Shown here in pieces: positions 1-64,000 of a stretch of 64,000 nt of DNA. Source of the stretch: an uncultured Gemmata sp. (GTDB taxonomy: Bacteria; Planctomycetota; Planctomycetia; Gemmatales; Gemmataceae); NCBI GenBank assembly GCA_937924775.1, contig CALDUT010000010.1, forward strand, positions 434,001 through 498,000, given 5' to 3'. The notes beneath the pieces are model-generated. The model was not told the DNA's origin, ran no database searches, and saw nothing but the letters and a program-made list of their open reading frames with translations. Made by a program: the position numbers and the translations under genes. The stretch's first letter is position 1. The number at the start of each line of letters is the position of its first letter.

Positions 1-112
1 CGCAATCGTTGCCAGAATTGTATTCTGTCTGTGGGCGTGAAGTTGCTGTAGCCACAAACAACTGGTTTGCGGTAGGCTATCACGAAAGCCACGAACTGGA
101 TGAGACGAACCG

Positions 113-703
113 ATGATTGGAACCCAGCTCAACCCGCGGCAGTTCCTGGCCCGTGTGGCAGAAGAATTGGCCCGCGTCGATCCCCAGGAAATTCAAAAGC
201 TCGCCGATTTGATTTACGAACGCTACCTCAATGGACGGTTCGTCTTTCTCATCGGCAACGGTGGCAGCGGCTCGAACGCGTCCCATTTTTGTGAAGATAT
301 GGGCAAAGGCACCTTGGCCCGCTCATTCTTCGACGACGACACAAAAAAACGCCTCAAAGTCCTCAGCCTGACCGACAATACACCCTACATCCTCGCGTGG
401 GGTAACGACGAAGGATTCGACCGCGTTTTTGTCGAGCAATTGAAGAATCTGGCCTCTCCGGGTGATCTCTTGGTGGCTATCAGTGGCAGCGGCAATAGCC
501 CCAACATCCTACGGGCCGTGGAATGGGCTAACGCTAACGGTTTAACCACCTTCGGCTGCACCGGCTTTAGCGGAGGGAAGCTCAAAACACTCGCCCATCA
601 CGGTTTCCACGTCCCGCTGGACGACATGGGGATTGTCGAATCCATCCACCTGACGGCTTTCCATTGGGTGGTGGATGATCTTTATCGACGTATATCCCTG
701 TGA
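113..703 (+). CDS. SIS-domain sugar-phosphate isomerase, GmhA-like
   Basis: This 196-residue cytoplasmic protein is a single SIS (sugar isomerase) domain of the size usual for sedoheptulose-7-phosphate isomerase GmhA, which makes the heptose precursor for lipopolysaccharide core. The signature [13 protein letters not shown] near residues 46-58 matches the phosphosugar-binding GNGGSA...H motif, and a second SIS motif [10 protein letters not shown] lies near residue 123. The ATG at 113 is the only sensible start. The gene ends 28 bases before the convergent lptE gene. Envelope-biogenesis neighbours fit a heptose role, but planctomycetes have several SIS proteins and the true substrate cannot be read from sequence. 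Isomerase fold is sure, GmhA function is inference. Confidence 0.75.
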
Positions 704-730
704 AATCGAGACTTCCGTGGCACTAGTCCA

Positions 731-1420
731 TCACCAGCTTTTTTCCATCATCGAAACGATCTGCACGGCGATCTGATTGTGAACGCGAGTTGCGGCCGAG
801 GCGTTCGTTTCGCCCAATTCGGGGAGCATGCGCCCGGTGGCGACGATCCGCACAGGCACCGGGGCTTCGATCTCGGGCAACACTGGCGGCAGTTCAACTG
901 TCGGATCAAACGGCACTGGTGGTCCGTCGATTGCAGGGTTGGGAACCGTGCGGCCCGGGATGGGACGTTTCCGCGGATTAGAAAGGATGGTTCCGTCGCG
1001 AAGATCCCGCCACACAACATCCACCGCCACAACCAATTCAGCCTCCCGGGTCAGGTTCAACTGGTTGCGGTTGAGTAAGTTGTGCTGAATCGAGACAATA
1101 TTGCCCAGAAGTTCGGTATCCGCGGTGTTGTAATCCGAGCTGACGCGAAAACTGGTGGTTTTTCCGATCTCCCGAATGACCGCTTGCGTCACATCCACCT
1201 CAAAACCCCGATAGGGGGTTGTCTGAAAAGCGCGATTGTTGAACAGCGGGACATAAACCGTTTTGATGTTCGGGTCGTAAAGCGCATCGGCCCCTACATG
1301 ATAGCCCAGAATACTGAAACCGCCCCGGCAACCGCAGAGAGCCGCCAGGGGAGCCCAAACTGCCCAGCGGAGAACCGATCGACGATGGAGCGGTTGTTGA
1401 ATCATAAAACGTAAGTTCAT
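731..1420 (-). CDS. lptE: LPS-assembly lipoprotein LptE-like
   Basis: A 229-residue exported lipoprotein. A basic N-terminus with two arginines is followed by a hydrophobic stretch and the lipobox-like LCGC around residue 30. After it comes GYHVGADALYDPNIKTVYVP, typical of LptE, where the mature protein starts with a short strand and an 'I.TV.VP.F.N' motif. LptE plugs the LptD barrel that inserts lipopolysaccharide in the outer membrane. The C-terminal part is proline rich (residues ~155-195), which is longer than in enterobacterial LptE. The ATG at 1420 was kept; an internal ATG at 1405 would also leave the signal intact. It lies 45 bases downstream of the bamD-like gene on the same strand, suggesting one envelope operon with recO. 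Confidence 0.75.
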   Translation of the reverse strand: MNLRFMIQQPLHRRSVLRWAVWAPLAALCGCRGGFSILGYHVGADALYDPNIKTVYVPLFNNRAFQTTPYRGFEVDVTQAVIREIGKTTSFRVSSDYNTADTELLGNIVSIQHNLLNRNQLNLTREAELVVAVDVVWRDLRDGTILSNPRKRPIPGRTVPNPAIDGPPVPFDPTVELPPVLPEIEAPVPVRIVATGRMLPELGETNASAATRVHNQIAVQIVSMMEKSW

Positions 1421-1465
1421 ACAACGCTAGGATTGAGGGAGCTTGCCCGATTGTTGGGGTAGCCA

Positions 1466-2707
1466 TCAGGGCCGGAGATCGTAGGCACCCCCTATGGGCG
1501 GTGCTGAGCCACCCGCGGGGACGACATTCGGATCGGCGCGCGGGCGGTCTTTTTCTTCCACCGGTCGGCTGCGGCCGAGAACTTCATGGATTTTGTCTTT
1601 AGCGATAGCGAAAGGATCGATCCCCGGGTCGGGGCGGCCTTCTTCCATCCGTTTGAGCAAGTAGGCTTGCCGTTCCTGGGCCATGTCCGCGTAGGGCGTT
1701 CCAGCGTACCGTCGTTTCACCAGTTCGTAGTAGAAGACTGCAGACCCCCCGTGCCCCGTGCGCCGATAGTATTCGGCCATTTCGAAATCCTTTTCTGCTT
1801 GTTGGGCACGGATGGCGAATTTAGCCCGTGTGAGTTTCGCGGCCATTTCCTCATTTTTGGTTAACTCGGGAACACTGGCTTCCGCCATGTGAACCAACTG
1901 CAAGGCTTCGGCACATTTCCGACCATCGTACACGGCTCCTCCGGTGGCGTTGTTTTTGGCTTGAATGGCCAACGCTATCGCCTGCGGCCGCAGTGGGCTG
2001 TCTGGGTGCAATTCGACCAATTGGCTGAAGTAGTGATCGGCTTCGCTAAAATTACCGCGAACAAAATTCACATGGCCACACCAAAACAGGGCTTTGTCCG
2101 CAGTGGGGCCTAAGGGATCGTGCATGTGAATGCGTTCGAGCGTTTCCAGGGTGCGACCTTCTTGATCAATCCAGGGCTTTTTGCGATTGCCGATCTCGGG
2201 CCAACTCGGTTTCCAGTGAAGAATGCCGTTTTCGCCAAGGCGTTGTTTCAATTCGGCCCGATAGTCGTCGAGCCAGTAGTCGCAGATTTCGTACATGCGG
2301 GCGCAGCAATCGCGGCGATAAGCCCCGGTGGGGAAATCGAGCAGGAGTTTGTGGTAAGTATCGGCGGCTTCGGGGTAGTGGCCGCGGGCATAGCGACATT
2401 CGGCCTGCATGAAGCGAGCCCGCTCCGCCAGCGCCGCGGGGTTGCCTTTATTGTCGGCCAAGGAGCGGAAAATCTCTTGCGCCTTTTCGTACTGCCCAGC
2501 TTGGTAAAGCTCTTCGGCCTGTTGCAGTTTCGCTTCGGCTTCGGGATCATCGTAATTTGTACCAATCAATTTTGCGACCGACGTGTTGGCCCGATCACGG
2601 AAAGTGCGAAAGCTATTACAGCCCGGAGCGACGACCAGCAGCACCACCGCCGCGATCAGCGCTGCTGCGCGACCTCGTCGGAACTTCCTGTTGGTCGAAT
2701 TCGCCAT
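1466..2707 (-). CDS. BamD-like TPR outer-membrane lipoprotein
   Basis: About 413 residues. A basic N-terminus and long hydrophobic segment end in VAPGC (Cys30), a lipobox, so the protein is an exported lipoprotein. Tetratricopeptide-like helices follow, with motifs such as AEELYQAGQYEKAQEIFRSL, ARGHYPEAADTYHKLL and RGNFSEADHYFSQLV, the pattern of BamD/YfiO and TolA-binding YbgF-type proteins. BamD helps fold outer-membrane barrels. It is nearly twice the usual BamD length (~245 residues), so 'BamD-like' is safer than BamD. I chose the ATG at 2707 because a GGGGGAG ribosome site lies nine bases upstream and the signal peptide starts directly; an ATG at 2749 overlapping recO is possible. Its tail (P/R rich) looks disordered. 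Confidence 0.7.
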   Translation of the reverse strand: MANSTNRKFRRGRAAALIAAVVLLVVAPGCNSFRTFRDRANTSVAKLIGTNYDDPEAEAKLQQAEELYQAGQYEKAQEIFRSLADNKGNPAALAERARFMQAECRYARGHYPEAADTYHKLLLDFPTGAYRRDCCARMYEICDYWLDDYRAELKQRLGENGILHWKPSWPEIGNRKKPWIDQEGRTLETLERIHMHDPLGPTADKALFWCGHVNFVRGNFSEADHYFSQLVELHPDSPLRPQAIALAIQAKNNATGGAVYDGRKCAEALQLVHMAEASVPELTKNEEMAAKLTRAKFAIRAQQAEKDFEMAEYYRRTGHGGSAVFYYELVKRRYAGTPYADMAQERQAYLLKRMEEGRPDPGIDPFAIAKDKIHEVLGRSRPVEEKDRPRADPNVVPAGGSAPPIGGAYDLRP

Positions 2708-2732
2708 CCTTGAGTACTCCCCCAGAACGTCG

Positions 2733-3479
2733 TCAGCGTCCGTCGACATAACTCAACATCCGCGGACGCCGCCCCAATATATGGCTCACCGTGTATCCCA
2801 ACAGGGACCGAACTTCGCTGTTGACCATCAGGACCAATTCGTCCGCATCACCCTCATTTCGCTCATCCGCCAGTCCACGCAACACCGCGAGGGCTTCCCG
2901 TGACAACTGGCGGCGATCCGGAACCGCAGCGATGCACGCAGCACATACTAACCCGCCTGCCGCGGCACTATAATACTGTGGACTTTCCGCCGGAATCGAC
3001 TCGCTCCCACAGACGGCACACGCATCGAGACGCGGGCTATAACCCAGCTCGCGAAGCCAAACAAGTTCAAATGCGGAAATCGCCAGCCAGATGGTTCTGC
3101 CCTGCAAACCCCGCAAGGTTGTTACGGCTTGATCGAATAGCACCGGGTGAGGATCGTATTCCTGTGTGCCATCGGCGAGAAGTTCCGCGATGTAGTAGCC
3201 AGCTTGGAGTGCCAGAAGATCGTGGCGAAGGATCGGAAATTGCTCTTCGAGGCGTGCTTCAGTGAGTAAATCTAAGCTGCCAGTGGATTTGCGCCAAATC
3301 ATGACGCGACAGACCGTTAGTAAATCCAACGACATCTCGAAGTTCGATTGGATGCGCCGCCCCCCTTTGGCCAAAGCCCGGACCTTCCCGAATTCACGGG
3401 TGAACAACGTCAGAATGCGGCTTGTTTCGCTCCAATCGGTGCCGCGAACAACCAGCCCGAGCGCAGGTTCTGCCGGCAT
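2733..3479 (-). CDS. recO: DNA repair protein RecO
   Basis: A 248-residue RecO, the recombination mediator that loads RecA on SSB-coated single-stranded DNA in the RecFOR pathway. The N-terminal OB-fold is recognisable from WSETSRILTLFTREFGKVRALAKG. The C-terminal zinc site is present as CAVC near residue 157 and CAAC about 30 residues later, a CxxC...CxxC arrangement. The ATG at 3479 is preceded by GGAGAAAGG; a GTG at 3512 would add 11 residues without known homology. The stop codon lies 25 bases upstream of the bamD-like start, so recO is probably the first gene of a recO-bamD-lptE transcript. The family call is firm. Confidence 0.9.
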   Translation of the reverse strand: MPAEPALGLVVRGTDWSETSRILTLFTREFGKVRALAKGGRRIQSNFEMSLDLLTVCRVMIWRKSTGSLDLLTEARLEEQFPILRHDLLALQAGYYIAELLADGTQEYDPHPVLFDQAVTTLRGLQGRTIWLAISAFELVWLRELGYSPRLDACAVCGSESIPAESPQYYSAAAGGLVCAACIAAVPDRRQLSREALAVLRGLADERNEGDADELVLMVNSEVRSLLGYTVSHILGRRPRMLSYVDGR

Positions 3480-3512
3480 GGGCCTTTCTCCGTAACGACC
3501 AACCTTCCTCAC

Positions 3513-3749
3513 TCCAGGAAAAGTTTACGTTCTCGATTGCGAGCCACGAGTACCAACCTCAGTGCGATTGCGAAAGAAAAGGCGAAGGTCCGTCCGGTAA
3601 CAGATTGGGCCTTCTCCAGTCACCGATCTAGTGCCGCGAAACAACGGACATTTGCGGCAAAAGGGTACGTCATTATCATTACCTGTGGTGGAGGCCTGGT
3701 TTATTAGGAATGGCTGCCACATGCGATTGGAAATGTTCCCATCATCGTC
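3513..3749. other. Divergent intergenic region
   Basis: This stretch of about 240 bases separates recO (minus) from the glycosidase gene (plus). It should hold promoters for both directions, but I see no convincing -10/-35 pair or conserved RNA. No credible coding frame is present. Confidence 0.4.
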
Positions 3750-3773
3750 GTGCTGCCGCCGGGGGGCCTGTCT

Positions 3774-4619
3774 GTGACACTGTTGCTTCGTGCGGGACCA
3801 TGGGCGTTACTGTGGACGATTGTTTGTACTCTTTCTGCCGCGGCCCAGCAACCGTTTGAGAAAGTTGGCGAATGGAAACCGTTATTCCGTGGCATCGACT
3901 TGGTTGACCTGAAAGCCGATCAACCCCGGCTGATGCGAGGCCACGCCGTGCGCATCGCTTTAGATACCAAGGGTTTACGCTTTTTCGCGACCCCCAGCAA
4001 CGGTGACCGCCCCGATCATACTGATGGCTTAAAAACCAGTACCTTCCTGACGCGGTATAAGTGCCAATTGGCGATCAATGCTTCTCCGTTCAGTCCCATT
4101 CACAAGGAGGAGGGCCAACCCCAAAAGATTGAAGGGTTGACCATATCCGAAGGAAAAGTTGTTTCCCCAGAGCGTTTGGCCTACCCCGCGTTGTTGATTA
4201 CGAAAGAGAACCGCGTTTCCATCGCCTCACCCCCGTTCCAATTGGAGGCTGTCCATACCGCGGTCAGCGGTTTTGGAATCGTTTTGGAGAAAGGCAAAGT
4301 CGTTCAAGGGGGCAAAGAGGTTCACCCACGGACTGCTGCTGGCATTTCACAAGACGGTAAAATTCTGTATTTCCTTGTAATCGACGGGCGGCAACCCAAG
4401 TACAGCGAAGGTGCCACGACCGGCGAAGTGGGGCAATGGCTGTCGGCTTTGGGGGCGTTTGATGGCATCAATCTCGATGGCGGCGGTACGACCACGTTGG
4501 TTGTGGAGAAACCGGAAGGGTTTCAGATCATCAATCGCCCCATTCACGGGGGTAAACCCGGTACGGAGCGTGTCTCGGCCAGCCATCTGGGTGTGTACGC
4601 ACCCGCTCTGGAGAAATAA
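3774..4619 (+). CDS. Exported phosphodiester glycosidase (NAGPA domain)
   Basis: A ~281-residue secreted protein with a signal peptide ending in LSAAAQQ. The body is a NAGPA (PF09992) domain, named after the mammalian enzyme that removes N-acetylglucosamine from mannose-6-phosphate diesters. Diagnostic motifs are INASPFSP, the VIDGRQPKYSEGATTGE segment and the family hallmark NLDGGGTTTLVV near residues 240-250. In bacteria the domain occurs in envelope glycan or teichoic-acid-like metabolism, substrates mostly unknown. The start is uncertain: GTG at 3774 has GGGGGG seven bases upstream and gives a compact signal peptide, while GTG at 3750 adds eight residues. It stands alone on its strand and a hairpin at 4685-4716 may end its transcript. 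Confidence 0.8.
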   Translation: MTLLLRAGPWALLWTIVCTLSAAAQQPFEKVGEWKPLFRGIDLVDLKADQPRLMRGHAVRIALDTKGLRFFATPSNGDRPDHTDGLKTSTFLTRYKCQLAINASPFSPIHKEEGQPQKIEGLTISEGKVVSPERLAYPALLITKENRVSIASPPFQLEAVHTAVSGFGIVLEKGKVVQGGKEVHPRTAAGISQDGKILYFLVIDGRQPKYSEGATTGEVGQWLSALGAFDGINLDGGGTTTLVVEKPEGFQIINRPIHGGKPGTERVSASHLGVYAPALEK

Positions 4620-4684
4620 GTTTCGGGCAAGGCTGGATTTAGTGACATAGTCGAGCCGGAACAACAGAACGCGAGGCATCCGGC

Positions 4685-4716
4685 CCCCCCTCTGTATCGC
4701 TTTCGCATAAGGGGGG
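4685..4716 (+). terminator. Possible hairpin terminator after the glycosidase gene
   Basis: CCCCCCT at 4685-4691 can pair with AGGGGGG at 4710-4716 around an 18-base loop. It lies 65 bases after the glycosidase stop and before pdxH. There is only a short TT after the stem, so intrinsic termination is uncertain. Confidence 0.35.
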
Positions 4717-4793
4717 CTTGACAAGCTGTGAACCTTCCACCGCCAATGCGGTTGAAAGAGTGAGATAACCTCTGGGAATCCGTGGAGAGATCG

Positions 4794-5447
4794 GTGCCTG
4801 AAACCGCTTACCCGAACATTGCGGATTTGCGCAAGGAATACTCGCTGGCAGGCTTATCAGAAGCCGATGCCGGGGACGACCCCTTCGCGTTATTTCACCG
4901 GTGGTTCAACCAGGCCGTCGCCGCGGAACTGACCGATCCCAACGCCATGATCCTCGCCACCTGCACGCCTAACGGCCTACCATCGGCCCGAGCCGTGCTA
5001 CTGAAAGCCCTCGACGACCGCGGCTTCACCTTCTTCACTAATTACGATAGCCGCAAAGGTCACGAAATGGCGGCCAATCCCCATGTGGCGCTGGTGTTTT
5101 TGTGGCACCAATTGGAACGGCAGGTGCGTGTCGAAGGGATTGTGGAAAAGGTCAGCCCAGCAGAATCGGACGAATACTATGCCAAACGCCCTCTGGGCAG
5201 CCGCCTAGGAGCCTGGGCCTCACCCCAAAGCGCCGTGATTCCTAACCGGGAATTTCTCGAAAAAGCCCACGCCGAATTGATTGCGAAATACCCGGACGGC
5301 AACCCTCCCCGGCCAGCCAATTGGGGCGGTTACCGCGTGATTCCCGAAGTGATGGAATTTTGGCAAGGCCGCCCCAGCCGCCTGCACGACCGCATCCGCT
5401 TCACGCGGACCCCCACGGGCTGGAAACGCGAGCGGCTGGCCCCCTGA
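4794..5447 (+). CDS. pdxH: Pyridoxamine 5'-phosphate oxidase
   Basis: A ~217-residue FMN enzyme that oxidises pyridoxine or pyridoxamine 5'-phosphate to pyridoxal 5'-phosphate, the last step of vitamin B6 synthesis and salvage. The family is clear from [40 protein letters not shown] (FMN-phosphate contacts), the substrate region ASPQSAVI and the C-terminal signature [19 protein letters not shown] followed by RLHDRI. The length matches E. coli PdxH (218). GTG at 4794 was chosen because GGAGAG lies five bases upstream; a GTG at 4782 would add four residues. The gene is monocistronic or precedes the peroxidase by 95 bases. Confidence 0.92.
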
Positions 5448-5542
5448 GGATCGAATAGACTACGACTGGGAAACATCTACCACTCCGGATGGAAACTGCG
5501 CGTTGAGGCTTGTCCAACACCCCCTTTATAAGGAACTCTCTC

Positions 5543-6124
5543 ATGAAAGCTTTACCCATGATCGCGGCCATCGCGATGTTCGGCTCAGTGGCCGTCAGCT
5601 GCCGCGCGGAGGATAAAACCGTGAACTCACCCTTGGAACACAAACTCACTGACATCGACGGCAACGAATTCGATCTGACCAAACTCAAAGGCAAAGTCGT
5701 TCTCATCGTCAACGTAGCGAGCGAGTGTGGTTACACTCCGCAGTATAAAGGGTTGCAAGAATTGTATGAAAAATATGAGAAGGATGGATTTGTGGTAATT
5801 GGTATCCCCTCAAACGAATTCGGCCGTCAAGAACCGGGTACTGACAAAGAAATCAAAGAATTTTGTAGCACCAAATACAAAGTGACCTTCCCGATGATGT
5901 CCAAATCGGTCATTAAAGGCAACCAGCAAATTCCCTTGTACAAATCACTGCTGGAAGCCACCCGCAATGACAAGGGAGAAATTCAACAGGTGGGGTGGAA
6001 CTTTGAGAAATTCCTCATCGGGCGCGATGGCCGAGTTGTTGGCCGTTTCAAATCGGGTGTTGAACCCACCAGCGACGTACTGATCAAGGCGATCAAAGCA
6101 GAATTGGATAAGCCAGCGAAATAA
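5543..6124 (+). CDS. Exported glutathione peroxidase (thioredoxin-fold)
   Basis: A 193-residue thiol peroxidase that reduces hydroperoxides. The catalytic block is NVASECGYTPQY, with cysteine rather than selenocysteine, so it is probably a thioredoxin-dependent enzyme. The conserved GIPSNEFGRQEPG and the WNFEKFLIGRDG tryptophan block complete the site. The N-terminus is a signal peptide with a possible lipobox (AVSC, Cys about residue 18), so the enzyme likely acts in the periplasm or tethered to a membrane. The ATG at 5543 follows AAGGAACTC, better than an upstream TTG. Its stop is followed 18 bases later by a strong hairpin terminator. Confidence 0.88.
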   Translation: MKALPMIAAIAMFGSVAVSCRAEDKTVNSPLEHKLTDIDGNEFDLTKLKGKVVLIVNVASECGYTPQYKGLQELYEKYEKDGFVVIGIPSNEFGRQEPGTDKEIKEFCSTKYKVTFPMMSKSVIKGNQQIPLYKSLLEATRNDKGEIQQVGWNFEKFLIGRDGRVVGRFKSGVEPTSDVLIKAIKAELDKPAK

Positions 6125-6142
6125 TGAATGTCAGGATGAATG

Positions 6143-6178
6143 AAAGGCCCGGTTCCCCGCACCATGAACCGGGTCTTT
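6143..6178 (+). terminator. Intrinsic-type terminator after the peroxidase gene
   Basis: A 13-base stem pairs AAAGGCCCGGTTC (6143-6155) with GAACCGGGTCTTT (6166-6178), with one G-T wobble and a 10-base loop, followed by a pyrimidine-rich CTTACTATT. It ends the peroxidase transcript and sits upstream of the preferred folP start, so it also argues against a folP start at 6124. Confidence 0.65.
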
Positions 6179-6195
6179 CTTACTATTCTAGCGTC

Positions 6196-7071
6196 ATGGA
6201 GCCGATCCTTTGGAAAATCCGCGACCGTGTTTTCACCCTCACTCATCGCCCGTTGGTGATGGGGATCGTCAACGTCACACCTGATAGCTTCTCCGATGGA
6301 GGCCAGTGGTACGATTACGACGCGGCCGTGGCTCATGCCTTACAACTCGCCGAACAGGGGGCCGACATCCTGGATATCGGGGGGGAATCGACGCGACCAG
6401 GAGCCACTCCCGTGGCGATGGAAGAAGAGCTACGCCGCGTAGTGCCTGTCGTTCGAGCGATTGCGCAACACACTTCAATACCCCTTTCGATTGATACGAT
6501 GAAAGCGGAGGTGGCACGGCAATGCCTCGCGGCAGGAGCCTCCATCATCAATGACGTCTCGGGTTTCCGCGACCCGGCAATGATCGCTGTAGCCCGCCAC
6601 TTCCACGCGGGCTGTATCGTCATGCACATGCCCGGCAACCCGCAAACGATGATGGATTTGGCTCACTACACCAATGTGGTCGAAGAAGTGACCGGTTATC
6701 TTGAAGAACGATTGCAGCTTCTGCAACAAGCCGGTATTCCTCCAGAAGCGGTGTGTGTCGATCCGGGAATCGGCTTTGGGAAACACCTTGACCACAGCCT
6801 TACCCTTCTGGCACACCTCGATCGCATCGCCCAACTGGGCCGCCCGGTGTGTTTGGGTGTATCGCGCAAGGGCTTCTTGGGTCAGATTTGCAATCGTCAG
6901 CGGCACGAGCGGGACCCGGCTTCCCTGGCCGTGGCCTGCATCGCTGCAGGTCGAGGGACGGCCCACATCCTCCGCGTTCACGAGGTCCGCGACACCCGCG
7001 ACGCAGCTCGGCTTCTCGAAGCCATCAACCAACACCGTATGATGAAAATTGACCATGATTGCTCCCAGTGA
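6196..7071 (+). CDS. folP: Dihydropteroate synthase
   Basis: A 291-residue folate-pathway enzyme joining 6-hydroxymethyl-dihydropterin pyrophosphate with p-aminobenzoate. All family blocks are visible: MGIVNVTPDSFSDGG, DIGGESTRPGA, the SIDTMKAEVA strand, IINDVSGFRD, CIVMHMPGNPQTM, and VDPGIGFGK followed by GVSRKGFLG. The ATG at 6196 lies after the peroxidase terminator; an in-frame ATG at 6124 would place that hairpin inside the gene and adds 24 residues without homology. The 3' end overlaps the start of proA by 17 bases, so the two are probably translated from one message. Confidence 0.93.
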   Translation: MEPILWKIRDRVFTLTHRPLVMGIVNVTPDSFSDGGQWYDYDAAVAHALQLAEQGADILDIGGESTRPGATPVAMEEELRRVVPVVRAIAQHTSIPLSIDTMKAEVARQCLAAGASIINDVSGFRDPAMIAVARHFHAGCIVMHMPGNPQTMMDLAHYTNVVEEVTGYLEERLQLLQQAGIPPEAVCVDPGIGFGKHLDHSLTLLAHLDRIAQLGRPVCLGVSRKGFLGQICNRQRHERDPASLAVACIAAGRGTAHILRVHEVRDTRDAARLLEAINQHRMMKIDHDCSQ

Positions 7072-8335
7072 TTTACCAAACGACTTACGGACACTTTGCG
7101 AGCAGCTCGCCGGCCGGGCACGCAGCGCTGCGCGCAAGCTCGCCCAAGCTCCCACATTTCGAAAAAATCACTGGCTGTTGGCCTGTGCGGAGGCGATCGA
7201 AAAGCAACAGAGCCCCATTCTCGAAGCCAATGCCAAAGATGTCGCGGCGGCATCCTCGGTGGGATTGACTGCGGCTGCCATTGACCGACTAACTCTCAAT
7301 CCGCAACGCCTCCGAGCGATTGCGGATTCCCTCCGGCAAGTTGCTGCTCTGCCCGACCCTGTCGGCGAAATTCGTGAAGTGACCCAACGCCCCAATGGCC
7401 TCCAAGTCTTCAAAGTCGGTGTGCCACTTGGAGTGATATTGTTCATTTACGAATCGCGACCGAACGTTACTGTCGATGCCGCCGGGTTATGCGTGAAAAG
7501 CGGCAATGCCGTGATCCTCCGCGGCGGTAAAGAAGCCTTTCACACCAATTCGATTCTGCACGAAATGCTCCGGTTGCAATTGGCAGAGCATGAATTACCA
7601 CCCGAGGCTGTCCAACTGGTACCGACAACCGATCGCGACGCCGTGGGGTATCTTCTGCGAATGAAGGATGAGATCGATTTGGTGATCCCACGCGGGGGGA
7701 AATCCCTCATTCAAAGGGTCACGACCGAAGCCGCCATGCCCGTTTTGAAGCATTTCGATGGGGTTTGCCATGTCTATGTCGATGCTGCCGCCGATCTGTC
7801 CATGGCCGAGAAAATTGTCTTGAACGCTAAGTGCCAGCGTCCTGGCACGTGCAATGCGGCGGAGTGTTTGTTAGTTCATCGCAGTGTGGCTGCAACGTTT
7901 CTCCCCCGGATCGGTACACTCCTTTTGGCTCACGGTGTCGAGTTACGGGGATGCCACGAAACATGTCGCCTCATCCCCGCGGCCCGAGCGGCTTGTGCTG
8001 ACGATTACCGCACAGAATATCTCGATTTGATTCTCTCAGTGAAGGTTATTGAAAGTCTGGATGAGGCCATCGACCATATCCATGCCTACGGCTCGCATCA
8101 CACCGATGCAATCATCACTACTGACATCCGAACCGCTCATGAGTTCACCCGACGTGTCGACTCCGCGGCGGTCATGATCAATGCCAGCACCCGATTCAAT
8201 GATGGATATGAATTGGGATTGGGCGCGGAGATCGGTATCAGTACCGATCGCTTTCATGCCCGTGGTCCGTGTGGCTTACGCGAACTGACGACCTACAAGT
8301 ACATCGTCCACGGGAATGGCCATATTCGTGAGTGA
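7055..8335 (+). CDS. proA: Gamma-glutamyl phosphate reductase
   Basis: A 426-residue NADPH-dependent enzyme that reduces gamma-glutamyl phosphate to glutamate-5-semialdehyde, the second step of proline synthesis. The aldehyde-dehydrogenase-type fold is seen in PLGVILFIYESRPNVTVDAA, RGGKEAFHTN, the IDLVIPRGGKSL segment, the catalytic cysteine block AKCQRPGTCNAAE and the C-terminal ASTRFNDGYELGLGAEIGIS. Length matches the family (~417). ATG at 7055 is used; it lies inside the folP 3' end. No proB is found nearby, so glutamate kinase must be elsewhere. Confidence 0.95.
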   Translation: MIAPSDLPNDLRTLCEQLAGRARSAARKLAQAPTFRKNHWLLACAEAIEKQQSPILEANAKDVAAASSVGLTAAAIDRLTLNPQRLRAIADSLRQVAALPDPVGEIREVTQRPNGLQVFKVGVPLGVILFIYESRPNVTVDAAGLCVKSGNAVILRGGKEAFHTNSILHEMLRLQLAEHELPPEAVQLVPTTDRDAVGYLLRMKDEIDLVIPRGGKSLIQRVTTEAAMPVLKHFDGVCHVYVDAAADLSMAEKIVLNAKCQRPGTCNAAECLLVHRSVAATFLPRIGTLLLAHGVELRGCHETCRLIPAARAACADDYRTEYLDLILSVKVIESLDEAIDHIHAYGSHHTDAIITTDIRTAHEFTRRVDSAAVMINASTRFNDGYELGLGAEIGISTDRFHARGPCGLRELTTYKYIVHGNGHIRE

Positions 8336-8388
8336 ACAATCGCATCGCATTCTAGCATCAGAGAGTACCTCATCAGAGATAGAGATTT

Positions 8389-9336
8389 CTACATGAAAAT
8401 ACCCATCTTGCGATATTTGGCATAGCGTTGATCCAATAACTCGCGGATGCTTCGATGGGTGAGCTGACGCAATTGTCGGGTGATGGAATTTTTCAGCGTG
8501 GCCGCCATAGCCCGCGGATCGCGGTGAGCGCCTCCGGGTGGCTCGGGGATAATTTCATCAATCACACCCACCTGGTACAAATCCTGGGCGGTGAGACGCA
8601 AGGCGGCCGCGGCGCGCGGTTTGGTCTCATCAGTGGCGACTTTCCAAAGAATCCCGGCACAACCCTCGGGACTGATCACGGAATAGTACGCAAATTGTAA
8701 CATGCCCACATGATCGCCCACCCCAATCCCCAGCGCTCCACCCGAGCCCCCTTCGCCAATCACAACACAAACGATGACTGTGGGTAATCGGGTCATCTCA
8801 AAGATACTGGTGGCGATGAGTTGGGCCTGGCCACGTTCCTCAGCGCCCACACCGGGAAACGCACCGGGCGTGTCGATGAGGCAAACAACGGGGATTTGAT
8901 ACTTGGCCGCCACACGCATTTTAGCGAGCGCCTTTCGATAACCTTCGGGATGGGCACATCCGTAATAGCATTGCTGCCGCTCTGCGAGAGTTTTGCCCTT
9001 TTGATGACCAACCAGCATAACTTTGAAGTCGCCAATCCGCGCAAAACCGGTGCGGATGGCCCGATCGTCGCCCACGGAACGGTCTCCGTGCAACTCGACA
9101 AACTCCTCGAAGATCATGTCCACATAATCGAGAAACTGCGGCCGGTTCTCGTGACGAGCGACCAGAACCGTGTCCCAAGGCGTCAGATTCCCATACCGTT
9201 CTTTGCGTAACGCGGCTAACTCTTTCCGCAACCGTTTCACGGTTTCCATGGAGTCGCCGTCGGTCTGGCTCTCTAACCGGGCGATTTCCAACTCCAATTC
9301 ATGAAGATCGGATTCAAAAGGCAGAGGACGGATCAT
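8389..9336 (-). CDS. accA: Acetyl-CoA carboxylase carboxyltransferase subunit alpha
   Basis: A 315-residue cytoplasmic subunit that, with AccD, transfers the carboxyl group from biotin to acetyl-CoA to make malonyl-CoA for fatty-acid synthesis. The N-terminal coiled segment LELEIARLESQTDG and the crotonase-fold blocks RHENRPQFLDYV, GHQKGKT, CLIDTPGAFPGVGAEERGQ, IGEGGSGGALGIGVGD and the ISPEGCAGILWK strand are textbook AccA. Length equals E. coli AccA (319). The ATG at 9336 is unambiguous. It is convergent with proA (53 bases apart) and lies 54 bases after the kinase gene on the same strand. Confidence 0.95.
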   Translation of the reverse strand: MIRPLPFESDLHELELEIARLESQTDGDSMETVKRLRKELAALRKERYGNLTPWDTVLVARHENRPQFLDYVDMIFEEFVELHGDRSVGDDRAIRTGFARIGDFKVMLVGHQKGKTLAERQQCYYGCAHPEGYRKALAKMRVAAKYQIPVVCLIDTPGAFPGVGAEERGQAQLIATSIFEMTRLPTVIVCVVIGEGGSGGALGIGVGDHVGMLQFAYYSVISPEGCAGILWKVATDETKPRAAAALRLTAQDLYQVGVIDEIIPEPPGGAHRDPRAMAATLKNSITRQLRQLTHRSIRELLDQRYAKYRKMGIFM

Positions 9337-9390
9337 AGATCAACCTGGATTTGTCGTTAGAAAATTCTCTGACAATCTACATATATTCAT

Positions 9391-10266
9391 CTACATGTAT
9401 TCATCCTGCGCAGGCTCTTCTGGCAGAGACTTATAAATTTGCTTCACTTTCCGGAACTCCATCAAGACCTCATGAAAATTGCTAGGTCGATCTTCCTTTT
9501 TTTTCGCAATCAATTTCAGCACAAAGTTCGACATTTCATCGGTCACGTCGGGATTATAAGCCGATGGCGGGGCAGGCTTTTCCGAAAAGTGACGACTGAG
9601 CAAGTCATTGGTGGATGTTCCACGGAAGGGAGGACGGCCCGTTAGCAGTTCGAACAAGGTACAACCATAACTGTAAATATCCATACGCGGATCGGGGATT
9701 TCGTCGCGGATTTGCTCAGGGCTCATGAAGCTGGGGGTGCCCTGTGGTTTAGATTTGCGGTAAAAGAACTTGGCAAGCCCTGTGGGTATTCGCTTGGCGA
9801 TAGCAAAGTCGATAATTTTCGTCTCGCCGAGGGAATTGACGAGAATGTTATCCGGCTTGACGTCGCGATGGACGAAGCCACTGGCATTCATGTAGGCCAA
9901 ACCAGTGGCCATTTGTTTAAAAATTTTGCGGCTATGCTCCTTGATAAACGCAAAGTCTTTGGCTTGCAGTCGCAGGCGCAGACTTCCGGAGGGGAAAAAT
10001 TCCATAATGAAATGTGGTTGTGTCAGGGACTTATTCACCTTCACGATGCGAACAACGTTGGGATGTGTCATCTTGATCCCAACCTCGGCTTCGTTAAAGA
10101 GCGCTTTCCGCTGTTCCGGCTTTTCGGCCGCCTCGGGCAAGAGTAACTTCATCGCGAAGTGCCGGTTACTTTGGATTTCGACAACTTCAAAGACTTGCGA
10201 CGTTTGGCCCGTTTGTAACAAAGAACGCAAACGATAGCCATTGATGACATCATTGACATCAGCCAT
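9391..10266 (-). CDS. Atypical Ser/Thr protein kinase (DFG replaced by DFA)
   Basis: A 291-residue soluble protein kinase domain without membrane segment or sensor domain. The lysine (AMK, Lys40), C-helix glutamate (NEAE), catalytic loop HRDVKPDN, the SPE element and the DIYSYG aspartate are present. Two features are odd: the glycine loop is LQTGQTSQV, keeping only one of three glycines, and the metal-binding DFG reads IDFAIAK. Since Lys, HRD and Asp of DFx remain, activity is plausible. The ATG at 10266 is preferred to a TTG six bases upstream. It ends 54 bases before accA and starts nine bases after the reductase stop, so it may be cotranscribed with the reductase. The substrate is unknown. 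Confidence 0.85.
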   Translation of the reverse strand: MADVNDVINGYRLRSLLQTGQTSQVFEVVEIQSNRHFAMKLLLPEAAEKPEQRKALFNEAEVGIKMTHPNVVRIVKVNKSLTQPHFIMEFFPSGSLRLRLQAKDFAFIKEHSRKIFKQMATGLAYMNASGFVHRDVKPDNILVNSLGETKIIDFAIAKRIPTGLAKFFYRKSKPQGTPSFMSPEQIRDEIPDPRMDIYSYGCTLFELLTGRPPFRGTSTNDLLSRHFSEKPAPPSAYNPDVTDEMSNFVLKLIAKKKEDRPSNFHEVLMEFRKVKQIYKSLPEEPAQDEYM

Positions 10267-10275
10267 CCGCAAACC

Positions 10276-11205
10276 TCACCAATATTCTTCAAAATGGATG
10301 TTTCCTTGGAGTTTCCAGGCCGGGACATCGGCTTGGAATCCTCGGGCTTCCAGGACTTCAATCACCCCGGTGGGTGTGGGGTAGGTGGTCGTTTGGGTCT
10401 GTTTGTCGCGTGTGGGAACGCCAATCATTTGGGGATTGCCGCAAAGAAACACATGGGTTGTGGCCGGGTCGAGGGGCTGCCCAAGTCGCTTTTCCAATTC
10501 ACCGCTGGTGATGAGGTCTTGGATGTAGACTTTCTTGGTTAAACCGGGTTCCCGTGTCGCGAGTGGCCAATAGGTATAGTTAGGGTACTTTTTCATCACC
10601 TGTTGATGAATGGGATAGTAGCCGAGGTCGCGCAGGTAGCGAACGCAGCAGACACTGAAGATTTTCCCGCGATGACCACGCCGGAGGAGTTCCCACGTCA
10701 TGTAATTATGCGGCGCTTCGCCGGTGCCGGTACTTAAAAAAATCACGGTATCGTTGGGCCTAACCGGGGCCAGCGTGTAGTGCCCGGTGATACGCTCACC
10801 CATCTGCAAGCGATCGCCTTCCTGGAGAGCAAACAGACGCGGCGTCAACGCGGGGACGCGACCGTCTGGGTTTTCACGAACCAGGACAATGTAAAACTCC
10901 AGCCAATCGGTATCCTCTAGCTTGAGAAGTTCACCTGTCGCATCCAGAATCGAACAACTGATCGAATAGGCTCGGCGGACCACCTTGGTTTCTTCACCAG
11001 GGGCCAGCGTCTCGACTTGGCATTCCGCCACGCGTGGTTCCCAATACCCCAGACCCAACGTACAGTATTGACCCGGTTGGTGGGGCGGGCGCGGAAAATC
11101 CGGCCTGACGCGGAGAATCATCAGATCGGGGTTGATCCGCTGCAACGATATCACCGTGGCATTGTAGCGGCGTTGCCGGAGTTCCTGAATTTCCTCGGCA
11201 GTCAT
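10276..11205 (-). CDS. Ferredoxin/flavodoxin-NADP+ reductase
   Basis: A ~309-residue FAD enzyme that moves electrons between NADPH and ferredoxin or flavodoxin. The FAD-binding block RRAYSIS, the preceding QPGQYCTLGLG strand, the NADP-binding FLSTGTGEAPHNY and the late FLCGNPQMIG segment define the plant/bacterial FNR superfamily. The C-terminal extension resembles the bacterial FPR type, which ends in an aromatic-rich tail (here HFEEYW). ATG at 11205 was chosen; the GTG at 11250 lies within the perfect hairpin at 11246-11276. The gene is directly upstream of the kinase. Confidence 0.87.
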   Translation of the reverse strand: MTAEEIQELRQRRYNATVISLQRINPDLMILRVRPDFPRPPHQPGQYCTLGLGYWEPRVAECQVETLAPGEETKVVRRAYSISCSILDATGELLKLEDTDWLEFYIVLVRENPDGRVPALTPRLFALQEGDRLQMGERITGHYTLAPVRPNDTVIFLSTGTGEAPHNYMTWELLRRGHRGKIFSVCCVRYLRDLGYYPIHQQVMKKYPNYTYWPLATREPGLTKKVYIQDLITSGELEKRLGQPLDPATTHVFLCGNPQMIGVPTRDKQTQTTTYPTPTGVIEVLEARGFQADVPAWKLQGNIHFEEYW

Positions 11206-11245
11206 AAGCGGCCCACTTTCCCGGAAGCGAGGAAAGCCCAAACGC

Positions 11246-11276
11246 GACACCCCCGCACAGCCTCTGCGGGGGTGTC
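11246..11276 (-). terminator. Perfect 12-bp hairpin, likely terminator of the RND operon
   Basis: GACACCCCCGCA (11246-11257) is the exact reverse complement of TGCGGGGGTGTC (11265-11276), with a seven-base loop. It lies 49 bases after the RND pump stop and before the reductase. The T-run beyond the stem is weak (GCGTTTGG). Confidence 0.6.
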
Positions 11277-11325
11277 AGAGCCTCTCATCGAATTATACAT
11301 CAGCCATCCCAAGAATCAGCGCGGT

Positions 11326-14300
11326 TTACGGGGGTGAGACCGGTTTCGCCGATGGATCTGGTTGGGAATCAGGGTTGGGGGCCGCAAGGTCTGGTTCTTT
11401 GAAGGTAGAGGTATTAGGGGGAGGCAAACCAGCAGACTTTTCGTCAACGGAGCTGGAGCTCATCTTTGAGGTGGGCTGTTGATCGGCACTCACTTCTGCG
11501 ACGGCAGGTCGTTCGTCAGCCGTTGGCTTGGGGGCAGAAGGCTCGGACGCGTCGATGATCATTTCCGGTTCAGGTGCGGCACCGATGGCATGAAAACCCG
11601 GCGGTGCGACCGGTGGACCGTTGATGAGTTCAATCAGCGATTGCACCGCCACATAAAACACGGGAACGAAGAAAACCGCTAGAATCGTGGAGGTGATCAT
11701 CCCTCCACACACGGCTGTTCCCAACGACTGGCGACTGGCCGCACCAGCCCCGGTGGCAAAGACGAGCGGCAATACCCCGAAGATGAAAGCGAAGCTCGTC
11801 ATGATGATGGGTCGGAAGCGCATGCGGGCGGCTTCCACTGCGGCTTGCCGAATCGACCGATTGGCCAAACGCAACTCCCGGGCAAATTCGACAATCAAAA
11901 TCGCATTCTTGCTGGCCAACGCAATAATAAGTACAATTCCAATCTGCGTATAGATATTATTATCTGTCGTGGGGATCGAAGGATCGAGGCTGTGGAGCCA
12001 AATCCGCAAATTGACCGCGCCGACCACACCCAGTAACCCCAGCGGGACCACCAGAATCACAGCCAGTGGCAATAACCAACTCTCATAGAGCGCAGCCAGA
12101 ATCAGATAGACCAGAACAACAGCCAAAGTGTAGACCAGTATCGATTCGGTGATTGGCATATTGAAGACACTCAAAGCATCATCACTGGCCCGCTTCTCCT
12201 GAAAGGAAAGCCCGGTCCATTCATAACCCATCGTCGATGGTAATTCGTGACGAGCCACTTCTTCCATCACTTGAATGGCCGCTCCCGAGCTGACTCCCGG
12301 GGCGGCACTGCCCAGAATTTGCGCTGTCGGGTATAGGTTGTAGCGGATGATCGATTGGGGGCCTAATTGAATCTCGCTGGTCAATAGCGTTCCGAGCGGT
12401 ACCCGCGTGGGGAGGTTGCCGCGACCAGCCCCCTCGGCGTTCGGGGCCGGTTCCCGCCCGGGGACTTCCAAGCGGCGGATCGTCTCGGTATCCCCCCGGA
12501 AGCGGGCATCTGCCTGAACCCGAACCTGCCACACGCGGCCGAACTTGTTGAAGTCGTTAACATACACCGAGCCGAGATTGGCTTGGAGGGTGGCGAAAAT
12601 GTCGTCCATCTTCACCCCCATTTTTTCCGCTTTTTCCCGGTCGATGTTGAGGTAAATCTGGGGCACCCCGGCCCGGAAGCTAGTCCGCGTTGCGCGGGCA
12701 TCAATGAGCGGGGATTGAATGCCCGCCGCGACAAGCGCTTGGGCCCGTTCCTGGAGGACATCCAGGCCCACGCCCTCCCGGTCTTGAACTTGCATTTGGA
12801 AACCGCCGACAAAACCGAGTCCCTGAATGGCCGGTGGCACAAAGACCAGGATAATCGCGTCGCGAATATTCGCGAATTCTCGCTGCAGACGGGCTTTGAG
12901 AGCGTCTTGGGCCAAAGCGGGGTCCGTCCGCTGTTTCCAATCGGTCCAAGCGGCAAACGCGGTGGCGGAGTTGGGGGCTGCGGTCCCTTCGATGAGGGAA
13001 AACCCGCCCAGCACAAACCAATTCTCCACCCCGGGAGTATCCCGAAGAATCGTCGTCATCTGATCGGTCACCTCGCGCGTTCGATCAATCGAGGCGGCAT
13101 CCGGCAACTGCACCGAGATGACGACATAACCCTGATCTTCCTCTGGCAAGAATCCCCGCGGCGTGATTTGATACAAATATGCTGTGAGAAGAGCAACACC
13201 CAGAAAAACTAATAACACCAACCACCAAACACGCAGCAATTGCCGCACCGACCAGGTATACGCATTCTCCACGGGCCGATAGATCGAGTCAAACAGTTTC
13301 GTGAAGAAACCTTTCTGAGAGAACGGTTTGAGCCATGTGGCACACTGGGCGGGTTTTAAAGTCAGGGCGTTGATCGCACTGATGATGGCCGTAGCCGCAA
13401 TGGTCAGGGCAAACTGACGATACATCTGCCCGGTGATGCCGCCCAAAAAGGCCGATGGCAAAAAGACAGCCATCAGAACCAGTGTGATGGAAATGATCGG
13501 CCCGGTGACTTCGTCCATGGCTTGAATAGTGGCCTGTCGTGGCGCCATACCGCGTTCGATATGATGGGCGGCGTTCTCGACGATCACAATCGCATCATCG
13601 ACGACAATCCCAATCGCTAAAACCAGGCCAAACAAGGTCAGCAAGTTGATGGAGAAACCCAGAAAGGGCATGAAAGCGAAAGCCCCGATGATCGTCACAG
13701 GAACGGTAGTCGCAGGGACCAGAAGCGCCCGCCAACTGTGAAGAAAGACGAGAATCACCACCAGCACCAAAGCCCCGGCTTCAAACAGCGTCTTGTAAAC
13801 CTCGCTGATGGCGGCATCGACGAACTTGGTGGTATCAAACGGAATACTGTACTCCATACCGGGAGGCAGTGTGGGTTTGATCTGTTCCATCGCCGCTCGC
13901 ACCCCCTGAGCCACCTCCAAGGCATTGGACCCCGGCAGTTGATAAATCAACAGGTTCGCCGAGTTGAATCCACTACGGGATGCGAACGAATCGTAGGATT
14001 GCCCGCCCAGCTCCACCTCGGCCACGTCGCGTAAATACACAATTTGCCCAGCACTGCCGGATTTGACGATGATCTGTTCAAACTCTTCCGGATTGGTCAA
14101 TCGTCCCAGTGTCGTGATCGTGTATTGAAACCGTTGACCGGACGGATTGGGAGGTTGACCCACCTGCCCGGCGGCAACCTGCACGTTTTGCCGCCGTAAG
14201 GCATAAAGCACGTCGTTGGTGGTTAGTCGGCGGGCGGCCAACTTATCGGGATCAATCCAAATCCGCATCGAATAGGCGCCCACACCACGGACCAGGACAT

Positions 14301-15093
14301 CGCCGACGCCCGGGACCCGACTCAGCACATCGCGGAGTTTCAAAGTCGCGTAGTTCGAGAGAAAAAGCGAGTCGAACGCTCCGGGGAGGGTTTCCACCCG
14401 GGCCACATCGGCCAGCGGCAGGGGCGCTTGTCCGGGGCGGTTCACGGCCAGCCGGCGCAACTTGTCGGCCCCTGCAGGTCCATCGTTGGCGAAGTTGTCG
14501 GGAGCAACGAGCCGATAGCAGAGCGGTTGCCCATTAGGATGGGATTGAGGCGCTACCCCCGTGGCTTGAATGACCGACAAAACCTGTTCCAGCCTCACAC
14601 CGGTCGCGTAGAGGGCATGGGGATCCACCGTCAGATCGTATTGATCCTTGGGCGGTGGTGCGGTGAGTGAAATGGCCAGGATGATGTTGGAGGATTGTTT
14701 GCGAACCGTCACCCCTTGCCGCCGAACCTCTTCCGGGAGTTGTGGTTCCGCGATACTGACCCGGTTCTGCACCAGCACCTGCGCGTCGTCAAGGTTCGTC
14801 CCAATTTCAAAGGTGATGGTGAGGTTGTAGGAACCATCGGCGGAACTGGTGGACGACATGTACATCATGTTTTCCACCCCGTTGATCTGCTGTTCCAACG
14901 GGGCCGCCACCGTTTCCATCACCACTTTGGCGTTAGCACCAGGGTAATTGGCACTCACTTGCACGGTGGGCGGCGTGATGGGTGGATAGCGTTCGACCGG
15001 AAGTTGATAAATGGCCACCACACCGAAGAGTACCGTTACGATCGCCAAAACATTGGCGAAAATCGGCCGGTCGATGAAAAAGCGGGGGATCAT
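11326..15093 (-). CDS. RND efflux pump inner-membrane transporter (HAE1/AcrB type)
   Basis: A 1255-residue proton-driven drug/solute exporter. The N-terminus IPRFFIDRPIFANVLAIV, the porter-domain sequence MMYMSSTSSADGSYNLTITF, the TM4 proton-relay motif GIVVDDAIVIVENAAHHIERG and the second TM bundle (ASKNAILIVEFARELR) are typical of AcrB/MexB. Homologs have about 1045 residues; the excess includes a C-terminal tail of roughly 100 residues rich in Pro, Ser, Ala and Glu after the last TM helix (FFVPVFYVAV). ATG at 15093 matches the family N-terminus; an upstream ATG at 15144 adds unrelated sequence. Its adaptor lies 74 bases upstream. No TolC-type channel is encoded here. Confidence 0.95.
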   Translation of the reverse strand: MIPRFFIDRPIFANVLAIVTVLFGVVAIYQLPVERYPPITPPTVQVSANYPGANAKVVMETVAAPLEQQINGVENMMYMSSTSSADGSYNLTITFEIGTNLDDAQVLVQNRVSIAEPQLPEEVRRQGVTVRKQSSNIILAISLTAPPPKDQYDLTVDPHALYATGVRLEQVLSVIQATGVAPQSHPNGQPLCYRLVAPDNFANDGPAGADKLRRLAVNRPGQAPLPLADVARVETLPGAFDSLFLSNYATLKLRDVLSRVPGVGDVLVRGVGAYSMRIWIDPDKLAARRLTTNDVLYALRRQNVQVAAGQVGQPPNPSGQRFQYTITTLGRLTNPEEFEQIIVKSGSAGQIVYLRDVAEVELGGQSYDSFASRSGFNSANLLIYQLPGSNALEVAQGVRAAMEQIKPTLPPGMEYSIPFDTTKFVDAAISEVYKTLFEAGALVLVVILVFLHSWRALLVPATTVPVTIIGAFAFMPFLGFSINLLTLFGLVLAIGIVVDDAIVIVENAAHHIERGMAPRQATIQAMDEVTGPIISITLVLMAVFLPSAFLGGITGQMYRQFALTIAATAIISAINALTLKPAQCATWLKPFSQKGFFTKLFDSIYRPVENAYTWSVRQLLRVWWLVLLVFLGVALLTAYLYQITPRGFLPEEDQGYVVISVQLPDAASIDRTREVTDQMTTILRDTPGVENWFVLGGFSLIEGTAAPNSATAFAAWTDWKQRTDPALAQDALKARLQREFANIRDAIILVFVPPAIQGLGFVGGFQMQVQDREGVGLDVLQERAQALVAAGIQSPLIDARATRTSFRAGVPQIYLNIDREKAEKMGVKMDDIFATLQANLGSVYVNDFNKFGRVWQVRVQADARFRGDTETIRRLEVPGREPAPNAEGAGRGNLPTRVPLGTLLTSEIQLGPQSIIRYNLYPTAQILGSAAPGVSSGAAIQVMEEVARHELPSTMGYEWTGLSFQEKRASDDALSVFNMPITESILVYTLAVVLVYLILAALYESWLLPLAVILVVPLGLLGVVGAVNLRIWLHSLDPSIPTTDNNIYTQIGIVLIIALASKNAILIVEFARELRLANRSIRQAAVEAARMRFRPIIMTSFAFIFGVLPLVFATGAGAASRQSLGTAVCGGMITSTILAVFFVPVFYVAVQSLIELINGPPVAPPGFHAIGAAPEPEMIIDASEPSAPKPTADERPAVAEVSADQQPTSKMSSSSVDEKSAGLPPPNTSTFKEPDLAAPNPDSQPDPSAKPVSPP

Positions 15094-15167
15094 ACCGTCG
15101 GTGGATGTTTGGAAAGAGGTTCTCGCGGTAATTATTGAAACCATCCGTTAGTACAGCACGGAATAGT

Positions 15168-16523
15168 TCATTGGCCTTCTGGCGGTATTACACTCCAGGA
15201 TTCCGGATCCACGGCATCACCAGGTCGTGCCCGCTGCAAACCATCAAGAAGGACACGATCCGCCGGTTGAAGCCCCGAGGTGATGGCCACCACCGATTTG
15301 ATGGGGCGTCGGGTGGGTTTGGGTGGCTGTCCTTCGGGAGGCGGTTGCGGCTGGGGATTGACCGCGACCCAACTGGGCACTGAAACTCCGGTGGTTGGTG
15401 GCGGGGCCCGCCAGACGGTGGCCCCGACCGTAACGAGTCGCTTTTCCACTTTGTTATTGCTACCGAGAACATATACAAACCGACCCTCTTGCCCCGTCAT
15501 CAAGCAATCTTCGGGAAGGGTCAGTTGTGGAAGTGGATCGCCCTTGGGTACGCGAATGCGGGCATACATCCCAGGAAACAGCAAACGGATGCCGTTGACC
15601 GGAGGGTTGTCGATGCGTCCGCGGATACGGATTGTGCCGGTGCTTGTTTCGATGCGATTCTCGCGGAAATCGATGTAGCCGATATGGGGATAGCCCTCTT
15701 CCCCAGGTAATCCGACTTCCACGGGGATACTGCCGACCACGGAGAACCCCTGCCCCATCAACATCCGGGCCAGCAGTACGCCAGCACGCAGCGGTAAGCG
15801 GGATATTTGCGTGCGTTGGTATGAAATCAAGTCCGATTCCGGGGCATCGAAGTACACGAATAATTCATCCACGCGGACGATCGTGGTCAAAAGCGTTGTA
15901 TCGGCCTGAATGAGATTGCCCTTACTCACCAAGGTCCGGCTGATCCGGCCGCTGATTTTCGCGCGAATGTCGGTGTAGTTGAGCTGAATTTCCGCGGTTT
16001 TCAGTGCCGCTTCGGCGGCATCGCGTGTGGCGATGGCCGCAAGGTGTTCCGCTACGCGAACATCGTAGGTGGCCTGGGCCCGATCCAACTCCGGGCGAGC
16101 TTCCACACCGCGTTGCACGGCCTCAGCGTACCGATCGCGATCGGCCTTAGCAAGTTTGATTTGGGCTTCCAGGTTTTTGATATCGGCTTCGGCTCGGTCA
16201 CGTTCGGCTTTGGCCTTATTACGAGCGGTTTCGTACTCCACGCGTTCAATCCGGTAAAGCAAATCCCCTTCCTGAACTTCGGTCCCTTCATTGAACTCGA
16301 CTTTGGCGATAAAGCCCCGAATCTTCGAGCGAACTTCGACCGACTCCGTCGTATCGAGGTAACCGTTGTAGTGCCAATAGTCACGAACGGGATAACGGAC
16401 CGGCGTGATGACCGTGACTTTGGGGGGGGGCAGCTTCGGTGGTTCGATCTTGGCTCCACTACAACCCGCGACCGTTACCAACATCGAAGCCAACAGCAGC
16501 ACAAGCCCAACAAAATGATACAT
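15168..16523 (-). CDS. RND efflux periplasmic adaptor (membrane fusion protein)
   Basis: A ~451-residue AcrA/MexA-type adaptor linking the RND pump to an outer-membrane channel. A signal peptide ends in VTVAGC, a lipobox, so it is a lipoprotein of the inner membrane. The biotinyl-lipoyl halves are visible (KIRGFIAKVEFNEGTEVQEGD and ISGRISRTLVSKGNLI) around a helical hairpin with ETARNKAKAERDRAEADIKN. The C-terminal part has an insert rich in Pro and Gln near residues 395-415. ATG at 16523 begins the signal peptide; longer starts add a basic stretch without homology. It is the promoter-proximal gene of the pump operon. Confidence 0.93.
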   Translation of the reverse strand: MYHFVGLVLLLASMLVTVAGCSGAKIEPPKLPPPKVTVITPVRYPVRDYWHYNGYLDTTESVEVRSKIRGFIAKVEFNEGTEVQEGDLLYRIERVEYETARNKAKAERDRAEADIKNLEAQIKLAKADRDRYAEAVQRGVEARPELDRAQATYDVRVAEHLAAIATRDAAEAALKTAEIQLNYTDIRAKISGRISRTLVSKGNLIQADTTLLTTIVRVDELFVYFDAPESDLISYQRTQISRLPLRAGVLLARMLMGQGFSVVGSIPVEVGLPGEEGYPHIGYIDFRENRIETSTGTIRIRGRIDNPPVNGIRLLFPGMYARIRVPKGDPLPQLTLPEDCLMTGQEGRFVYVLGSNNKVEKRLVTVGATVWRAPPPTTGVSVPSWVAVNPQPQPPPEGQPPKPTRRPIKSVVAITSGLQPADRVLLDGLQRARPGDAVDPESWSVIPPEGQ

Positions 16524-16679
16524 ACCGTCCCCCGTCGTCGCGGGCGAAAGCGAACGCTCGACTCCCCTGTTCGTACACTCCATTTACCGCGGAAGTCCGC
16601 GAAGTCTTACGGTTCGGGTCGCGATGGAGAGTAAGACGGGCGAACAGGTCCCACAATCAAGGAAAGCCCCAACTTTTTC

Positions 16680-17043
16680 TCATTTTTTCCCGCCACCCCA
16701 CAATGGAGCCACGTTGGCCTGATTCCATTCGTCCCAGGCTGCTTGGAGTCGCGTCGCTTTATCAGAATGTTGGGAAAGCAGATCGGTTTTTTCACCCACG
16801 TCGTTGGTGAGATTGTACAATCGGGCCGGAGATACCCCGATTTCCCCTGCCGCAATAGGATAGTATCTTACAAGCTTCCAATCGCCTCGACGAATGGCTA
16901 TTTGCGAACCAAACCGCCAATAGAGCGTTTCATGGGGCTGCCAGTTTTTCCCCACAGATATACGGCAGCAAGTTGACCCCTTCAACCTTCCCATCGGGTT
17001 TTAAGCGAATAGCCGCGGCAGCTAGTGTAGATGGATATTGTGC
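16680..17043 (-). pseudogene. Sulfatase C-terminal fragment, frameshifted
   Basis: Only the last ~120 residues of a planctomycete arylsulfatase are left. One frame gives LAAAAIRLKPDGKVEGVNLL followed by PYICGEKLAAP and a stop; the next frame continues with QPHETLYWRFG, AIRRGDWKLVRY, LYNLTNDVGEKTDL and the end DEWNQANVAPLW. The two frames join at about 16935-16945. These are the standard C-terminal sulfatase motifs (the 'HETLYWR' and 'RxGDWKL' blocks and 'LYDL..DP.E..DL'). The catalytic N-terminal half with the CxPSR formylglycine motif is absent. So this is a relic by both truncation and frameshift. Confidence 0.75.
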
Positions 17044-17193
17044 CCGAAAAAACGTTAAAGTGTGTCGTATTTTCGGATTTTGAGTGAGGTTTGAAGATAA
17101 AAACCGTGGCCCTGTGCTAGTAGAATAAGTGCGGGATGAATTGGGACCAAGGAAGCTGATGAATTGTGGCATCGGTTGCGCAGGGCAACAATC

Positions 17194-18126
17194 ATGTCTG
17201 GCCCCGAACTATCATCATCGTCTGGTGTTTCAGAGATTCCTCTCATCTTGGTAGCCGATGATTCTGTTTTAGAACAACGCTACGTCGGGAAAATCCTCGA
17301 GGAGCATGGCCATTGGCGGGTTCACTTCGTTCGTGATGGGGAAGAAGCCCTCGACCAGATTCCGAAGCTCAAACCGGCCATTCTTCTGACCGATTTGAAC
17401 ATGCCCAAGATGGACGGGCTGACATTGGTCGAAAAAGTCCGTTCCCACTATCCCCTGGTGCCGGTTGTCCTTATGACTGGCAGCGGTAGCGAGCGCATTG
17501 CTGTGGCAGCCCTCAAGGCCGGGGCCGCGGATTATGTTTCGAAACAAGCACTGACGCATGATCTGGGCCCCATTTTGGAACGCGTCCTATCGGCCCGGCA
17601 AGCCGAGCATCGCCGTTATAAAGTGCTCCAGGGCATGACCCGGCGCAGCAGCCAATTCGTTTTGGAGAATGACCCTACCCTGGTACCGCCGCTGGTGGCA
17701 CAACTGCGGGAAGACCTCATCGAAATCGGGCTGTGCGACTGGCCCGGAGCCACGCGGGTCGGCATCGCCCTCGAGGAGGCCCTGCTCAACGCCATCTACC
17801 ACGGCAATCTCGAAGTCAGCTCGGAACTCCGCCAAAATGGCGATGAAGCCTTCCACAAATTGGCCCAAGCACGTCGCCAGCAATTGCCCTATTCGGCCCG
17901 GCGTGTGTGTGTCACGGCACGGATGACGCCCGAGGCGGCCAAGATCATCATTGCCGACGAAGGTCCCGGTTTCGATGTCCATCAATTACCTGATCCCACC
18001 CAGCCCGCGTTCCTCGAACGCCCCAGCGGTCGCGGCGTTCTGTTGATGCGAACATTCATGGATGTTGTCGAATACAATTCGACCGGTAACCGCGTGACGA
18101 TGATCAAACGCCGTGAACGCTGCTAA
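17194..18126 (+). CDS. Response regulator receiver fused to an RsbW-like ATPase domain
   Basis: A 310-residue signalling protein. Residues ~17-135 form a receiver domain with the acidic pair (ADD), phospho-acceptor Asp67 in LLTDLNMPKMDG, and the conserved Thr (LMTGSG) and Lys (SKQA). A linker leads to an ATP-binding HATPase_c domain: IALEEALLNAIYHGNLE (N box), ADEGPGFDV (G1 box) and PSGRGVLLMRTFMDVVEYN (G2 box). This is the anti-sigma/serine-kinase class (RsbW, SpoIIAB), not a histidine kinase, because no phospho-accepting helix is present. The ATG at 17194 is preferred to an upstream TTG. Likely role: partner-switching control triggered by phosphorylation; partners are not in the window. Confidence 0.85.
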   Translation: MSGPELSSSSGVSEIPLILVADDSVLEQRYVGKILEEHGHWRVHFVRDGEEALDQIPKLKPAILLTDLNMPKMDGLTLVEKVRSHYPLVPVVLMTGSGSERIAVAALKAGAADYVSKQALTHDLGPILERVLSARQAEHRRYKVLQGMTRRSSQFVLENDPTLVPPLVAQLREDLIEIGLCDWPGATRVGIALEEALLNAIYHGNLEVSSELRQNGDEAFHKLAQARRQQLPYSARRVCVTARMTPEAAKIIIADEGPGFDVHQLPDPTQPAFLERPSGRGVLLMRTFMDVVEYNSTGNRVTMIKRRERC

Positions 18127-18193
18127 CCCAGTCCCCGGTGCGGTACAATCAGGGAAGTTCGCCCCCGTCTTTCATCGCGTGAGGAGCGAAGCC

Positions 18194-19699
18194 ATGTTCC
18201 CCTCTCCGGATCGCCGCGCCTTCCTGCAAACGACAGCGGCCGCTGGTACGGTCACCGCCCTGCTCTCCCAAATGCCGGCGGTCTCCGCCGATGAAGCCCA
18301 AGTCGGTCCCAACCTCGTCCGTTTGCACCCCGATATTGAGCCACTGGTCCAACTGATCGAAGACACGCCACGGGCCAAGGTATTGGAGGAGACCGGCCGC
18401 CGAATCCGGAAAGGACTCTCATACCGGGAGGTGTTGGCGGCCTTATTCCTTGCCGGAGTACGCAACGTCCAGCCGCGGCCCAACGTCGGCTTCAAGTTTC
18501 ACGCGGTGTTGGTTGTCAATTCCGCTCATCAGGCGGCTTTGGCCGGTCCCGATTCCGAACGCTGGTTGCCTCTCTTTTGGGCGCTTGACAATTTCAAAGC
18601 CGCGCAGGCTACCAACCTGAAGGAAAGCGGCTGGCGCATGAAGCCAGTCGATGAAACAAAGGTTCCCAACAACCCTGAGAAAGCCTGCCAAGCCTTTATC
18701 ACCGCGATGGACAACTGGGATGTGGAAGCGGCCGATAGCGCCGTCGTGGGATTGGCACGCACCCACACACCCGGCCAGATGTTCGATCTGTTTGCCCACT
18801 ATGGAACCCGGGACTTCCGCGACATTGGCCACAAAATCATCTTTGTTGCCAATGCCTTCCGCGTTCTGGAGGTGATCGGTTGGCGACATGCCGAACCGAT
18901 TCTCCGTTCACTGGCTTATGCTCTGTTGAAACACGATGGCAAAAATCCCGCCCACGAAGACCTGGAAGCCGACCGCCCCGGGCGAAGGAACGCAGAACGC
19001 ATCGCCCAGGTCCATCGTTCAGCCCGCCGTCGCGCCGAGGTGTCTCCTCGCGTCCTTCTTACCACGTTGCGAACCGCTCAGGCCGATGACATGGCGGCGG
19101 AGGTCCATGAGCTGATCACCGGTGGCGTACCGGCACGCACAGTTTGGGATGGTTTGTTCCTAGGTGCCGGCGAGTTACTCATGCGTCAGCCCGGGATCGT
19201 CGGCCTGCACACATTGACAACCCTCAACGCCATACACTATGCCTACCGCACGTGCGCCGACGCGAAGTTGCGGCATTGGCTTCTGCTGCAAGCCGCATCC
19301 TTCCTCCCGATGTTCCGCGAGGCAATGAAAGCCCGCGGCAAAATGGCGGAGAGCAAAATTGACGAATTGCAACCCCTGGAGACACCGACTTCACCAACCG
19401 TCGACGACATTTACGCCGAACTTTCCCAAGACAAGATGCGGGCCGCCCGAATGGCCCTGGGCTTGCTCAAAGCCGATGCTGCTAGTGCGAAAGCCCTCAC
19501 GGACAAGGGCCGGTACCTGATCTTCATGAAGGGAACCGACTCGCACGACTACAAATTCAGCTCCGCCGTCATGGAAGACGCCGAGTGGATCACGCCGGCT
19601 TGGCGGGATCGATTCTACGCCGCAAGCCTCTTTTGGCTCAAAGGCAGCGGAACTCCCGATTCCCCCCTTGCGAAGCGCGCCCGCGCCGCACTGACGTAA
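18194..19699 (+). CDS. Tat-exported protein of unknown function
   Basis: A 501-residue protein with a Tat-type leader (DRRAFLQTTAAAG, then a short hydrophobic stretch and VSADEA). I do not recognise the mature domain. It is helical and has many conserved-looking His residues (KFHAVLVVNSAHQAA, FAHYGTRDFRDIGHK, GLHTLTTLNAIHYAYR), with a late HDYKFSSAVMEDAEW segment, suggesting a metal- or heme-binding exported protein, but that is a guess. ATG at 18194 begins the leader; the in-frame start at 18113 overlaps the preceding gene and adds 27 residues. It follows the response regulator by 67 bases, and may share its transcript. Confidence 0.7.
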   Translation: MFPSPDRRAFLQTTAAAGTVTALLSQMPAVSADEAQVGPNLVRLHPDIEPLVQLIEDTPRAKVLEETGRRIRKGLSYREVLAALFLAGVRNVQPRPNVGFKFHAVLVVNSAHQAALAGPDSERWLPLFWALDNFKAAQATNLKESGWRMKPVDETKVPNNPEKACQAFITAMDNWDVEAADSAVVGLARTHTPGQMFDLFAHYGTRDFRDIGHKIIFVANAFRVLEVIGWRHAEPILRSLAYALLKHDGKNPAHEDLEADRPGRRNAERIAQVHRSARRRAEVSPRVLLTTLRTAQADDMAAEVHELITGGVPARTVWDGLFLGAGELLMRQPGIVGLHTLTTLNAIHYAYRTCADAKLRHWLLLQAASFLPMFREAMKARGKMAESKIDELQPLETPTSPTVDDIYAELSQDKMRAARMALGLLKADAASAKALTDKGRYLIFMKGTDSHDYKFSSAVMEDAEWITPAWRDRFYAASLFWLKGSGTPDSPLAKRARAALT

Positions 19700-19824
19700 C
19701 TATCCTTCCACAATGAATGAATCCGGTCACGCGATACTACAGTCGATACCCTGATTGGCTACCCACTCCACGGGGAAAACGGACAGGATACTCCCAATCC
19801 GTGAAAGAAATGCGACATGGCGAG

Positions 19825-19897
19825 TGCCCCCGGCAGGATTCGAACCTGCGACTCCCGGTTTAGGAAACCGGTACTCTATCCCCTGAGTTACGAGGGC
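19825..19897 (-). tRNA. tRNA-Arg (anticodon CCU)
   Basis: Read on the minus strand, the 73 bases fold as a cloverleaf. The acceptor pairs GCCCTCG with CGGGGGC (one G-U), the anticodon stem is CCGGT/ACCGG around the loop TTCCTAA (anticodon CCT in DNA), and the T arm is GCAGG-TTCGAAT-CCTGC. The discriminator is A and CCA is not encoded. It reads the rare AGG codon. Confidence 0.95.
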
Positions 19898-20177
19898 CTT
19901 ATTTGACTTCCTCCAAAATCGTCACAACTTGCAAAAAGGCATGAAAAGCAAACTATCCCAGTTTGCCTCTTATCATAAAGGTGGTTTTACAATATGGGCG
20001 ATGGTATTGCACTCGTCTTGTTTTGCCGCGTTGGTAGGGATCCACAGACCAGCCGTGCGACCCAGGGCAGTGGAAAACCGAGGTAACATTGTCTAATATG
20101 CGGAACTTTGGCTTCGTGCCAGTCAGTTAAGTTAATGTTGGAGTAATCTCTCCAGCGGTGTCTCCTGTTGCACTCAC
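19898..20177. other. Intergenic region between S1 and tRNA-Arg
   Basis: About 280 bases, AT-richer than the neighbours, with no credible coding frame. It likely contains the 3' end of the S1 transcript and the tRNA promoter, but I cannot assign either. Confidence 0.3.
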
Positions 20178-21779
20178 TTATGGATTGTTCGAGTTGATCT
20201 TGATTTCGCCCCCAATACCGCCGCGAAGGTTAGGATTGATCGGGCGATGGGCCATAGCATCCTCCGCGGCTCGCAAGGCCGCTTCGTGTTCGGCTTGTGC
20301 GGCCGCTTCTTCTGCTTCCAACTGTTCTTGAGCAATCCGTTTCAGGCTCAGCGATATCCGGCGCGACGTGGGATCAATACTAAGAACTTCGACAATGACC
20401 GGTTGCCCCTCATGCACTATGTCCCGGACCCGTCGGACGCGCTGCGGGGCCAGCTCGGAGATGTGAATCAACCCCTCGACCCCCGGTTCCAGTTCGACGA
20501 AAGCTCCAAAGTCTACAAGCCGCGTGACCTTCCCACTGATGCGGGCGCCAGGTTTCACCCGCTGGGCAAACTCCTCGATCGGGCTGACCGTCAGTTTCTT
20601 CATCGACAGACTGATCTTCCTCGTTGCATAGTCGATGCGGTTGATCAGCACCTCCACTTCTTGGCCCACTTGCACAAATTGGCTCAGATCGTTGACCCGT
20701 TGCCACGAAAACTCCGATGCTGGGATCAGACCGTCAGCCCCGCCGAGATCGACAAATGCGCCAAACGGCTTCACACTGCGGACAATCCCCCGACGAACTT
20801 GCCCTTCCTGGACGTTTTGCCAAAATTCATCCGCCTTCTGTTGTTTTTCGCGTTCCAACACCGCGCGGCGACTGACAATCAGATTCCTCTCCGCCGGGTT
20901 CACTTCCATCACCAGGACCTTCAATCGCTGATTGACGAACTGGCTGATGTCGTCGACACGGTACAGGTCGAGTTGACTGGCGGGCAGAAAACCTTTGATG
21001 CCGCTGACTTCAACCGTCAGACCAGTTTTGTTCTTGTTGGTTCCGGTCACACGGGCTTCCACAATCAACCCCGGTGTCACCTGCGACCAATCTTGCACCG
21101 GCTGCGCAGCCCCTTCGCGCGTGAGAATCAGCAGTCCATTCGCGGCATCGTAATGATCGATGTCGAATTCCACCGATTCGCCGATGACCGGTTTACGCCC
21201 TTCAAATTGTTGCAACGGAAGAACACCCTGGGTGCGTCCCCCGGGAACTTCGACGAAAACATCGTTGCCGTGAATCCTCACCACAACACCGACCCGGCGA
21301 CCGCTCGCCGCCTTCAGCGGCTGGGGGTTTTGAACGGTTTCAGCTTCAGCGACAGTCGCTTCGACATCGAAGCCGCGCATGGCCTCGGCCAGTTCAGCTT
21401 CGATTTGTGCATCGAGTTCCCGGTTGTTCGGCTTCATCGCTCCAAATGTGAGCGAGTCGAGTTGCGGTGGCGTGCCACCGGGGTTATAGGGCTTATCGCT
21501 ACGCTGGGGACGATCTGAGCGGGGAAGGCCGCGTGCGGAGCTACCACGATTCAGGCTACCACGATTCGGGCTACCAAACGTACGACCCGGCAAAGGTGGC
21601 CGCGGTGGTTGGCTAGGCGTGCGAGCCGGGGCGGCCGAGAGAGCCGTGGGAGCCACCGATGGGGTGGCAGCAGCGGGGGATTCCGCCGCGGGGGCCGGTG
21701 CGGGGGCGGCTTCCGCCGGGTGAGTCGCTGGGGGACTGGTGGCGGGGGCTGGTTCTGCTGGTGAATTTTCGGTCGTCAT
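20178..21779 (-). CDS. rpsA: Ribosomal protein S1-like protein, four S1 domains
   Basis: A 533-residue RNA-binding protein. Four S1 (OB-fold) repeats run from about residue 160 to 485; the best are RRGIVRSVKPFGAFVDLGGADG and the last, with GKVTRLVDFGAFVELEPGVEG followed by LIHISEL. The first 110 residues are Ala/Pro rich and low complexity (many PAPAP-like runs), then Arg/Ser/Gly rich, which is not part of S1 folds. S1 brings mRNA to the 30S subunit; with four rather than six S1 repeats this is the shorter, non-enterobacterial form. The ATG at 21779 is the only start. The gene is divergent from the flippase-like gene. Confidence 0.85.
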   Translation of the reverse strand: MTTENSPAEPAPATSPPATHPAEAAPAPAPAAESPAAATPSVAPTALSAAPARTPSQPPRPPLPGRTFGSPNRGSLNRGSSARGLPRSDRPQRSDKPYNPGGTPPQLDSLTFGAMKPNNRELDAQIEAELAEAMRGFDVEATVAEAETVQNPQPLKAASGRRVGVVVRIHGNDVFVEVPGGRTQGVLPLQQFEGRKPVIGESVEFDIDHYDAANGLLILTREGAAQPVQDWSQVTPGLIVEARVTGTNKNKTGLTVEVSGIKGFLPASQLDLYRVDDISQFVNQRLKVLVMEVNPAERNLIVSRRAVLEREKQQKADEFWQNVQEGQVRRGIVRSVKPFGAFVDLGGADGLIPASEFSWQRVNDLSQFVQVGQEVEVLINRIDYATRKISLSMKKLTVSPIEEFAQRVKPGARISGKVTRLVDFGAFVELEPGVEGLIHISELAPQRVRRVRDIVHEGQPVIVEVLSIDPTSRRISLSLKRIAQEQLEAEEAAAQAEHEAALRAAEDAMAHRPINPNLRGGIGGEIKINSNNP

Positions 21780-21887
21780 TCGTTTCCATCCTCAATTCCT
21801 TGTAATTGAAGTTACGACATGCGAACTAGCCTGACAACGCGGGTCTTGTTGCTCGCCAAGAGATTGCGGAATCGTAAAATACCGTGC

Positions 21888-22898
21888 ATGTCACAACACG
21901 GGTCGCGGAAGAAATGGCTGTGGGCCGTTGAAATTATACTCGCAGCGGTGATCGTTGTCGCGGTGGGGTGGAACTTTCGTAACATCCTTAAAGGGCTCGA
22001 TCCGGCCGAATTGCCGCTGCAAGTCCGGTGGCAATGGCTGTTACCCGCGGGATTTCTCTATTTGTTAGCTCACCTGTGTTGGTCCACGTTCTGGGTGCGA
22101 TTGCTGCACAGCCAGGGTGTGCCCGTCTCATGGTTTGTGGGTTTGCGGACGTACTACATCAGCCAATTTGGAAAATATGTTCCGGGGAAGTTCCTCGTAC
22201 CGCTGATGCGTATTGGCATGCTTCGCCCCCACGGTGGCCATCCGATTCCGGTGGCTGTTACTGCGGTGTACGAAACCCTCACCAGTATGGCGTCCGGAGC
22301 ACTTCTGGCTGTAGTATTTCTGCCGGCGTTGGGCGTGCTACCGGTGGAAATTTCCGGCAACGTGATTGTCCTTGTGGCTGTGGCCGCGGTCCCGCTCGGG
22401 TTGGGGCTGTTGAATAAAGTGGCAGCGCGGATCGCGAAAAAACGCCGGTCGCCAGGGGCACGCCCCCTGCCCTCCCCTTCGATTGTTCTTCTGGCTCAGG
22501 GTTTAATCCATGGAGCGTGCGGTTATGGGTTTCTCGCACTAAGCCTAGGGCTGACCATCCATGCCTTGTTACCGAATACCCATGAATGGAGCGGCGAAGT
22601 GTTGGCCGTGGATCTGGCAGCGGTGGCGTTATCGTATGTAGCCGGGTTTGTAATCGCGGTCGCGCCGGGGGGGCTGGGTGCCCGCGAAATCGCTTTGAAA
22701 CTGGCTCTCACTCCGCAATTCACTACGGTATTCGGACAACAAGCCGCGGCATTAGCGGTTATTGTCGCCCTGACGCTGCGCTTAACATGGACGATTGCGG
22801 AAGTGCTCGTGGGATTGCTGCTCTACCTGAAGAAACCGGCGATTGGTCCATCCCACCCCGCTGCTCACCGCTTGCATTCCGAGGCGATCCATGCTTGA
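21888..22898 (+). CDS. Flippase-like polytopic membrane protein (LPG synthase TM / UPF0104)
   Basis: A ~336-residue integral membrane protein with about eight hydrophobic helices. The motif YYISQFGKYVPGKF is the signature of the UPF0104/lysylphosphatidylglycerol-synthase membrane family (the usual form is 'Q..NYLPG..G'), and VAPGGLGAREIA is its second conserved loop. Members often sit next to GT2 glycosyltransferases and are thought to move lipid-linked intermediates across the membrane. Here the gene overlaps such a glycosyltransferase by eight bases (ATGCTTGA), which supports joint function. An ATG at 21819 would add a basic 23-residue N-terminus; neither start has a strong ribosome site. 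Confidence 0.8.
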   Translation: MSQHGSRKKWLWAVEIILAAVIVVAVGWNFRNILKGLDPAELPLQVRWQWLLPAGFLYLLAHLCWSTFWVRLLHSQGVPVSWFVGLRTYYISQFGKYVPGKFLVPLMRIGMLRPHGGHPIPVAVTAVYETLTSMASGALLAVVFLPALGVLPVEISGNVIVLVAVAAVPLGLGLLNKVAARIAKKRRSPGARPLPSPSIVLLAQGLIHGACGYGFLALSLGLTIHALLPNTHEWSGEVLAVDLAAVALSYVAGFVIAVAPGGLGAREIALKLALTPQFTTVFGQQAAALAVIVALTLRLTWTIAEVLVGLLLYLKKPAIGPSHPAAHRLHSEAIHA

Positions 22899-23865
22899 TT
22901 CGGTCGCGGACACACCGTTTTTGTCGCTTGTGATTCCGGTGTACAACGAACGGGATAGCCTCAGTCGGTTACATGCGGAAATTGCCGAAGTGGCCGCGCA
23001 ATGGCCGTGGCGAATGGAAATCCTCTTCGTTGATGACGGCAGCCAGGACGAATCGTGGAAAGTGATTCGCGAATTGGCCAGTCGCGACGAGCGTGTGCGG
23101 GGGATCAAGTTTCGCCGCAACTTCGGGAAGGCCGCGGCGTTGGCAGCAGGGTTTTCCGCCGTTCGTGGCCAGATTGTGATCACCATGGATGCTGACTTGC
23201 AGGATGATCCCCACGAAATCCCGAATTTTCTCGCAAAACTCGACGAAGGTTACGATGTCGTTAGCGGCTGGAAAAAGATACGCTATGATCCCTGGCATAA
23301 AGTCTTTCCCAGCCGAGTTTTCAATAAATTGCTCAGTTTGCTAACGGGCGTTCACTTGCATGATCACAACTGCGGAATGAAAGCCTACCGTGTCGAAGCC
23401 TTACGCGAACTCCATTTGTATGGCGAAATGCATCGCTTCGTACCGGTCCTGGCTTTTGCCCGGGGTTTCCGCGTGGGTGAGTTAGTGATTCATCACCGCC
23501 CACGCCAGTTTGGCCATTCGAAATACGGGTGGAAGCGATTCATCAAAGGTGGATTGGATGTCATTACTGTGCGTTTGTTGACGGGCTTCACCCGCCGGCC
23601 CCAGCATTTCCTCGGGGCGTGGGGGTTGGGCTTCCTCGCCGCGGGGGTATTCAGTTTCCTGATCTTAGTGCTGAACCTCATGGTGCGACTGATCGACGCC
23701 GAGGCCGGAGCGGGTGTCGCCACGCAGTTGGCCTTGCTAATCATCGTGGTTGGGTTGATGCTGCTGGGAGCCCAGTGTTTGCTCGCCGGCTTGATCGCGG
23801 AGATGACGGTAGCCCGCAAGTGGCTCGCCAATGAACCATTCAGCATCGCCGAAACCATCCGCTAG
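22891..23865 (+). CDS. GT2 glycosyltransferase, dolichyl/polyprenyl-phosphate sugar synthase-like
   Basis: A 324-residue membrane-tethered glycosyltransferase of the DPM1/GtrB/ArnC type, which loads a sugar on polyprenyl phosphate. The catalytic domain has SLVIPVYNERDSL, LFVDDGSQDESW, the metal-binding TMDADLQDDPHEI and the GMKAYR segment; VIHHRPRQFGHSKYGWKRF is the usual late motif with the acceptor-binding loop. Two C-terminal TM helices (about residues 245-310) anchor it. The start ATG overlaps the flippase-like stop by eight bases. The next gene is a polytopic protein that could be the GT-C partner using the lipid-linked sugar. Confidence 0.9.
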   Translation: MLDSVADTPFLSLVIPVYNERDSLSRLHAEIAEVAAQWPWRMEILFVDDGSQDESWKVIRELASRDERVRGIKFRRNFGKAAALAAGFSAVRGQIVITMDADLQDDPHEIPNFLAKLDEGYDVVSGWKKIRYDPWHKVFPSRVFNKLLSLLTGVHLHDHNCGMKAYRVEALRELHLYGEMHRFVPVLAFARGFRVGELVIHHRPRQFGHSKYGWKRFIKGGLDVITVRLLTGFTRRPQHFLGAWGLGFLAAGVFSFLILVLNLMVRLIDAEAGAGVATQLALLIIVVGLMLLGAQCLLAGLIAEMTVARKWLANEPFSIAETIR

Positions 23866-23947
23866 TCACACTGGCGGTAAACCATCCGCCACGCCAGCCT
23901 ACGTTGATGCTTATGGACTGCCTGAGTTCCCCAACTGACTGAATCTC

Positions 23948-25453
23948 ATGGCTGCTGAAGCTTCGGACTTGCGACATTCCGCGTTCTTGTTACTCATCGC
24001 GATAGCTGTAGGCATCGCCGCGGCCAAGACTGTCGGCGCGGAAAATGTTTACGAACCCAGCCGATACAAACCGCCTGGCCCCGGCGGTTACGGCTACGAA
24101 ACCCAGCGCGAATGGCCATCGACTCGCCCTGAACCAACGCCGATGTTCAGCTCCAACGACAAATCACGCTGGGCTACAGTTCGGGCCTTGGTACACGACA
24201 AAACTTACGTCATCGGAAAACGGACCTATCCCGATCCTAACAATCGCAAGAAGTATGTCGATGAAGGGATTATTTGGGAACCCGATTACCGTAGCCTCGA
24301 TATTGTGTTGAATCCCCAGACCAACGAGTTTTACTCCAGCAAACCACCACTGATGGCCACTTTGGTGGCCGGGGAATATTGGCTGCTCCGACAAGCGCTG
24401 GGTTGGGATATCGTTCGTGATCGGTGGTTGGTCATTCCCACGATCATTTTGACGTGGAATGTGCTTCCGCTGGCTGTGTACCTGCTGTTGCTCAGCCGGC
24501 TGATTGATGTTATCGGGAAAACCGATTACGGAAAGTTATTGGCTTTCTCCACCGCGGCGGTGGGAACGTTCGTCCTCACTTTTTCCCATACGCTCAACAA
24601 CCACTTACCTGCAGCGTATTGTGTGTTGTTTGCGAGCTATCCCTTGCTGAAGGCGATTCTCGCCAACCGCGACATGCAGCCGTGGGAATACGGTATCTGT
24701 GGCTTTTTTGCCGCGTTCGCGGCCACTTTCGAACTACCCGCGACAGCGTTTCTAGTCGCCGTGGGTCTGCCGTTATTGGTCGCCCGAACGCGGAATACGC
24801 TGCTGTACTTTCTCCCGGCGGCACTGATTCCCATCGCCGCCCTCTTCACCTGCAATTACTTCGCGTTGGGGCGGCTTTTGCCTGCCTATAGCGAGTTCGG
24901 TGGCCCATGGTATAACTTCGAAGGCAGCCATTGGGCCAAACGTGGAACTCCGGCGGCCCGTGGTATCGACTTCAACGATGAACCAACTTCGATCTATGCC
25001 CTGCACCTCACCTTGGGCCACCACGGCTGGTTCAGCCTCACCCCGGTGTGGCTGCTGGCGATGGTTGGGCTGATCGCTTGGGGAATTCACAGTGCCCCAA
25101 CTGTCCGCGGGCTTATCAGCAAACCCAAAGCCAGCGGTTGGACGATCGAAATGTTCTTCGCCATGACACTGGTGGTTTCGACCACGGTCTTTGTGTTTTA
25201 CCTCACCCGCACGCAAAGCTACAACTATGGCGGTAACACCAGCGGGCCGCGATGGCTCTTCTGGCTCACACCCCTGTGGATCCTCGCGATTCCCCCCGTG
25301 GCCGACCGACTGGCCCGCACCGCGACGGGGCGATTCCTCGGTGCGGTGCTGCTGGCAGCCAGCGTCCTGAGCGTTTTTTACCCCGCGTGGAACCCATGGC
25401 GTAATCCGTGGATTCTGCAACTCATGGAATTCATTGGCTGGTTGCGCTATTGA
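23948..25453 (+). CDS. Polytopic membrane protein, possible GT-C glycosyltransferase
   Basis: A 501-residue membrane protein. One N-terminal helix is followed by a ~110-residue extracytoplasmic loop, then about nine more helices. FYSSKPPLMATLVAGEYWL resembles the SKPPL loop motif of GT-C enzymes such as ArnT and PMT, which use polyprenyl-phosphate sugars outside the membrane. A further loop contains YSEFGGPWYNFEGSHWAKRG and a GHHGWFSLTPV segment. The acidic catalytic DD/DE of the first loop is not obvious, so the class is unproven. It starts 82 bases after the GT2 gene, in an apparent lipid-linked sugar operon with it and the flippase-like gene. Confidence 0.6.
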   Translation: MAAEASDLRHSAFLLLIAIAVGIAAAKTVGAENVYEPSRYKPPGPGGYGYETQREWPSTRPEPTPMFSSNDKSRWATVRALVHDKTYVIGKRTYPDPNNRKKYVDEGIIWEPDYRSLDIVLNPQTNEFYSSKPPLMATLVAGEYWLLRQALGWDIVRDRWLVIPTIILTWNVLPLAVYLLLLSRLIDVIGKTDYGKLLAFSTAAVGTFVLTFSHTLNNHLPAAYCVLFASYPLLKAILANRDMQPWEYGICGFFAAFAATFELPATAFLVAVGLPLLVARTRNTLLYFLPAALIPIAALFTCNYFALGRLLPAYSEFGGPWYNFEGSHWAKRGTPAARGIDFNDEPTSIYALHLTLGHHGWFSLTPVWLLAMVGLIAWGIHSAPTVRGLISKPKASGWTIEMFFAMTLVVSTTVFVFYLTRTQSYNYGGNTSGPRWLFWLTPLWILAIPPVADRLARTATGRFLGAVLLAASVLSVFYPAWNPWRNPWILQLMEFIGWLRY

Positions 25454-25953
25454 CACGGCAACGAATGACCGACGCTATTTCAGAAGGCGACAGTGTGGTC
25501 ACCGTTGGCGTGAGCGTATTACTGTCAAAGGTCAAAGCCTCTGCCCCGGTGGAGGGAGGGTTGGATCGGCTGTGGGGACGACTGCGGCCGCGGCGCTTTT
25601 GTTGAAAAATGTTCCACGTGGAACGTCGGCGAACGTTAGAATGTCGAATTGAAAAGTCTGCATTTTCCTGAGGAAATACGGTTTTCCGCTATCGATGAAC
25701 AGTTTTTGAACACTTTCATCCAAACAAATAACTAGACAAAATTAGACATAGTTGATCCTCATAATTATCCATTTGTGTACATAAATAGCCCATCTGGGGT
25801 AAGCTCGGCCCGGGCGTTTTAAACCGTCACGATCTATCGCGGAATTCTGCAATCCGCCTCAAGTTCAGCAATCCGATTGTCCGATGAACAGAGACAAGGC
25901 GATTTTGCGGGTTTTCGGGGAGCCTCAAGTCGTCTCCGCGAGGGGGGGTCGCC
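25454..25953. other. 500-base intergenic region, AT-rich, with a parS-like palindrome
   Basis: The first part could encode a 46-residue peptide (ATG 25465 to stop 25605), but I see no ribosome site and do not call it. From about 25625 to 25800 the sequence is markedly AT-rich compared with the surroundings. It contains one near DnaA box (TTATCCATT, 25765-25773). The 3' end holds the GAGGGGGGG ribosome site of the next gene. No RNA gene is evident. Confidence 0.4.
25610..25625. promoter_or_regulatory. parS-like 16-base palindrome
   Basis: TGTTCCACGTGGAACG matches 15 of 16 bases of the ParB-binding parS of Pseudomonas putida (TGTTCCACGTGGAACA) and keeps the CACGTG core. The element is intergenic, not coding. 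No parA or parB is near. A chance palindrome or another CACGTG-binding regulator remains possible. Confidence 0.55.
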
Positions 25954-27396
25954 ATGAGCGATACGCGGAAACTTTTGGAACGAATTGCGGCATTTCGCCG
26001 GCGTTTGGAAGCCACACCACAATTGATCCCAGAGGCAATCCCGGTCGATTCCACCCGTGATTTGCCCGCTGAGGTGGAAGCCTTCCGACAATCCCTCCGA
26101 AATTTGGTCGGTTGCCATACCGTGGTGGAGGAAGGTCCACTGCCACCGTTGACTGATCGCGCCCGCCAACTGTTAGCCAGGGCGAAAGAATTGCTCGATC
26201 GTCAGCGGAATTTGGCCAGCGATCCGCACTTCAGCGGTGTGATGACACAGGATACGCCCGACGTTCTCGTGAAACACCACCGGGAAACCGTAGCTCTGCT
26301 GGAATCGGTTGTTCGCCAAGCGCAGGCCTTTCCGAATTCGCCGAGCGAACAGGTACGCTTATGCGAAGGGATGGAAACGACCCTGGCCGTTGTGCAAACG
26401 CGGCAAGAAGTGCAAGAACGCACACTGGTCCAGCGTAAGCTGCAAGCGGATCGGATCGACCGGTTAGCGAATTTCTTCACGGCCCTTCACATGAATCTTC
26501 CGGCCACCTTGCAAACCGTGGCTCAGTTGGCCGAAGAGCTACTGGAAGACGCCCGCCAAGGCCAACCGCTCCGCTTGGCCGATGTGGAAGTGACCTCGAC
26601 TCATGCTCATGCCGATGCCCCGGGTTTTCCCGCTCCGGCACGGTTTATTGCGGCTCATGCGATCAATGCTGCTCAAGTGGTCGCCCGGGTTGTCCCCTAC
26701 GACTATGAGTGGGCCGGCCGTCCCCTGCTACCGGTGTTTACGGCACTGCTGATGGATTGTGGTATGCTCGCGGTGAATGTCGCCGTTTTGGCAAAAACTG
26801 AGCCGCTGGGCACTGATGAACGCCGGCTGTTGGAAGCCCATCCCAAATACGGGGCGGAACTTCTGCTGTGGCGGTTTCCGAAAATCGCAGGGCCATTGGC
26901 CGCCGGGGTTGCTAGTCATCATGAACGAGCCGATGGCACCGGCTATCCGAACGGGCTTCGCCACGCCGACATCCCCAGCCTGGGTCGATTATTGCGTGTT
27001 TGCGATTTGTACACGGCCCTCCGCGAAAACCGACCATATCGTCCGGCTATGGACTCGCGCGCTGCACTGACCGAAGTTTTACTCATGGCCGAGCGCGGCG
27101 ACATTGATAGCGATTTCGCAGAATATTTACTCCATTTGACGTTCTATCCAGTCGGCACGATTGTTGAACTGCTCGATGGTCGGGTTGGTCGCGTTGTGGC
27201 CCATCACGGTCATCGGCTGGATCCCCGGACCCCGGCACGGCCGGTCGTGGCAGTCTTGGCCGATGCGGAAGGCCGCTTGCTGCCGCACCCGGAGTATCTC
27301 GACTTGTCGAATACCCAACGCGGTGGCATACTGCGCGGACTGTCTGCGGAGCGAGCCCGCGAACTCTTGGGCAGCCGTTATCCCGATTGGGTCTGA
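25954..27396 (+). CDS. Degenerate HD-GYP-like signalling protein
   Basis: A 480-residue cytoplasmic protein. Residues 1-200 are helical with no recognised domain. Residues ~230-400 follow an HD-GYP phosphodiesterase: an initial His235 in AHAINAAQVV, EAHPKYGAELL, then HHERADGTGYPNGL (322-335), which keeps the family's HHExxDGxGYP. The central HD dyad is replaced: the equivalent of LLHDIGK reads LLMDCGM (266-271), so His and Lys are lost. HD-GYP enzymes hydrolyse cyclic-di-GMP; here the loss of a metal ligand suggests a sensor or an inactive enzyme. A C-terminal segment (400-480) may be a PilZ-like or small beta domain. The start has GGGGGGG upstream. The downstream protease lies 31 bases away. 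Confidence 0.75.
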   Translation: MSDTRKLLERIAAFRRRLEATPQLIPEAIPVDSTRDLPAEVEAFRQSLRNLVGCHTVVEEGPLPPLTDRARQLLARAKELLDRQRNLASDPHFSGVMTQDTPDVLVKHHRETVALLESVVRQAQAFPNSPSEQVRLCEGMETTLAVVQTRQEVQERTLVQRKLQADRIDRLANFFTALHMNLPATLQTVAQLAEELLEDARQGQPLRLADVEVTSTHAHADAPGFPAPARFIAAHAINAAQVVARVVPYDYEWAGRPLLPVFTALLMDCGMLAVNVAVLAKTEPLGTDERRLLEAHPKYGAELLLWRFPKIAGPLAAGVASHHERADGTGYPNGLRHADIPSLGRLLRVCDLYTALRENRPYRPAMDSRAALTEVLLMAERGDIDSDFAEYLLHLTFYPVGTIVELLDGRVGRVVAHHGHRLDPRTPARPVVAVLADAEGRLLPHPEYLDLSNTQRGGILRGLSAERARELLGSRYPDWV

Positions 27397-27427
27397 TGCT
27401 TCGCCCCAACCGGCCAAGTACGAAGTC

Positions 27428-28144
27428 ATGAGTGCCTACCTTGCCTCAACGCGCCACCCATGGGTCTGCTTCCTGTTTCTGCTACCGCTGATTTTGGCGT
27501 ATGAAGGGGGCTTGTGGTGGCTGGGTGGCGACCAAGCGGCTCGGCTGCGAAATGGGGCCGATGCGTGGTTCCGCTGGATGTTTGAGGTGTTTGGAGCCGG
27601 CCACGTTCTGGCGGCTCCCGGCTTGGTGCTGGGCGTTCTTTTGGTGTGGGCATGGTGGCGTTGGGCCGATCGCCCAGAGGATGTGATCACGCCGTGGTTT
27701 GGGATGGCCTTTGAAAGTGCTCTGTTTGCAGCGATCCTTTGGCAATTCAGCCGGAACTTCGGCCCCATTCTCGATGGGTTGGGGGTGACTTTGCAAATCA
27801 CCATACAAACCGCACCAGCAACACAGATTTTAACTTACATCGGTGCCGGCATTTACGAAGAAGTCCTCTTCCGTCTCGGCTTGTTCTGTGGACTTCTGCT
27901 GATTTTCCGTCTTGTGCAGTTGCCGGGGCTTGTCGCGGTTCTACTAGCGGCGGTGGGAGCCGCGGTGGCGTTTGCCGCAGCCCATCATGTTGGACCGTAT
28001 GGCGAGCCGATGCGGACCGATTACTTTGTGTTCCGCACGTTGGCGGGCTTGTATTTCACCCTGCTGTTTGTAGTACGGGGCTTTGGCATTGCCGTGGGGG
28101 CGCATGCCGGCTACGATATTCTAGTGGGCGTCTCGGTAACGTAA
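27428..28144 (+). CDS. CPBP-family intramembrane metalloprotease
   Basis: A 238-residue integral membrane protein with about seven helices. The CPBP/CAAX-protease motifs are present: YEEVLFRLG (EExxxR), an AAHHVG histidine motif, and a third histidine in GAHAGYD near the end. The family includes Rce1-type and bacteriocin-immunity proteases, cleaving substrates within the membrane. The ATG at 27428 starts a typical MSAYLAS leader and avoids overlap with the HD-GYP gene. The close spacing suggests cotranscription, but the partner substrate cannot be inferred. Confidence 0.83.
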   Translation: MSAYLASTRHPWVCFLFLLPLILAYEGGLWWLGGDQAARLRNGADAWFRWMFEVFGAGHVLAAPGLVLGVLLVWAWWRWADRPEDVITPWFGMAFESALFAAILWQFSRNFGPILDGLGVTLQITIQTAPATQILTYIGAGIYEEVLFRLGLFCGLLLIFRLVQLPGLVAVLLAAVGAAVAFAAAHHVGPYGEPMRTDYFVFRTLAGLYFTLLFVVRGFGIAVGAHAGYDILVGVSVT

Positions 28145-28156
28145 CCTCAGTCAGAG

Positions 28157-29437
28157 TTAGGGCTTAGCGATAACCCGCTTCGACTCAAACCATTCTATAC
28201 CCAAGCAGCCTTCGTGCGTGACCACCAGCAACTGCGACTGGTGTGGCGTCACTTGACTGTATTCGGACGAGGAAATTTGGAAGGACTCCGTATCCCCGGG
28301 GGTGTGCCACGACTCCACGCGGACATGATAATTGGTCGAATTCTTAGAACGTGTGGTGTACTTCTCCACAATCTGGGCGTGATGTTCCGTGGCCGGAGAA
28401 TTATCGAACCATCCATTGACCACGGCCACCACGCCCAAACACCCCAGAGGAAAGAGAAAGAGCGAACCGATCATGAGACCGGCCCAGGCCAGATGCGACC
28501 GCGACGTACCGCTCAGGAGCCACGCCGACAGATAAGCGAATACCGGCCAAGCGATCACGCCCAGCAGCAGCGCCCGCACGAGCAACTCTCCAAAATGAAT
28601 CGGCGTATAGGGAATGAGCGAAAAGACTGTCAGTGCCAAGCCCACAAGAGCCAACCATAACACCGCTTGCCAACGCACCCGGTGCGCTCCCACCCGAACG
28701 TCGAATTCCGGTTGGGGCGCGGGCAAATTCCGCGACAAGACCAGTAAGCGAGCCGCGACTTCATCCCGCAGCTCGGGGCGATGGTCCACCGCGGGGTTGA
28801 AACCGATCCACTTCGCTGTCAGCTGTCCCCTATCCAGCATCAAGTCATTGAAACCCCAACGGCGTAAATCCAGAATGGCGATCCGCTTTAGCGGGTCTTG
28901 GAGGTAGGCTTCCACAAATGCGGGGTTGTCGCTACGGATGAAACAGTGTTCGTCAAATTGCGGATCGCCGGTTTCTACCTCCACGGCAATCCCCAAACGC
29001 CTGCAGAATCGATCGAACCATGTCTCCACCACCATGTGGAATTCGTAAGGGCAATCCATCGGAGTGCTGATGGTGAGAACCGACGGTCGCGAATTCTTGC
29101 CCTTCCCGGGGGGAGTATACTCCACCGTGTAGGGCGTAGTATCCAAGTGATAGGTCACCAGAACACCGGCGGGATAACTTCCCGTAGGGTCGCCGGTGGG
29201 GACGCTGATCAATTTTTGTACACTTTCGGCGATCTTGGCGGCTTTCGTCGCGTAATGCAAGAAGATCAGAGAGGAAACCAAAAGCCCAAAACCAAAGACA
29301 TCGACAATAATAAAAACCGCGAGCTGTTGCCCGCCATCGCGATTGATTTCCGTGATGGCAATGACGGTACCGATCCCGCCAACCACGCAGACCAATATCG
29401 CGAAAATCAATAGAACAACGCCGCAGCCACGCGCCAT
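28157..29437 (-). CDS. Membrane protein of unknown function
   Basis: A ~426-residue protein with two N-terminal helices (GVVLLIFAILVCVVGG and VFIIVDVFGFGLLVSS), a ~210-residue soluble region, two or three more helices and a C-terminal soluble domain. I do not recognise a family with confidence; the repeated 'Y.V.Y.PPGKG' and 'V.VESW..PG' segments recall small beta domains in DUF3592-like proteins, but this is weak. ATG at 29437 was preferred to a TTG at 29473. The gene is convergent with the CPBP protease (12 bases apart) and stands 56 bases after the dehydrogenase gene on the same strand. Confidence 0.6.
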   Translation of the reverse strand: MARGCGVVLLIFAILVCVVGGIGTVIAITEINRDGGQQLAVFIIVDVFGFGLLVSSLIFLHYATKAAKIAESVQKLISVPTGDPTGSYPAGVLVTYHLDTTPYTVEYTPPGKGKNSRPSVLTISTPMDCPYEFHMVVETWFDRFCRRLGIAVEVETGDPQFDEHCFIRSDNPAFVEAYLQDPLKRIAILDLRRWGFNDLMLDRGQLTAKWIGFNPAVDHRPELRDEVAARLLVLSRNLPAPQPEFDVRVGAHRVRWQAVLWLALVGLALTVFSLIPYTPIHFGELLVRALLLGVIAWPVFAYLSAWLLSGTSRSHLAWAGLMIGSLFLFPLGCLGVVAVVNGWFDNSPATEHHAQIVEKYTTRSKNSTNYHVRVESWHTPGDTESFQISSSEYSQVTPHQSQLLVVTHEGCLGIEWFESKRVIAKP

Positions 29438-29493
29438 GAGCGATCGCGGAAGAAATGGCCCTTCCGCCCTCAAAACAGTAAGAAAAGTAAGAA

Positions 29494-30957
29494 TCAGCCG
29501 CGAAGAATCATGGAAACGTACTTGGTTTCGAGGTAGGCTTCGAGGCCTTCATGAGCTAATTCGCGTCCCAAGCCGGATTCTTTCATTCCGCCGAAGGGGC
29601 ATTGGGGTGTCGCCGGGACCGGGTCGTTGAGGCCGATAATCCCGGCCTCCAGACCTTCGGCCATCCGCCATGCAATGCTCAAGTCGTTGGTGAAGACATA
29701 GGCGGCCAAGCCATAGGGGGTGTTATTGGCCTGGGCGATCACCTCGTCGAGTTTGCTGAAGTCCAGAACCGGCATGACGGGGGCGAATGGTTCTTCTGTC
29801 AGAATCTTGGCATCGGGGGAGAGTCCCTTGAGAACCGTGGGTTCAAAGAAGTAACCCCGGGAAAATTGGGGGGATTTCCGACCCCCGGTGAGGACGGTCG
29901 CCCCTTTGGCCGTGGCATCAGCGACCAAGTCACGAGTGGCTTCGAGCCGCTTGGCTTCGATCATGGGCCCCAAAACCACACCTTCCTCCAAACCGTTGCC
30001 CATTTTCAGGGACTTGGCTTCCGCCACCGCCACTTCGGTGAACTTCTTTTCAATATCTTTGTGGACATAGAAACGGCTGGGGCTGATACACACTTGCCCA
30101 TTATTGCGGAACTTGCCGATCACCGCGGCTTTGGCCACCACTTCGGGGTCGGCATCCGGGAAAACGATGAACGGGGCATGTCCGCCCAGCTCCAGCGACA
30201 ACCGCTTCACCTGGTCGGCAGCTTGTTTCATCAGGAGCTTGCCCACACGGGTCGACCCGGTGAAGCTGACTTTACGGACGGCCCGATTTTCCATGAATTC
30301 GGCACCGATCGCGTCGCCCGGGCCCAGGACCAGGTTGACCACACCGGGGGGAAGGCCGGCATCGTGAAGGCATTCGAACAGGCCGATTCCGCACAGGGGT
30401 GTCAGTTCCGAAGGCTTGGCCACCACCGTACAACCGGCCGCCAACGCCGGGGCGATCTTGCGGCACAAGAGCGTGATGGGAAAGTTCCACGGGGCGATGG
30501 CCCCCACCACCCCCACCGGGTGTTTGATTGTCAGGTGCCGTTTGGTCGGCACCGACGGGGGGATGACTTGCCCGTAGGCGCGTTTGCCCTCCTCAGCAAA
30601 CCACTCGAAGGTATCCGCGGAATGCAAAACTTCGCCTTTGGCTTCGGCCAAGGGTTTACCCTGTTCCAGGGTCATAGTGCGGGCTAAAGCATCGACGCGT
30701 TGCCGCATCAAATCCGCGGTTGTTTTGAGGAATTTGGCCCGATCGTAAGCCGTCGATTTCATCCAGGTCGGCAGGGCTTGAGTAGCCGCGGCAATCGCCT
30801 GCGCGGCCTCGGCCCGGTGGCCGAAACTGACTTCGGCCAGTGGCTCTTCCGTCGCGGGATTGACGACGGTGATCCGCTGCCCGGTCGAGGCGTCGCACCA
30901 GCGACCATTGATGTACAATTGGCGGTGTTGCACCGGAACACTCGACATAGCCTTCAT
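29494..30957 (-). CDS. gabD: NAD(P)-dependent succinate-semialdehyde dehydrogenase
   Basis: A 487-residue aldehyde dehydrogenase. The family is shown by YINGRWCDASTG, APWNFPITLLCRKIAPALAA, the KPSELTPLCG block, FTGSTRVGKLLM, the glutamate block LELGGHAPFIVF and the catalytic cysteine in NNGQVCISPSRF (commonly 'GQ.C...NR' in this subfamily). The C-terminus PFGGMKESGLGRE is the usual ALDH end. GabD oxidises succinate semialdehyde to succinate in GABA catabolism. Glutarate- or other semialdehyde specificity cannot be excluded. The start ATG is at 30957 with a second ATG nine bases later. Confidence 0.85.
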   Translation of the reverse strand: MKAMSSVPVQHRQLYINGRWCDASTGQRITVVNPATEEPLAEVSFGHRAEAAQAIAAATQALPTWMKSTAYDRAKFLKTTADLMRQRVDALARTMTLEQGKPLAEAKGEVLHSADTFEWFAEEGKRAYGQVIPPSVPTKRHLTIKHPVGVVGAIAPWNFPITLLCRKIAPALAAGCTVVAKPSELTPLCGIGLFECLHDAGLPPGVVNLVLGPGDAIGAEFMENRAVRKVSFTGSTRVGKLLMKQAADQVKRLSLELGGHAPFIVFPDADPEVVAKAAVIGKFRNNGQVCISPSRFYVHKDIEKKFTEVAVAEAKSLKMGNGLEEGVVLGPMIEAKRLEATRDLVADATAKGATVLTGGRKSPQFSRGYFFEPTVLKGLSPDAKILTEEPFAPVMPVLDFSKLDEVIAQANNTPYGLAAYVFTNDLSIAWRMAEGLEAGIIGLNDPVPATPQCPFGGMKESGLGRELAHEGLEAYLETKYVSMILRG

Positions 30958-31132
30958 CCTCAGCCTGATGGACCCATACAGCTTTTACAAAACACGTGCG
31001 AATGTTGTATCAACCCTCCGCTAGGGCTGAAAAAAGATATGGACTCCGAGTAGCCGCAGCACCCACTATGCCCGCGGGCCTCTCCAGAACCGATACCGGG
31101 CCGGATCGACCCAGACAAGCCGCCTTCAGGAG

Positions 31133-32938
31133 CTAGCGAACAAACGCCCGACTGGGCCGGAACCCCTCCTCCGACTGATAATCCCAAACGATCTCCCCGG
31201 TGGCAGTCACTTCAATAACGCGATTCTGATTTTGGAGCGCAATGAGGGTGTTGCCGTTGGGTAATCGCTGGCATGAGCTGGGGTTATTCGCGTCGTACTT
31301 CCACAATTCCTTGGCTTTCTCCTCCTCACCCCGGATGTCGTATTCCACCACGCGGTTGAGTTCACAGACAACGATGGTATTGTCGCCGCTGGCATCCATG
31401 GAATGCAGAGTCTGGATGCGGCCGCCGAGGGATTTCGGTTGGCCGACCTCCTTACCGTCTTTAGCTGCCAGGCGGAAGCAGTTGCCCCCTTGGGGCGAGT
31501 TGGTCAAGAAGACTACATCCCCATTAGGCAGGCGGCGACCGGTCATGATGTCGTACTGATTCCGGTTGTAGGTCCACTTTGGTTTGTAGTCTTTGTCGTA
31601 CTGAATGACCTGATGGCGGCAGACCACGGTGATACCGCCATCCGGAGCGACATCGACGCTGAGAGGCTGCGGCAGGTTGAGCGTGTGAAGAATTTTCCCG
31701 TTACTGTCACGTTCCGTGATGCGGCTATTATTCATTTCCACCAAAAGATAGTGGCCCTTGGCGGTTTTCTTGATATCGACCACGTTACTGAGGAGCCCCG
31801 CTCCGGAGCGTTCACCGCCGAAGCGGATTTTTTCCTTCATATCCGGGCCGAGGATGAGAACGCGGCAGTTGCCAAAGCGATAATCGTATTCCACCACATC
31901 GATGAACCCGGTGATTCGCGGGGTAAAAGGGGCTTTGGTGAGGTCGATCTTGTCCCCGTGGGTTTTCCACCAATCTTGCCACGCTGCGCGGGCTTTGTTC
32001 AAGGACTCGGCAGTTTTCCCGGTCCGTACTGTTGGTTTGGATTCCCCGGCCACTTGGTCGAGATAATCCTCGACTTGCCACAACCGCCCGCGGGGCAATT
32101 GGGGAATCAGTTCGAGCAGATCGGGAAGGAATTCCTTCTCGCGGGTGACCATCAACAAGGTCCACAGGCCATGAAACTTCACCTCTAGGTTGGCCTCTTG
32201 CCGAATCGCCTCTTTGACGCGGGGAAACGCTTGCGGAATGCGGAGGCGTTCCTCCGGGTTGCCACCCTCGATGAGGGCCGTGTACGCGGCCATCCGGCGA
32301 ACCACGGATTTATCCGTTAACGCGGCCACAATCGCCGGATCGGGTTCTCCATTGAGCAGTACCAACTCGGCCAGCGCCTGACGAATGACCTCCACCACCT
32401 CTTCGGAGTCTGCCATTGGCAGGAAGGCCATGAGGGCGGCGGCCGCATCCTTGGATTGCAACTTCACCAACGTGCGGGTCACAGCCACGGCCACTTGCGT
32501 GTGGGGCACTTTTTCCATTTTCCGTAGGGTTAACCAGGCCCGGTAGGCGACCTCAGGGTCGAGATCGCGTTCGGCCGACTTGAGCGGTCCAATCGCCGCT
32601 GGGCCGAATTTCTGAATATCCTCCATCGCCTGCACCCGTTCTTCAAAGCTGTCGGCACCAAAGCGTTGGATCAGTTCCCCGATGGTGTTTTGATCAACAT
32701 CATTGAGCGTACGGGATTTGAGATAATCCAAGAGGGGCTGGGCATCGTCGGTGGGCAAGCCCACTTTCTTGAGGGCCTCGTCGTCGCTGAGAGTCGTAGC
32801 GGCTGGGGTTTTCTCCTTCTTGGCTTTCTGGGCCCGATTCGGAACGATAGGAGTATCGCGACGCGGCTCATCACCTGGCGTCGCCAGCGACGCCACCATC
32901 AACGCGATGAGAGCCAAGAACAAGACCAACCGGTGCAT
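31133..32938 (-). CDS. Exported HEAT-repeat plus beta-propeller protein
   Basis: A 601-residue secreted protein. A signal peptide (LALIALMVASLATPG) is followed by a disordered stretch, then helices of HEAT type (residues ~70-270; ELIQRFGADSFEERVQAMED, KFGPAAIGPLKSAERDLDPE). Residues ~330-600 form a propeller with repeated 'NGDVVFLTN', 'GNTIVVCELNRVVEYD' and 'NRVIEVTATGEIVWDY' strands, as in NHL or arylsulfotransferase-like proteins. These folds bind ligands or other proteins; no catalytic site is recognisable. ATG at 32938 starts the signal. The intergenic 30958-31132 holds no feature. Similar HEAT-propeller proteins are common in planctomycetes. Confidence 0.7.
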   Translation of the reverse strand: MHRLVLFLALIALMVASLATPGDEPRRDTPIVPNRAQKAKKEKTPAATTLSDDEALKKVGLPTDDAQPLLDYLKSRTLNDVDQNTIGELIQRFGADSFEERVQAMEDIQKFGPAAIGPLKSAERDLDPEVAYRAWLTLRKMEKVPHTQVAVAVTRTLVKLQSKDAAAALMAFLPMADSEEVVEVIRQALAELVLLNGEPDPAIVAALTDKSVVRRMAAYTALIEGGNPEERLRIPQAFPRVKEAIRQEANLEVKFHGLWTLLMVTREKEFLPDLLELIPQLPRGRLWQVEDYLDQVAGESKPTVRTGKTAESLNKARAAWQDWWKTHGDKIDLTKAPFTPRITGFIDVVEYDYRFGNCRVLILGPDMKEKIRFGGERSGAGLLSNVVDIKKTAKGHYLLVEMNNSRITERDSNGKILHTLNLPQPLSVDVAPDGGITVVCRHQVIQYDKDYKPKWTYNRNQYDIMTGRRLPNGDVVFLTNSPQGGNCFRLAAKDGKEVGQPKSLGGRIQTLHSMDASGDNTIVVCELNRVVEYDIRGEEEKAKELWKYDANNPSSCQRLPNGNTLIALQNQNRVIEVTATGEIVWDYQSEEGFRPSRAFVR

Positions 32939-33093
32939 AATCCACTCCGGTGAGAATCACGGTAAATTCAATCTTTATCTAATTTATGCAGTTGGCCAAC
33001 CCTTGGGAACGAACATTTCGTAACGGCTTGACGTGGGCGGTGGCAGTTGGCATAGCGGCTGGTCGGGAAACTTCGATCCTGAGGACGGTCGGC

Positions 33094-33717
33094 ATGTTCA
33101 CGCGCCGCCCCACGATGCGTCGGAGCTGTGGTTGGCTGATCGGTTCATGGCTGATCGGGGCCGCGACCGGTTGCCTCTCGACGCCACCGATGGATAATCC
33201 TTTATTCGTCCGCGGGTCGTCGGAATGCATAGAAAACCCGGTCTTGGTATCGCCCGGGCAACCCACCGGCCAATCGTACCGCGAGGTCTTTGAACGGTGT
33301 GTGGACATTCTCGACGATTACTTTGAATTGGAAAATCCTAACCCCTATGAGGGTCGGATCACCACCAAGCCGCGGATCGCCCCCGGCTATGAGCAATTTT
33401 GGAAACCGGGTAACCCCGATCCGCGGCAGCGGCTGTTGGCGACGTTCCAGAGCGTGCGGCAAATCGCCTCCATCGAAATTCGCACCGGTGATCGGGGGGG
33501 ATACCTGGTGTATGTTGTGGTGGAGCGGGAATTGGAAGATGTACCGCGGCCCTCGCAGACGACATTGGGCGACGCGGTATTCCAGGAATTACCGACGGTG
33601 GCCCGGGAGGTGGAAGTGGTGCCTTCCGGGGCCACCGGCGACATGACGTGGTTCAAAATCGGCCGCGACTTTGCCTTCGAGCAAGAAATTCTCCGCCGGA
33701 TCCGCCGTTGCCGGTAA
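33094..33717 (+). CDS. Lipoprotein of unknown function, upstream of MCE gene
   Basis: A ~207-residue protein with an Arg-rich N-terminus, a hydrophobic stretch and the lipobox LIGAATGC, so it is probably a lipoprotein. The mature part has a helical/alpha-beta pattern (YREVFERCVDILDDYFELE, AREVEVVPSG, EQEILRRIRR) and a run of 'IEIRTGDRGGYLVYVVVERELED'-type beta strands. I do not recognise a domain. ATG at 33094 and ATG at 33115 both give a plausible leader. It ends 27 bases before the MCE gene, suggesting a shared operon and a role with lipid transport. Confidence 0.55.
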   Translation: MFTRRPTMRRSCGWLIGSWLIGAATGCLSTPPMDNPLFVRGSSECIENPVLVSPGQPTGQSYREVFERCVDILDDYFELENPNPYEGRITTKPRIAPGYEQFWKPGNPDPRQRLLATFQSVRQIASIEIRTGDRGGYLVYVVVERELEDVPRPSQTTLGDAVFQELPTVAREVEVVPSGATGDMTWFKIGRDFAFEQEILRRIRRCR

Positions 33718-33744
33718 GCCGGTGAAGATACATTGTTCAAACCC

Positions 33745-35271
33745 ATGGTTGATCGTGCGCTACGCTTACGACTGGGGCTTTTCATGGGCGGATCGCTGAT
33801 CGCGCTGGTGGGCCTGATCGTGTTGTTTGGTGGTGCGCCGCAAGTCTTTAGCAACAAAGCCCGTTACGCCGTTTTGTTTCCCGAAGCGCCGGGGATCGGT
33901 CCGGGTACCCCCATTCGCAAATCCGGGGTCCGCATCGGCGAAGTGATCGGTTTGGACCTCGATGCCGACAGTGGGCAAGTGCGGGTGCGCATTGCCGTCG
34001 AACGCAAGTATTTGCCGCGAAAAAGCGAAGAAGCGACGATTACCCGCGGTTTGCTCAGTGGCGATACCGCGATCGACTTCCTCCCACGATTGACACCCGA
34101 AGGCCTGCCGGTGCCACGCGACGAGGAGTGGCCCCCCGGAACCGACATTCCCGGGGTGCCCCCCATCACCCCGCGGAGCCTACTCAGCCCCGCTTCCAGC
34201 GCGATGGCCAACGCGCAACAATCGCTCGACCGCATCACACGAACTTTCGAGAGATTTGAGCGAATTGCCCCGAAATTGGAGCAAACTGCGGACGAAGCCG
34301 CCAACCTCTTCAAAGATGTGCGCGGCTTTATCCCGGAATTGCGCAAAACCAACGAACGGATCCAAAATCTGATCGGGGCCTTTCCCCCGGCTGAACCCGC
34401 GCCCCGCTTGGGCCCGGTGGTACCGGCTTCCGGAATGCTTCTCACCGCTATCCTCCAACCTCCTGAGGCGGGTGATGCCAATCTGCGGGCGCTCATCCGC
34501 GATGCGCAGGAGGCTTTGCGAACCATCAAACCGGCCATCGAGGACTTCAGAACGGCCCTGCGGCGGCTCGAACCCGAAGTCACCGGGGCAGTGAAAGATG
34601 CTCGCCAAGCCATCGCGAGTGTCAACGACGTGCTTTCCCCGGAAAATCGCAAAGAACTCGCCGAATTGATCAAAAACATCAATACCGTGTCCACGAACAT
34701 CGTGAAGTTTGTCGGATCATTGGGAAATGTTCTCGATCAAGCGGAAAAAACCCTTAAGAACATCGACACACAAGTGAGTGCTGTCGGACTGGTGGTCGGC
34801 GATGTTCGGGCCGTCACAAAACCGCTGGCGACTCGGGCCGAAAGCTTGGTCACGTCGGTGGCCGATTCCGCGCAGGAACTGAGCCAAGTGATCACGGAGA
34901 TTCGCAAGGTGGTCATGCAATTGGCCAAAGATGACGGCACTGTACAAAAACTTATCTCCGACCCGACGGTCTATCGCAACTTGGACGATGCGGTAGCTTC
35001 GGTCGCCCGGATCACGGCCCGGGCCGAGAAGATCACCCGCGACTTGGAAGTGTTCGCGGATAAAGTGGCTCGTCGGCCTGAGTTGATTGGCTTGGGCGGT
35101 GTGGTTCGCCCCAGTGCCGGCCTCAAAGAGCTGCCCAACACCCCTGTGTACCGGCCAGATTGGCCCCCGTCCGCTTCGGCCCGGCCTTCCTCGGGTCCGT
35201 CATGGCTACCCCCCCCGTCTCACGAACCTATGTGGGGCCCGCCGCCGCCGATTCAGGGTTATAAACCCTGA
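33745..35271 (+). CDS. MCE/MlaD-domain lipid-transport protein
   Basis: A 508-residue membrane-anchored periplasmic protein. One N-terminal TM helix is followed by a single MCE domain (about residues 35-115), with APGIGPGTPIRKSGVRIGEV and the AVERKYLPRKSEEATI strand. The long remainder is helical with amphipathic repeats (RITRTFERFERIAPKLEQTA, LDQAEKTLKNIDTQVSAVGL), like the MCE tail that forms tubes or needles. The C-terminus is Pro rich. No MlaE permease or MlaF ATPase lies here, so a full transporter must be completed elsewhere. ATG at 33745 or a TTG at 33733. The preceding lipoprotein may be a partner. Confidence 0.88.
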   Translation: MVDRALRLRLGLFMGGSLIALVGLIVLFGGAPQVFSNKARYAVLFPEAPGIGPGTPIRKSGVRIGEVIGLDLDADSGQVRVRIAVERKYLPRKSEEATITRGLLSGDTAIDFLPRLTPEGLPVPRDEEWPPGTDIPGVPPITPRSLLSPASSAMANAQQSLDRITRTFERFERIAPKLEQTADEAANLFKDVRGFIPELRKTNERIQNLIGAFPPAEPAPRLGPVVPASGMLLTAILQPPEAGDANLRALIRDAQEALRTIKPAIEDFRTALRRLEPEVTGAVKDARQAIASVNDVLSPENRKELAELIKNINTVSTNIVKFVGSLGNVLDQAEKTLKNIDTQVSAVGLVVGDVRAVTKPLATRAESLVTSVADSAQELSQVITEIRKVVMQLAKDDGTVQKLISDPTVYRNLDDAVASVARITARAEKITRDLEVFADKVARRPELIGLGGVVRPSAGLKELPNTPVYRPDWPPSASARPSSGPSWLPPPSHEPMWGPPPPIQGYKP

Positions 35272-35387
35272 TGGCTTCTCGTTTTACGGAATGGCTCCAA
35301 GGTTTCTCGGCTGCGCTGGGGTTGCGTATCGCCAGCGGTTCACGGAGGAAACGGCCGCCGGGCTATCAACTCACCCGCCTGGCGTGA
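35271..35387 (+). CDS. Possible translationally coupled small protein (38 residues)
   Basis: The stop codon of the MCE gene overlaps an ATG (TGATG), and the frame runs 38 codons to TGA. The peptide begins MASRFTEWLQGFSAALGL and is basic at the end (SRRKRPP). The N-terminal half could form an amphipathic helix. The overlap is the arrangement used for coupled translation, but there is no independent ribosome site and no homologue can be checked here. This is a suggestion. Confidence 0.3.
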   Translation: MASRFTEWLQGFSAALGLRIASGSRRKRPPGYQLTRLA

Positions 35388-35662
35388 AGGGCCATGGACC
35401 GGCCATCTTCCGATCGCGATCGCATCGCTAAGAATTGTTGCCAAATCCGCACAAAGAATGAGATCGGATGCCCTCGGGCGATAATGGGAAGCGGTTCACA
35501 GATGCCTCGTGGACTTATCGGGAATTAGCCTTTTTTAAAATGGGATATACAATTGGCAGAATTGCGTGGTTCCGGGCACGCGACAACACCAATCCACGCC
35601 CCGCTGATTCGGCCTGTCCGCAACTCCATCACCCCTTTCACCCCAGAGAGAGACCTAAACTC
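35388..35662. other. Intergenic region upstream of the TIGR03067 pseudogene
   Basis: About 275 bases. It holds an AT-rich segment (around 35528-35555), a possible promoter for the relic, and a GCGATCGC-like repeat near 35411-35428. No gene is seen. Confidence 0.3.
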
Positions 35663-36074
35663 ATGAAAAGCTGCCGATGGATCATCGCTTGGCTGGCACG
35701 GATTCCTCTTGTCAGCACTGGAAGTTACTCGCAGGAACCGCCCCATCCTGACACATTCGATGAGAATTGAGCGTTGAGGAACTGAAGAACCGTTACCTCG
35801 TCTTTCGCGGCGATAAAGTAAAACAGTTTTACCTGGACAAAGAACGCGGCACAGCCGCCGCTAAAATCGACCCGACGTAAAATCCTAAGCACATCGAATT
35901 TCACTATCTTGATGGCCCCGCCAAAGGCGTGGTCTTGAAAGGCATCTACCAAATCGACGGGGATACTTCGACCATCTGCCTCAGCGGAATTGATCGCGAC
36001 CGACCAACCGCTTCGCGAGCAAGCCCGATTCCGGGACGATTTTGCTGAAATTGGGACGTGTTGTAGAAAAGTAG
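35663..36074 (+). pseudogene. TIGR03067 family protein, inactivated
   Basis: The remnant has an N-terminal signal-like ORF (ATG 35663) that stops after 35 codons. The next frame gives SVEELKNRYLVFRGDKV, then KIDPT with an in-frame TAA (35878-35880), then NPKHIEFHYLDGPAKGVVL and GIYQIDGDTSTICL. A further frame change near 36010 restores the typical C-terminus FASKPDSGTILLKLGRVVEK and a final stop (36072-36074). These are the core motifs of the planctomycete TIGR03067 (lipocalin-like) family. At least one stop, two frame changes and a missing 'LQGTW' segment show it is broken. Confidence 0.75.
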
Positions 36075-36161
36075 CCGGATTGTGTGCAGTACAGACCCAT
36101 TTTTCCCGGAAACTGTACTACACACTAAGGGCCAATCTTTGTACAACCCCGCCTTGGCCAT

Positions 36162-37709
36162 TTACCCGGCTCGACGCTGCCGCTCTTCCTCATACTTGTG
36201 GAGCTTGTTGTAAAGCGTCTTGAGGCTGATTCCCAACTCATCACTGGTTTTCTGCTTGTTCATGCCATTTTTGGCATAAACATGCAGGATGTATTCCATT
36301 TCCACATCAGCCAGTGATTTGGTTGGAGCGTTTGGGTCAATGGTGGGGGCGGGTAATCCACCCAGGTTGGGGAAGGGAATGGTGGGCATTGTCGCGGAGG
36401 CCGGCCCCGCAACGCCACAGCCCGTGCTAGGATGCCCAGCAACCGGTGGGCCCATCGAGGGTGTGCCCGAACCCACCGGATAGCCCATTGGAATGGTGAC
36501 CGACGGCTTGGGGGACGTCATATCGCGCGGTAGATGGTCGGGCGTGATCGGTTGCCCGCCCGAAATGATCCACGCGTACTCCATGGCATTCGACAATTCT
36601 CGAACATTCCCCGTATAGTTATGCTGCATCAGGACTTGCAACGCCTCGGGCGTTAATAGGGGCGACACGGCTTCCACCGGGCGTTTGGCATGCCGGGCCA
36701 ACAGATGCACCGCGAGGGCCGGGATGTCGTCGCGGCGTTCCCGCAGCGGCGGCAGGTGAATGTGGAACATATTGAGCCGGTGCAGCAGGTCTTCCCGGAA
36801 TTGACCCTCGGCGATCATTTGCCGTAAGTCCTTATTGGTAGCACTGATGATACGGACATCGACGGTGATGGGTTGACTCTCACCCAACCGTTGGATTTCC
36901 CCAGATTCGAGAAAACGGAGCAATTTCACCTGGAGGTTTTTGTCCAAATCGCCCAGTTCATCGAGGAAGACCGTACCACCGTTGGCCACTTCGAAGAAGC
37001 CTTTGTGGTCGCGATCAGCCCCAGTGAAAGCCCCTTTCTTGTGGCCAAACAATTGACTTTCGGCGAGAGTTTGGGTCAGTGCCCCACAATTGACCGGAAC
37101 AAACGGCATGTCAGCCCGTTTGCTTTTGGCGAACAGGGCCCGAGCGACCACTTCCTTGCCGGTGCCGGTTTCGCCCGTGATCAGCACTCGGCCATCGGTC
37201 GGACCAACGCGTTCGATGAACTGAATCACCGGCTGCATCGCAGGACTTTGACCGATCAATCCCAGGGGACCTTCCGCATTCAGAACCCGGCTTTCCAAGG
37301 CCGCGGTTTTGTTCTTGAGTTTGCGTTTCTCCTGAATGCGCAGAAGAAGTGCTTCAATATCGGCGAGTTTGCAGGGTTTGGTCAGATAATCGAACGCTCC
37401 CAGCCGCAAAGCTTCGACCGCGGTTTCAGCACTGCTGTAGCCGGTCATAATAACGGCTTCAGTATCTGGCGAGGTTTGCTTGAGGGTGGCGAGAACTTGC
37501 AACCCGGCTTTGTCGTGTTCCATCCGCAAATCGAGAATGGCCGCGTCGAAGGTCGCTTTGCGGGCCATCTCCATCCCAGTACGGCTATCGGGGCAAACGG
37601 TCACCTCGTGTCCCAAGCGGGGAAGTTCGGCCTTCATGAACTCCCGCAGAGGGGCTTCGTCGTCCACGAACAGGATTCGCAGCTTATTGTGTGCGGGTGT
37701 GGTAGCCAC
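36162..37709 (-). CDS. Sigma-54-dependent NtrC-family response regulator
   Basis: A 515-residue transcriptional activator for RpoN promoters. An N-terminal receiver domain carries DDE and the phospho-acceptor in AILDLRMEHD; the central AAA+ domain has GETGTGKE (Walker A), the sigma-54-contacting GAFTGA loop and the VFLDELGDL Walker B; a proline/glycine-rich linker leads to a Fis-type HTH (NKQKTSDELGISLKTLYNKL). A GTG at 37709 with AGGGAG seven bases upstream is the best start; a TTG at 37727 would add six residues. The sensor kinase gene lies just upstream on the same strand, forming a two-component pair. Confidence 0.92.
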   Translation of the reverse strand: MATTPAHNKLRILFVDDEAPLREFMKAELPRLGHEVTVCPDSRTGMEMARKATFDAAILDLRMEHDKAGLQVLATLKQTSPDTEAVIMTGYSSAETAVEALRLGAFDYLTKPCKLADIEALLLRIQEKRKLKNKTAALESRVLNAEGPLGLIGQSPAMQPVIQFIERVGPTDGRVLITGETGTGKEVVARALFAKSKRADMPFVPVNCGALTQTLAESQLFGHKKGAFTGADRDHKGFFEVANGGTVFLDELGDLDKNLQVKLLRFLESGEIQRLGESQPITVDVRIISATNKDLRQMIAEGQFREDLLHRLNMFHIHLPPLRERRDDIPALAVHLLARHAKRPVEAVSPLLTPEALQVLMQHNYTGNVRELSNAMEYAWIISGGQPITPDHLPRDMTSPKPSVTIPMGYPVGSGTPSMGPPVAGHPSTGCGVAGPASATMPTIPFPNLGGLPAPTIDPNAPTKSLADVEMEYILHVYAKNGMNKQKTSDELGISLKTLYNKLHKYEEERQRRAG

Positions 37710-37716
37710 GCGCGTT

Positions 37717-37722
37717 CTCCCT
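37717..37722 (-). promoter_or_regulatory. Ribosome-binding site deciding the GTG start of the NtrC-type gene
   Basis: AGGGAG on the minus strand, seven bases before GTG at 37709. The same style of site precedes the kinase GTG, so both start choices support each other. Confidence 0.6.
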
Positions 37723-37849
37723 AACAATCAACCGATTTCGGGGCGGCGAAGTTTAGACGCCGTTGCAGGAATTACAAGCCCGATTCGATCCGTGAATCCT
37801 TTCACTGATGGCCATTGCGGAAAATTCAGGCTACTGTGGAAAACACCAC

Positions 37850-39487
37850 TCACGCCGCTCCTCGCCGGCTGCCGGGGAACGGCAGAAGGTGTGGGCTATC
37901 GCCGTCGCCTTCCAGCGGCGATTGGGCTTCACCCTGAGGCTGTCGTAGCGGGATGCGTACCGTGAAGGTACTGCCCTGCCCCGGACCGGGGCTGGTCGCG
38001 GTGATGGTTCCTCCGTGTTGATCGACAATCTGATGGCTGATGAACAATCCCAGCCCAGTCCCCTTACCGGTGCGGTTTTTCGTGAAAAACGGCTCAAAGA
38101 TGTTCTGCAGCACTTCCGGGGTCATGCCGCAACCGGTATCGGTGAAAATCATCTCCGCGTACCCGGCGGTGGTCCCGAGAGTGATCGTAAGCTTGCCCCC
38201 ATCATCCATGCTATCCAGCGCGTTGACCACGAGATTCAAAATCACGCTTTTGAGGTCTTGGGCATTGACCGGGGCCACAATGTAACCTGTGGGTTCGAAA
38301 ACCACGGACTTGCCGCGGCTGGCCGGCAAGTGTCGGGCCACTTCGAGGACGCCGCGAATCAGGCCGGTCAGATCGGTCGGTTCCTTACGGCGGTCACTGG
38401 TTCGGCTGAAATCGAGCAGCTTCTGGGTGATGTCTTTGCAGCGGAGAGCTTCCTGCTGAATCATTTTCAGGTAGCGGGCAAGCACCTCCGCCTCGGCCAC
38501 TAGCACATTCCCCGAGGCCGTTGGACCAGTGGCGGCGATAGCGCTGAGGATCTCCTGCAGACGCCGTTCCAGGGCTTCCGCACAAAAAAGAATGCTCGCC
38601 AGGGGGTTGTTGATCTCGTGAGCGACCCCCGCGGCCAGAAACCCCACAGAAACCATCCGCTCACTGCGAACCAACTGCCGGCTTCGCTCGTTCACCTGCC
38701 GGGCTAGGTCGGCATAAACCGCATGAAGCCGGGCCACCATCGCGTTGAATTCATCGGCCAGTTCCTGCAGTTCGTCGTTGGAATGCAGCGTGATGGGTTG
38801 GGAGAAGTTACCTGCGTGAACCCGTTGCACGCCTGCTTGCAACTCGCGAATGGGGGCAAACATCCACGCCCGGAAATAATATAGCATCGTCCCTACCAGC
38901 AGAATTGCCCACACCAGAGCAAAACCCACCAACCAGATGCTTTGCCGAATCGTGCTGCTGGACGAACGGCCATTGCGTTGGATGTCGGTGATGAGTGCCA
39001 ATCGTAGATGCTCCGCGGTGCGGCGAACACGCTCCTGAGCGACGCGGACTTTCTCGGAGTTATTGGCATCTTGCGTCGTACTGGCCCCACCAACGGGTTT
39101 TTGTAGCCAATGCAACTCCGTTTCGAGGAAATCCAACTGCTTGCTGAGCAGGTCCATCAGGTGACGCTCTTCCTCACCGCCATCCGGATCGTACCCGGTC
39201 GCAACGGTGTTGGCATGAACATCGCGATAGGCGGCTAATTGACTGCGGATGCCCAAGATGTGGAACTGATAGCTTTGGGGATCGCTCGGCTCGATCAGTT
39301 CCAGACTGTTGATCGCTTCGATGATATTGTTAGCAGCGGTCAGTTCGACCAGTTTTTTGTCGGTCGTCTTTACGCTCATGTAATAAGCATAAAGGCCATA
39401 ACAGGTGCCGGCGGCCAGAAGCAGAATGCTGCCGGCCACAAGGGCCATCCCCAGCATCAGCTTGTGGCGTAAACCCCGGCGAGCCAC
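37850..39487 (-). CDS. Sensor histidine kinase with HAMP, partner of the NtrC-type regulator
   Basis: A ~545-residue kinase. Two TM helices (residues ~9-30 and ~182-202) enclose a periplasmic helical sensor, followed by a HAMP-like segment (REL QAGVQRVHAGNFSQP), a HisKA dimerisation helix with the phospho-acceptor in AAGVAHEINNPLASIL, and HATPase_c boxes LNLVVNALDSMDDGG (N), FTDTGCGM (G1) and GTGLGLFISH (G2). I chose GTG at 39487, which has AGGGAGG six bases upstream and starts right before the first TM; starts at 39562 or 39607 would put 25-40 basic residues in front of it. The gene is 140 bases upstream of the regulator. Signal ligand is unknown. Confidence 0.92.
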   Translation of the reverse strand: MARRGLRHKLMLGMALVAGSILLLAAGTCYGLYAYYMSVKTTDKKLVELTAANNIIEAINSLELIEPSDPQSYQFHILGIRSQLAAYRDVHANTVATGYDPDGGEEERHLMDLLSKQLDFLETELHWLQKPVGGASTTQDANNSEKVRVAQERVRRTAEHLRLALITDIQRNGRSSSSTIRQSIWLVGFALVWAILLVGTMLYYFRAWMFAPIRELQAGVQRVHAGNFSQPITLHSNDELQELADEFNAMVARLHAVYADLARQVNERSRQLVRSERMVSVGFLAAGVAHEINNPLASILFCAEALERRLQEILSAIAATGPTASGNVLVAEAEVLARYLKMIQQEALRCKDITQKLLDFSRTSDRRKEPTDLTGLIRGVLEVARHLPASRGKSVVFEPTGYIVAPVNAQDLKSVILNLVVNALDSMDDGGKLTITLGTTAGYAEMIFTDTGCGMTPEVLQNIFEPFFTKNRTGKGTGLGLFISHQIVDQHGGTITATSPGPGQGSTFTVRIPLRQPQGEAQSPLEGDGDSPHLLPFPGSRRGAA

Positions 39488-39493
39488 GTGAAA

Positions 39494-39500
39494 CCTCCCT
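39494..39500 (-). promoter_or_regulatory. Ribosome-binding site deciding the GTG start of the sensor kinase
   Basis: AGGGAGG on the minus strand, six bases before GTG at 39487. It contradicts longer ATG/GTG starts further upstream. Confidence 0.6.
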
Positions 39501-39607
39501 ACCCCGTCCGCATCGGGAGGAGCAAACGGCCCCTCATCGTGGGGGGAATTTACCAAGTGCATTCTTACAAAACGAGAGCAAAATTTTCCCAATCGGTCAA
39601 GGTCCAC

Positions 39608-39780
39608 TGAAGCCTCGGTACGACCCTATCGGTTGAGATGTTCGGCGAATCAACAGCAATGCTTTGTGAAAAGCAAATTTCTGTGACTTAACACAGGGGA
39701 GGCGGGGATGAACTTGCATTTCGGACCTTTCCCAAGTATGAGGCTTTTATCGAGACTAATTCCCTCACGGATGAGCCACC
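39608..39780. other. Divergent intergenic region (kinase and kdsD)
   Basis: About 170 bases between oppositely directed genes; both promoters should lie here. No clear element is seen. Confidence 0.3.
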
Positions 39781-40815
39781 ATGACGCCGCTTGCGGACCC
39801 TCAGGAATATGCCCGCCGGGTACTCCGAGCGGAAGCCGCCTCGCTCGACGTTGTTGCCGGGCGACTCGACGAAGGTTTCAGTGAAGTGGCGGAGGCGATC
39901 TTCGCCTGCCGGGGCCGAGTCGCGGTCACCGGGGTGGGCAAATCGGCTGACATTGGTCAGAAAATCGTTGGTACGTTCAATTCCACGGGCACCCGGTCCT
40001 ATCTCCTCGATGTCACCCGGGCTGTTCATGGCGACTTGGGGAGTGTCCACCCGCACGATGTCGCGTTGTTATTGTCCCACAGCGGGGAATCGGAAGAATT
40101 GTTGCGACTACTGGCCCCCCTGAAGAAGTTGGCCTCCCGATTGTTGGCAATCACCAGCAGTTCCACCAGTTCACTGGCCCAAGCCGCGGATGCCGCGATC
40201 ATATATGGCCCCATCAAAGAAGCCTGCCCGCTGGCCTTGGCTCCCAGCACCAGCACCACGGTGATGTTGGCTCTGGGTGATGCCCTGGCCTTCACCTTGT
40301 TGGAAAAACGGCAGTTCACCGCGGAAGATTTCGCCCAATTTCACCCCGCAGGTACTTTGGGGCGGAAACTGGCGATTGTCGCCGATTGGATGCGCCGCGG
40401 AGCCGAATTGCGGATAGCCCCGGCCACCGACACGGTCCGTGAGGTTTTCGCTCGCGTCCGACATACGGGGCGGCGGACCGGGGCCATCATGCTCGTCAAT
40501 GACCAGGGGCGATTGGTCGGGCTTTTCACCGACAGCGATCTGGCCCGGCTTTTCGAGAACCGGCAAGACACAGCTCTGGACCGACCCATCGCAGAAGTGA
40601 TGACGCGTAACCCCGCCGTGACTTCTCCTGGAACCCGTGTGGCGGTGGCTCTGGATATCATGAAAACACGAAAATTCAGCGAATTACCGGTGGTCGATGA
40701 ACACGGTTGCCCCGTCGGTATGCTCGATATTACCGATCTGATCGGTCTTGATCCGATCCTGGCTGTCACCGAATCCCGACGACCGCTTCGCCTTCACGAC
40801 CGCAAGAGCGCGTAA
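39781..40815 (+). CDS. kdsD: Arabinose-5-phosphate isomerase (KpsF/GutQ/KdsD)
   Basis: A 344-residue SIS isomerase that turns ribulose-5-phosphate into arabinose-5-phosphate, the first step of Kdo synthesis. The SIS domain has GVGKSADIGQKI and the AITSSSTSSLAQAADAAI stretch, followed by CPLALAPSTSTTVMLALGDALA and the FHPAGTLGRKL motif. Two CBS domains (residues ~215-330) follow, as in all KpsF/KdsD enzymes. Length matches E. coli KdsD (328). The stop is one base before the kdsC start, so the genes are tightly linked with the LptA/LptC-like gene downstream. This points to Kdo-type lipid A assembly. Confidence 0.93.
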   Translation: MTPLADPQEYARRVLRAEAASLDVVAGRLDEGFSEVAEAIFACRGRVAVTGVGKSADIGQKIVGTFNSTGTRSYLLDVTRAVHGDLGSVHPHDVALLLSHSGESEELLRLLAPLKKLASRLLAITSSSTSSLAQAADAAIIYGPIKEACPLALAPSTSTTVMLALGDALAFTLLEKRQFTAEDFAQFHPAGTLGRKLAIVADWMRRGAELRIAPATDTVREVFARVRHTGRRTGAIMLVNDQGRLVGLFTDSDLARLFENRQDTALDRPIAEVMTRNPAVTSPGTRVAVALDIMKTRKFSELPVVDEHGCPVGMLDITDLIGLDPILAVTESRRPLRLHDRKSA

Positions 40816-40816
40816 A

Positions 40817-41362
40817 GTGAATCAGTCAACCATCGCAGAACGCGTCCGCGCGATCGAACTTTTGGTTCTTGATGTGGACGGCGTTCTGACCGACGGACGG
40901 ATTGTTTATACCGACGACGGGCGGGAACTGAAAAGTTTTCACGTCCGGGACGGCTCCGGCTTGAAGTTGTGGCACGCTGTCGGTAAACGCACGGCCCTGA
41001 TTTCTGGGCGGCGATCCCCGGCTGTCGAACGGCGCGCTGGGGAATTGGGCATCCACACAGTGATCCAGGGCCGCGACGACAAACGCGCCGCTTTGGCTGA
41101 GGTACTCGCGGCCTGGGGGCTGACGCTCCACCAGGTGGCCGCGATGGGTGACGATCTGCCGGATGTGCCCCTTCTACGGGAATGCGGCGTGGCCCTCGCG
41201 GTCGCGGATGCCTGCCCTGAAGCCCGTACTGTGGCCGATTATGTCACCGTAACGCGGGGGGGACGGGGGGCCGTGCGGGAAGCCATTGAGTGGCTCTTGC
41301 AGCAACAAGGACTTTGGGACTCTCTGATTGCTCGTTACACGAGCGGCCCACGGAGAAGCTAA
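40817..41362 (+). CDS. kdsC: 3-Deoxy-D-manno-octulosonate 8-phosphate phosphatase
   Basis: A 181-residue HAD phosphatase that converts Kdo-8-phosphate to Kdo. The C0-type HAD motifs are present: VLDVDGVLTDG (nucleophile Asp), ALISGRRSPAVERRA (substrate loop), GRDDKRAAL (Lys) and AMGDDLPDVPLL (metal-binding acids). Length equals the family (188). GTG at 40817 is one base after the kdsD stop; a preceding ATG at 40748 overlaps kdsD by 68 bases and adds residues without homology. It ends three bases before the next gene, so translation is likely coupled. Confidence 0.9.
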   Translation: MNQSTIAERVRAIELLVLDVDGVLTDGRIVYTDDGRELKSFHVRDGSGLKLWHAVGKRTALISGRRSPAVERRAGELGIHTVIQGRDDKRAALAEVLAAWGLTLHQVAAMGDDLPDVPLLRECGVALAVADACPEARTVADYVTVTRGGRGAVREAIEWLLQQQGLWDSLIARYTSGPRRS

Positions 41363-41365
41363 CCA

Positions 41366-44300
41366 GTGCTGACACCGCGGCGAACCCTGATGTTGCTTGC
41401 CGGCTTTGTGCTGTTTGGCGCGGCGTATTGGAGCTATTCCCAACTTCTCGGCTGGATCGACGGCCTGCCGCAGTTACCCGAGGAAATGAAGCAATGCGGC
41501 GACGGTACGTTCCGCCCGCCGGTTCGCTCCACGTCACCCACTCAGCAAAAGCTGATGGACGCTTTTGGCGAAAACGCCCTGGAGACCGAATATTCGCATT
41601 ATCCGAATCAGTTTTCGTTCATCCATGGGGATTCAATCATCGTGGTGGCGGCGGGTCCCCTGCCAGCCAATCCCAACTCCACACGGGTCACCGTGGCCCC
41701 CTTCAGTGTCGCCATATTTGGAAAACCTAAACCGCTGCATCTGATGCAGCCCGGGGAGGTGCCAGAAATCAGCACGGTTCACTCAGATAAGGCGATTCTC
41801 GAATTTGACCGGGAAATCAAAAGCCCCAATGACATGCGGACAGCCCGCCTGGTGCGGATGGAGTTGGTCAGCGACGCTGAGATCGCCGGGCGCGATCCCC
41901 GGGCCGGACTTGTACATATCACAAACAACCAGCGTTCGCGCGATCCCGATAATCGGCTTGTGCTGCGCACGCCAGGCCCGGTCTTCTACCGCGATGCGAA
42001 TCGGGTTGCGGCAACCCCGGCCGCGGAAGGCCCCGACTTCTGGACCGATGCCCCGGTGGAAATTATCGATCAGCAAAACCTGCCGCGGCCCTTCGGTTCC
42101 ACCAGTCCAACCACTGCAGCGGTGCAAGGAGCCGATCTGCGCGATCCGCAGGCGGTGGCCGACATTCTCGCGGGTCGTCGGGCCGCTCCGCCGACTGTCA
42201 GTGCCGTCGGTTTACGGCTGTATCTCGTCACGGGAGACCCATCCCCCAACGCGAACTCATCGCGAAGCAATACCCGGGTCATCCACGGGGTCCGACGCAT
42301 TGAGTTTATGGAGAAAGTCCTCGTCCACTTATGGATCGACGGTGGGCAATCCTTTGTCGGAGAGCCGCAGTCGTCCAAAGATTCATCAAAAAACGCCCTG
42401 GTCTGCACACCACCGCCGGCGGCTTTGGCAGCCTTCGGAGCCCGTGGCCCGGCAGCCTACAGCGTGCGGCTCCACAATCGCGCACTATTGCAAATCGACA
42501 CCCGCGGACCATTCGCTTATGATGCGGAAAAAGCCCTGGCTCGCTTCGATGTGGTTCCAGAATCCGATCCGAACATTCCTAATGATGTTCAAGTTACACG
42601 CGTAACGTCGCAGGGGCCACCAAGCAGTTTGTTCAGTCAGGTATTGGAATTGGTGTTCGAGGGCCGTCCGACCAGCGGAACCGGCACTCTCAGTCTTCCC
42701 ACGATCAACAGGCTTCACGCGTGGACTTATACCCCAGGCCGCTTGCTCACCGTCACGTCCCAGCGTGATGACATGCAGGCTTACGGCCACGATCTGGTAC
42801 ACGATCGCCGGACCCAGAAGACGATTCTCACCGGGTCCCCATTGTATGTCCTTCGCGATCAGAATGTCTTGACGGCGGGGCACGCCCAGCGTTCCGCGAC
42901 GTTGACCACGCAGCCCGGGCCGAGGCCTGGCGATCGCATGCGCGTCACTGTGGAAGGCCCCGGCCGGGTCGAATTGTTTGATAAGGCGAGTAACAGCAAT
43001 ACCGTTACCGCTATCTGGCAAACATCGCTGGTTCAAACGAAAGACGTTCTTGATGGTTCTGAGCTGGATTTGTTCATCTTTACCGACGGAGCGAAGTTCG
43101 AAGATGTGAAAGCGGATTATTGGCTCAAAGGGAATGTGCTGAAGCTGTGGCTACAACCATCGCCACGCCCCGACAACGATTCCTCCGCGGCTTTGGCAGC
43201 TCCCATTCGCGGTTCTGCCAAACCCTCGAAGGTTCAGGCCATTGGCAACGTCAGCAGTCATTCCGCGGATTTCGATATTGAACAGACCGACCAATTGCAT
43301 GTGTTCTTTTCTGATGCCAAAACCGCTGAAGTGGAACCCATTCCGCCCCGAGAGATTGTGAAAAAACCGACAACTGCTGTGTCGGAATTCCCTCCGAAGC
43401 CGGAACCCGGCCCTGTGGTGGCCGTTCGTCCGGAAACCTCACCTTCTCCGAAGCCGCCGATCAAAATTCGCGCTAAAGACATCCAAACCTGGGTTCAACG
43501 CGTGGGGGTGGACGGCGGAACGACAACGTCCCCGGAGGATCGCTCATCGCCAGTTAAGTATCAGTTGGAACGGGCGCGCTGTGAAGATCACGTCTCCATT
43601 CATCAAGACCCGGTGGATGTCACAAAATCGCGGGGCATCGACATTCTCGCTCGCCTATTGCTGATCGACGGTGCCCCCGAAGGCCATGTGATGACGGTTT
43701 TCGGCTGGCCAGGCCGCCCCGCGGAAGTTCACCATGAAGAAATGTCGCTGATTGGTCCGGAAATCAAACTCGACCAGGTTCACAATGCCGCTTCTGTCAA
43801 AGGCCGGGGGGCCTTGCGCATGCCCACCAACAGCAATCTTTCCGGCAGCCAATTGAAAGAATCGGAAATTGTCGTGATTCACTGGCGCGATAGCATGGAT
43901 TTCAAAGGGGCTTCACGCTGTGCCGAGTTTGAAGGCAAAGTCTCGGCGACCCAAGGGGCCTCCTGGGTTTTATGTCACACGATGCATATCACATTCGACC
44001 AGCCGATCTACTTCAACACGGCTCAACGAAAGGCTACCGAGAACGGCGACAAACCAAAGATCGAGACCGTCCGCTGTTACCCCGCCCCAGGCGATGCCAT
44101 CGACGACCGGCAAGAATTGCGTGTCAGCTATCGCCAAGTGGAGATGGACGACACGGGAAAGGTTCTCAAAACCCAACAGCTCGACGCCTTCGAACTGCGG
44201 GTGGAAGCTCAAGTGCAGGATGGCGACGGTAAGGGGAAATACCGCCGTGTCACTGCGTTTGGACCAGGGGAGGTGCGCATCTGGCAACCGGGCGACAAAA

Positions 44301-44839
44301 ATTTGGCCGGCCCGCTCCCCAAAGCCGTGCCCAGCTCTCACGAAACGGTCCCTGTTCGCGAACAAGAAATGCAACTGACGATTGTCTCGTTCAATCGTAC
44401 CATGGTGGCCATCGATAAGGGGAAAATCTTCCAACAAGCCACGTTCACCGACACCGTGACGGCGTTTCATGTTCCAGCACCAACAGAGAACGTCACTATT
44501 TCGCGACAAAATCTTCCCCGGGGTGGTCTGTTACTGACCTGTAACAAAGAACTTGTGGTTTGGAGCCAAAAGAAAGGGAACGAACCGGCGGTGCAACGGT
44601 TGGATGCAGTGGGCAACGCCTATTTACGATCCGATGATTACGAGGGTTGGGGTGAAAAAATCAGTAACGACGGACAGTGGGTCCGTCTGGAAGGCAATAA
44701 ATCCACCCCGGCACGGATCATGAACCGCTTCAATCGCGGTAACGACCAACTGGGCGAAATCATCACCTACGACCGGGCCACCGGGGCTTTTAAGGTGGTC
44801 AAAAGCTATGGCGGCACACTCAGCACTGGGCCACGGTGA
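41366..44839 (+). CDS. Large LptA/LptC (OstA)-like exported protein
   Basis: A 1157-residue protein with an N-terminal anchor (RRTLMLLAGFVLFGAAYWSY) and a very long periplasmic beta-rich region. The C-terminus carries OstA-like repeats: VQRLDAVGNAYLRSDDYEGW, DGQWVRLEGNKSTPARIM and GEIITYDRATGAFKV follow the LptA pattern of 'damage a phosphate, mark the edges of strands'. Middle parts such as HSDKAILEFDREIKSPNDM have a similar strand pattern. LptA carries lipopolysaccharide across the periplasm; LptC is its anchored partner. The length is 5-6 times LptA (185), so it could replace LptC plus LptA in one chain. Its position right after kdsD-kdsC supports an LPS role. GTG at 41366 follows kdsC by three bases. 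Confidence 0.65.
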   Translation: MLTPRRTLMLLAGFVLFGAAYWSYSQLLGWIDGLPQLPEEMKQCGDGTFRPPVRSTSPTQQKLMDAFGENALETEYSHYPNQFSFIHGDSIIVVAAGPLPANPNSTRVTVAPFSVAIFGKPKPLHLMQPGEVPEISTVHSDKAILEFDREIKSPNDMRTARLVRMELVSDAEIAGRDPRAGLVHITNNQRSRDPDNRLVLRTPGPVFYRDANRVAATPAAEGPDFWTDAPVEIIDQQNLPRPFGSTSPTTAAVQGADLRDPQAVADILAGRRAAPPTVSAVGLRLYLVTGDPSPNANSSRSNTRVIHGVRRIEFMEKVLVHLWIDGGQSFVGEPQSSKDSSKNALVCTPPPAALAAFGARGPAAYSVRLHNRALLQIDTRGPFAYDAEKALARFDVVPESDPNIPNDVQVTRVTSQGPPSSLFSQVLELVFEGRPTSGTGTLSLPTINRLHAWTYTPGRLLTVTSQRDDMQAYGHDLVHDRRTQKTILTGSPLYVLRDQNVLTAGHAQRSATLTTQPGPRPGDRMRVTVEGPGRVELFDKASNSNTVTAIWQTSLVQTKDVLDGSELDLFIFTDGAKFEDVKADYWLKGNVLKLWLQPSPRPDNDSSAALAAPIRGSAKPSKVQAIGNVSSHSADFDIEQTDQLHVFFSDAKTAEVEPIPPREIVKKPTTAVSEFPPKPEPGPVVAVRPETSPSPKPPIKIRAKDIQTWVQRVGVDGGTTTSPEDRSSPVKYQLERARCEDHVSIHQDPVDVTKSRGIDILARLLLIDGAPEGHVMTVFGWPGRPAEVHHEEMSLIGPEIKLDQVHNAASVKGRGALRMPTNSNLSGSQLKESEIVVIHWRDSMDFKGASRCAEFEGKVSATQGASWVLCHTMHITFDQPIYFNTAQRKATENGDKPKIETVRCYPAPGDAIDDRQELRVSYRQVEMDDTGKVLKTQQLDAFELRVEAQVQDGDGKGKYRRVTAFGPGEVRIWQPGDKNLAGPLPKAVPSSHETVPVREQEMQLTIVSFNRTMVAIDKGKIFQQATFTDTVTAFHVPAPTENVTISRQNLPRGGLLLTCNKELVVWSQKKGNEPAVQRLDAVGNAYLRSDDYEGWGEKISNDGQWVRLEGNKSTPARIMNRFNRGNDQLGEIITYDRATGAFKVVKSYGGTLSTGPR

Positions 44840-44851
44840 AGCCGAACAAGA

Positions 44852-45163
44852 TCACGTCTCGCTCGAGACAAGAAGCGGCTGAGCCGCACCGTAGCCCACG
44901 ACCGTGGCCCATTCTCACACGGTCCATTTTTTGACAAGCCCATGAACGACATACGGACCGTGAGCCGCGAACTCGCAGACCGGTTCAGGCGAATCGCACG
45001 CAAATAATAATACCGCCCCATCGACGGGGTTTGCCAAGGCCCCACCCAGGACCAATACCCCCCGTTCTACCGCGGCCCACGCGTGGGCCAAATGAGCCGT
45101 CCGGGAGGGAATTCGTTGCTGCTCGTAATCCGTAACAGTTTCGTAGAAGAGCAAATAATGTAT
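44852..45163 (-). pseudogene. YciI-family protein, start and end mutated
   Basis: The frame reads IHYLLFYETVTDYEQQRIP, AHLAHAWAAVERGVLVLGG, ALANPVDGAVLLFACD and PYVVHGLVKKWTV, the pattern of planctomycete YciI-like (dimeric alpha-beta barrel) proteins, which normally begin with Met-His-Tyr. Here the start position is ATA (45161-45163) instead of ATG. After WTV comes TGA (44915-44917), and the same frame continues EWATVVG, where homologs have WTVREW; so CGA(Arg) seems to have become TGA. Two disabling mutations make this a pseudogene. Downstream frame ends at 44852. Confidence 0.65.
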
Positions 45164-45334
45164 GGTATGGCCTACCCTCGGCAGAAATGGCAAATTCCCT
45201 ACGGTACGCGCCACGAATGGCACTCGGGATCGAATCCTCCTCAGCACACAGGCCAAGAGCGGCCGATACCACATTCTGTTTTGCATGGTGCGGGTCACGA
45301 CGACCCGTACGAATTGACCTGAGGAAGGAATCCT

Positions 45335-45442
45335 ATGCGCAAGTTGCTTCTGGCACTGGTTATAGTCACCGTAACCTTGGGTAGTATCAGTGGTTGCAAA
45401 TCGAGCGGCGGGGTATCGAGCGGTTGTTCTTGTGGCCGTTGA
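45335..45442 (+). CDS. Very small lipoprotein (35 residues)
   Basis: ATG at 45335 follows GAGGAAGGAA (a strong ribosome site) and gives a 35-residue peptide: MRKLLLALVIVTVTLGSISG followed by CKSSGGVSSGCSCGR. The leader is a classic lipoprotein signal with lipobox GSISGC, so the mature part is only ~15 residues and ends with a Cys-x-Cys. A strong hairpin with a T-run begins 19 bases after the stop, so the unit has its own transcript end. It is too short for most gene finders; the signals suggest it is real. Function is unknown; an envelope-stress or spacer lipoprotein is a guess. Confidence 0.7.
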   Translation: MRKLLLALVIVTVTLGSISGCKSSGGVSSGCSCGR

Positions 45443-45460
45443 ACCGTCGGTCTCGACTGT

Positions 45461-45502
45461 GGTGGGAGTGGGAGGAAGCGCTCACTCCCGCCAATTTTTT
45501 TT
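45461..45502 (+). terminator. Strong intrinsic terminator after the small lipoprotein gene
   Basis: GGTGGGAGTG (45461-45470) pairs with CACTCCCGCC (45483-45492; one G-T), followed by AATTTTTTTT. The location, 19 bases after the stop, marks the end of the small gene's transcript. Confidence 0.85.
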
Positions 45503-45568
45503 CTCTTTTTGCAAAATTTTCATTTCAGCGATTTGCTTTTTTGGCGACGATAGCGCATGATTGTACAG

Positions 45569-46327
45569 TTAGTAAGTCGCCCGCCCACCACTGATATCGA
45601 AACAAAAGCCGGTGGTGAAGCTACATTCGGAGCTGGCCAAAAAGTGGACCAGGGCTGCGACCTCCTCGGGTTTACCCGTTCTACCAAGAGGAATTTTCGA
45701 GAGCATCATGTTGATTTGTGCCTGGTCGAGTTGATCGAGAATCGGCGTTTGGATCACCGCCGGCGAAACACTGTTCACACAAATATCGCCTTTACCCACC
45801 AATTCTTTGGATAGCGATTTCGTTAAGGCGATCACCGCAGCTTTACTGGCCGAGTACGGGGCCATCTTCGGGTTGCCCTCTTTGCCGGCAATGCTGGCGA
45901 TGTTCACAATGCGGCCATATTTGCGTTCAATCATCGACGGCAACACGGCCTTACAACAGAGGACCACACCAATGACATTGATATTGAACACATATTCCCA
46001 ATCTTCACGAACGCTTTCCCACACGGGTACGTCGCGGCCCTTGCGGCTAGCGACGCCGGCGTTATTCACGAGAATGTCGACAGGACCCGCCTGGGCGACG
46101 ATCTCGCGGAAAACCCGGTCTAGATCGCTTTCTCTGGTTAGGTCACCAACCAGCGGCACCCCAGCGATGTCGCGGGCCACACGGTGGGCGTTCTCCCCAT
46201 TGATGTCGAAGACGCCCACCTTGGCTCCCGCGGCAGCCAAACGTCGGCAGATGGCCTCGCCGATACCTTGCCCACCCCCAGTGATGACCGCGACTTTCCC
46301 ATCAAGCCGAAAGAAGTTTGTTGTCAC
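45569..46327 (-). CDS. Short-chain dehydrogenase/reductase, FabG-like
   Basis: A 252-residue NAD(P)-dependent oxidoreductase of the SDR family. Motifs: TGGGQGIG (cofactor loop), VDILVNNAG, the active-site SIAG plus YSASK, and SPAVIQTP after it. The C-terminal GFCFDISGG is the typical classical-SDR end. FabG-like 3-oxoacyl-ACP reduction or a sugar/alcohol dehydrogenase role are both possible. GTG at 46327 is preceded by GAGGTG; a longer ATG at 46426 adds 33 residues with no homology. It is divergent from the NYN gene, separated by about 150 bases. Confidence 0.88.
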   Translation of the reverse strand: MTTNFFRLDGKVAVITGGGQGIGEAICRRLAAAGAKVGVFDINGENAHRVARDIAGVPLVGDLTRESDLDRVFREIVAQAGPVDILVNNAGVASRKGRDVPVWESVREDWEYVFNINVIGVVLCCKAVLPSMIERKYGRIVNIASIAGKEGNPKMAPYSASKAAVIALTKSLSKELVGKGDICVNSVSPAVIQTPILDQLDQAQINMMLSKIPLGRTGKPEEVAALVHFLASSECSFTTGFCFDISGGRATY

Positions 46328-46476
46328 GTTGCACCTCGATTGGAACAGAAAAATTCCACAATGTGGATTCGTTGTAGTTTTTGCGGCCGACCTTGGCCTT
46401 CCCCTGCTTGGGAAGGTTTCGCACAATAGGTGTGGTGTCGATTGGCCATCCGTTGAGCCGCTAGAGTAGCTAAGGT

Positions 46477-47781
46477 ATGAAACCGCATCGTGCCAGCGAC
46501 GGAGAACGGTCGCTCGCCGTGTTCATCGACTTCGAGAATCTCGGTTTGGGCTTCAACAATCGTCGCGATCGTTTCGACATTAACAAAGTTCTGGAACGTC
46601 TGGTTGAGAAAGGCAAGATTGTTACCAAAAAAGCATACGCGGATTGGAGCCGGTTTGCCAGCTATACCACCGCGTTGCACGAGGCGGCGATTGATCTGAT
46701 CGAAATTCCCCGCCGGGGTGTCAGTGGCAAAAATTCCGCCGACATTCGCCTCGTGGTCGATGCCATCGACCTGGCTTACTCTAAGGACCACATCGACACC
46801 TTTGTGATTGTTTCTGGGGATAGCGACTTCTCGCCGTTGGTATCGAAATTGAAAGAGTTGGGCAAGCATGTGATCGGCGTCGGATTAGCCGACGCCACCT
46901 CGGACCTGTTGCGCGATAACTGCGACGAATTCATTTACTACGAAGACCTCGACCGGGCACCGATCATTCCCGTGGCCGTTAATGATTCCATACCCGAAAA
47001 GAAACGGAAGGTATTTGCTCTGCTGCTTGATTCTCTATTAGCCCTGCGTCGGGAAAATAAGGAAATCATCTATTCCTCGATGTTGAAAGACACTATCAAA
47101 CGCAAGAAACCCTCCTTCAACGAAGGTTACTATGGTTACCGAACTTTTAGTGAACTACTTGAGGATGCCCAACGCGAAGGCTTACTCGAATTGGAGAAAC
47201 ACAAAGCCAGCGGTATGTATATTGTGACGCGTTTTGGCCTGGAAATGCAGTCAGGCGTTACACCAGTTCCGGCGTCGCGCAATGGCGGCGACGCGAAGAA
47301 AACTGCCGAGCTACCCAAACCGGTGACCATCGCCGAAAAACGTCTCCTGGCTGGGCTGCCCCCCACGCCAACAAAGCCTGCCTCACTTCCAGAAGATACG
47401 GAAAAACCTAGCATAGACACCGATCGGCCACTGGGCCGAACTTTGGTAGAGGACTTTGAAGCTCTTGATGACGAAGACCCCGACGTTGTCCCCAGTTACG
47501 GTGCGACTAAACCAGAGCGGACCCCCAGCATAACGCAATCGTCCCCGGGTAGCCGCAGCACGCCAACATCCTCAGCTGAAGCCTCAAAGGCTAGCTCCAC
47601 TAAATCGAAACCTACCGCGAAGTCATCTACTGGCCGCGGTGGCCGCGGAAGTCGGCGCCGTTCGACGCCCGCGCCAGAGCCGGCAACGCCTGCCCCCTCC
47701 CCCCAGCCATCCCCGAATCTGCCTGCGATGAGGTCTTCCACCACCGAAGAAGACGACGACTTCGGGGCCGGCCTCGATTGA
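46477..47781 (+). CDS. NYN (PIN-like) nuclease with OST-HTH/LOTUS domain
   Basis: A 434-residue protein. Residues ~10-165 are a NYN domain, a metal-dependent RNase fold: AVFIDFENLGLGF, the NSADIRLVVDAIDLAY segment and VIVSGDSDFSPLVSKLKELG keep the acidic residues. Residues ~175-265 form a LOTUS/OST-HTH domain (LLLDSLLALRRENKEIIYSS, RTFSELLEDAQREGLL, GMYIVTRF), which binds RNA or protein partners. The last ~150 residues are low-complexity Ser/Pro/Thr/Lys. The pairing matches LabA-like/DUF88 proteins; in bacteria they act in RNA surveillance or conflict, and the specific RNA is unknown. ATG at 46477. Confidence 0.85.
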   Translation: MKPHRASDGERSLAVFIDFENLGLGFNNRRDRFDINKVLERLVEKGKIVTKKAYADWSRFASYTTALHEAAIDLIEIPRRGVSGKNSADIRLVVDAIDLAYSKDHIDTFVIVSGDSDFSPLVSKLKELGKHVIGVGLADATSDLLRDNCDEFIYYEDLDRAPIIPVAVNDSIPEKKRKVFALLLDSLLALRRENKEIIYSSMLKDTIKRKKPSFNEGYYGYRTFSELLEDAQREGLLELEKHKASGMYIVTRFGLEMQSGVTPVPASRNGGDAKKTAELPKPVTIAEKRLLAGLPPTPTKPASLPEDTEKPSIDTDRPLGRTLVEDFEALDDEDPDVVPSYGATKPERTPSITQSSPGSRSTPTSSAEASKASSTKSKPTAKSSTGRGGRGSRRRSTPAPEPATPAPSPQPSPNLPAMRSSTTEEDDDFGAGLD

Positions 47782-47871
47782 ACACCCGAAATTCCCCAAC
47801 TGGAAATGTCTATTCTAACCAGAACCAGTTATACTGATTTCGTACATTTTAGGTTTGGAGGCTTCCTACCG

Positions 47872-50448
47872 ATGATGCACCAGCACAGCACCTCAATGAT
47901 CGCAGCGATGGTTATTACCGCTGCTCTCACCGCCTTACCACTCTCCGCCCAACAACCAGCCAAACCTCTTCCCGAACCCCCTGCCACCGACCCCGCCACT
48001 ATGAAAGTGGCCAAAGGGTTCAAAGTGGAACTGCTTTACTCAGTTCCCAAGGATCAAATGGGCTCGTGGGTATGTATGTGTGTGGACCCCAAGGGTCGAT
48101 TGATTGTTTCTGATCAATATGGGCCGCTGTATCGGGTCAGTGTTCCGCCAGTGGGAACCAGGGGGGAGGTGAAGGTAGAGCGAATTCCCGCTCCGATTGG
48201 CTCTGCTCAGGGGCTACTGTGGGCATTTGACGCATTGTACGTGATGGTGAACAGTTCCGGCAAAGGCAAGAACAGCGCCTCAGGATTATACCGCGTCACC
48301 TCCTCGAAAAATGACGACACCTTGGATACTGTGGAACTCTTGCGGACCTTCGAAGGCGGCGGCGGCGAGCACGGGCCCCACGCATTATTACTGCACCCCG
48401 ATGGCAAGCGGATTACCGTGGTCTGCGGGAACCAAACCAAACTGACGAAATTCGATACTACACTGGTACCCCCTGTGTGGGGCGAGGACCATCTTTTGCC
48501 GCGACTGCCCGACGGCAACGGCTTCATGAAAGGTGTTCTCGGGCCTGGTGGGGCCATCTATAACGTTACGCCGGATGGTAAGACATGGGAACTCTTCAGT
48601 GTGGGTTTCCGCAATCAGTATGACGCTGCTTACAACCGTCAAGGAGATTTATTCACCTACGACGCCGATATGGAGTGGGATTTCAACACCCCCTGGTATC
48701 GACCGACGCGGGTATGCTTTGTTACACCAGGAAGTGAATTTGGCTGGCGCAACGGTGCTGGCAAGCGACCCGAGTATTACATCGACAACGTCCCGCCGGT
48801 TCTCAATGTCGGTCCTGGTTCACCGACTGGTGTCTGCTTTGGGTATGGAGCGAAATTCCCTGCAAAATATCAAGAAGCTTTCTATATTTGCGACTGGAGT
48901 TATGGCAAACTCTATGCAGTTCATCTGGCTCCTTACGGAAGCACATATAAAGGTGAATTAGAAGAATTCGTCACGGGTACTCCGCTTCCACTGACAGATA
49001 TCATCATCAATCCGCAGGACGGCGCAATGTATTTTACCATCGGTGGCCGGCGGACGAAAAGCGGTTTATATCGTGTGACCTATATCGGGAATGAATCCAC
49101 AGACCCCGCAAAGCCGGAACTGAAGAATCCCTTGCCGGCTGAAAAAAAGGCGTATGATTTGATCCGTGCTTTAGGGCAGAAAGACGGCCAACCAGATTAT
49201 GCGAAAATCCTCGAATGGCTCCCCAAAGCTGGACGTATGGGGGAAATGGAAGCCCGCCGTATATTGGAACTGCACCCCAACGGCTCGTGGCGGCAGATGG
49301 TCTTCACCCAAACCCATCCCACCACTGCGGCTCATGGGCTCCTGGCCTACATCCGTGTGAATACGCACTGCCCCGACCATAAGCCAAACGCTCCCAAGCC
49401 ATCCACGCAATTTGTAGGGGAGATCCTCGAAGCCCTAGCCCAGTTCGACTTTGCCAAACTCACAGATCAGCAAAAGTTGGATATCATTCGCGTATACCAT
49501 GTTCTTTTCAACCGCTGCGGTGCGCCGACCAAAGAACAACGTTCCGCGTGGCTAGAGAAATTCCGGCCCCATTTCCCGGATCGCAACCGCTTTGTGAATG
49601 GTGAGCTTTTGCAAGTTTTCGTCTACCTGCAAGACGAAACCATTGCTCCCAAAGCGATGCAATTGCTTCGCGAAGCACCAACGCAAGAAGAACAATTGGA
49701 ATATGTTCGTGCGCTACGTATGCTCCAAGTGGGTTGGACACCCGAACTACGCAAAGAATACTTCACATGGTTTGTCAAAGCGGCCAATTACAAAGGTGGC
49801 AGTAGTTTTCAAGGCTTTGTACGCTTAATCAAGACTGATGCCGTAGCTACTCTCAGCGAAGAGGAAAAGGCTGCTCTCAAGGACATCATCAATGCCAATC
49901 CCGCGACGGTGAAATTGTCCGATGAACCGACGCGACCTTTCATCAAAGCTTACAAGATGGAGGATTTGGTCCCGGTATTAGAGAAAGGTTTGCAATCGGG
50001 ACGCGATTTCGACCGCGGGCGAAAAATCTTTGCGGCGGCGAAATGCTTCGCGTGTCACCGTTATGACAATGAGGGTGGTAGCAACGGTCCTGACCTGACC
50101 GGAGTGGCCGGCCGCTTCAGCCCACGCGACCTGCTCGAGTCGATCATTGATCCTAGTAAAGAAGTCAGTGATCAATACGCCGCTGTCGAGATTCGCACGG
50201 TGGATGAACGTGTCATTACAGGACGCATCGTGAATCTCAACACAGACGATATCATGGTGAATACAGATATGCTCAATCCCGGTGGAACGGTGCGTGTGAA
50301 TCGTAAGCAGATCGAATCGATTCGCCCTTCAAAGATTTCGATGATGCCCGCCGGATTGTTAGACACCTTCAAGGAAGAAGAAATTCTCGACCTCTTAGCT
50401 TACATGCTGTCACGTGGTGACCGTAATCATGTAATGTTCAAGAAGTGA
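47872..50448 (+). CDS. Large PVC-type heme-binding (TIGR02603) protein with propeller
   Basis: An ~858-residue exported protein. A signal peptide (LTALPLSAQQ) precedes a propeller of sugar-dehydrogenase type (residues ~40-390; WAFDALYVMVNSSGKG, EHGPHALLLHPDGKRITVVC, GDLFTYDADMEWDFNTPWYR). A helical HEAT-like region follows, and a C-terminal cytochrome-c module with KCFACH (CxxCH) and NGPDLTGVAGRFSPRDLLES, IIDPSKEVSDQY - the TIGR02603 signature. Such PVC proteins are thought to oxidise sugar-like substrates and pass electrons to heme. ATG at 47872 begins the signal and has GGAGG ten bases upstream. It has no partner on its strand. Confidence 0.83.
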   Translation: MMHQHSTSMIAAMVITAALTALPLSAQQPAKPLPEPPATDPATMKVAKGFKVELLYSVPKDQMGSWVCMCVDPKGRLIVSDQYGPLYRVSVPPVGTRGEVKVERIPAPIGSAQGLLWAFDALYVMVNSSGKGKNSASGLYRVTSSKNDDTLDTVELLRTFEGGGGEHGPHALLLHPDGKRITVVCGNQTKLTKFDTTLVPPVWGEDHLLPRLPDGNGFMKGVLGPGGAIYNVTPDGKTWELFSVGFRNQYDAAYNRQGDLFTYDADMEWDFNTPWYRPTRVCFVTPGSEFGWRNGAGKRPEYYIDNVPPVLNVGPGSPTGVCFGYGAKFPAKYQEAFYICDWSYGKLYAVHLAPYGSTYKGELEEFVTGTPLPLTDIIINPQDGAMYFTIGGRRTKSGLYRVTYIGNESTDPAKPELKNPLPAEKKAYDLIRALGQKDGQPDYAKILEWLPKAGRMGEMEARRILELHPNGSWRQMVFTQTHPTTAAHGLLAYIRVNTHCPDHKPNAPKPSTQFVGEILEALAQFDFAKLTDQQKLDIIRVYHVLFNRCGAPTKEQRSAWLEKFRPHFPDRNRFVNGELLQVFVYLQDETIAPKAMQLLREAPTQEEQLEYVRALRMLQVGWTPELRKEYFTWFVKAANYKGGSSFQGFVRLIKTDAVATLSEEEKAALKDIINANPATVKLSDEPTRPFIKAYKMEDLVPVLEKGLQSGRDFDRGRKIFAAAKCFACHRYDNEGGSNGPDLTGVAGRFSPRDLLESIIDPSKEVSDQYAAVEIRTVDERVITGRIVNLNTDDIMVNTDMLNPGGTVRVNRKQIESIRPSKISMMPAGLLDTFKEEEILDLLAYMLSRGDRNHVMFKK

Positions 50449-50561
50449 TCAGATCAGTTAGTGTTGGGGTGATTATGGGTCTCATCTGAAAGGGGAGATA
50501 TCGCTCAAACTTAACGATATCTCCCCGTGAGATCGCAATTACTTCTCAAAGTTCATGACCA

Positions 50562-51814
50562 TCAATCCTGAAGAACTTCCCAAATATAATTACCTACCCA
50601 AATCACAATCCAAATCAGTGGAATGCTGATAAAGTAGGCTATATTTAGCAAGAAACTGAAGTTTTCTAGTGTAGCCGCGAGGGTTTTCCAAAATCCCTCC
50701 GGGTTGGTTAACACCAGTCCGATCCCCGCTAAGCCTTTAATCGTCAAAGCCGCTCCCAATGTGGCTGCAAGTGTCCATTGTCGACCGGCCGAGGGTCTTA
50801 TGAGCAAGAACAGCTCACCCTGCTGAAGGCCGTCTGAGGTAACCATTGCATAGTGCAAGACGCTGGTCGTTGACCATGTGGAATTGCTGACTAACTGCAA
50901 TTGAAATTCCCACGCCCCTTCGCGAACTGGTAAGGACTCGACCTCTGCGACACCGTGATGCGACAATAAATGAACATCCTCGACGTGTGGGTGCCGCGGG
51001 CGAATCACTAAGCGGTACTTTTGCCGAGCCTTGAGAACATAAGCTCCGTGCTGCAACGGAACTACTGCGGCTTCCTCACTGATGGAACGTAGTTCAATAT
51101 CCGCGTCGCTCAACTTTCGCGGTTCTAGGAAGCGATAGGTTGTCATGGCGGTTGCTGTTTGCACCGCTTGTACGGGACGTGTCCATGTCACAGGACTAGT
51201 GACTTGCCCGTCGTTAGTGCCTTCAGCAGTCAAAGCCAATTGGTCTGCATCCACAACGGCTGTGAAGTGGAGGTCATCCCCCGGCTTGAACTCTGCACGG
51301 TATTGCTCTGCATATCCAGCTCGGATTTTGTCCTGAGGACTAAGCTGCAAGCGGAGATTCGCCAGCTGGTTAGTACCAATATGTTCCACGCGAACATCAG
51401 CCTTAGTGCCAACGTGCTCGTAAGTGCAGTTGGGTTCGACCGTCACCCGCAGTTCCCGAAGAAAGGAAGGTACTACTGTGAGGTCAGGTGTCGGCAGGTT
51501 GATGATGCGGTCATAGGATCACGACCGGCATTCAAGACAAGATAGGGCGATGGAAAGGTTCCTTCCTGGAGGCACTGAAGGATCACCTCACAGTGGTATA
51601 CCTCGCCTGGGCCAAGGACGATATCCCGCTCGAATGACTCGGCTTCGAGTTGAGCTACTTGATGATTGCGCGATTCGAAAGACCACAACTTCGTAGGCCG
51701 TCCATAAGACGCATTCCGAATAGTGATGCGAACGGGAAATCGCTCGCCAACAGACACTCGATCCGGGAGGTTCTCAATGTAGATACTGATTGTTTCGTCG
51801 TACACGACATTCAA
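50562..51814 (-). pseudogene. Exported beta-sandwich and membrane protein, frameshifted
   Basis: One reading frame (start ATG 51814) gives ISIYIENLPDRVSVGERF and PVRITIRNASYGRPT, a CARDB/adhesin-like beta sandwich, up to YLVLNAGRDP. The frame then shifts at 51511-51520 (one base apparently missing), and the next frame continues YDRIINLPTPDLTVVP, VTVEPNCTYEHVGTKADV, HIGTNQLANLRLQLSPQDK and on to two TM helices near the C-terminus (ENFSFLLNIAYFISIPLIW, IVIWVGNYIWEVL). The joined product is about 417 residues. I do not recognise a named family. It starts 16 bases after the ATPase relic on the same strand, so they formed one operon. Confidence 0.65.
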
Positions 51815-51830
51815 ACTTTTTTCTTAACGA

Positions 51831-53781
51831 CTAGATCAAGGAATTATTCAGTACCTTTTCATCTGTAGATTTTCCTTGGATACGCGAAGCTACATGCTGC
51901 AGAATTTCGCCAATGTATAATCCCTCGATCTGCTGCTGGATGATACGCCATGCTTCGGTCTGATGGCCTTGAGCCAGGTCGTGCAGCCTATTCTCCTGCA
52001 GGTGATTGATGGCGCGAAGACGAATTTCCATCTCAGATGTCAACCACCGAGAAAACATTTGTTCGGGGCGTGGCAATCGACTGATTTCTATTTCCATTGG
52101 GCGCAATATCCACGCGAAGTTGCAATCCAAGTGCTTACCGCGAAGGAGTTCATCGAGTGTGTTGAGACCTTCACTATAGCGACGACCTAAACACATCAGG
52201 AAAACGCGGACCCAGCGGTTCTGAGTATCATGGACCGTTTCAAACGTTAGCCGAATGGTTTCTTTTGATTGTTCTTCCAGTTCCCTCAAACGGAGGCCGT
52301 AAGCTTTTTCCAGATCATTGCGAATTTGCTGAAATAATTGCCTGATGGTTTTGATGTGATTCGCGGTGTAGTGCCATTCCGATTGATTTTGGGCACATTG
52401 GGCTTCTTCCGCACAAACAAATTCAAAGTCGTAGTTGGGCTCAATGACCAATTGTTGCAGTCTGTCTTTGAAGGCATGATCCAGTTTTTCGAGAACCTCG
52501 CGAATGGAGGCGTTTCCCGCAACTTGGACTATCGATTGCGTATCGAGTGGCAAGTATTGCTCGGCCATGGACAACTGTAAGTAGCGGGATTGTAAATCGG
52601 TATCGTCGGCTAACCAATGCGTGAGCCGAGCCCGGTGGAGTTCACGAATTTGCTCCGGTTCGGGTTGCATGAGAATAAACCGTTCATCGTGTCAGATCCG
52701 GTCGCGGAACTGCCGCTCCATTCGGTTGTGCAGTTCTTGCCGCAGATGCAATGTCATCGTGAAGATGATAAGGAGGTTGGGTAGCGAGTTATAAAATTCA
52801 CTCAGATAAGCGAAGAAGCGGTTCCAATCTTCAATAGTGTCGAACAACTCGTTACGACCTTCTGCTTGGTCGAAAACCAGGAGGAATAACCGCGGTTCAT
52901 ACCGGTCCCCATCGGTGGACAACTGCGTAGAGATTTCGGGGCTAAAAAGGTGCAACAGAAGTTTGATCGCATCGGCTATCTCATAGCGGCGGTCCAAATT
53001 TTCATCTACGCCTAAGCGACGAAGCCAATAACCATCGTCCGGACGGCGACGGAACCAGTGAATCACCCGTTCGCGAACACTCAGCCCCGTCAGGTTGCGA
53101 TCTGGGAATAGATAACTGAGCAGCACGCACAGAGCGTAGCGGTGAACGGGGTTGCTCGATTCGGCCAAGAAACGAACGGCCACTTCTTCCGCAAATGTGT
53201 TGAAGTCTAAGTAGTTGAAAACTTTGGGATCACGAGTCTGGGTCAACCGTTGAATCGTCTCATGTTTGGCCAGCCGGTTGCCCAATAACCACCGGAAGTG
53301 CCGGCGTTTGGCACAGCAGCGGTGGAGGGCCCGTTTGTTCGTCAGCAGCTGGTTGAGAGCGCGAAATCCAATAGCCCGAACATGCTCCTGGAGCAGATGG
53401 TCCTCCGTCGGCGCAGGACGTGTTAACGCCATAATCATCCAATCTAACACACATGGAAAGAATTCATTGATCGTCCAGCTGTTAGAAATAGAAACAAAAA
53501 CATATTGGTTTTCTTTTACGATCTCAGGACGCGCAAAATAGCGGAGGAGAATGGGGTTTACCCGCACCGGCACGCCCGGCTAGCAGCACAATCTGTGACC
53601 GCCGGTGCTGCTGAACCGCGTGGATTTGGTCGAGGATGCTCTGTCGAACTGATACATGGATATCGCCCACATCGACCCATGTTGTATCTTCGCGATAGGT
53701 AGCCACACGTTCGCTGAAGGGCGAGAGATTCTCGCCCCCGGCCGTAACATGCGGAGTTTGAACTCGCGCAACAAATCCCAT
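51831..53781 (-). pseudogene. P-loop ATPase (STAND/AAA-like), frameshift plus in-frame stop
   Basis: The pieces join to a ~650-residue ATPase. The 5' part has a start-like ATG 53781, VATYREDTTWVDVGDIHV, then SQIVLLAGRAGAGK, a Walker A box; the next residue is Pro where Thr/Ser should be. At 53549-53556 the frame changes, and HLLRYFARPEIVKENQYVF continues it. The middle carries a Walker-B-like LFLLVFDQAEG. At 52692-52694 TGA interrupts a stretch that otherwise reads FRDRI-HDERFILMQPEPEQI in the same frame, so CGA(Arg) seems to have become TGA. The rest (HRARLTHWLADDTDLQSRY and on) is helical. Whether a second start at 52670 is used is unknown. Confidence 0.7.
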
Positions 53782-53819
53782 TGTTGCAATGGTTGACTCA
53801 CTGCGGACTCAAGGGACAT

Positions 53820-54068
53820 AACTATCTTCAGATGACATAATAGAATAACTGATTGTTCCGGCGGATCGCCAACTCTGGTTCTTTCGCGCGTTGGACTTCA
53901 TTGAAATCGTGCAATTCAACAATGCGGTGGTGGCGGGATGGGAGTTGGTCCCGTCCCCACTGCGGGCCGCATCCCGCTAGATTCCGACGGAGGTGTTGTC
54001 GTTGGGGGCGCTGGGATTGCGACGGTAGGTTTCGCAGTATCCGCCGGAATTCTCCGTTCAGTCGAGAC
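53820..54068. other. Gene-free stretch with coding-like scraps
   Basis: About 250 bases. On the minus strand one frame gives YCETYRRNPSAPNDNTSVGI and a stop (53979), another gives HRIVELHDFNEVQRAKEPEL and a stop (53836). Neither has a start. They look like 3' ends of lost genes, but short frames of this kind can arise by chance. Confidence 0.3.
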
Positions 54069-54663
54069 TCATAGGCCCGTCAGAGCTGCGTGAAGGCGAT
54101 CGAGCAATTCTTTGACACTGACTGTGGGAATTTTCGTCAGCAGCTTTTGCTGCTGCGGTGACTAACTTACCAAACTCCGTTTTTCCGGGAGCAACTTCCA
54201 AGGGATGGGGCGGAATGGGCTTTTGGCGACCATAGGGAGCCGATTTCTGAGGCCCTTGCGGGTGCAGTCCACCCTCGGCAATCAGCTTGTGGACTTCCGC
54301 TTCAACAAATTTCTTCTCGGCTGCGGTTTCACTGACCGCGAGTTTGACCAATTGTGCGAGCGTTTTTGGAGGCTTCGCGGCCTGGAGCAAGGCGGCACGG
54401 ACCTTCTCCAGATCATTGCGAAGGGGTGGTCGGTCCTGACCGTAATGGGGCGATTTCCCCGCCGTGTGCGCGTGCAACTCCTCGGCAGCGATCATCTGCT
54501 CCACCAATTGCTCCGCGGCTTTGGCATGGGGTTTGATCGTCGCGGATTTGGCGGCTTTTTTCAAATTCGCGACAGTCTGAGGAGTGGCCGCCGCCTGAAG
54601 AATCGCCGCCCGTACAGCATCCAGGTTCCTTGGCTCTGCGGGTGAGGAGACTCTCCGCTTCAT
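54069..54663 (-). pseudogene. Tandem-repeat winged-helix-like protein, frameshifted near the end
   Basis: The ATG at 54663 has GGAG seven bases upstream. Two ~70-residue repeats follow: NLDAVRAAILQAAATPQTV with IKPHAKAAEQLVEQMIAAEE and SPHYGQDRP, then DLEKVRAALLQAAKPPKTL with EKKFVEAEVHKLIAEGGL and SAPYGRQKP. They look like winged-helix units with a basic wing. After FGKLVT the frame changes near 54150-54165, and the other frame reads KLLTKIPTVSVKELLDRLHA and ends at the TGA 54069. So it is a decaying or error-bearing gene. I do not know its function. Confidence 0.6.
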
Positions 54664-54684
54664 GAGAAAACTCCGACCGTACAA

Positions 54685-55099
54685 TCAAGGCGTCTTCACG
54701 GGAAAAAAACCATACCGGTCCAAGACGCATCGACCATGTTCATACTCTTATAATTGAGTACACAGTAGCAGTCGCTAATTATGAAGAATCCCAGCGATTG
54801 GCTTGAGGTGATTGATACACTCTGGACAAGCCTTCTGGTAAGCATGATCCGCCGTCGGTGCAACGCTATAGCGACCGGGGCCTCAGATCCGTGACACGGC
54901 TAACCGCGACGCTACGCCCGGACCCGGCTATATGACCTAAGCGTGTTGATCAACAAGCAACCGATAGAAATGCACTCAGCCACTGATTCTGTAACACTTC
55001 GGATGACTAGGCCCGCCTCAACTGGCCCGTTTTGGGAGCAGCAACGGGAGTAGCAACCGGGGGTGATTCTGGAGTGCGTTTGACGATCATCGAGGAAAT
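54685..55099. other. Intergenic stretch in the decayed island
   Basis: About 415 bases without a credible gene or element. The composition changes irregularly and no ribosome site, tRNA or repeat is visible. Confidence 0.3.
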
Positions 55100-55377
55100 G
55101 ACCTCAAGGACTTGTGCCGACCCAAAAAGTTCCAGCCCCTGTCAGAGCTGAGGGCTGAGGAGGATCGAGGAGTCAGTAGTACGATTGCAGCGAAGGCGGG
55201 ATTCGAACTACCCCCGAAAGCCCCGCGAATTCTGCGCTTCTCGAAAATCGCGCTGCAAAATGCGCTGCACTCGCCGCGACCGACCTCGAATTGCTGCAGG
55301 TTGTACAATCCTGGCCCGACCTGCCGGAGCCGATCAAAATGGCCGTTCTTGCCCTGGTGCGGTCGCGTCTCGCGTAG
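55100..55377 (+). pseudogene. Probable tail of a Gemmata-type integrase
   Basis: The frame ending with TAG at 55375-55377 reads ESPANSALLENRAAKCAALA, ATDLELLQVVQSWPDLPEPI and KMAVLALVRSRLA. The run 'DL..(L/V)V..WP.LPE.I...(I/V)LALVR' is what I know from the C-terminus of tyrosine integrases of Gemmata-like planctomycetes. A second frame upstream gives KDLCRPKKFQPLSELRAEED, then AKAGFELPP. No catalytic R...HxxR...Y part is present, so it is only the end of such a gene. The link is by memory of the family, so moderate. Confidence 0.4.
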
Positions 55378-55439
55378 TGTCGCATGGTTCCTTCCCGGCG
55401 ATGGTCCGAGCGTGATGGCCGGGGAACACGCCGCAATGG

Positions 55440-56603
55440 TCAGCATACTTTGTTTCGGCTGTCCGAGTTATTTGGGGTAGATGTAGTATGACCGACATGC
55501 AGTGTGTGTGGTAACTGAACAATTTGCCTTCCGATCAGTTTGGGGTTCTCGAGAGCGCGGAGCAGGATCTGCGTCGCCGTACGGCCCATCTGATACCAAT
55601 CAGTCTGGTGGCAGGTGAGGCCAGGAATCTCCTCGCCGCCGGCCCCCATCACGCTGAGATCTTCCGGTACCCGTATTCCGCGTCGTCGCAGTTCCTCGAT
55701 GGCATAGCCCGCCAAGGTATTGTTGAAGCAGTACAAGGCCGTCGGAGTGGGTTTCAAGGTCAAAAGGCGGTCAACCAAGCGCCTGGCTCCGACTTCGGTT
55801 AACTCGGTCAGAATCTCCCACTGTCTGCGCCGGTACAATCCCGCGTCACGCATGCCTTTGCGATAACCCAAGGGACGTGACGGATTCATTTCGGCACGGT
55901 CCCAGTGTGCATAGGCAATGCGGCGATGTCCGAGCTGAGCCAGATAGCGGATAGCCTGGAGGGCACCCTCGAGAGAGTCGTCGCGGACAGAGGAGATGCC
56001 TGATACCGTCGTATCCTCGTCCAGCAGGACGGTCGGCAAGCCTGAGGCGACTAATCGCCGCAGCATTTTTTCTTCCTGATAGGAGACGCAAATTAATCCC
56101 TGCAAGTGTGCGCTATCGGCCAGTGCTTGGACGACCCTGCGCCATTCTTGGGTCGTCGTTCGTGTCACCATGAGTTGAAACCCAGCGAGAGCGGCCTCCT
56201 CCAACGCTCCCTGCAACATGCGGCCACTGATCGCGCGGTTCGCCACCTCTTCATGCCCTTGTGCATCCAGAAAGTCAGTTTGCAGGTAGCCGATGACTCT
56301 TGTCTTGGAACTCCGAATCCTGCCGATCTTGGGTGGTCGCGTGAAAGTCCCCCGGTGGCGAATCTTGACAATCAACCCATCGCGCTGGAGCGCTTCCGCA
56401 GCCAGTCGCACTGTCTCGCGACTCACTCCCAGTTGTTCGGCCAACTCGACTTCCGTGGGGAGTTTTCCCTCCGGAAAGCGCTCCTCGGCGATCGCCTGGC
56501 GCAGGGCCTGCTCGACTTGCGTTACCATGCTCGGCGGCCGGATGACGCGCTGAAGCAACGATCGCGTTCTCCGTGCCGTTCTCGCTTTTCTCTGGTTTGG
56601 CAT
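55440..56603 (-). CDS. GntR-type HTH with LacI-like sugar-binding domain, regulator
   Basis: A 387-residue DNA-binding regulator. The N-terminal GntR winged helix has VTQVEQALRQAIAEERFPEG, LPTEVELAEQLGVSRETVRL and ALQRDGLIVKIRHRGTF. The rest (about residues 85-375) is a periplasmic-binding-protein-like sensor of LacI/GalR type: RVIGYLQTDFLDAQG, MLQGALEEAALAGFQLMV, the GLICVSYQEEKMLRRLV block and DDSLEGALQAIRYLAQLGHR. This AraR/LacI-GntR hybrid class responds to a sugar. ATG at 56603 has GGGGG ten bases upstream; an upstream ATG at 56624 is less likely. It is divergent from the large exported protein gene. Confidence 0.88.
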   Translation of the reverse strand: MPNQRKARTARRTRSLLQRVIRPPSMVTQVEQALRQAIAEERFPEGKLPTEVELAEQLGVSRETVRLAAEALQRDGLIVKIRHRGTFTRPPKIGRIRSSKTRVIGYLQTDFLDAQGHEEVANRAISGRMLQGALEEAALAGFQLMVTRTTTQEWRRVVQALADSAHLQGLICVSYQEEKMLRRLVASGLPTVLLDEDTTVSGISSVRDDSLEGALQAIRYLAQLGHRRIAYAHWDRAEMNPSRPLGYRKGMRDAGLYRRRQWEILTELTEVGARRLVDRLLTLKPTPTALYCFNNTLAGYAIEELRRRGIRVPEDLSVMGAGGEEIPGLTCHQTDWYQMGRTATQILLRALENPKLIGRQIVQLPHTLHVGHTTSTPNNSDSRNKVC

Positions 56604-56637
56604 CGCACAAGCCCCCTGGCTCATCCGAATTTGACAA

Positions 56638-56666
56638 GTTATACAACCAGTCTGTCTATCCAACAA
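56638..56666 (-). promoter_or_regulatory. Candidate promoter of the GntR-type regulator
   Basis: On the minus strand TTGTTG (56661-56666) and TATAAC (56638-56643) are 17 bases apart, a sigma-70-like pair with a good -10. It is 35 bases upstream of the ATG at 56603, consistent with that start. The same span has imperfect inverted repeats and could be an operator for both directions. Confidence 0.35.
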
Positions 56667-56805
56667 ATCATATCGCAGCGGCGTACTCGCGGCAATAGAA
56701 TACGGCTTTGAAGCGTCGTTGCCCCGCGGGTGAACGGCAAACGAGCAGCGGCGCCAGAGCCTTGATTGGTGACCGGTTTCCCCTCCGTCCTTCGGGAGAA
56801 CGGGC

Positions 56806-58920
56806 ATGCGAATTCGATCTGAGCTGTCGCTGTTGTTTCTCTTGGCCGCGTCCCTGGTGGTTCAGGGGCAAACTACTGCACCCAACCCCCGAGTGGAGGT
56901 CCGCCCCAATCGTGAGGGACACGCTGCTGCCGATCGGTTTCCTCGAGAGTTGGTCGATTTCGTTCCCGATCCCCCGAAACCCGTCTTCAGCGGTGCCGGA
57001 CCGGGGCACTGGGATATTCGCATCCGTGAACGTGGTTGGATTCTGCGCGACGGAGACTTGTACCGCATGTGGTACACTGGCTTTGAACGAGACACTAGCC
57101 CGCTGTTAAAGCTCGGTTACGCCACCAGTCCCGATGGCATCCACTGGACTCGCCACGATAAGAACCCCATCTACGACGAACACTGGATCGAAGACATGAT
57201 GGTGGTCCGGCACAAGGACACCTACTACATGTTCGCCGAAGGAAAAGGCGACCAAGCGCAGCTCTTGATCTCAGAGGACGGAATCAAGTGGAAACGGGTT
57301 GGTCAACTTGATGTGCGGAAGAAGAATGGTGAGCCGATCGAGCCAGGTCCCTACGGCACGCCCACCGCGTGGGTGGAAAACGATGTGTGGTATCTGTTCT
57401 ACGAGCGTCGCGACCTCGGCATTTGGTTGGCTACTTCCAAGGATATGAAGGTTTGGACCAATGTTCAGGATGAGCCGGTCATCACGTTGGGTCCGGGCGA
57501 GTACGACAAGGAGCAAGTCGCGCTCAACCAGATCATCAAGTATAACGGCCGCTATTACGCCTACTACCACGGTGCGGGAGCGCCACTGCCGGGCACTCGG
57601 AAGCGGTTGTGGTGTACCTGCGTCGCTACGTCCAAGGATCTCATCCACTGGGAGAAATACGACAAGAACCCGCTGTTCCCGCTCGAGGAGAACAAATCGA
57701 GCGGCATCCTTGTTCATGACGGCCAGCGGTTCCTGCTATACACGATGCACGATCAAGTGGTTCGCCATGTGCCACGCGAGGAAGCGACGATCCAGCCGCC
57801 TGGCTCGGGGGCTGGCAAACGAGCCTCGGCCACCCGGCCGTTGCCGATCGCCGGGGTTGGGCCGAAAATCAAGGACGCCACCATCACGGGGCCAACATTC
57901 CATGCCCCGGACCTCCTTCACAGTTTTGAAGAGTACGACAACCCGCGTCTCAGACGATTGCGTGAGGAATATCAACTGGAAAAGGTCGTCGCCGACGAAC
58001 CAGATGAGTTTCGCCGCATTCTGAAACTCCGACACTGGGTTCACGGACGTTGGAAATTCGATTTCGATCAGAATTTCAAGGGCGACGCCTTCGCCATCCT
58101 GGAAAAAGCGAAAACCGGCTGTGGCTTTAATTGCGCCCATGCCATGACGGTCCAACATGCCGTGATGTCATCGATGGGATACGTTTCGCGCTATGTCCAT
58201 GTGGATCGCAACCACGAGGATTTGGGCGGTAGCCGGCATCATGGTGTCAATGAAGTCTGGTCGAATGATTACGCCAAATGGGTAATGCTCGATGCCCAAT
58301 ACGATGCACACTTCGAACGGGAAGGTGTACCGCTCTCGGCTCTGGAATTACATGAAGCCGTGCGAACTGATGGTGGGCGTGGCGTCGTTTTAGTCCGCGG
58401 CGTCGAACGACGTGAGGTCCCGATGGCTCCGAAGACCGGTCCACAGCCCCACGAAGCCACGATCTACAGTTATTGGTGGGTCTGTTATCCGCAACGGCAG
58501 AACCCCTTCTCGCAACCGCACTTTACCACGCGCGAACGATTGCTCATCTTCGACAACGAGGCATTCCGCAAAACCACATGGTATCGCGGTCCGGCGAACG
58601 ATTTGAGAAAACACTTCGCCTACGCGGCTAAGGCGTTCGTGCCGACCGACGATCGAACTCAAATCGAGTGGACGCCGGGCGTGCCTGAGTTACGAGTTCG
58701 TCAGGTTGGACCTGCTGAATTGGACGTCGAATTTCGCAGCGCCACGCCGAACTTTCAGGCCTATGTGATTCGGATCAATGGCGGCGATCCGAGCCTGTGC
58801 GAAGACGGCCGCCTGCGTTGGAAAATCGAACCCGGTGACAATTCGCTTCAAGTGCAATGCCGCAACCGTTTCGGTATCGATGGTCCCGTTGTCACTGCTC
58901 GCGTCACGCGGCAGCCGTAA
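56806..58920 (+). CDS. Exported five-bladed propeller fused to a transglutaminase-like domain
   Basis: A 704-residue protein with a signal peptide (LLFLLAASLVVQGQ). Residues ~60-350 form a GH43/GH32-type five-bladed propeller, with recurrent 'YRMWYTGFERD', 'GYATSPDGIHWTRHDKNPI', 'WYLFYERRDLGIWLATSKD' and 'SKDLIHWEKYDKNPLFP' strands. Residues ~400-565 are transglutaminase-like: GFNCAHAM (Cys442), SRHHGVNEVW (His478/479) and WVMLDAQYD (Asp496) line up with the papain-like Cys-His-Asp triad. A beta domain ends the chain (ELDVEFRSATPNFQAYVIRI). Glycan binding joined to peptide-bond or isopeptide chemistry suggests action on a glycoprotein or peptidoglycan-linked polymer; that is inference. GGGAG precedes the ATG by eight bases. 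Confidence 0.8.
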   Translation: MRIRSELSLLFLLAASLVVQGQTTAPNPRVEVRPNREGHAAADRFPRELVDFVPDPPKPVFSGAGPGHWDIRIRERGWILRDGDLYRMWYTGFERDTSPLLKLGYATSPDGIHWTRHDKNPIYDEHWIEDMMVVRHKDTYYMFAEGKGDQAQLLISEDGIKWKRVGQLDVRKKNGEPIEPGPYGTPTAWVENDVWYLFYERRDLGIWLATSKDMKVWTNVQDEPVITLGPGEYDKEQVALNQIIKYNGRYYAYYHGAGAPLPGTRKRLWCTCVATSKDLIHWEKYDKNPLFPLEENKSSGILVHDGQRFLLYTMHDQVVRHVPREEATIQPPGSGAGKRASATRPLPIAGVGPKIKDATITGPTFHAPDLLHSFEEYDNPRLRRLREEYQLEKVVADEPDEFRRILKLRHWVHGRWKFDFDQNFKGDAFAILEKAKTGCGFNCAHAMTVQHAVMSSMGYVSRYVHVDRNHEDLGGSRHHGVNEVWSNDYAKWVMLDAQYDAHFEREGVPLSALELHEAVRTDGGRGVVLVRGVERREVPMAPKTGPQPHEATIYSYWWVCYPQRQNPFSQPHFTTRERLLIFDNEAFRKTTWYRGPANDLRKHFAYAAKAFVPTDDRTQIEWTPGVPELRVRQVGPAELDVEFRSATPNFQAYVIRINGGDPSLCEDGRLRWKIEPGDNSLQVQCRNRFGIDGPVVTARVTRQP

Positions 58921-58984
58921 TCATGCGCCACGAATGACACAAGTATGGTGGGGATTGAATTCCGCACTATCAAGGAGATTCACA

Positions 58985-60132
58985 ATGTGTCTCTGCCTCT
59001 TAAATGCTACCGCGAGCGTGGGGAGAAAAATCCTCATGGGTTTTCTTTTCACTGGCATTTTCATTACGACAACTCCAGTGGTCCAAGGGCAAGAGAAAAC
59101 GCCCGTTCCTCGTAATCAGCTTTCACCCAAAGAAGAATCGAAGAAGGACAAGCCGCTCGATGACCTCAAGGATCGCAAGGAACCCCGCAAACTGCTGCAT
59201 TGTGACGAATTTGAATACGAGGTGAAGCAGGACGAGATCGACAAGAATCCGGCGTTCATCACTCAGGAGAAATGGCAGGCTGTCAAGGCGATCAATACCG
59301 GCCGTAACGCAGCCGGATACATTTACACGGTCGATCGCATCCCCGGCTACAAAGGTAAGTTCCCTGGCCATAACTCAAAACGAGTCTTGGCCATCGAGGC
59401 CCCTCCGGGAAAGTTTCAGACCCAGACCAGCCTACACCTGCAACTCGGCGATGCCAATGGCCCACCCAATCAGATCCCGGGCGATGTGTGGTTTCAGTTC
59501 TGGATCTACTTGAACTACTACGACGACCCGGAGGACAAAGAAGATCAGCTCAGTGGCATCACGGGCGGTAAGTTTTTGTATCCCAGCGTGGATGGACGTT
59601 ATCCAGCCCATCCGCTGTGGTTGTTTACGATCCATCATCACAGCTACGTCTTCCCCATGGGCGAGAAGGCACCGCGTGAACTTGAAGCGAAATCATATCA
59701 AGAAACGTTCTTGCAGACGGAATCGACTAGTCCTGAAGGACCCTATGCCAACATCAAGAAGGGGCCGGATTACAATCGCTGGAAAATGGGCCAGACGAAT
59801 ATCGATGAGCGGATTGTCGCCAATCGCTGGATATTGGTGAAACTGCGCTTCGACACTTCGACGACATCCGCCAAATATACGAGGCCTGGTTACGGCCGCT
59901 CGGCGGCAAGACGGTAAAAGTTGCGGAGTGGATTGACGGGGTGACTCCCGACTTCTCATGGAAAATACCTCAGGACAAGGTTGGCGGCCACAAAGTACTG
60001 TGCATGCCAACGACTCTCGGTGCATATTCCAGCTGGGGAGATCGCGCGAAGAATAACAAAGACGCCTGGATCTACCTGGATGACTTTGCGATGGCGAAAA
60101 GCGAAGATGTGCTGCCGAAGTATTCTGAGTAG
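58985..60132 (+). pseudogene. Exported lectin/lyase-like protein, frameshifted
   Basis: ATG at 58985 follows AAGGAG. A signal anchor (ILMGFLFTGIFITTTPVVQG) and a basic linker precede a jelly-roll-like body: LLHCDEFEYEVKQDEIDKN, LAIEAPPGKFQTQTSLHLQL, PGDVWFQFWIYLNYYDDPED and ANRWILVKLRFDTST. At 59850-59872 the frame changes: RQIYEAWLRPLGGKTVKVAEW and PDFSWKIPQDKVGG follow, and the final strand KDAWIYLDDFAMAK and end DVLPKYSE close the domain. The next gene encodes a similar jelly roll, so the join is sensible. Either a genuine lesion or a single sequencing error. Function: probable polysaccharide binding or lyase-like. Confidence 0.6.
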
Positions 60133-60190
60133 AGCTTAATAATGAACACCGCTTGATGATGAAAGAATAACACTTGTACATGGGTTTGTT

Positions 60191-61105
60191 ATGTTAACTA
60201 CGCGTTGTCTTGTCCTGAGTTTATTATGGATCACCGCCTTACCCGTGGCTTGGGCGCACGCTCAAGACACGGGGCTGGCGGCCAAGTACCCGAATGACGC
60301 CGGTATCGGCCGCGATCCGGCTGTGCTCTTCCACGACGACTTCGAGGACGGCAAGATCGGTGCGAAGTGGGACGAGATCAATCGCCGCAAAAGCCGCACG
60401 GCCACCGACAACACGGACCCTATTGCGGCCGAGACGGACAAAGCTATCGTTCGGGGCCAACGCACGGCTAAGGTGCAGATCCGCAAAGGGGGCCACGAAG
60501 ACGTCACTTTCGTGAAGTGGCTCAAGCCCGGGCACGACGAACTCTACATGCGACACTACGTCCGCTATGGCCAGGACTACGGCTATCACAGCCACGGCGG
60601 CAGCGGCTTCATGGCCGACGCCGGCAAGGGAGGCTTCAAGGGGGCAGGCAAAGCCCCCGACGGCGACAAGTTCTTTTGGGCCACGTTGGAACCGATCGGC
60701 AGCCCCGGGCGCTGGCCTTGGGATCCGCCCGGTGCACTCATTTTCTACGCCTACTGGTGGAAGATGAAGCCCGATGGACGCGGCAACCATTGGGGTAATT
60801 GGTTCCAGCCCAAGCCCGATCAAGTCCCCAAGCGGGAAACCTGGGTCTGCATCGAATGGAGAGTGAAGGCAAACACGGCCGGCAAGGACGACGGCGAGTT
60901 GGATTGCTGGATCGACGGCAAGAAGTGTGGTGAATTCCGCAACATCAACTGGCGATCCACGAACGATTTGAAAGTGAATAAGGTGCAACTGTCGCTGTGG
61001 CTGGAATCGGACAAGTACGAGAAGTCCGGTGGTGGCACAACACGCACCGTCTGGTACGACGATGTTGTTGTCGCCACGAAATATATCGGTCCGAAAGTGC
61101 CGTGA
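60191..61105 (+). CDS. Exported concanavalin-like/polysaccharide-lyase-like protein
   Basis: A 304-residue secreted protein with a signal peptide ending in WAHAQ. One jelly-roll domain starts with LFHDDFEDGKIGAKWDEINR and ends with GTTRTVWYDDVVVATKYIG. Between them are DELYMRHYVRYGQDYGYHSH, ALIFYAYWWKMKPDGRGNHW, GNWFQPKPDQVPKRETWVCI and GELDCWIDGKKCGEFRN strands, as in lectin-like glucanases and PL14/PL20-like lyases. The aromatic-rich HSHGGSG and WNxF/YWWK patches may bind sugar; I cannot assign a cleavage site. ATG at 60191. It follows the related frameshifted gene by 58 bases and precedes the cytochrome gene by 48. Confidence 0.65.
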   Translation: MLTTRCLVLSLLWITALPVAWAHAQDTGLAAKYPNDAGIGRDPAVLFHDDFEDGKIGAKWDEINRRKSRTATDNTDPIAAETDKAIVRGQRTAKVQIRKGGHEDVTFVKWLKPGHDELYMRHYVRYGQDYGYHSHGGSGFMADAGKGGFKGAGKAPDGDKFFWATLEPIGSPGRWPWDPPGALIFYAYWWKMKPDGRGNHWGNWFQPKPDQVPKRETWVCIEWRVKANTAGKDDGELDCWIDGKKCGEFRNINWRSTNDLKVNKVQLSLWLESDKYEKSGGGTTRTVWYDDVVVATKYIGPKVP

Positions 61106-61153
61106 CCTATTATGTTTGCCCACGGGAAGTCAGGTCGCACAGGAGATGGTGTC

Positions 61154-63520
61154 ATGCGTTGGGATCTGTCGGTTGGCGTGGTTTTCGTAGTCGCGTGCAT
61201 GGTTTCGACGCAGGCCAATGGTCAAGCGCCAAAGACTCCGCAGGAGCCTGTCGCGGGTTCCAATCAAACCGCGCCGTACACCGGTTCAACTTGTCTCGCC
61301 CCGGTGGATCGCCATTTTGCAGACGAAGTGTGGACCAAGGTCGGCGAGCGCATCTGTCTGACCTGTCACAAGCCCGGCGGGGATGCGGAGGAAAGCCGGT
61401 TTCTCCTCCGTGATCCCAAACGCAGCGAAGGCCCAGCCGTACTCGCTGACCTGCGTGCGAACCGGAATGCATTTGTGCAAATGGCTAAACTTGAAGCCGA
61501 AGGACACCAATCGCGCCTCTTGCTCAAAGCGACCGGAAAACTGAAACACGGCGGTAAAGTGCAAGTCCTACCCGACTCGGCGGAATACCGGATTCTTGCC
61601 GAGTTTGTTCGAAGCATCAACGCGCCGGTTCAACAAACGACTCCGTTAGTCGATGATCAGAAACATCCACCGTTCTTCAATGGCATTGTGATGCTCGACG
61701 ATCAACGTCTACTCCGTCGAGTTACGCTCTCGCTCGTCGGACGCCTCCCGACCGAGACCGAACGTAGCGCCCTTGCCAAGAATGGCTCGAAAGCTCTCCC
61801 GGCGATCCTGGATGCCATCATGAAGGAAGATGCCTTCTACGCACGGCTCCGGGAAGGGTTCGAGGATATCTTTTTAGTGCTCGGCCTTGAGGAAACCGAC
61901 AACTCGGGGATCCCCCTTTCCTATGAGCATTTCGGCGAGACACGGCATTGGGCCAGCAACAAAGATCTTGTTAAGCACATCACGGACGAGAAGCAGCGTC
62001 AGGAAGCTCAACGAAAGATAATCACTGATTGTGGCAAGGCCATTCGTGAAGAACCCTTGCGTCTGATCGAGTACATCGTGCGGAACGATCGCCCATTCAC
62101 GGAAATCGTGACGGCCGATTATATCCTCGTCTCGCCATACTCGGCGCGCTGCTACGGGATCTTCGAGCAAATCCGTTCGCAATTCAAGAATCCGGAGGAT
62201 CCGTTTGAATACATTCCGGTAAAGCTCAAAGCTCTCGTCAGTCGAAATCCCTTGGGAAAACAGGAATCCCCAACCGGCTTTTATCCGCATGCCGGACTGC
62301 TCAGCACATTTCAGTATCTGCGTCGCTACCCAACCACTGAGACTAATCGGAACCGACTGCGAGCGCGCATGTTTTATCAGCACTTCCTAGGTGTTGACGT
62401 TCTCGAATTGGCCGCTCGGGTGACAGATGCTGCCGAAGTGTCGGCGAAGTACCCCAACCCGACGATGCAAGCCGCCGAGTGTACGGTCTGTCACAAAGTG
62501 ATCGACCCCGTTGCAGGACTGTTTCAGGACTATTGGACATTTGGGAAAGGGTATGGTCGCCGCAAGGGCGGCTGGTTCACGGATATGTTTGCTCCCGGGT
62601 TCGAGGGCGAAGATTTGCCGACGGAAGATCGTTGGCGGGCGCTGCAATGGCTCGGCGAACGCACCGCGAAAGATCCCCGTTTCGCTGTTGCGATGGTCGA
62701 GCATGCCTATTACCTGCTCACCGGTCGAAAAGTATTGTTGCCGCCCAAAGATATTAACGAGCCGCTTTATATGGCTCGTCGGCGTGCCTACTTAGCCCAA
62801 CGCAAAGAGATCGATGCGATTGCGAAACGGTTCACCGCCAGTCAATTCAACTTCAGAAACGTCATCAAGGATTGGATTGTGTCCGAATTCTATCGAGCCG
62901 ATGGCTTGGCGACAGCGGACTTGACAGTTGAACGTCGCGCCGAGTTGGAGGATGTCGGCCTGGTTCGCATGCTCACGCCCGAACAACTCGAACGCAAGGT
63001 AGCAGCGATCTTCGGGGAGCCCTGGGGGCGTTTGAACGGCAACCTGGCGTTGCTGTACGGCGGGATTGATTCGCGTGAAGTGACCGAACGGGTGACCGAG
63101 CCAAGCGGCGTGATGGGGGCTATTCAGCGAATCCTGTCGAACGACCTGGCCTGCAAACATACAGCGCTTGATTTCAGCCGTCCATCGACCGAGCGTCGGT
63201 TGTTCCCTCACGTTGAACCGGACGTACTACCAGGTGCCTCACCCGAAGCTGATTCCAAAATTCGCAAAACGATCGTTCATCTCCATTGGCTTATCCTGGG
63301 ACGGAGCGATCGTGCCGATTCCCGCGAAGTCGATCGCACATTCCAGCTTTTTTCGGGGATTGTGACTGAGGCCGCTCAACGCAAAGATCTCAACCCGAAC
63401 GAACTCGACGCCTGCTGTCAAGGTCTCAACGGGCGCGTTGCGGATCCTCATTACACGATTCGTGCGTGGCGCGGTGTGCTGACTTATCTGCTTCGCCAAC
63501 ACGATTTCCTTTACGAGTAA
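61154..63520 (+). CDS. Planctomycete multidomain cytochrome-c/DUF1549-DUF1588-like protein
   Basis: A 788-residue exported protein. The signal is short (VFVVACMVSTQANGQ). A first cytochrome module has ICLTCHKPGG (CxxCH), then RRVTLSLVGRLPTETERSAL, as in DUF1549. The centre GLLSTFQYLRRYPTTETNRN RLRARM resembles DUF1592; a second CxxCH, AAECTVCHKVIDPVAGLFQD, resembles DUF1588. The rest is helical. In planctomycetes such proteins are paired with DUF1501 proteins, and the next gene is one. Likely role: redox partner in degradation of a complex polymer. ATG at 61154 with AGGAG eight bases upstream is chosen; an ATG at 61112 is also in frame. Confidence 0.8.
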   Translation: MRWDLSVGVVFVVACMVSTQANGQAPKTPQEPVAGSNQTAPYTGSTCLAPVDRHFADEVWTKVGERICLTCHKPGGDAEESRFLLRDPKRSEGPAVLADLRANRNAFVQMAKLEAEGHQSRLLLKATGKLKHGGKVQVLPDSAEYRILAEFVRSINAPVQQTTPLVDDQKHPPFFNGIVMLDDQRLLRRVTLSLVGRLPTETERSALAKNGSKALPAILDAIMKEDAFYARLREGFEDIFLVLGLEETDNSGIPLSYEHFGETRHWASNKDLVKHITDEKQRQEAQRKIITDCGKAIREEPLRLIEYIVRNDRPFTEIVTADYILVSPYSARCYGIFEQIRSQFKNPEDPFEYIPVKLKALVSRNPLGKQESPTGFYPHAGLLSTFQYLRRYPTTETNRNRLRARMFYQHFLGVDVLELAARVTDAAEVSAKYPNPTMQAAECTVCHKVIDPVAGLFQDYWTFGKGYGRRKGGWFTDMFAPGFEGEDLPTEDRWRALQWLGERTAKDPRFAVAMVEHAYYLLTGRKVLLPPKDINEPLYMARRRAYLAQRKEIDAIAKRFTASQFNFRNVIKDWIVSEFYRADGLATADLTVERRAELEDVGLVRMLTPEQLERKVAAIFGEPWGRLNGNLALLYGGIDSREVTERVTEPSGVMGAIQRILSNDLACKHTALDFSRPSTERRLFPHVEPDVLPGASPEADSKIRKTIVHLHWLILGRSDRADSREVDRTFQLFSGIVTEAAQRKDLNPNELDACCQGLNGRVADPHYTIRAWRGVLTYLLRQHDFLYE

Positions 63521-63530
63521 GGAGCAGTCG

Positions 63531-64000
63531 ATGATCCGTCGCGATTTTCTGAGACAATGCAGTTTGGCTGGCTTAGGGTTGGCTTGGCCAGAGACTTCTT
63601 CGTCACTTGCGCAACAGAAACCACGGGATGATGCTCCCTACGACGGGCCGTTTTACGTCGTCTACAACGCCGCCGGGGGTTGGGATACCACCTATCTCAT
63701 GGACCCCAAAGGCATCAATGGCATGAATCGGCTGTACAAGGAAGGTGATATTCAAACGCATGGTGCCCACAAGTTTGCACCCACGGGTAAAACTATCAAA
63801 GCGGGTATGAGCAACGAGGATTTTTACAAGGAGTTCGGAAAGGAACTGCTCGTGCTCAACGGCCTCGACTACTCGGTCAACAATCACGAACCCGGCTCCC
63901 GCTACATGGCCACGGGCAAATTGGACACGCTTTCGTATCCCACTTTTGCTGCTTTGGTCGCTGGGTGCAAGGGCCCGCAATGCCCGCTCGGATTTCTAAC
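63531..64000 (+). CDS. DUF1501 protein, 5' part only (cut by the window end)
   Basis: At least 156 residues. A Tat leader (MIRRDFLRQCSLAGLGLAW, twin arginine) is followed by PFYVVYNAAGGWDTTYLMDP, then NGMNRLYKEGDIQTHGAHKF, GKELLVLNGLDYSVNNHEPG and SRYMATGKLDTLSYPTFAAL, the pattern of planctomycete DUF1501 (alkaline-phosphatase/sulfatase-like superfamily). The ATG at 63531 is ten bases after the cytochrome gene with GGAGCAG upstream. The pairing is standard in planctomycetes. The rest lies outside the window. Confidence 0.8.
   Translation, partial: MIRRDFLRQCSLAGLGLAWPETSSSLAQQKPRDDAPYDGPFYVVYNAAGGWDTTYLMDPKGINGMNRLYKEGDIQTHGAHKFAPTGKTIKAGMSNEDFYKEFGKELLVLNGLDYSVNNHEPGSRYMATGKLDTLSYPTFAALVAGCKGPQCPLGFL

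What the first reader, a model, noticed from the sequence alone, without database searches (positions are those of the whole stretch)
56806..58920. Propeller-transglutaminase fusion with an intact Cys-His-Asp triad
A GH43/GH32-like five-bladed propeller followed by a transglutaminase-like domain in one exported chain is an unusual pairing. Cys442, His478/479 and Asp496 line up with the catalytic triad. It could cut or crosslink a peptide near a bound glycan, for example in a glycoprotein or peptide-linked cell-wall polymer.
Basis: partly seen in the sequence, partly recalled or inferred. Interest (0 to 1): 0.65.

Follow-up and report, generated by a model that had tools for sequence, protein, structure and literature searches.

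The report
Exported propeller–transglutaminase-fold fusion enzyme
A planctomycete gene really does weld a sugar-enzyme-type propeller to a cysteine enzyme domain with a complete active site, next to a likely sugar-sensing switch; both halves belong to known families, and only their joining, which looks rare, is new.

Summary
ORF 56806-58920 (+) encodes 704 residues: signal-like N-terminus, five-bladed propeller of the GH43/GH32/GH130 kind, variable linker, transglutaminase core, C-terminal beta domain. The triad is Cys443 (not 442), His479 (not 478) and Asp496. In 44 family rows that cover it, Cys and His are 44/44, Asp 42/44 (two Glu).

The propeller alone is widespread in the same class; the transglutaminase module alone is scattered through the phylum, with the fused module's closest kin in another class. 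I found three complete fusions, in three families, plus one copy truncated before the Cys. Propeller and core are under purifying selection; the linker much less. A conserved inverted-repeat site (56634-56659) lies upstream in 4 of 4 fusion loci, and a divergent GntR/LacI-type regulator in 3 of 4.

Best reading: an exported, regulated enzyme whose propeller recognises, perhaps trims, a glycan while the cysteine domain more likely cuts than crosslinks an attached amide. Substrate and chemistry are inferred. AlphaFold failed on the transglutaminase half, so that fold rests on profiles. The propeller is GH130-related but under the GH130 cut-off. A new combination of known families; interest moderate.

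The parts
55440..56603 (-). Divergently transcribed regulator, GntR N-terminal domain + LacI-type sugar-binding domain; likely start at 56603, not the mechanical 56807
   Evidence: Pfam GntR 51.9 bits and Peripla_BP_3 86.9 bits; start inferred from alignment with L005 and L008
56634..56659 (+). Operator-like site ACAAGTT-N2-ACA-N7-TGTCTAT with inverted ACA/TGT half-sites
   Evidence: Conserved in 4 of 4 fusion loci; one site in the whole genome at up to 1 mismatch; one match in the window at up to 2 mismatches and none in 100 shuffles. The pattern was read off these same four loci
56806..58920 (+). Fusion gene, 704 aa
   Evidence: complete relatives L005 and L006
56806..56871 (+). Signal-peptide-like N-terminus, about residues 1-22
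   Evidence: Hydrophobic 12-residue stretch, mean Kyte-Doolittle 2.68; no dedicated predictor was run
56926..57780 (+). Five-bladed propeller, residues 41-325, GH43/GH32/GH130-like; invariant residues include R74-E75-R76, E129-D130, E145, E200-R201, N241-Q242, H255, H315
57781..57921 (+). Linker, residues 326-372, fast-evolving
   Evidence: dN/dS 0.18-0.44 against 0.04-0.06 for the propeller
57922..58365 (+). Transglutaminase-like core, residues 373-520
   Evidence: PF01841 matched in 18 of 18 family members at E up to 0.1
58132..58134 (+). Cys443, nucleophile position
   Evidence: 44/44 covering rows
58240..58242 (+). His479, catalytic histidine position
   Evidence: 44/44 covering rows
58291..58293 (+). 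Asp496, third triad position
   Evidence: 42/44 covering rows, Glu in 2
58366..58917 (+). C-terminal region found with the core in the 18 aligned family members; residues ~627-702 predicted as a small beta sandwich
   Evidence: family alignment; block pLDDT 54-77 over this part
59036..59917 (+). Downstream protein (signal-like start, by eye) conserved next to the complete fusions; its frame ends early in the window
   Evidence: homologues directly downstream in L005 and L006; the homologous C-terminal stretch lies in another frame
60191..61105 (+). Polysaccharide-lyase-14/Cip1-like protein, under both cut-offs; the gene after the truncated fusion in L008 passes the cut-offs of PL14 and PF14099

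Best explanation
This is an exported two-enzyme chain made by fusing a secreted GH43/GH32/GH130-like propeller, typical of the class, to a transglutaminase-fold module whose nearest kin lie in another planctomycete class. Shown by sequence: the fusion, the intact triad, purifying selection on propeller and core, and the conserved operator-like site (4 of 4 loci) and regulator (3 of 4). Inferred: the regulator releases the gene when a sugar is sensed; the propeller's signal sequence exports the chain; the propeller binds and probably cleaves a glycan end; the Cys443-His479-Asp496 domain attacks a nearby amide (peptide, isopeptide or glycan-amide) through a thioester, more likely hydrolysing than crosslinking it. 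The substrate would be a glycoconjugate such as a glycoprotein or a peptide-linked polymer.
For: Triad 44/44, 44/44, 42/44; PF01841 matched in 18/18 members. dN/dS 0.04-0.06 for the propeller in 6 pairs, 0.03-0.10 for the core in the 3 of 6 pairs where dS is not saturated, 0.18-0.44 for the linker. Charged propeller residues invariant in 39 sequences; nearest solved fold GH130 (Z 20.9, rmsd 3.1, 242 aligned). Site in 4/4 fusion loci and once in the genome; regulator beside 3 of the 4 and in none of 20 propeller-only neighbourhoods. Lyase-like neighbours. The preference for hydrolysis is a judgement: PMC4866520 (passages) names the superfamily transglutaminase-like cysteine proteases but lists transferases too.
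Against: No activity or substrate evidence. The transglutaminase fold could not be modelled (pLDDT 42.1). No PDB chain matches its profile at E up to 1, so substrate class cannot be read from a relative. Near relatives often lack a signal-like stretch: 9 of 9 of L037-L045 and 2 of 3 of the sister modules, one of those cut by a contig end, so the native role may be intracellular. G492 has a complete fusion and the site but no regulator match. L008 has lost the triad yet keeps the propeller, site and regulator. L007, 85% identical in the propeller, has no transglutaminase part. Proteins of the regulator's broad cluster also lie in three transglutaminase-only neighbourhoods (L104, L109, L111), so the regulator type is not unique to the fusion.
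Confidence: 0.42

Rival explanations
1. The propeller is a non-catalytic glycan-binding module that only aims the cysteine domain.
For: Where the aligned Teth514 GH130 enzymes have an Asn, an Arg and the PR of EDPR, this family has R76, T91 and other residues. It is under the Pfam cut-off for GH130.
Against: Many charged residues are invariant in 39 sequences, including D130, which aligns with the Asp that is invariant in GH130; standalone copies are widespread, which suits an enzyme.
Confidence: 0.25
2. The cysteine domain crosslinks: it attaches the propeller, or another protein, covalently to the cell surface or wall.
For: The Cys-His-Asp order is that of transglutaminases and the chain has a signal-like start.
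Against: No acceptor or partner was identified, though none was searched for systematically; no profile match to any crosslinking enzyme of solved structure.
Confidence: 0.15
3. The two domains act on different steps of one pathway and were joined only for co-expression and shared export.
For: Linker free to vary; G440 and G419 carry a propeller and a transglutaminase-family gene as separate genes on different contigs.
Against: Three complete fusions with high constraint on both halves; this does not by itself show a shared substrate.
Confidence: 0.15

Closest known systems
GH130 beta-1,2-oligomannan phosphorylase Teth514_1788 (PDB 9fj8/9gph) and related GH130 enzymes
   Same: Best sequence-profile and fold match of the propeller (GH43 and GH32 rows score only slightly lower); the E-D pair (E129-D130), an Arg (R201) and a His (H255) align
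   Different: An Asn, an Arg and the PR of EDPR in the aligned enzymes are not kept; under the GH130 cut-off; fused, with a signal-like start
Transglut_core superfamily (PF01841)
   Same: Near-complete profile match with Cys-His-Asp in order; matched in 18 of 18 members
   Different: No PDB chain matched by sequence profile at E up to 1; carries its own C-terminal domain
Standalone transglutaminase modules of family f15 in another class (L035, L100, L036)
   Same: Sister group of the fused module (SH-aLRT 99), 35-38% identity
   Different: No propeller
Larger relatives such as L149 (1105 aa)
   Same: Same transglutaminase module at the C-terminus
   Different: A different N-terminal region in which Pfam names nothing

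Membership tests
Transglut_core (PF01841) | Profile score over curated cut-off | tested here: met
   32.6 bits, cut-off 23. Among relatives, 5 of 9 scanned fall under the cut-off
Transglut_core (PF01841) | Cys-His-Asp triad in that order | tested here: met
   C443, H479, D496; 44/44, 44/44, 42/44
Transglut_core (PF01841) | Papain/transglutaminase-like fold | tested here: inconclusive
   AlphaFold mean pLDDT 42.1 with three sequences
Transglut_core (PF01841) | Amide hydrolysis or transamidation | not testable with these tools
   needs purified protein
GH130 | Five-bladed propeller fold | tested here: met
   Z 20.9, 242 residues aligned to 9fj8; model confidence moderate in this part, low beyond model residue 263
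GH130 | Invariant Asp (D142 of BT3780), next to a Glu in part of the family | tested here: met
   E129-D130 invariant in 39 sequences, aligned to ED of the Teth514 enzymes; role from PMC4599007
GH130 | Sugar-binding Asn74 and Arg89 (BT3780 numbering) | tested here: inconclusive
   An Asn and an Arg of both aligned Teth514 enzymes face R76 and T91; that these are the equivalents of Asn74 and Arg89 is my reading
GH130 | Pfam GH130 cut-off | tested here: not met
   20.4 and 24.9 bits against 26
GH43 | Pfam GH43 cut-off | tested here: inconclusive
   29.1 bits for the whole chain, 32.8 for the propeller alone, cut-off 32.2
GH32 | Pfam GH32N cut-off | tested here: met
   29.6 bits, cut-off 22.1, best stretch 78 residues of a 307-position model
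GH32 | WMNDPNG, RDP and EC motifs (recalled, from no call) | tested here: inconclusive
   The exact strings are not in the translation (read by eye); degenerate forms were not tested
Peptide N-glycanase | Sequence relation to solved peptide N-glycanases | tested here: inconclusive
   No PDB chain of any kind matched the profile at E up to 1

The most novel reading that the evidence does not exclude
A single-chain glycoconjugate-splitting enzyme: the propeller docks on or trims the glycan end and the transglutaminase-fold domain cuts the amide that ties glycan to peptide, a bacterial, exported counterpart of what peptide N-glycanase does, spread between planctomycete families as a small sugar-regulated cassette.
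Probability: 0.12. Interest if true: 0.65.

Novelty: new variant of a known kind. Interest (0 to 1): 0.4.

Why it matters
A fusion with two conserved putative active sites, a neighbouring sugar-type regulator and an identifiable control site gives a concrete handle on an unassigned planctomycete enzyme: the inducing sugar can be sought through the regulator, and a coupled reaction can be tested with two point mutants. It also looks like a case of domain capture between classes followed by transfer between families.

Tried and rejected
Structure prediction: the full chain with six sequences gave mean pLDDT 47.9, usable only in the propeller; the transglutaminase half alone with three sequences gave 42.1, so no fold search was run on it.

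Viral contigs were searched for relatives of the propeller and of the transglutaminase module: none found. PHROGs gave one weak match without a name (E 0.0033).

Gene-neighbourhood link without fusion: of the loci held, none outside the fusion genes carries both profiles. In 45 neighbourhood regions the largest clusters apart from the query genes occur in 9, 6 and 6 regions, so I saw no constant partner; the second six are the regulator cluster (window, L005, L008, and the transglutaminase-only regions L104, L109, L111).

A second, independent propeller-transglutaminase fusion in L149 was considered; its N-terminal region looks propeller-like only by eye and Pfam names nothing there, so it is a lead. 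The sigma-70 scan found 1 site against a shuffle mean of 2.7 and was not used. The repeat finder did not report the operator-like site as an inverted repeat: the half-sites are short and imperfect.

misread loci on the minus strand; and later replace it.

Literature: searches, joining transglutaminase terms with glycoside hydrolase or Planctomycetes terms, listed 1, 0, 2 and 0 papers; none by title or start of abstract describes this pairing, and I opened none of them. Most subscription papers are not held. Passages were read of PMC4599007, PMC4866520 and PMC10318531.

Full report
Observation. The ORF 56806-58920 (+) is real and 704 residues long. Pfam places Transglut_core at residues 392-497 and GH32N/GH43/GH130-type matches in the N-terminal half.

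Domain limits. Matches to propeller-only relatives end at about residue 318-328 and those to transglutaminase-only relatives begin at about 340-378, so the chain is two independent modules with a linker. I used 41-325 for the propeller, 326-372 for the linker, 373-520 for the core and 521-704 for the C-terminal region.

Conservation. Eighteen transglutaminase modules, down to 24% identity to the window, keep Cys, His and Asp invariant (the incomplete rows L036 and L049 were left out). In a wider set of 47 rows, three of which do not reach the triad, Cys is 44/44, His479 44/44 and Asp 42/44 with two Glu; position 478 is His in only 15. In 39 propellers the invariant residues include E75, E129, D130, E145, E200, R201, N241, Q242 and H255; that they line the funnel is my placement from the strand pattern, not from coordinates.

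Selection. Among the window, L005, L006 and L008 (six pairs), dN/dS is 0.04-0.06 for the propeller. For the core it is 0.03-0.10 in three pairs, two of which use only the 58 codons left in L008, and cannot be given in the other three because dS is saturated (dN there 0.06-0.19). For the C-terminal region it is 0.05-0.10 in three pairs, for the linker 0.18-0.44. Synonymous change is high throughout, so the ratios are rough.

Distribution. In 392 genomes of the phylum, 42 match: one (the window's) along the whole chain, 19 in the propeller only (one, G244, by a fragment) and 22 in the transglutaminase part only (my count of its rows; only the two best candidates per genome were scored, so a second gene could be missed). 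With the family profile, 25 of those 392 have the transglutaminase module, G000 being the only one listed as of the window's class (five candidates scored per genome). In the window's own family 22 of 95 genomes match; two, G440 and G419, carry both parts as separate genes on different contigs. In the order 8 of 102 genomes have the module. In the other loci no propeller was found. None of the 18 other genomes of the genus has the module; one, G401, has a propeller alone. A scan of 84,980 species by exact short peptides of the window gave 12 relatives, of which two (L005, L006) are complete fusions and one, L008, is truncated just before the Cys. Such patterns can miss distant fusions.

Origin. 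In the propeller tree the four fusion propellers and one lone propeller (L007) form a group with SH-aLRT support 100; inside it only window plus L006 is drawn, at 86 (39 rows). In the transglutaminase tree (43 of 47 rows; pieces under 130 residues and L008 left out) the three fused modules form one group (100) whose sister is three standalone modules of family f15 in another class (99). One fusion after capture of the module is the simplest reading; L007 would then be a loss or a branch before the fusion. The fused proteins are 77% (L005) and 84% (L006) identical to the window's. PF00133 tRNA-synthetase proteins of the window's genome are 59-74% identical to those of G492 and 49-63% to those of G597; one 30% pair looks like a mismatch of paralogues and is set aside, and some rows are overlapping pieces of one gene. 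That favours transfer of the cassette but is a small sample.

Regulation. A divergent regulator with GntR and LacI-type sugar-binding domains lies beside the fusion in the window, L005 and L008, 70-76% identical to the window's. Its likely start is at 56603. A block ACAAGTT-N2-ACA-N7-TGTCTAT is conserved upstream of all four fusion genes; exact matches occur in no other of the 164 loci then held, apart from repeat fetches of the window and L006, and once in the window's genome at up to one mismatch. The pattern comes from these four loci, so their matching it is by construction. The regulator was not found in G492, which has the fusion and the site, nor in G495, which holds the lone propeller L007 (E up to 1e-10). 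Proteins of the same broad cluster also occur in three transglutaminase-only neighbourhoods, L104, L109 and L111.

Neighbours. The complete fusions share a downstream protein with no Pfam match. The window also has a gene with sub-threshold matches to polysaccharide lyase 14 and Cip1-like families; in L008 the gene after the truncated fusion passes the cut-offs of two polysaccharide lyase families. These are consistent with glycan breakdown, not proof.

Propeller. By profile and by fold (9fj8, Z 20.9, rmsd 3.1, 242 residues, 23% identity; 9gph, Foldseek E 2.4e-11) the nearest solved proteins are GH130 beta-1,2-oligomannan phosphorylases; GH43 and GH32 enzymes reach Z 19.5 and 18.8 in the same list. 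PMC4599007 (passages; section 20) reports that Asp142 of BT3780 is the only potential catalytic acid and is invariant in GH130, that the neighbouring Glu is a Tyr in two subfamilies, and that Asn74 and Arg89 contact sugar. The Glu-Asp pair is kept here; an Asn and an Arg that I take for those two are not. With the GH130 cut-off also missed, I call it GH130-related, not a member.

Transglutaminase half. The family matches PF01841 in all 18 members tested at E up to 0.1, with 5 of 9 longer relatives under the curated cut-off, but no PDB chain by profile at E up to 1. AlphaFold did not fold it. [quoted passage not shown] my preference for hydrolysis is a judgement.

Export. The window protein and 43 of the other 49 propeller rows have a hydrophobic stretch (mean over 2.0) ahead of the domain; 20 of 45 transglutaminase rows do, four of them the fusion rows themselves. 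None of L037-L045 (9 rows) and one of the three sister modules does. This is a crude hydropathy test on stop-to-stop frames. It suggests that the propeller brought the export signal.

Verdict. A conserved, rare fusion of two known domain families with an intact cysteine triad. Its function is inferred, and the interest is moderate.

Noticed in passing
window 59036 to about 60130: The open frame of the gene downstream of the fusion ends early relative to its homologues in L005 and L006; the homologous C-terminal stretch lies in another frame. Could be a sequencing error or a decaying gene.
   Followed up: partly
L008:5908-7215: A fusion copy truncated just before the catalytic cysteine while the regulator, the site and the propeller stay intact.
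   Followed up: partly
L149:2284-5601: An 1105-residue protein ends in the same transglutaminase module but has a long N-terminal region, propeller-like by eye, that Pfam does not name; possibly an independent fusion.
   Followed up: partly
window 56926-58365 against L006: Synonymous difference between window and L006 is lower in the propeller (pS 0.45) than in the transglutaminase core (0.75) of the same gene; for L005 against L006 the two are alike (0.66 and 0.68). Might reflect gene conversion or chance.
   Followed up: no
L101:6770-9118: A standalone transglutaminase-module gene sits next to a protein whose start has a radical-SAM-like CxxxCxxC motif (by eye, motif recalled), reminiscent of sulfatase maturases.
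   Followed up: no
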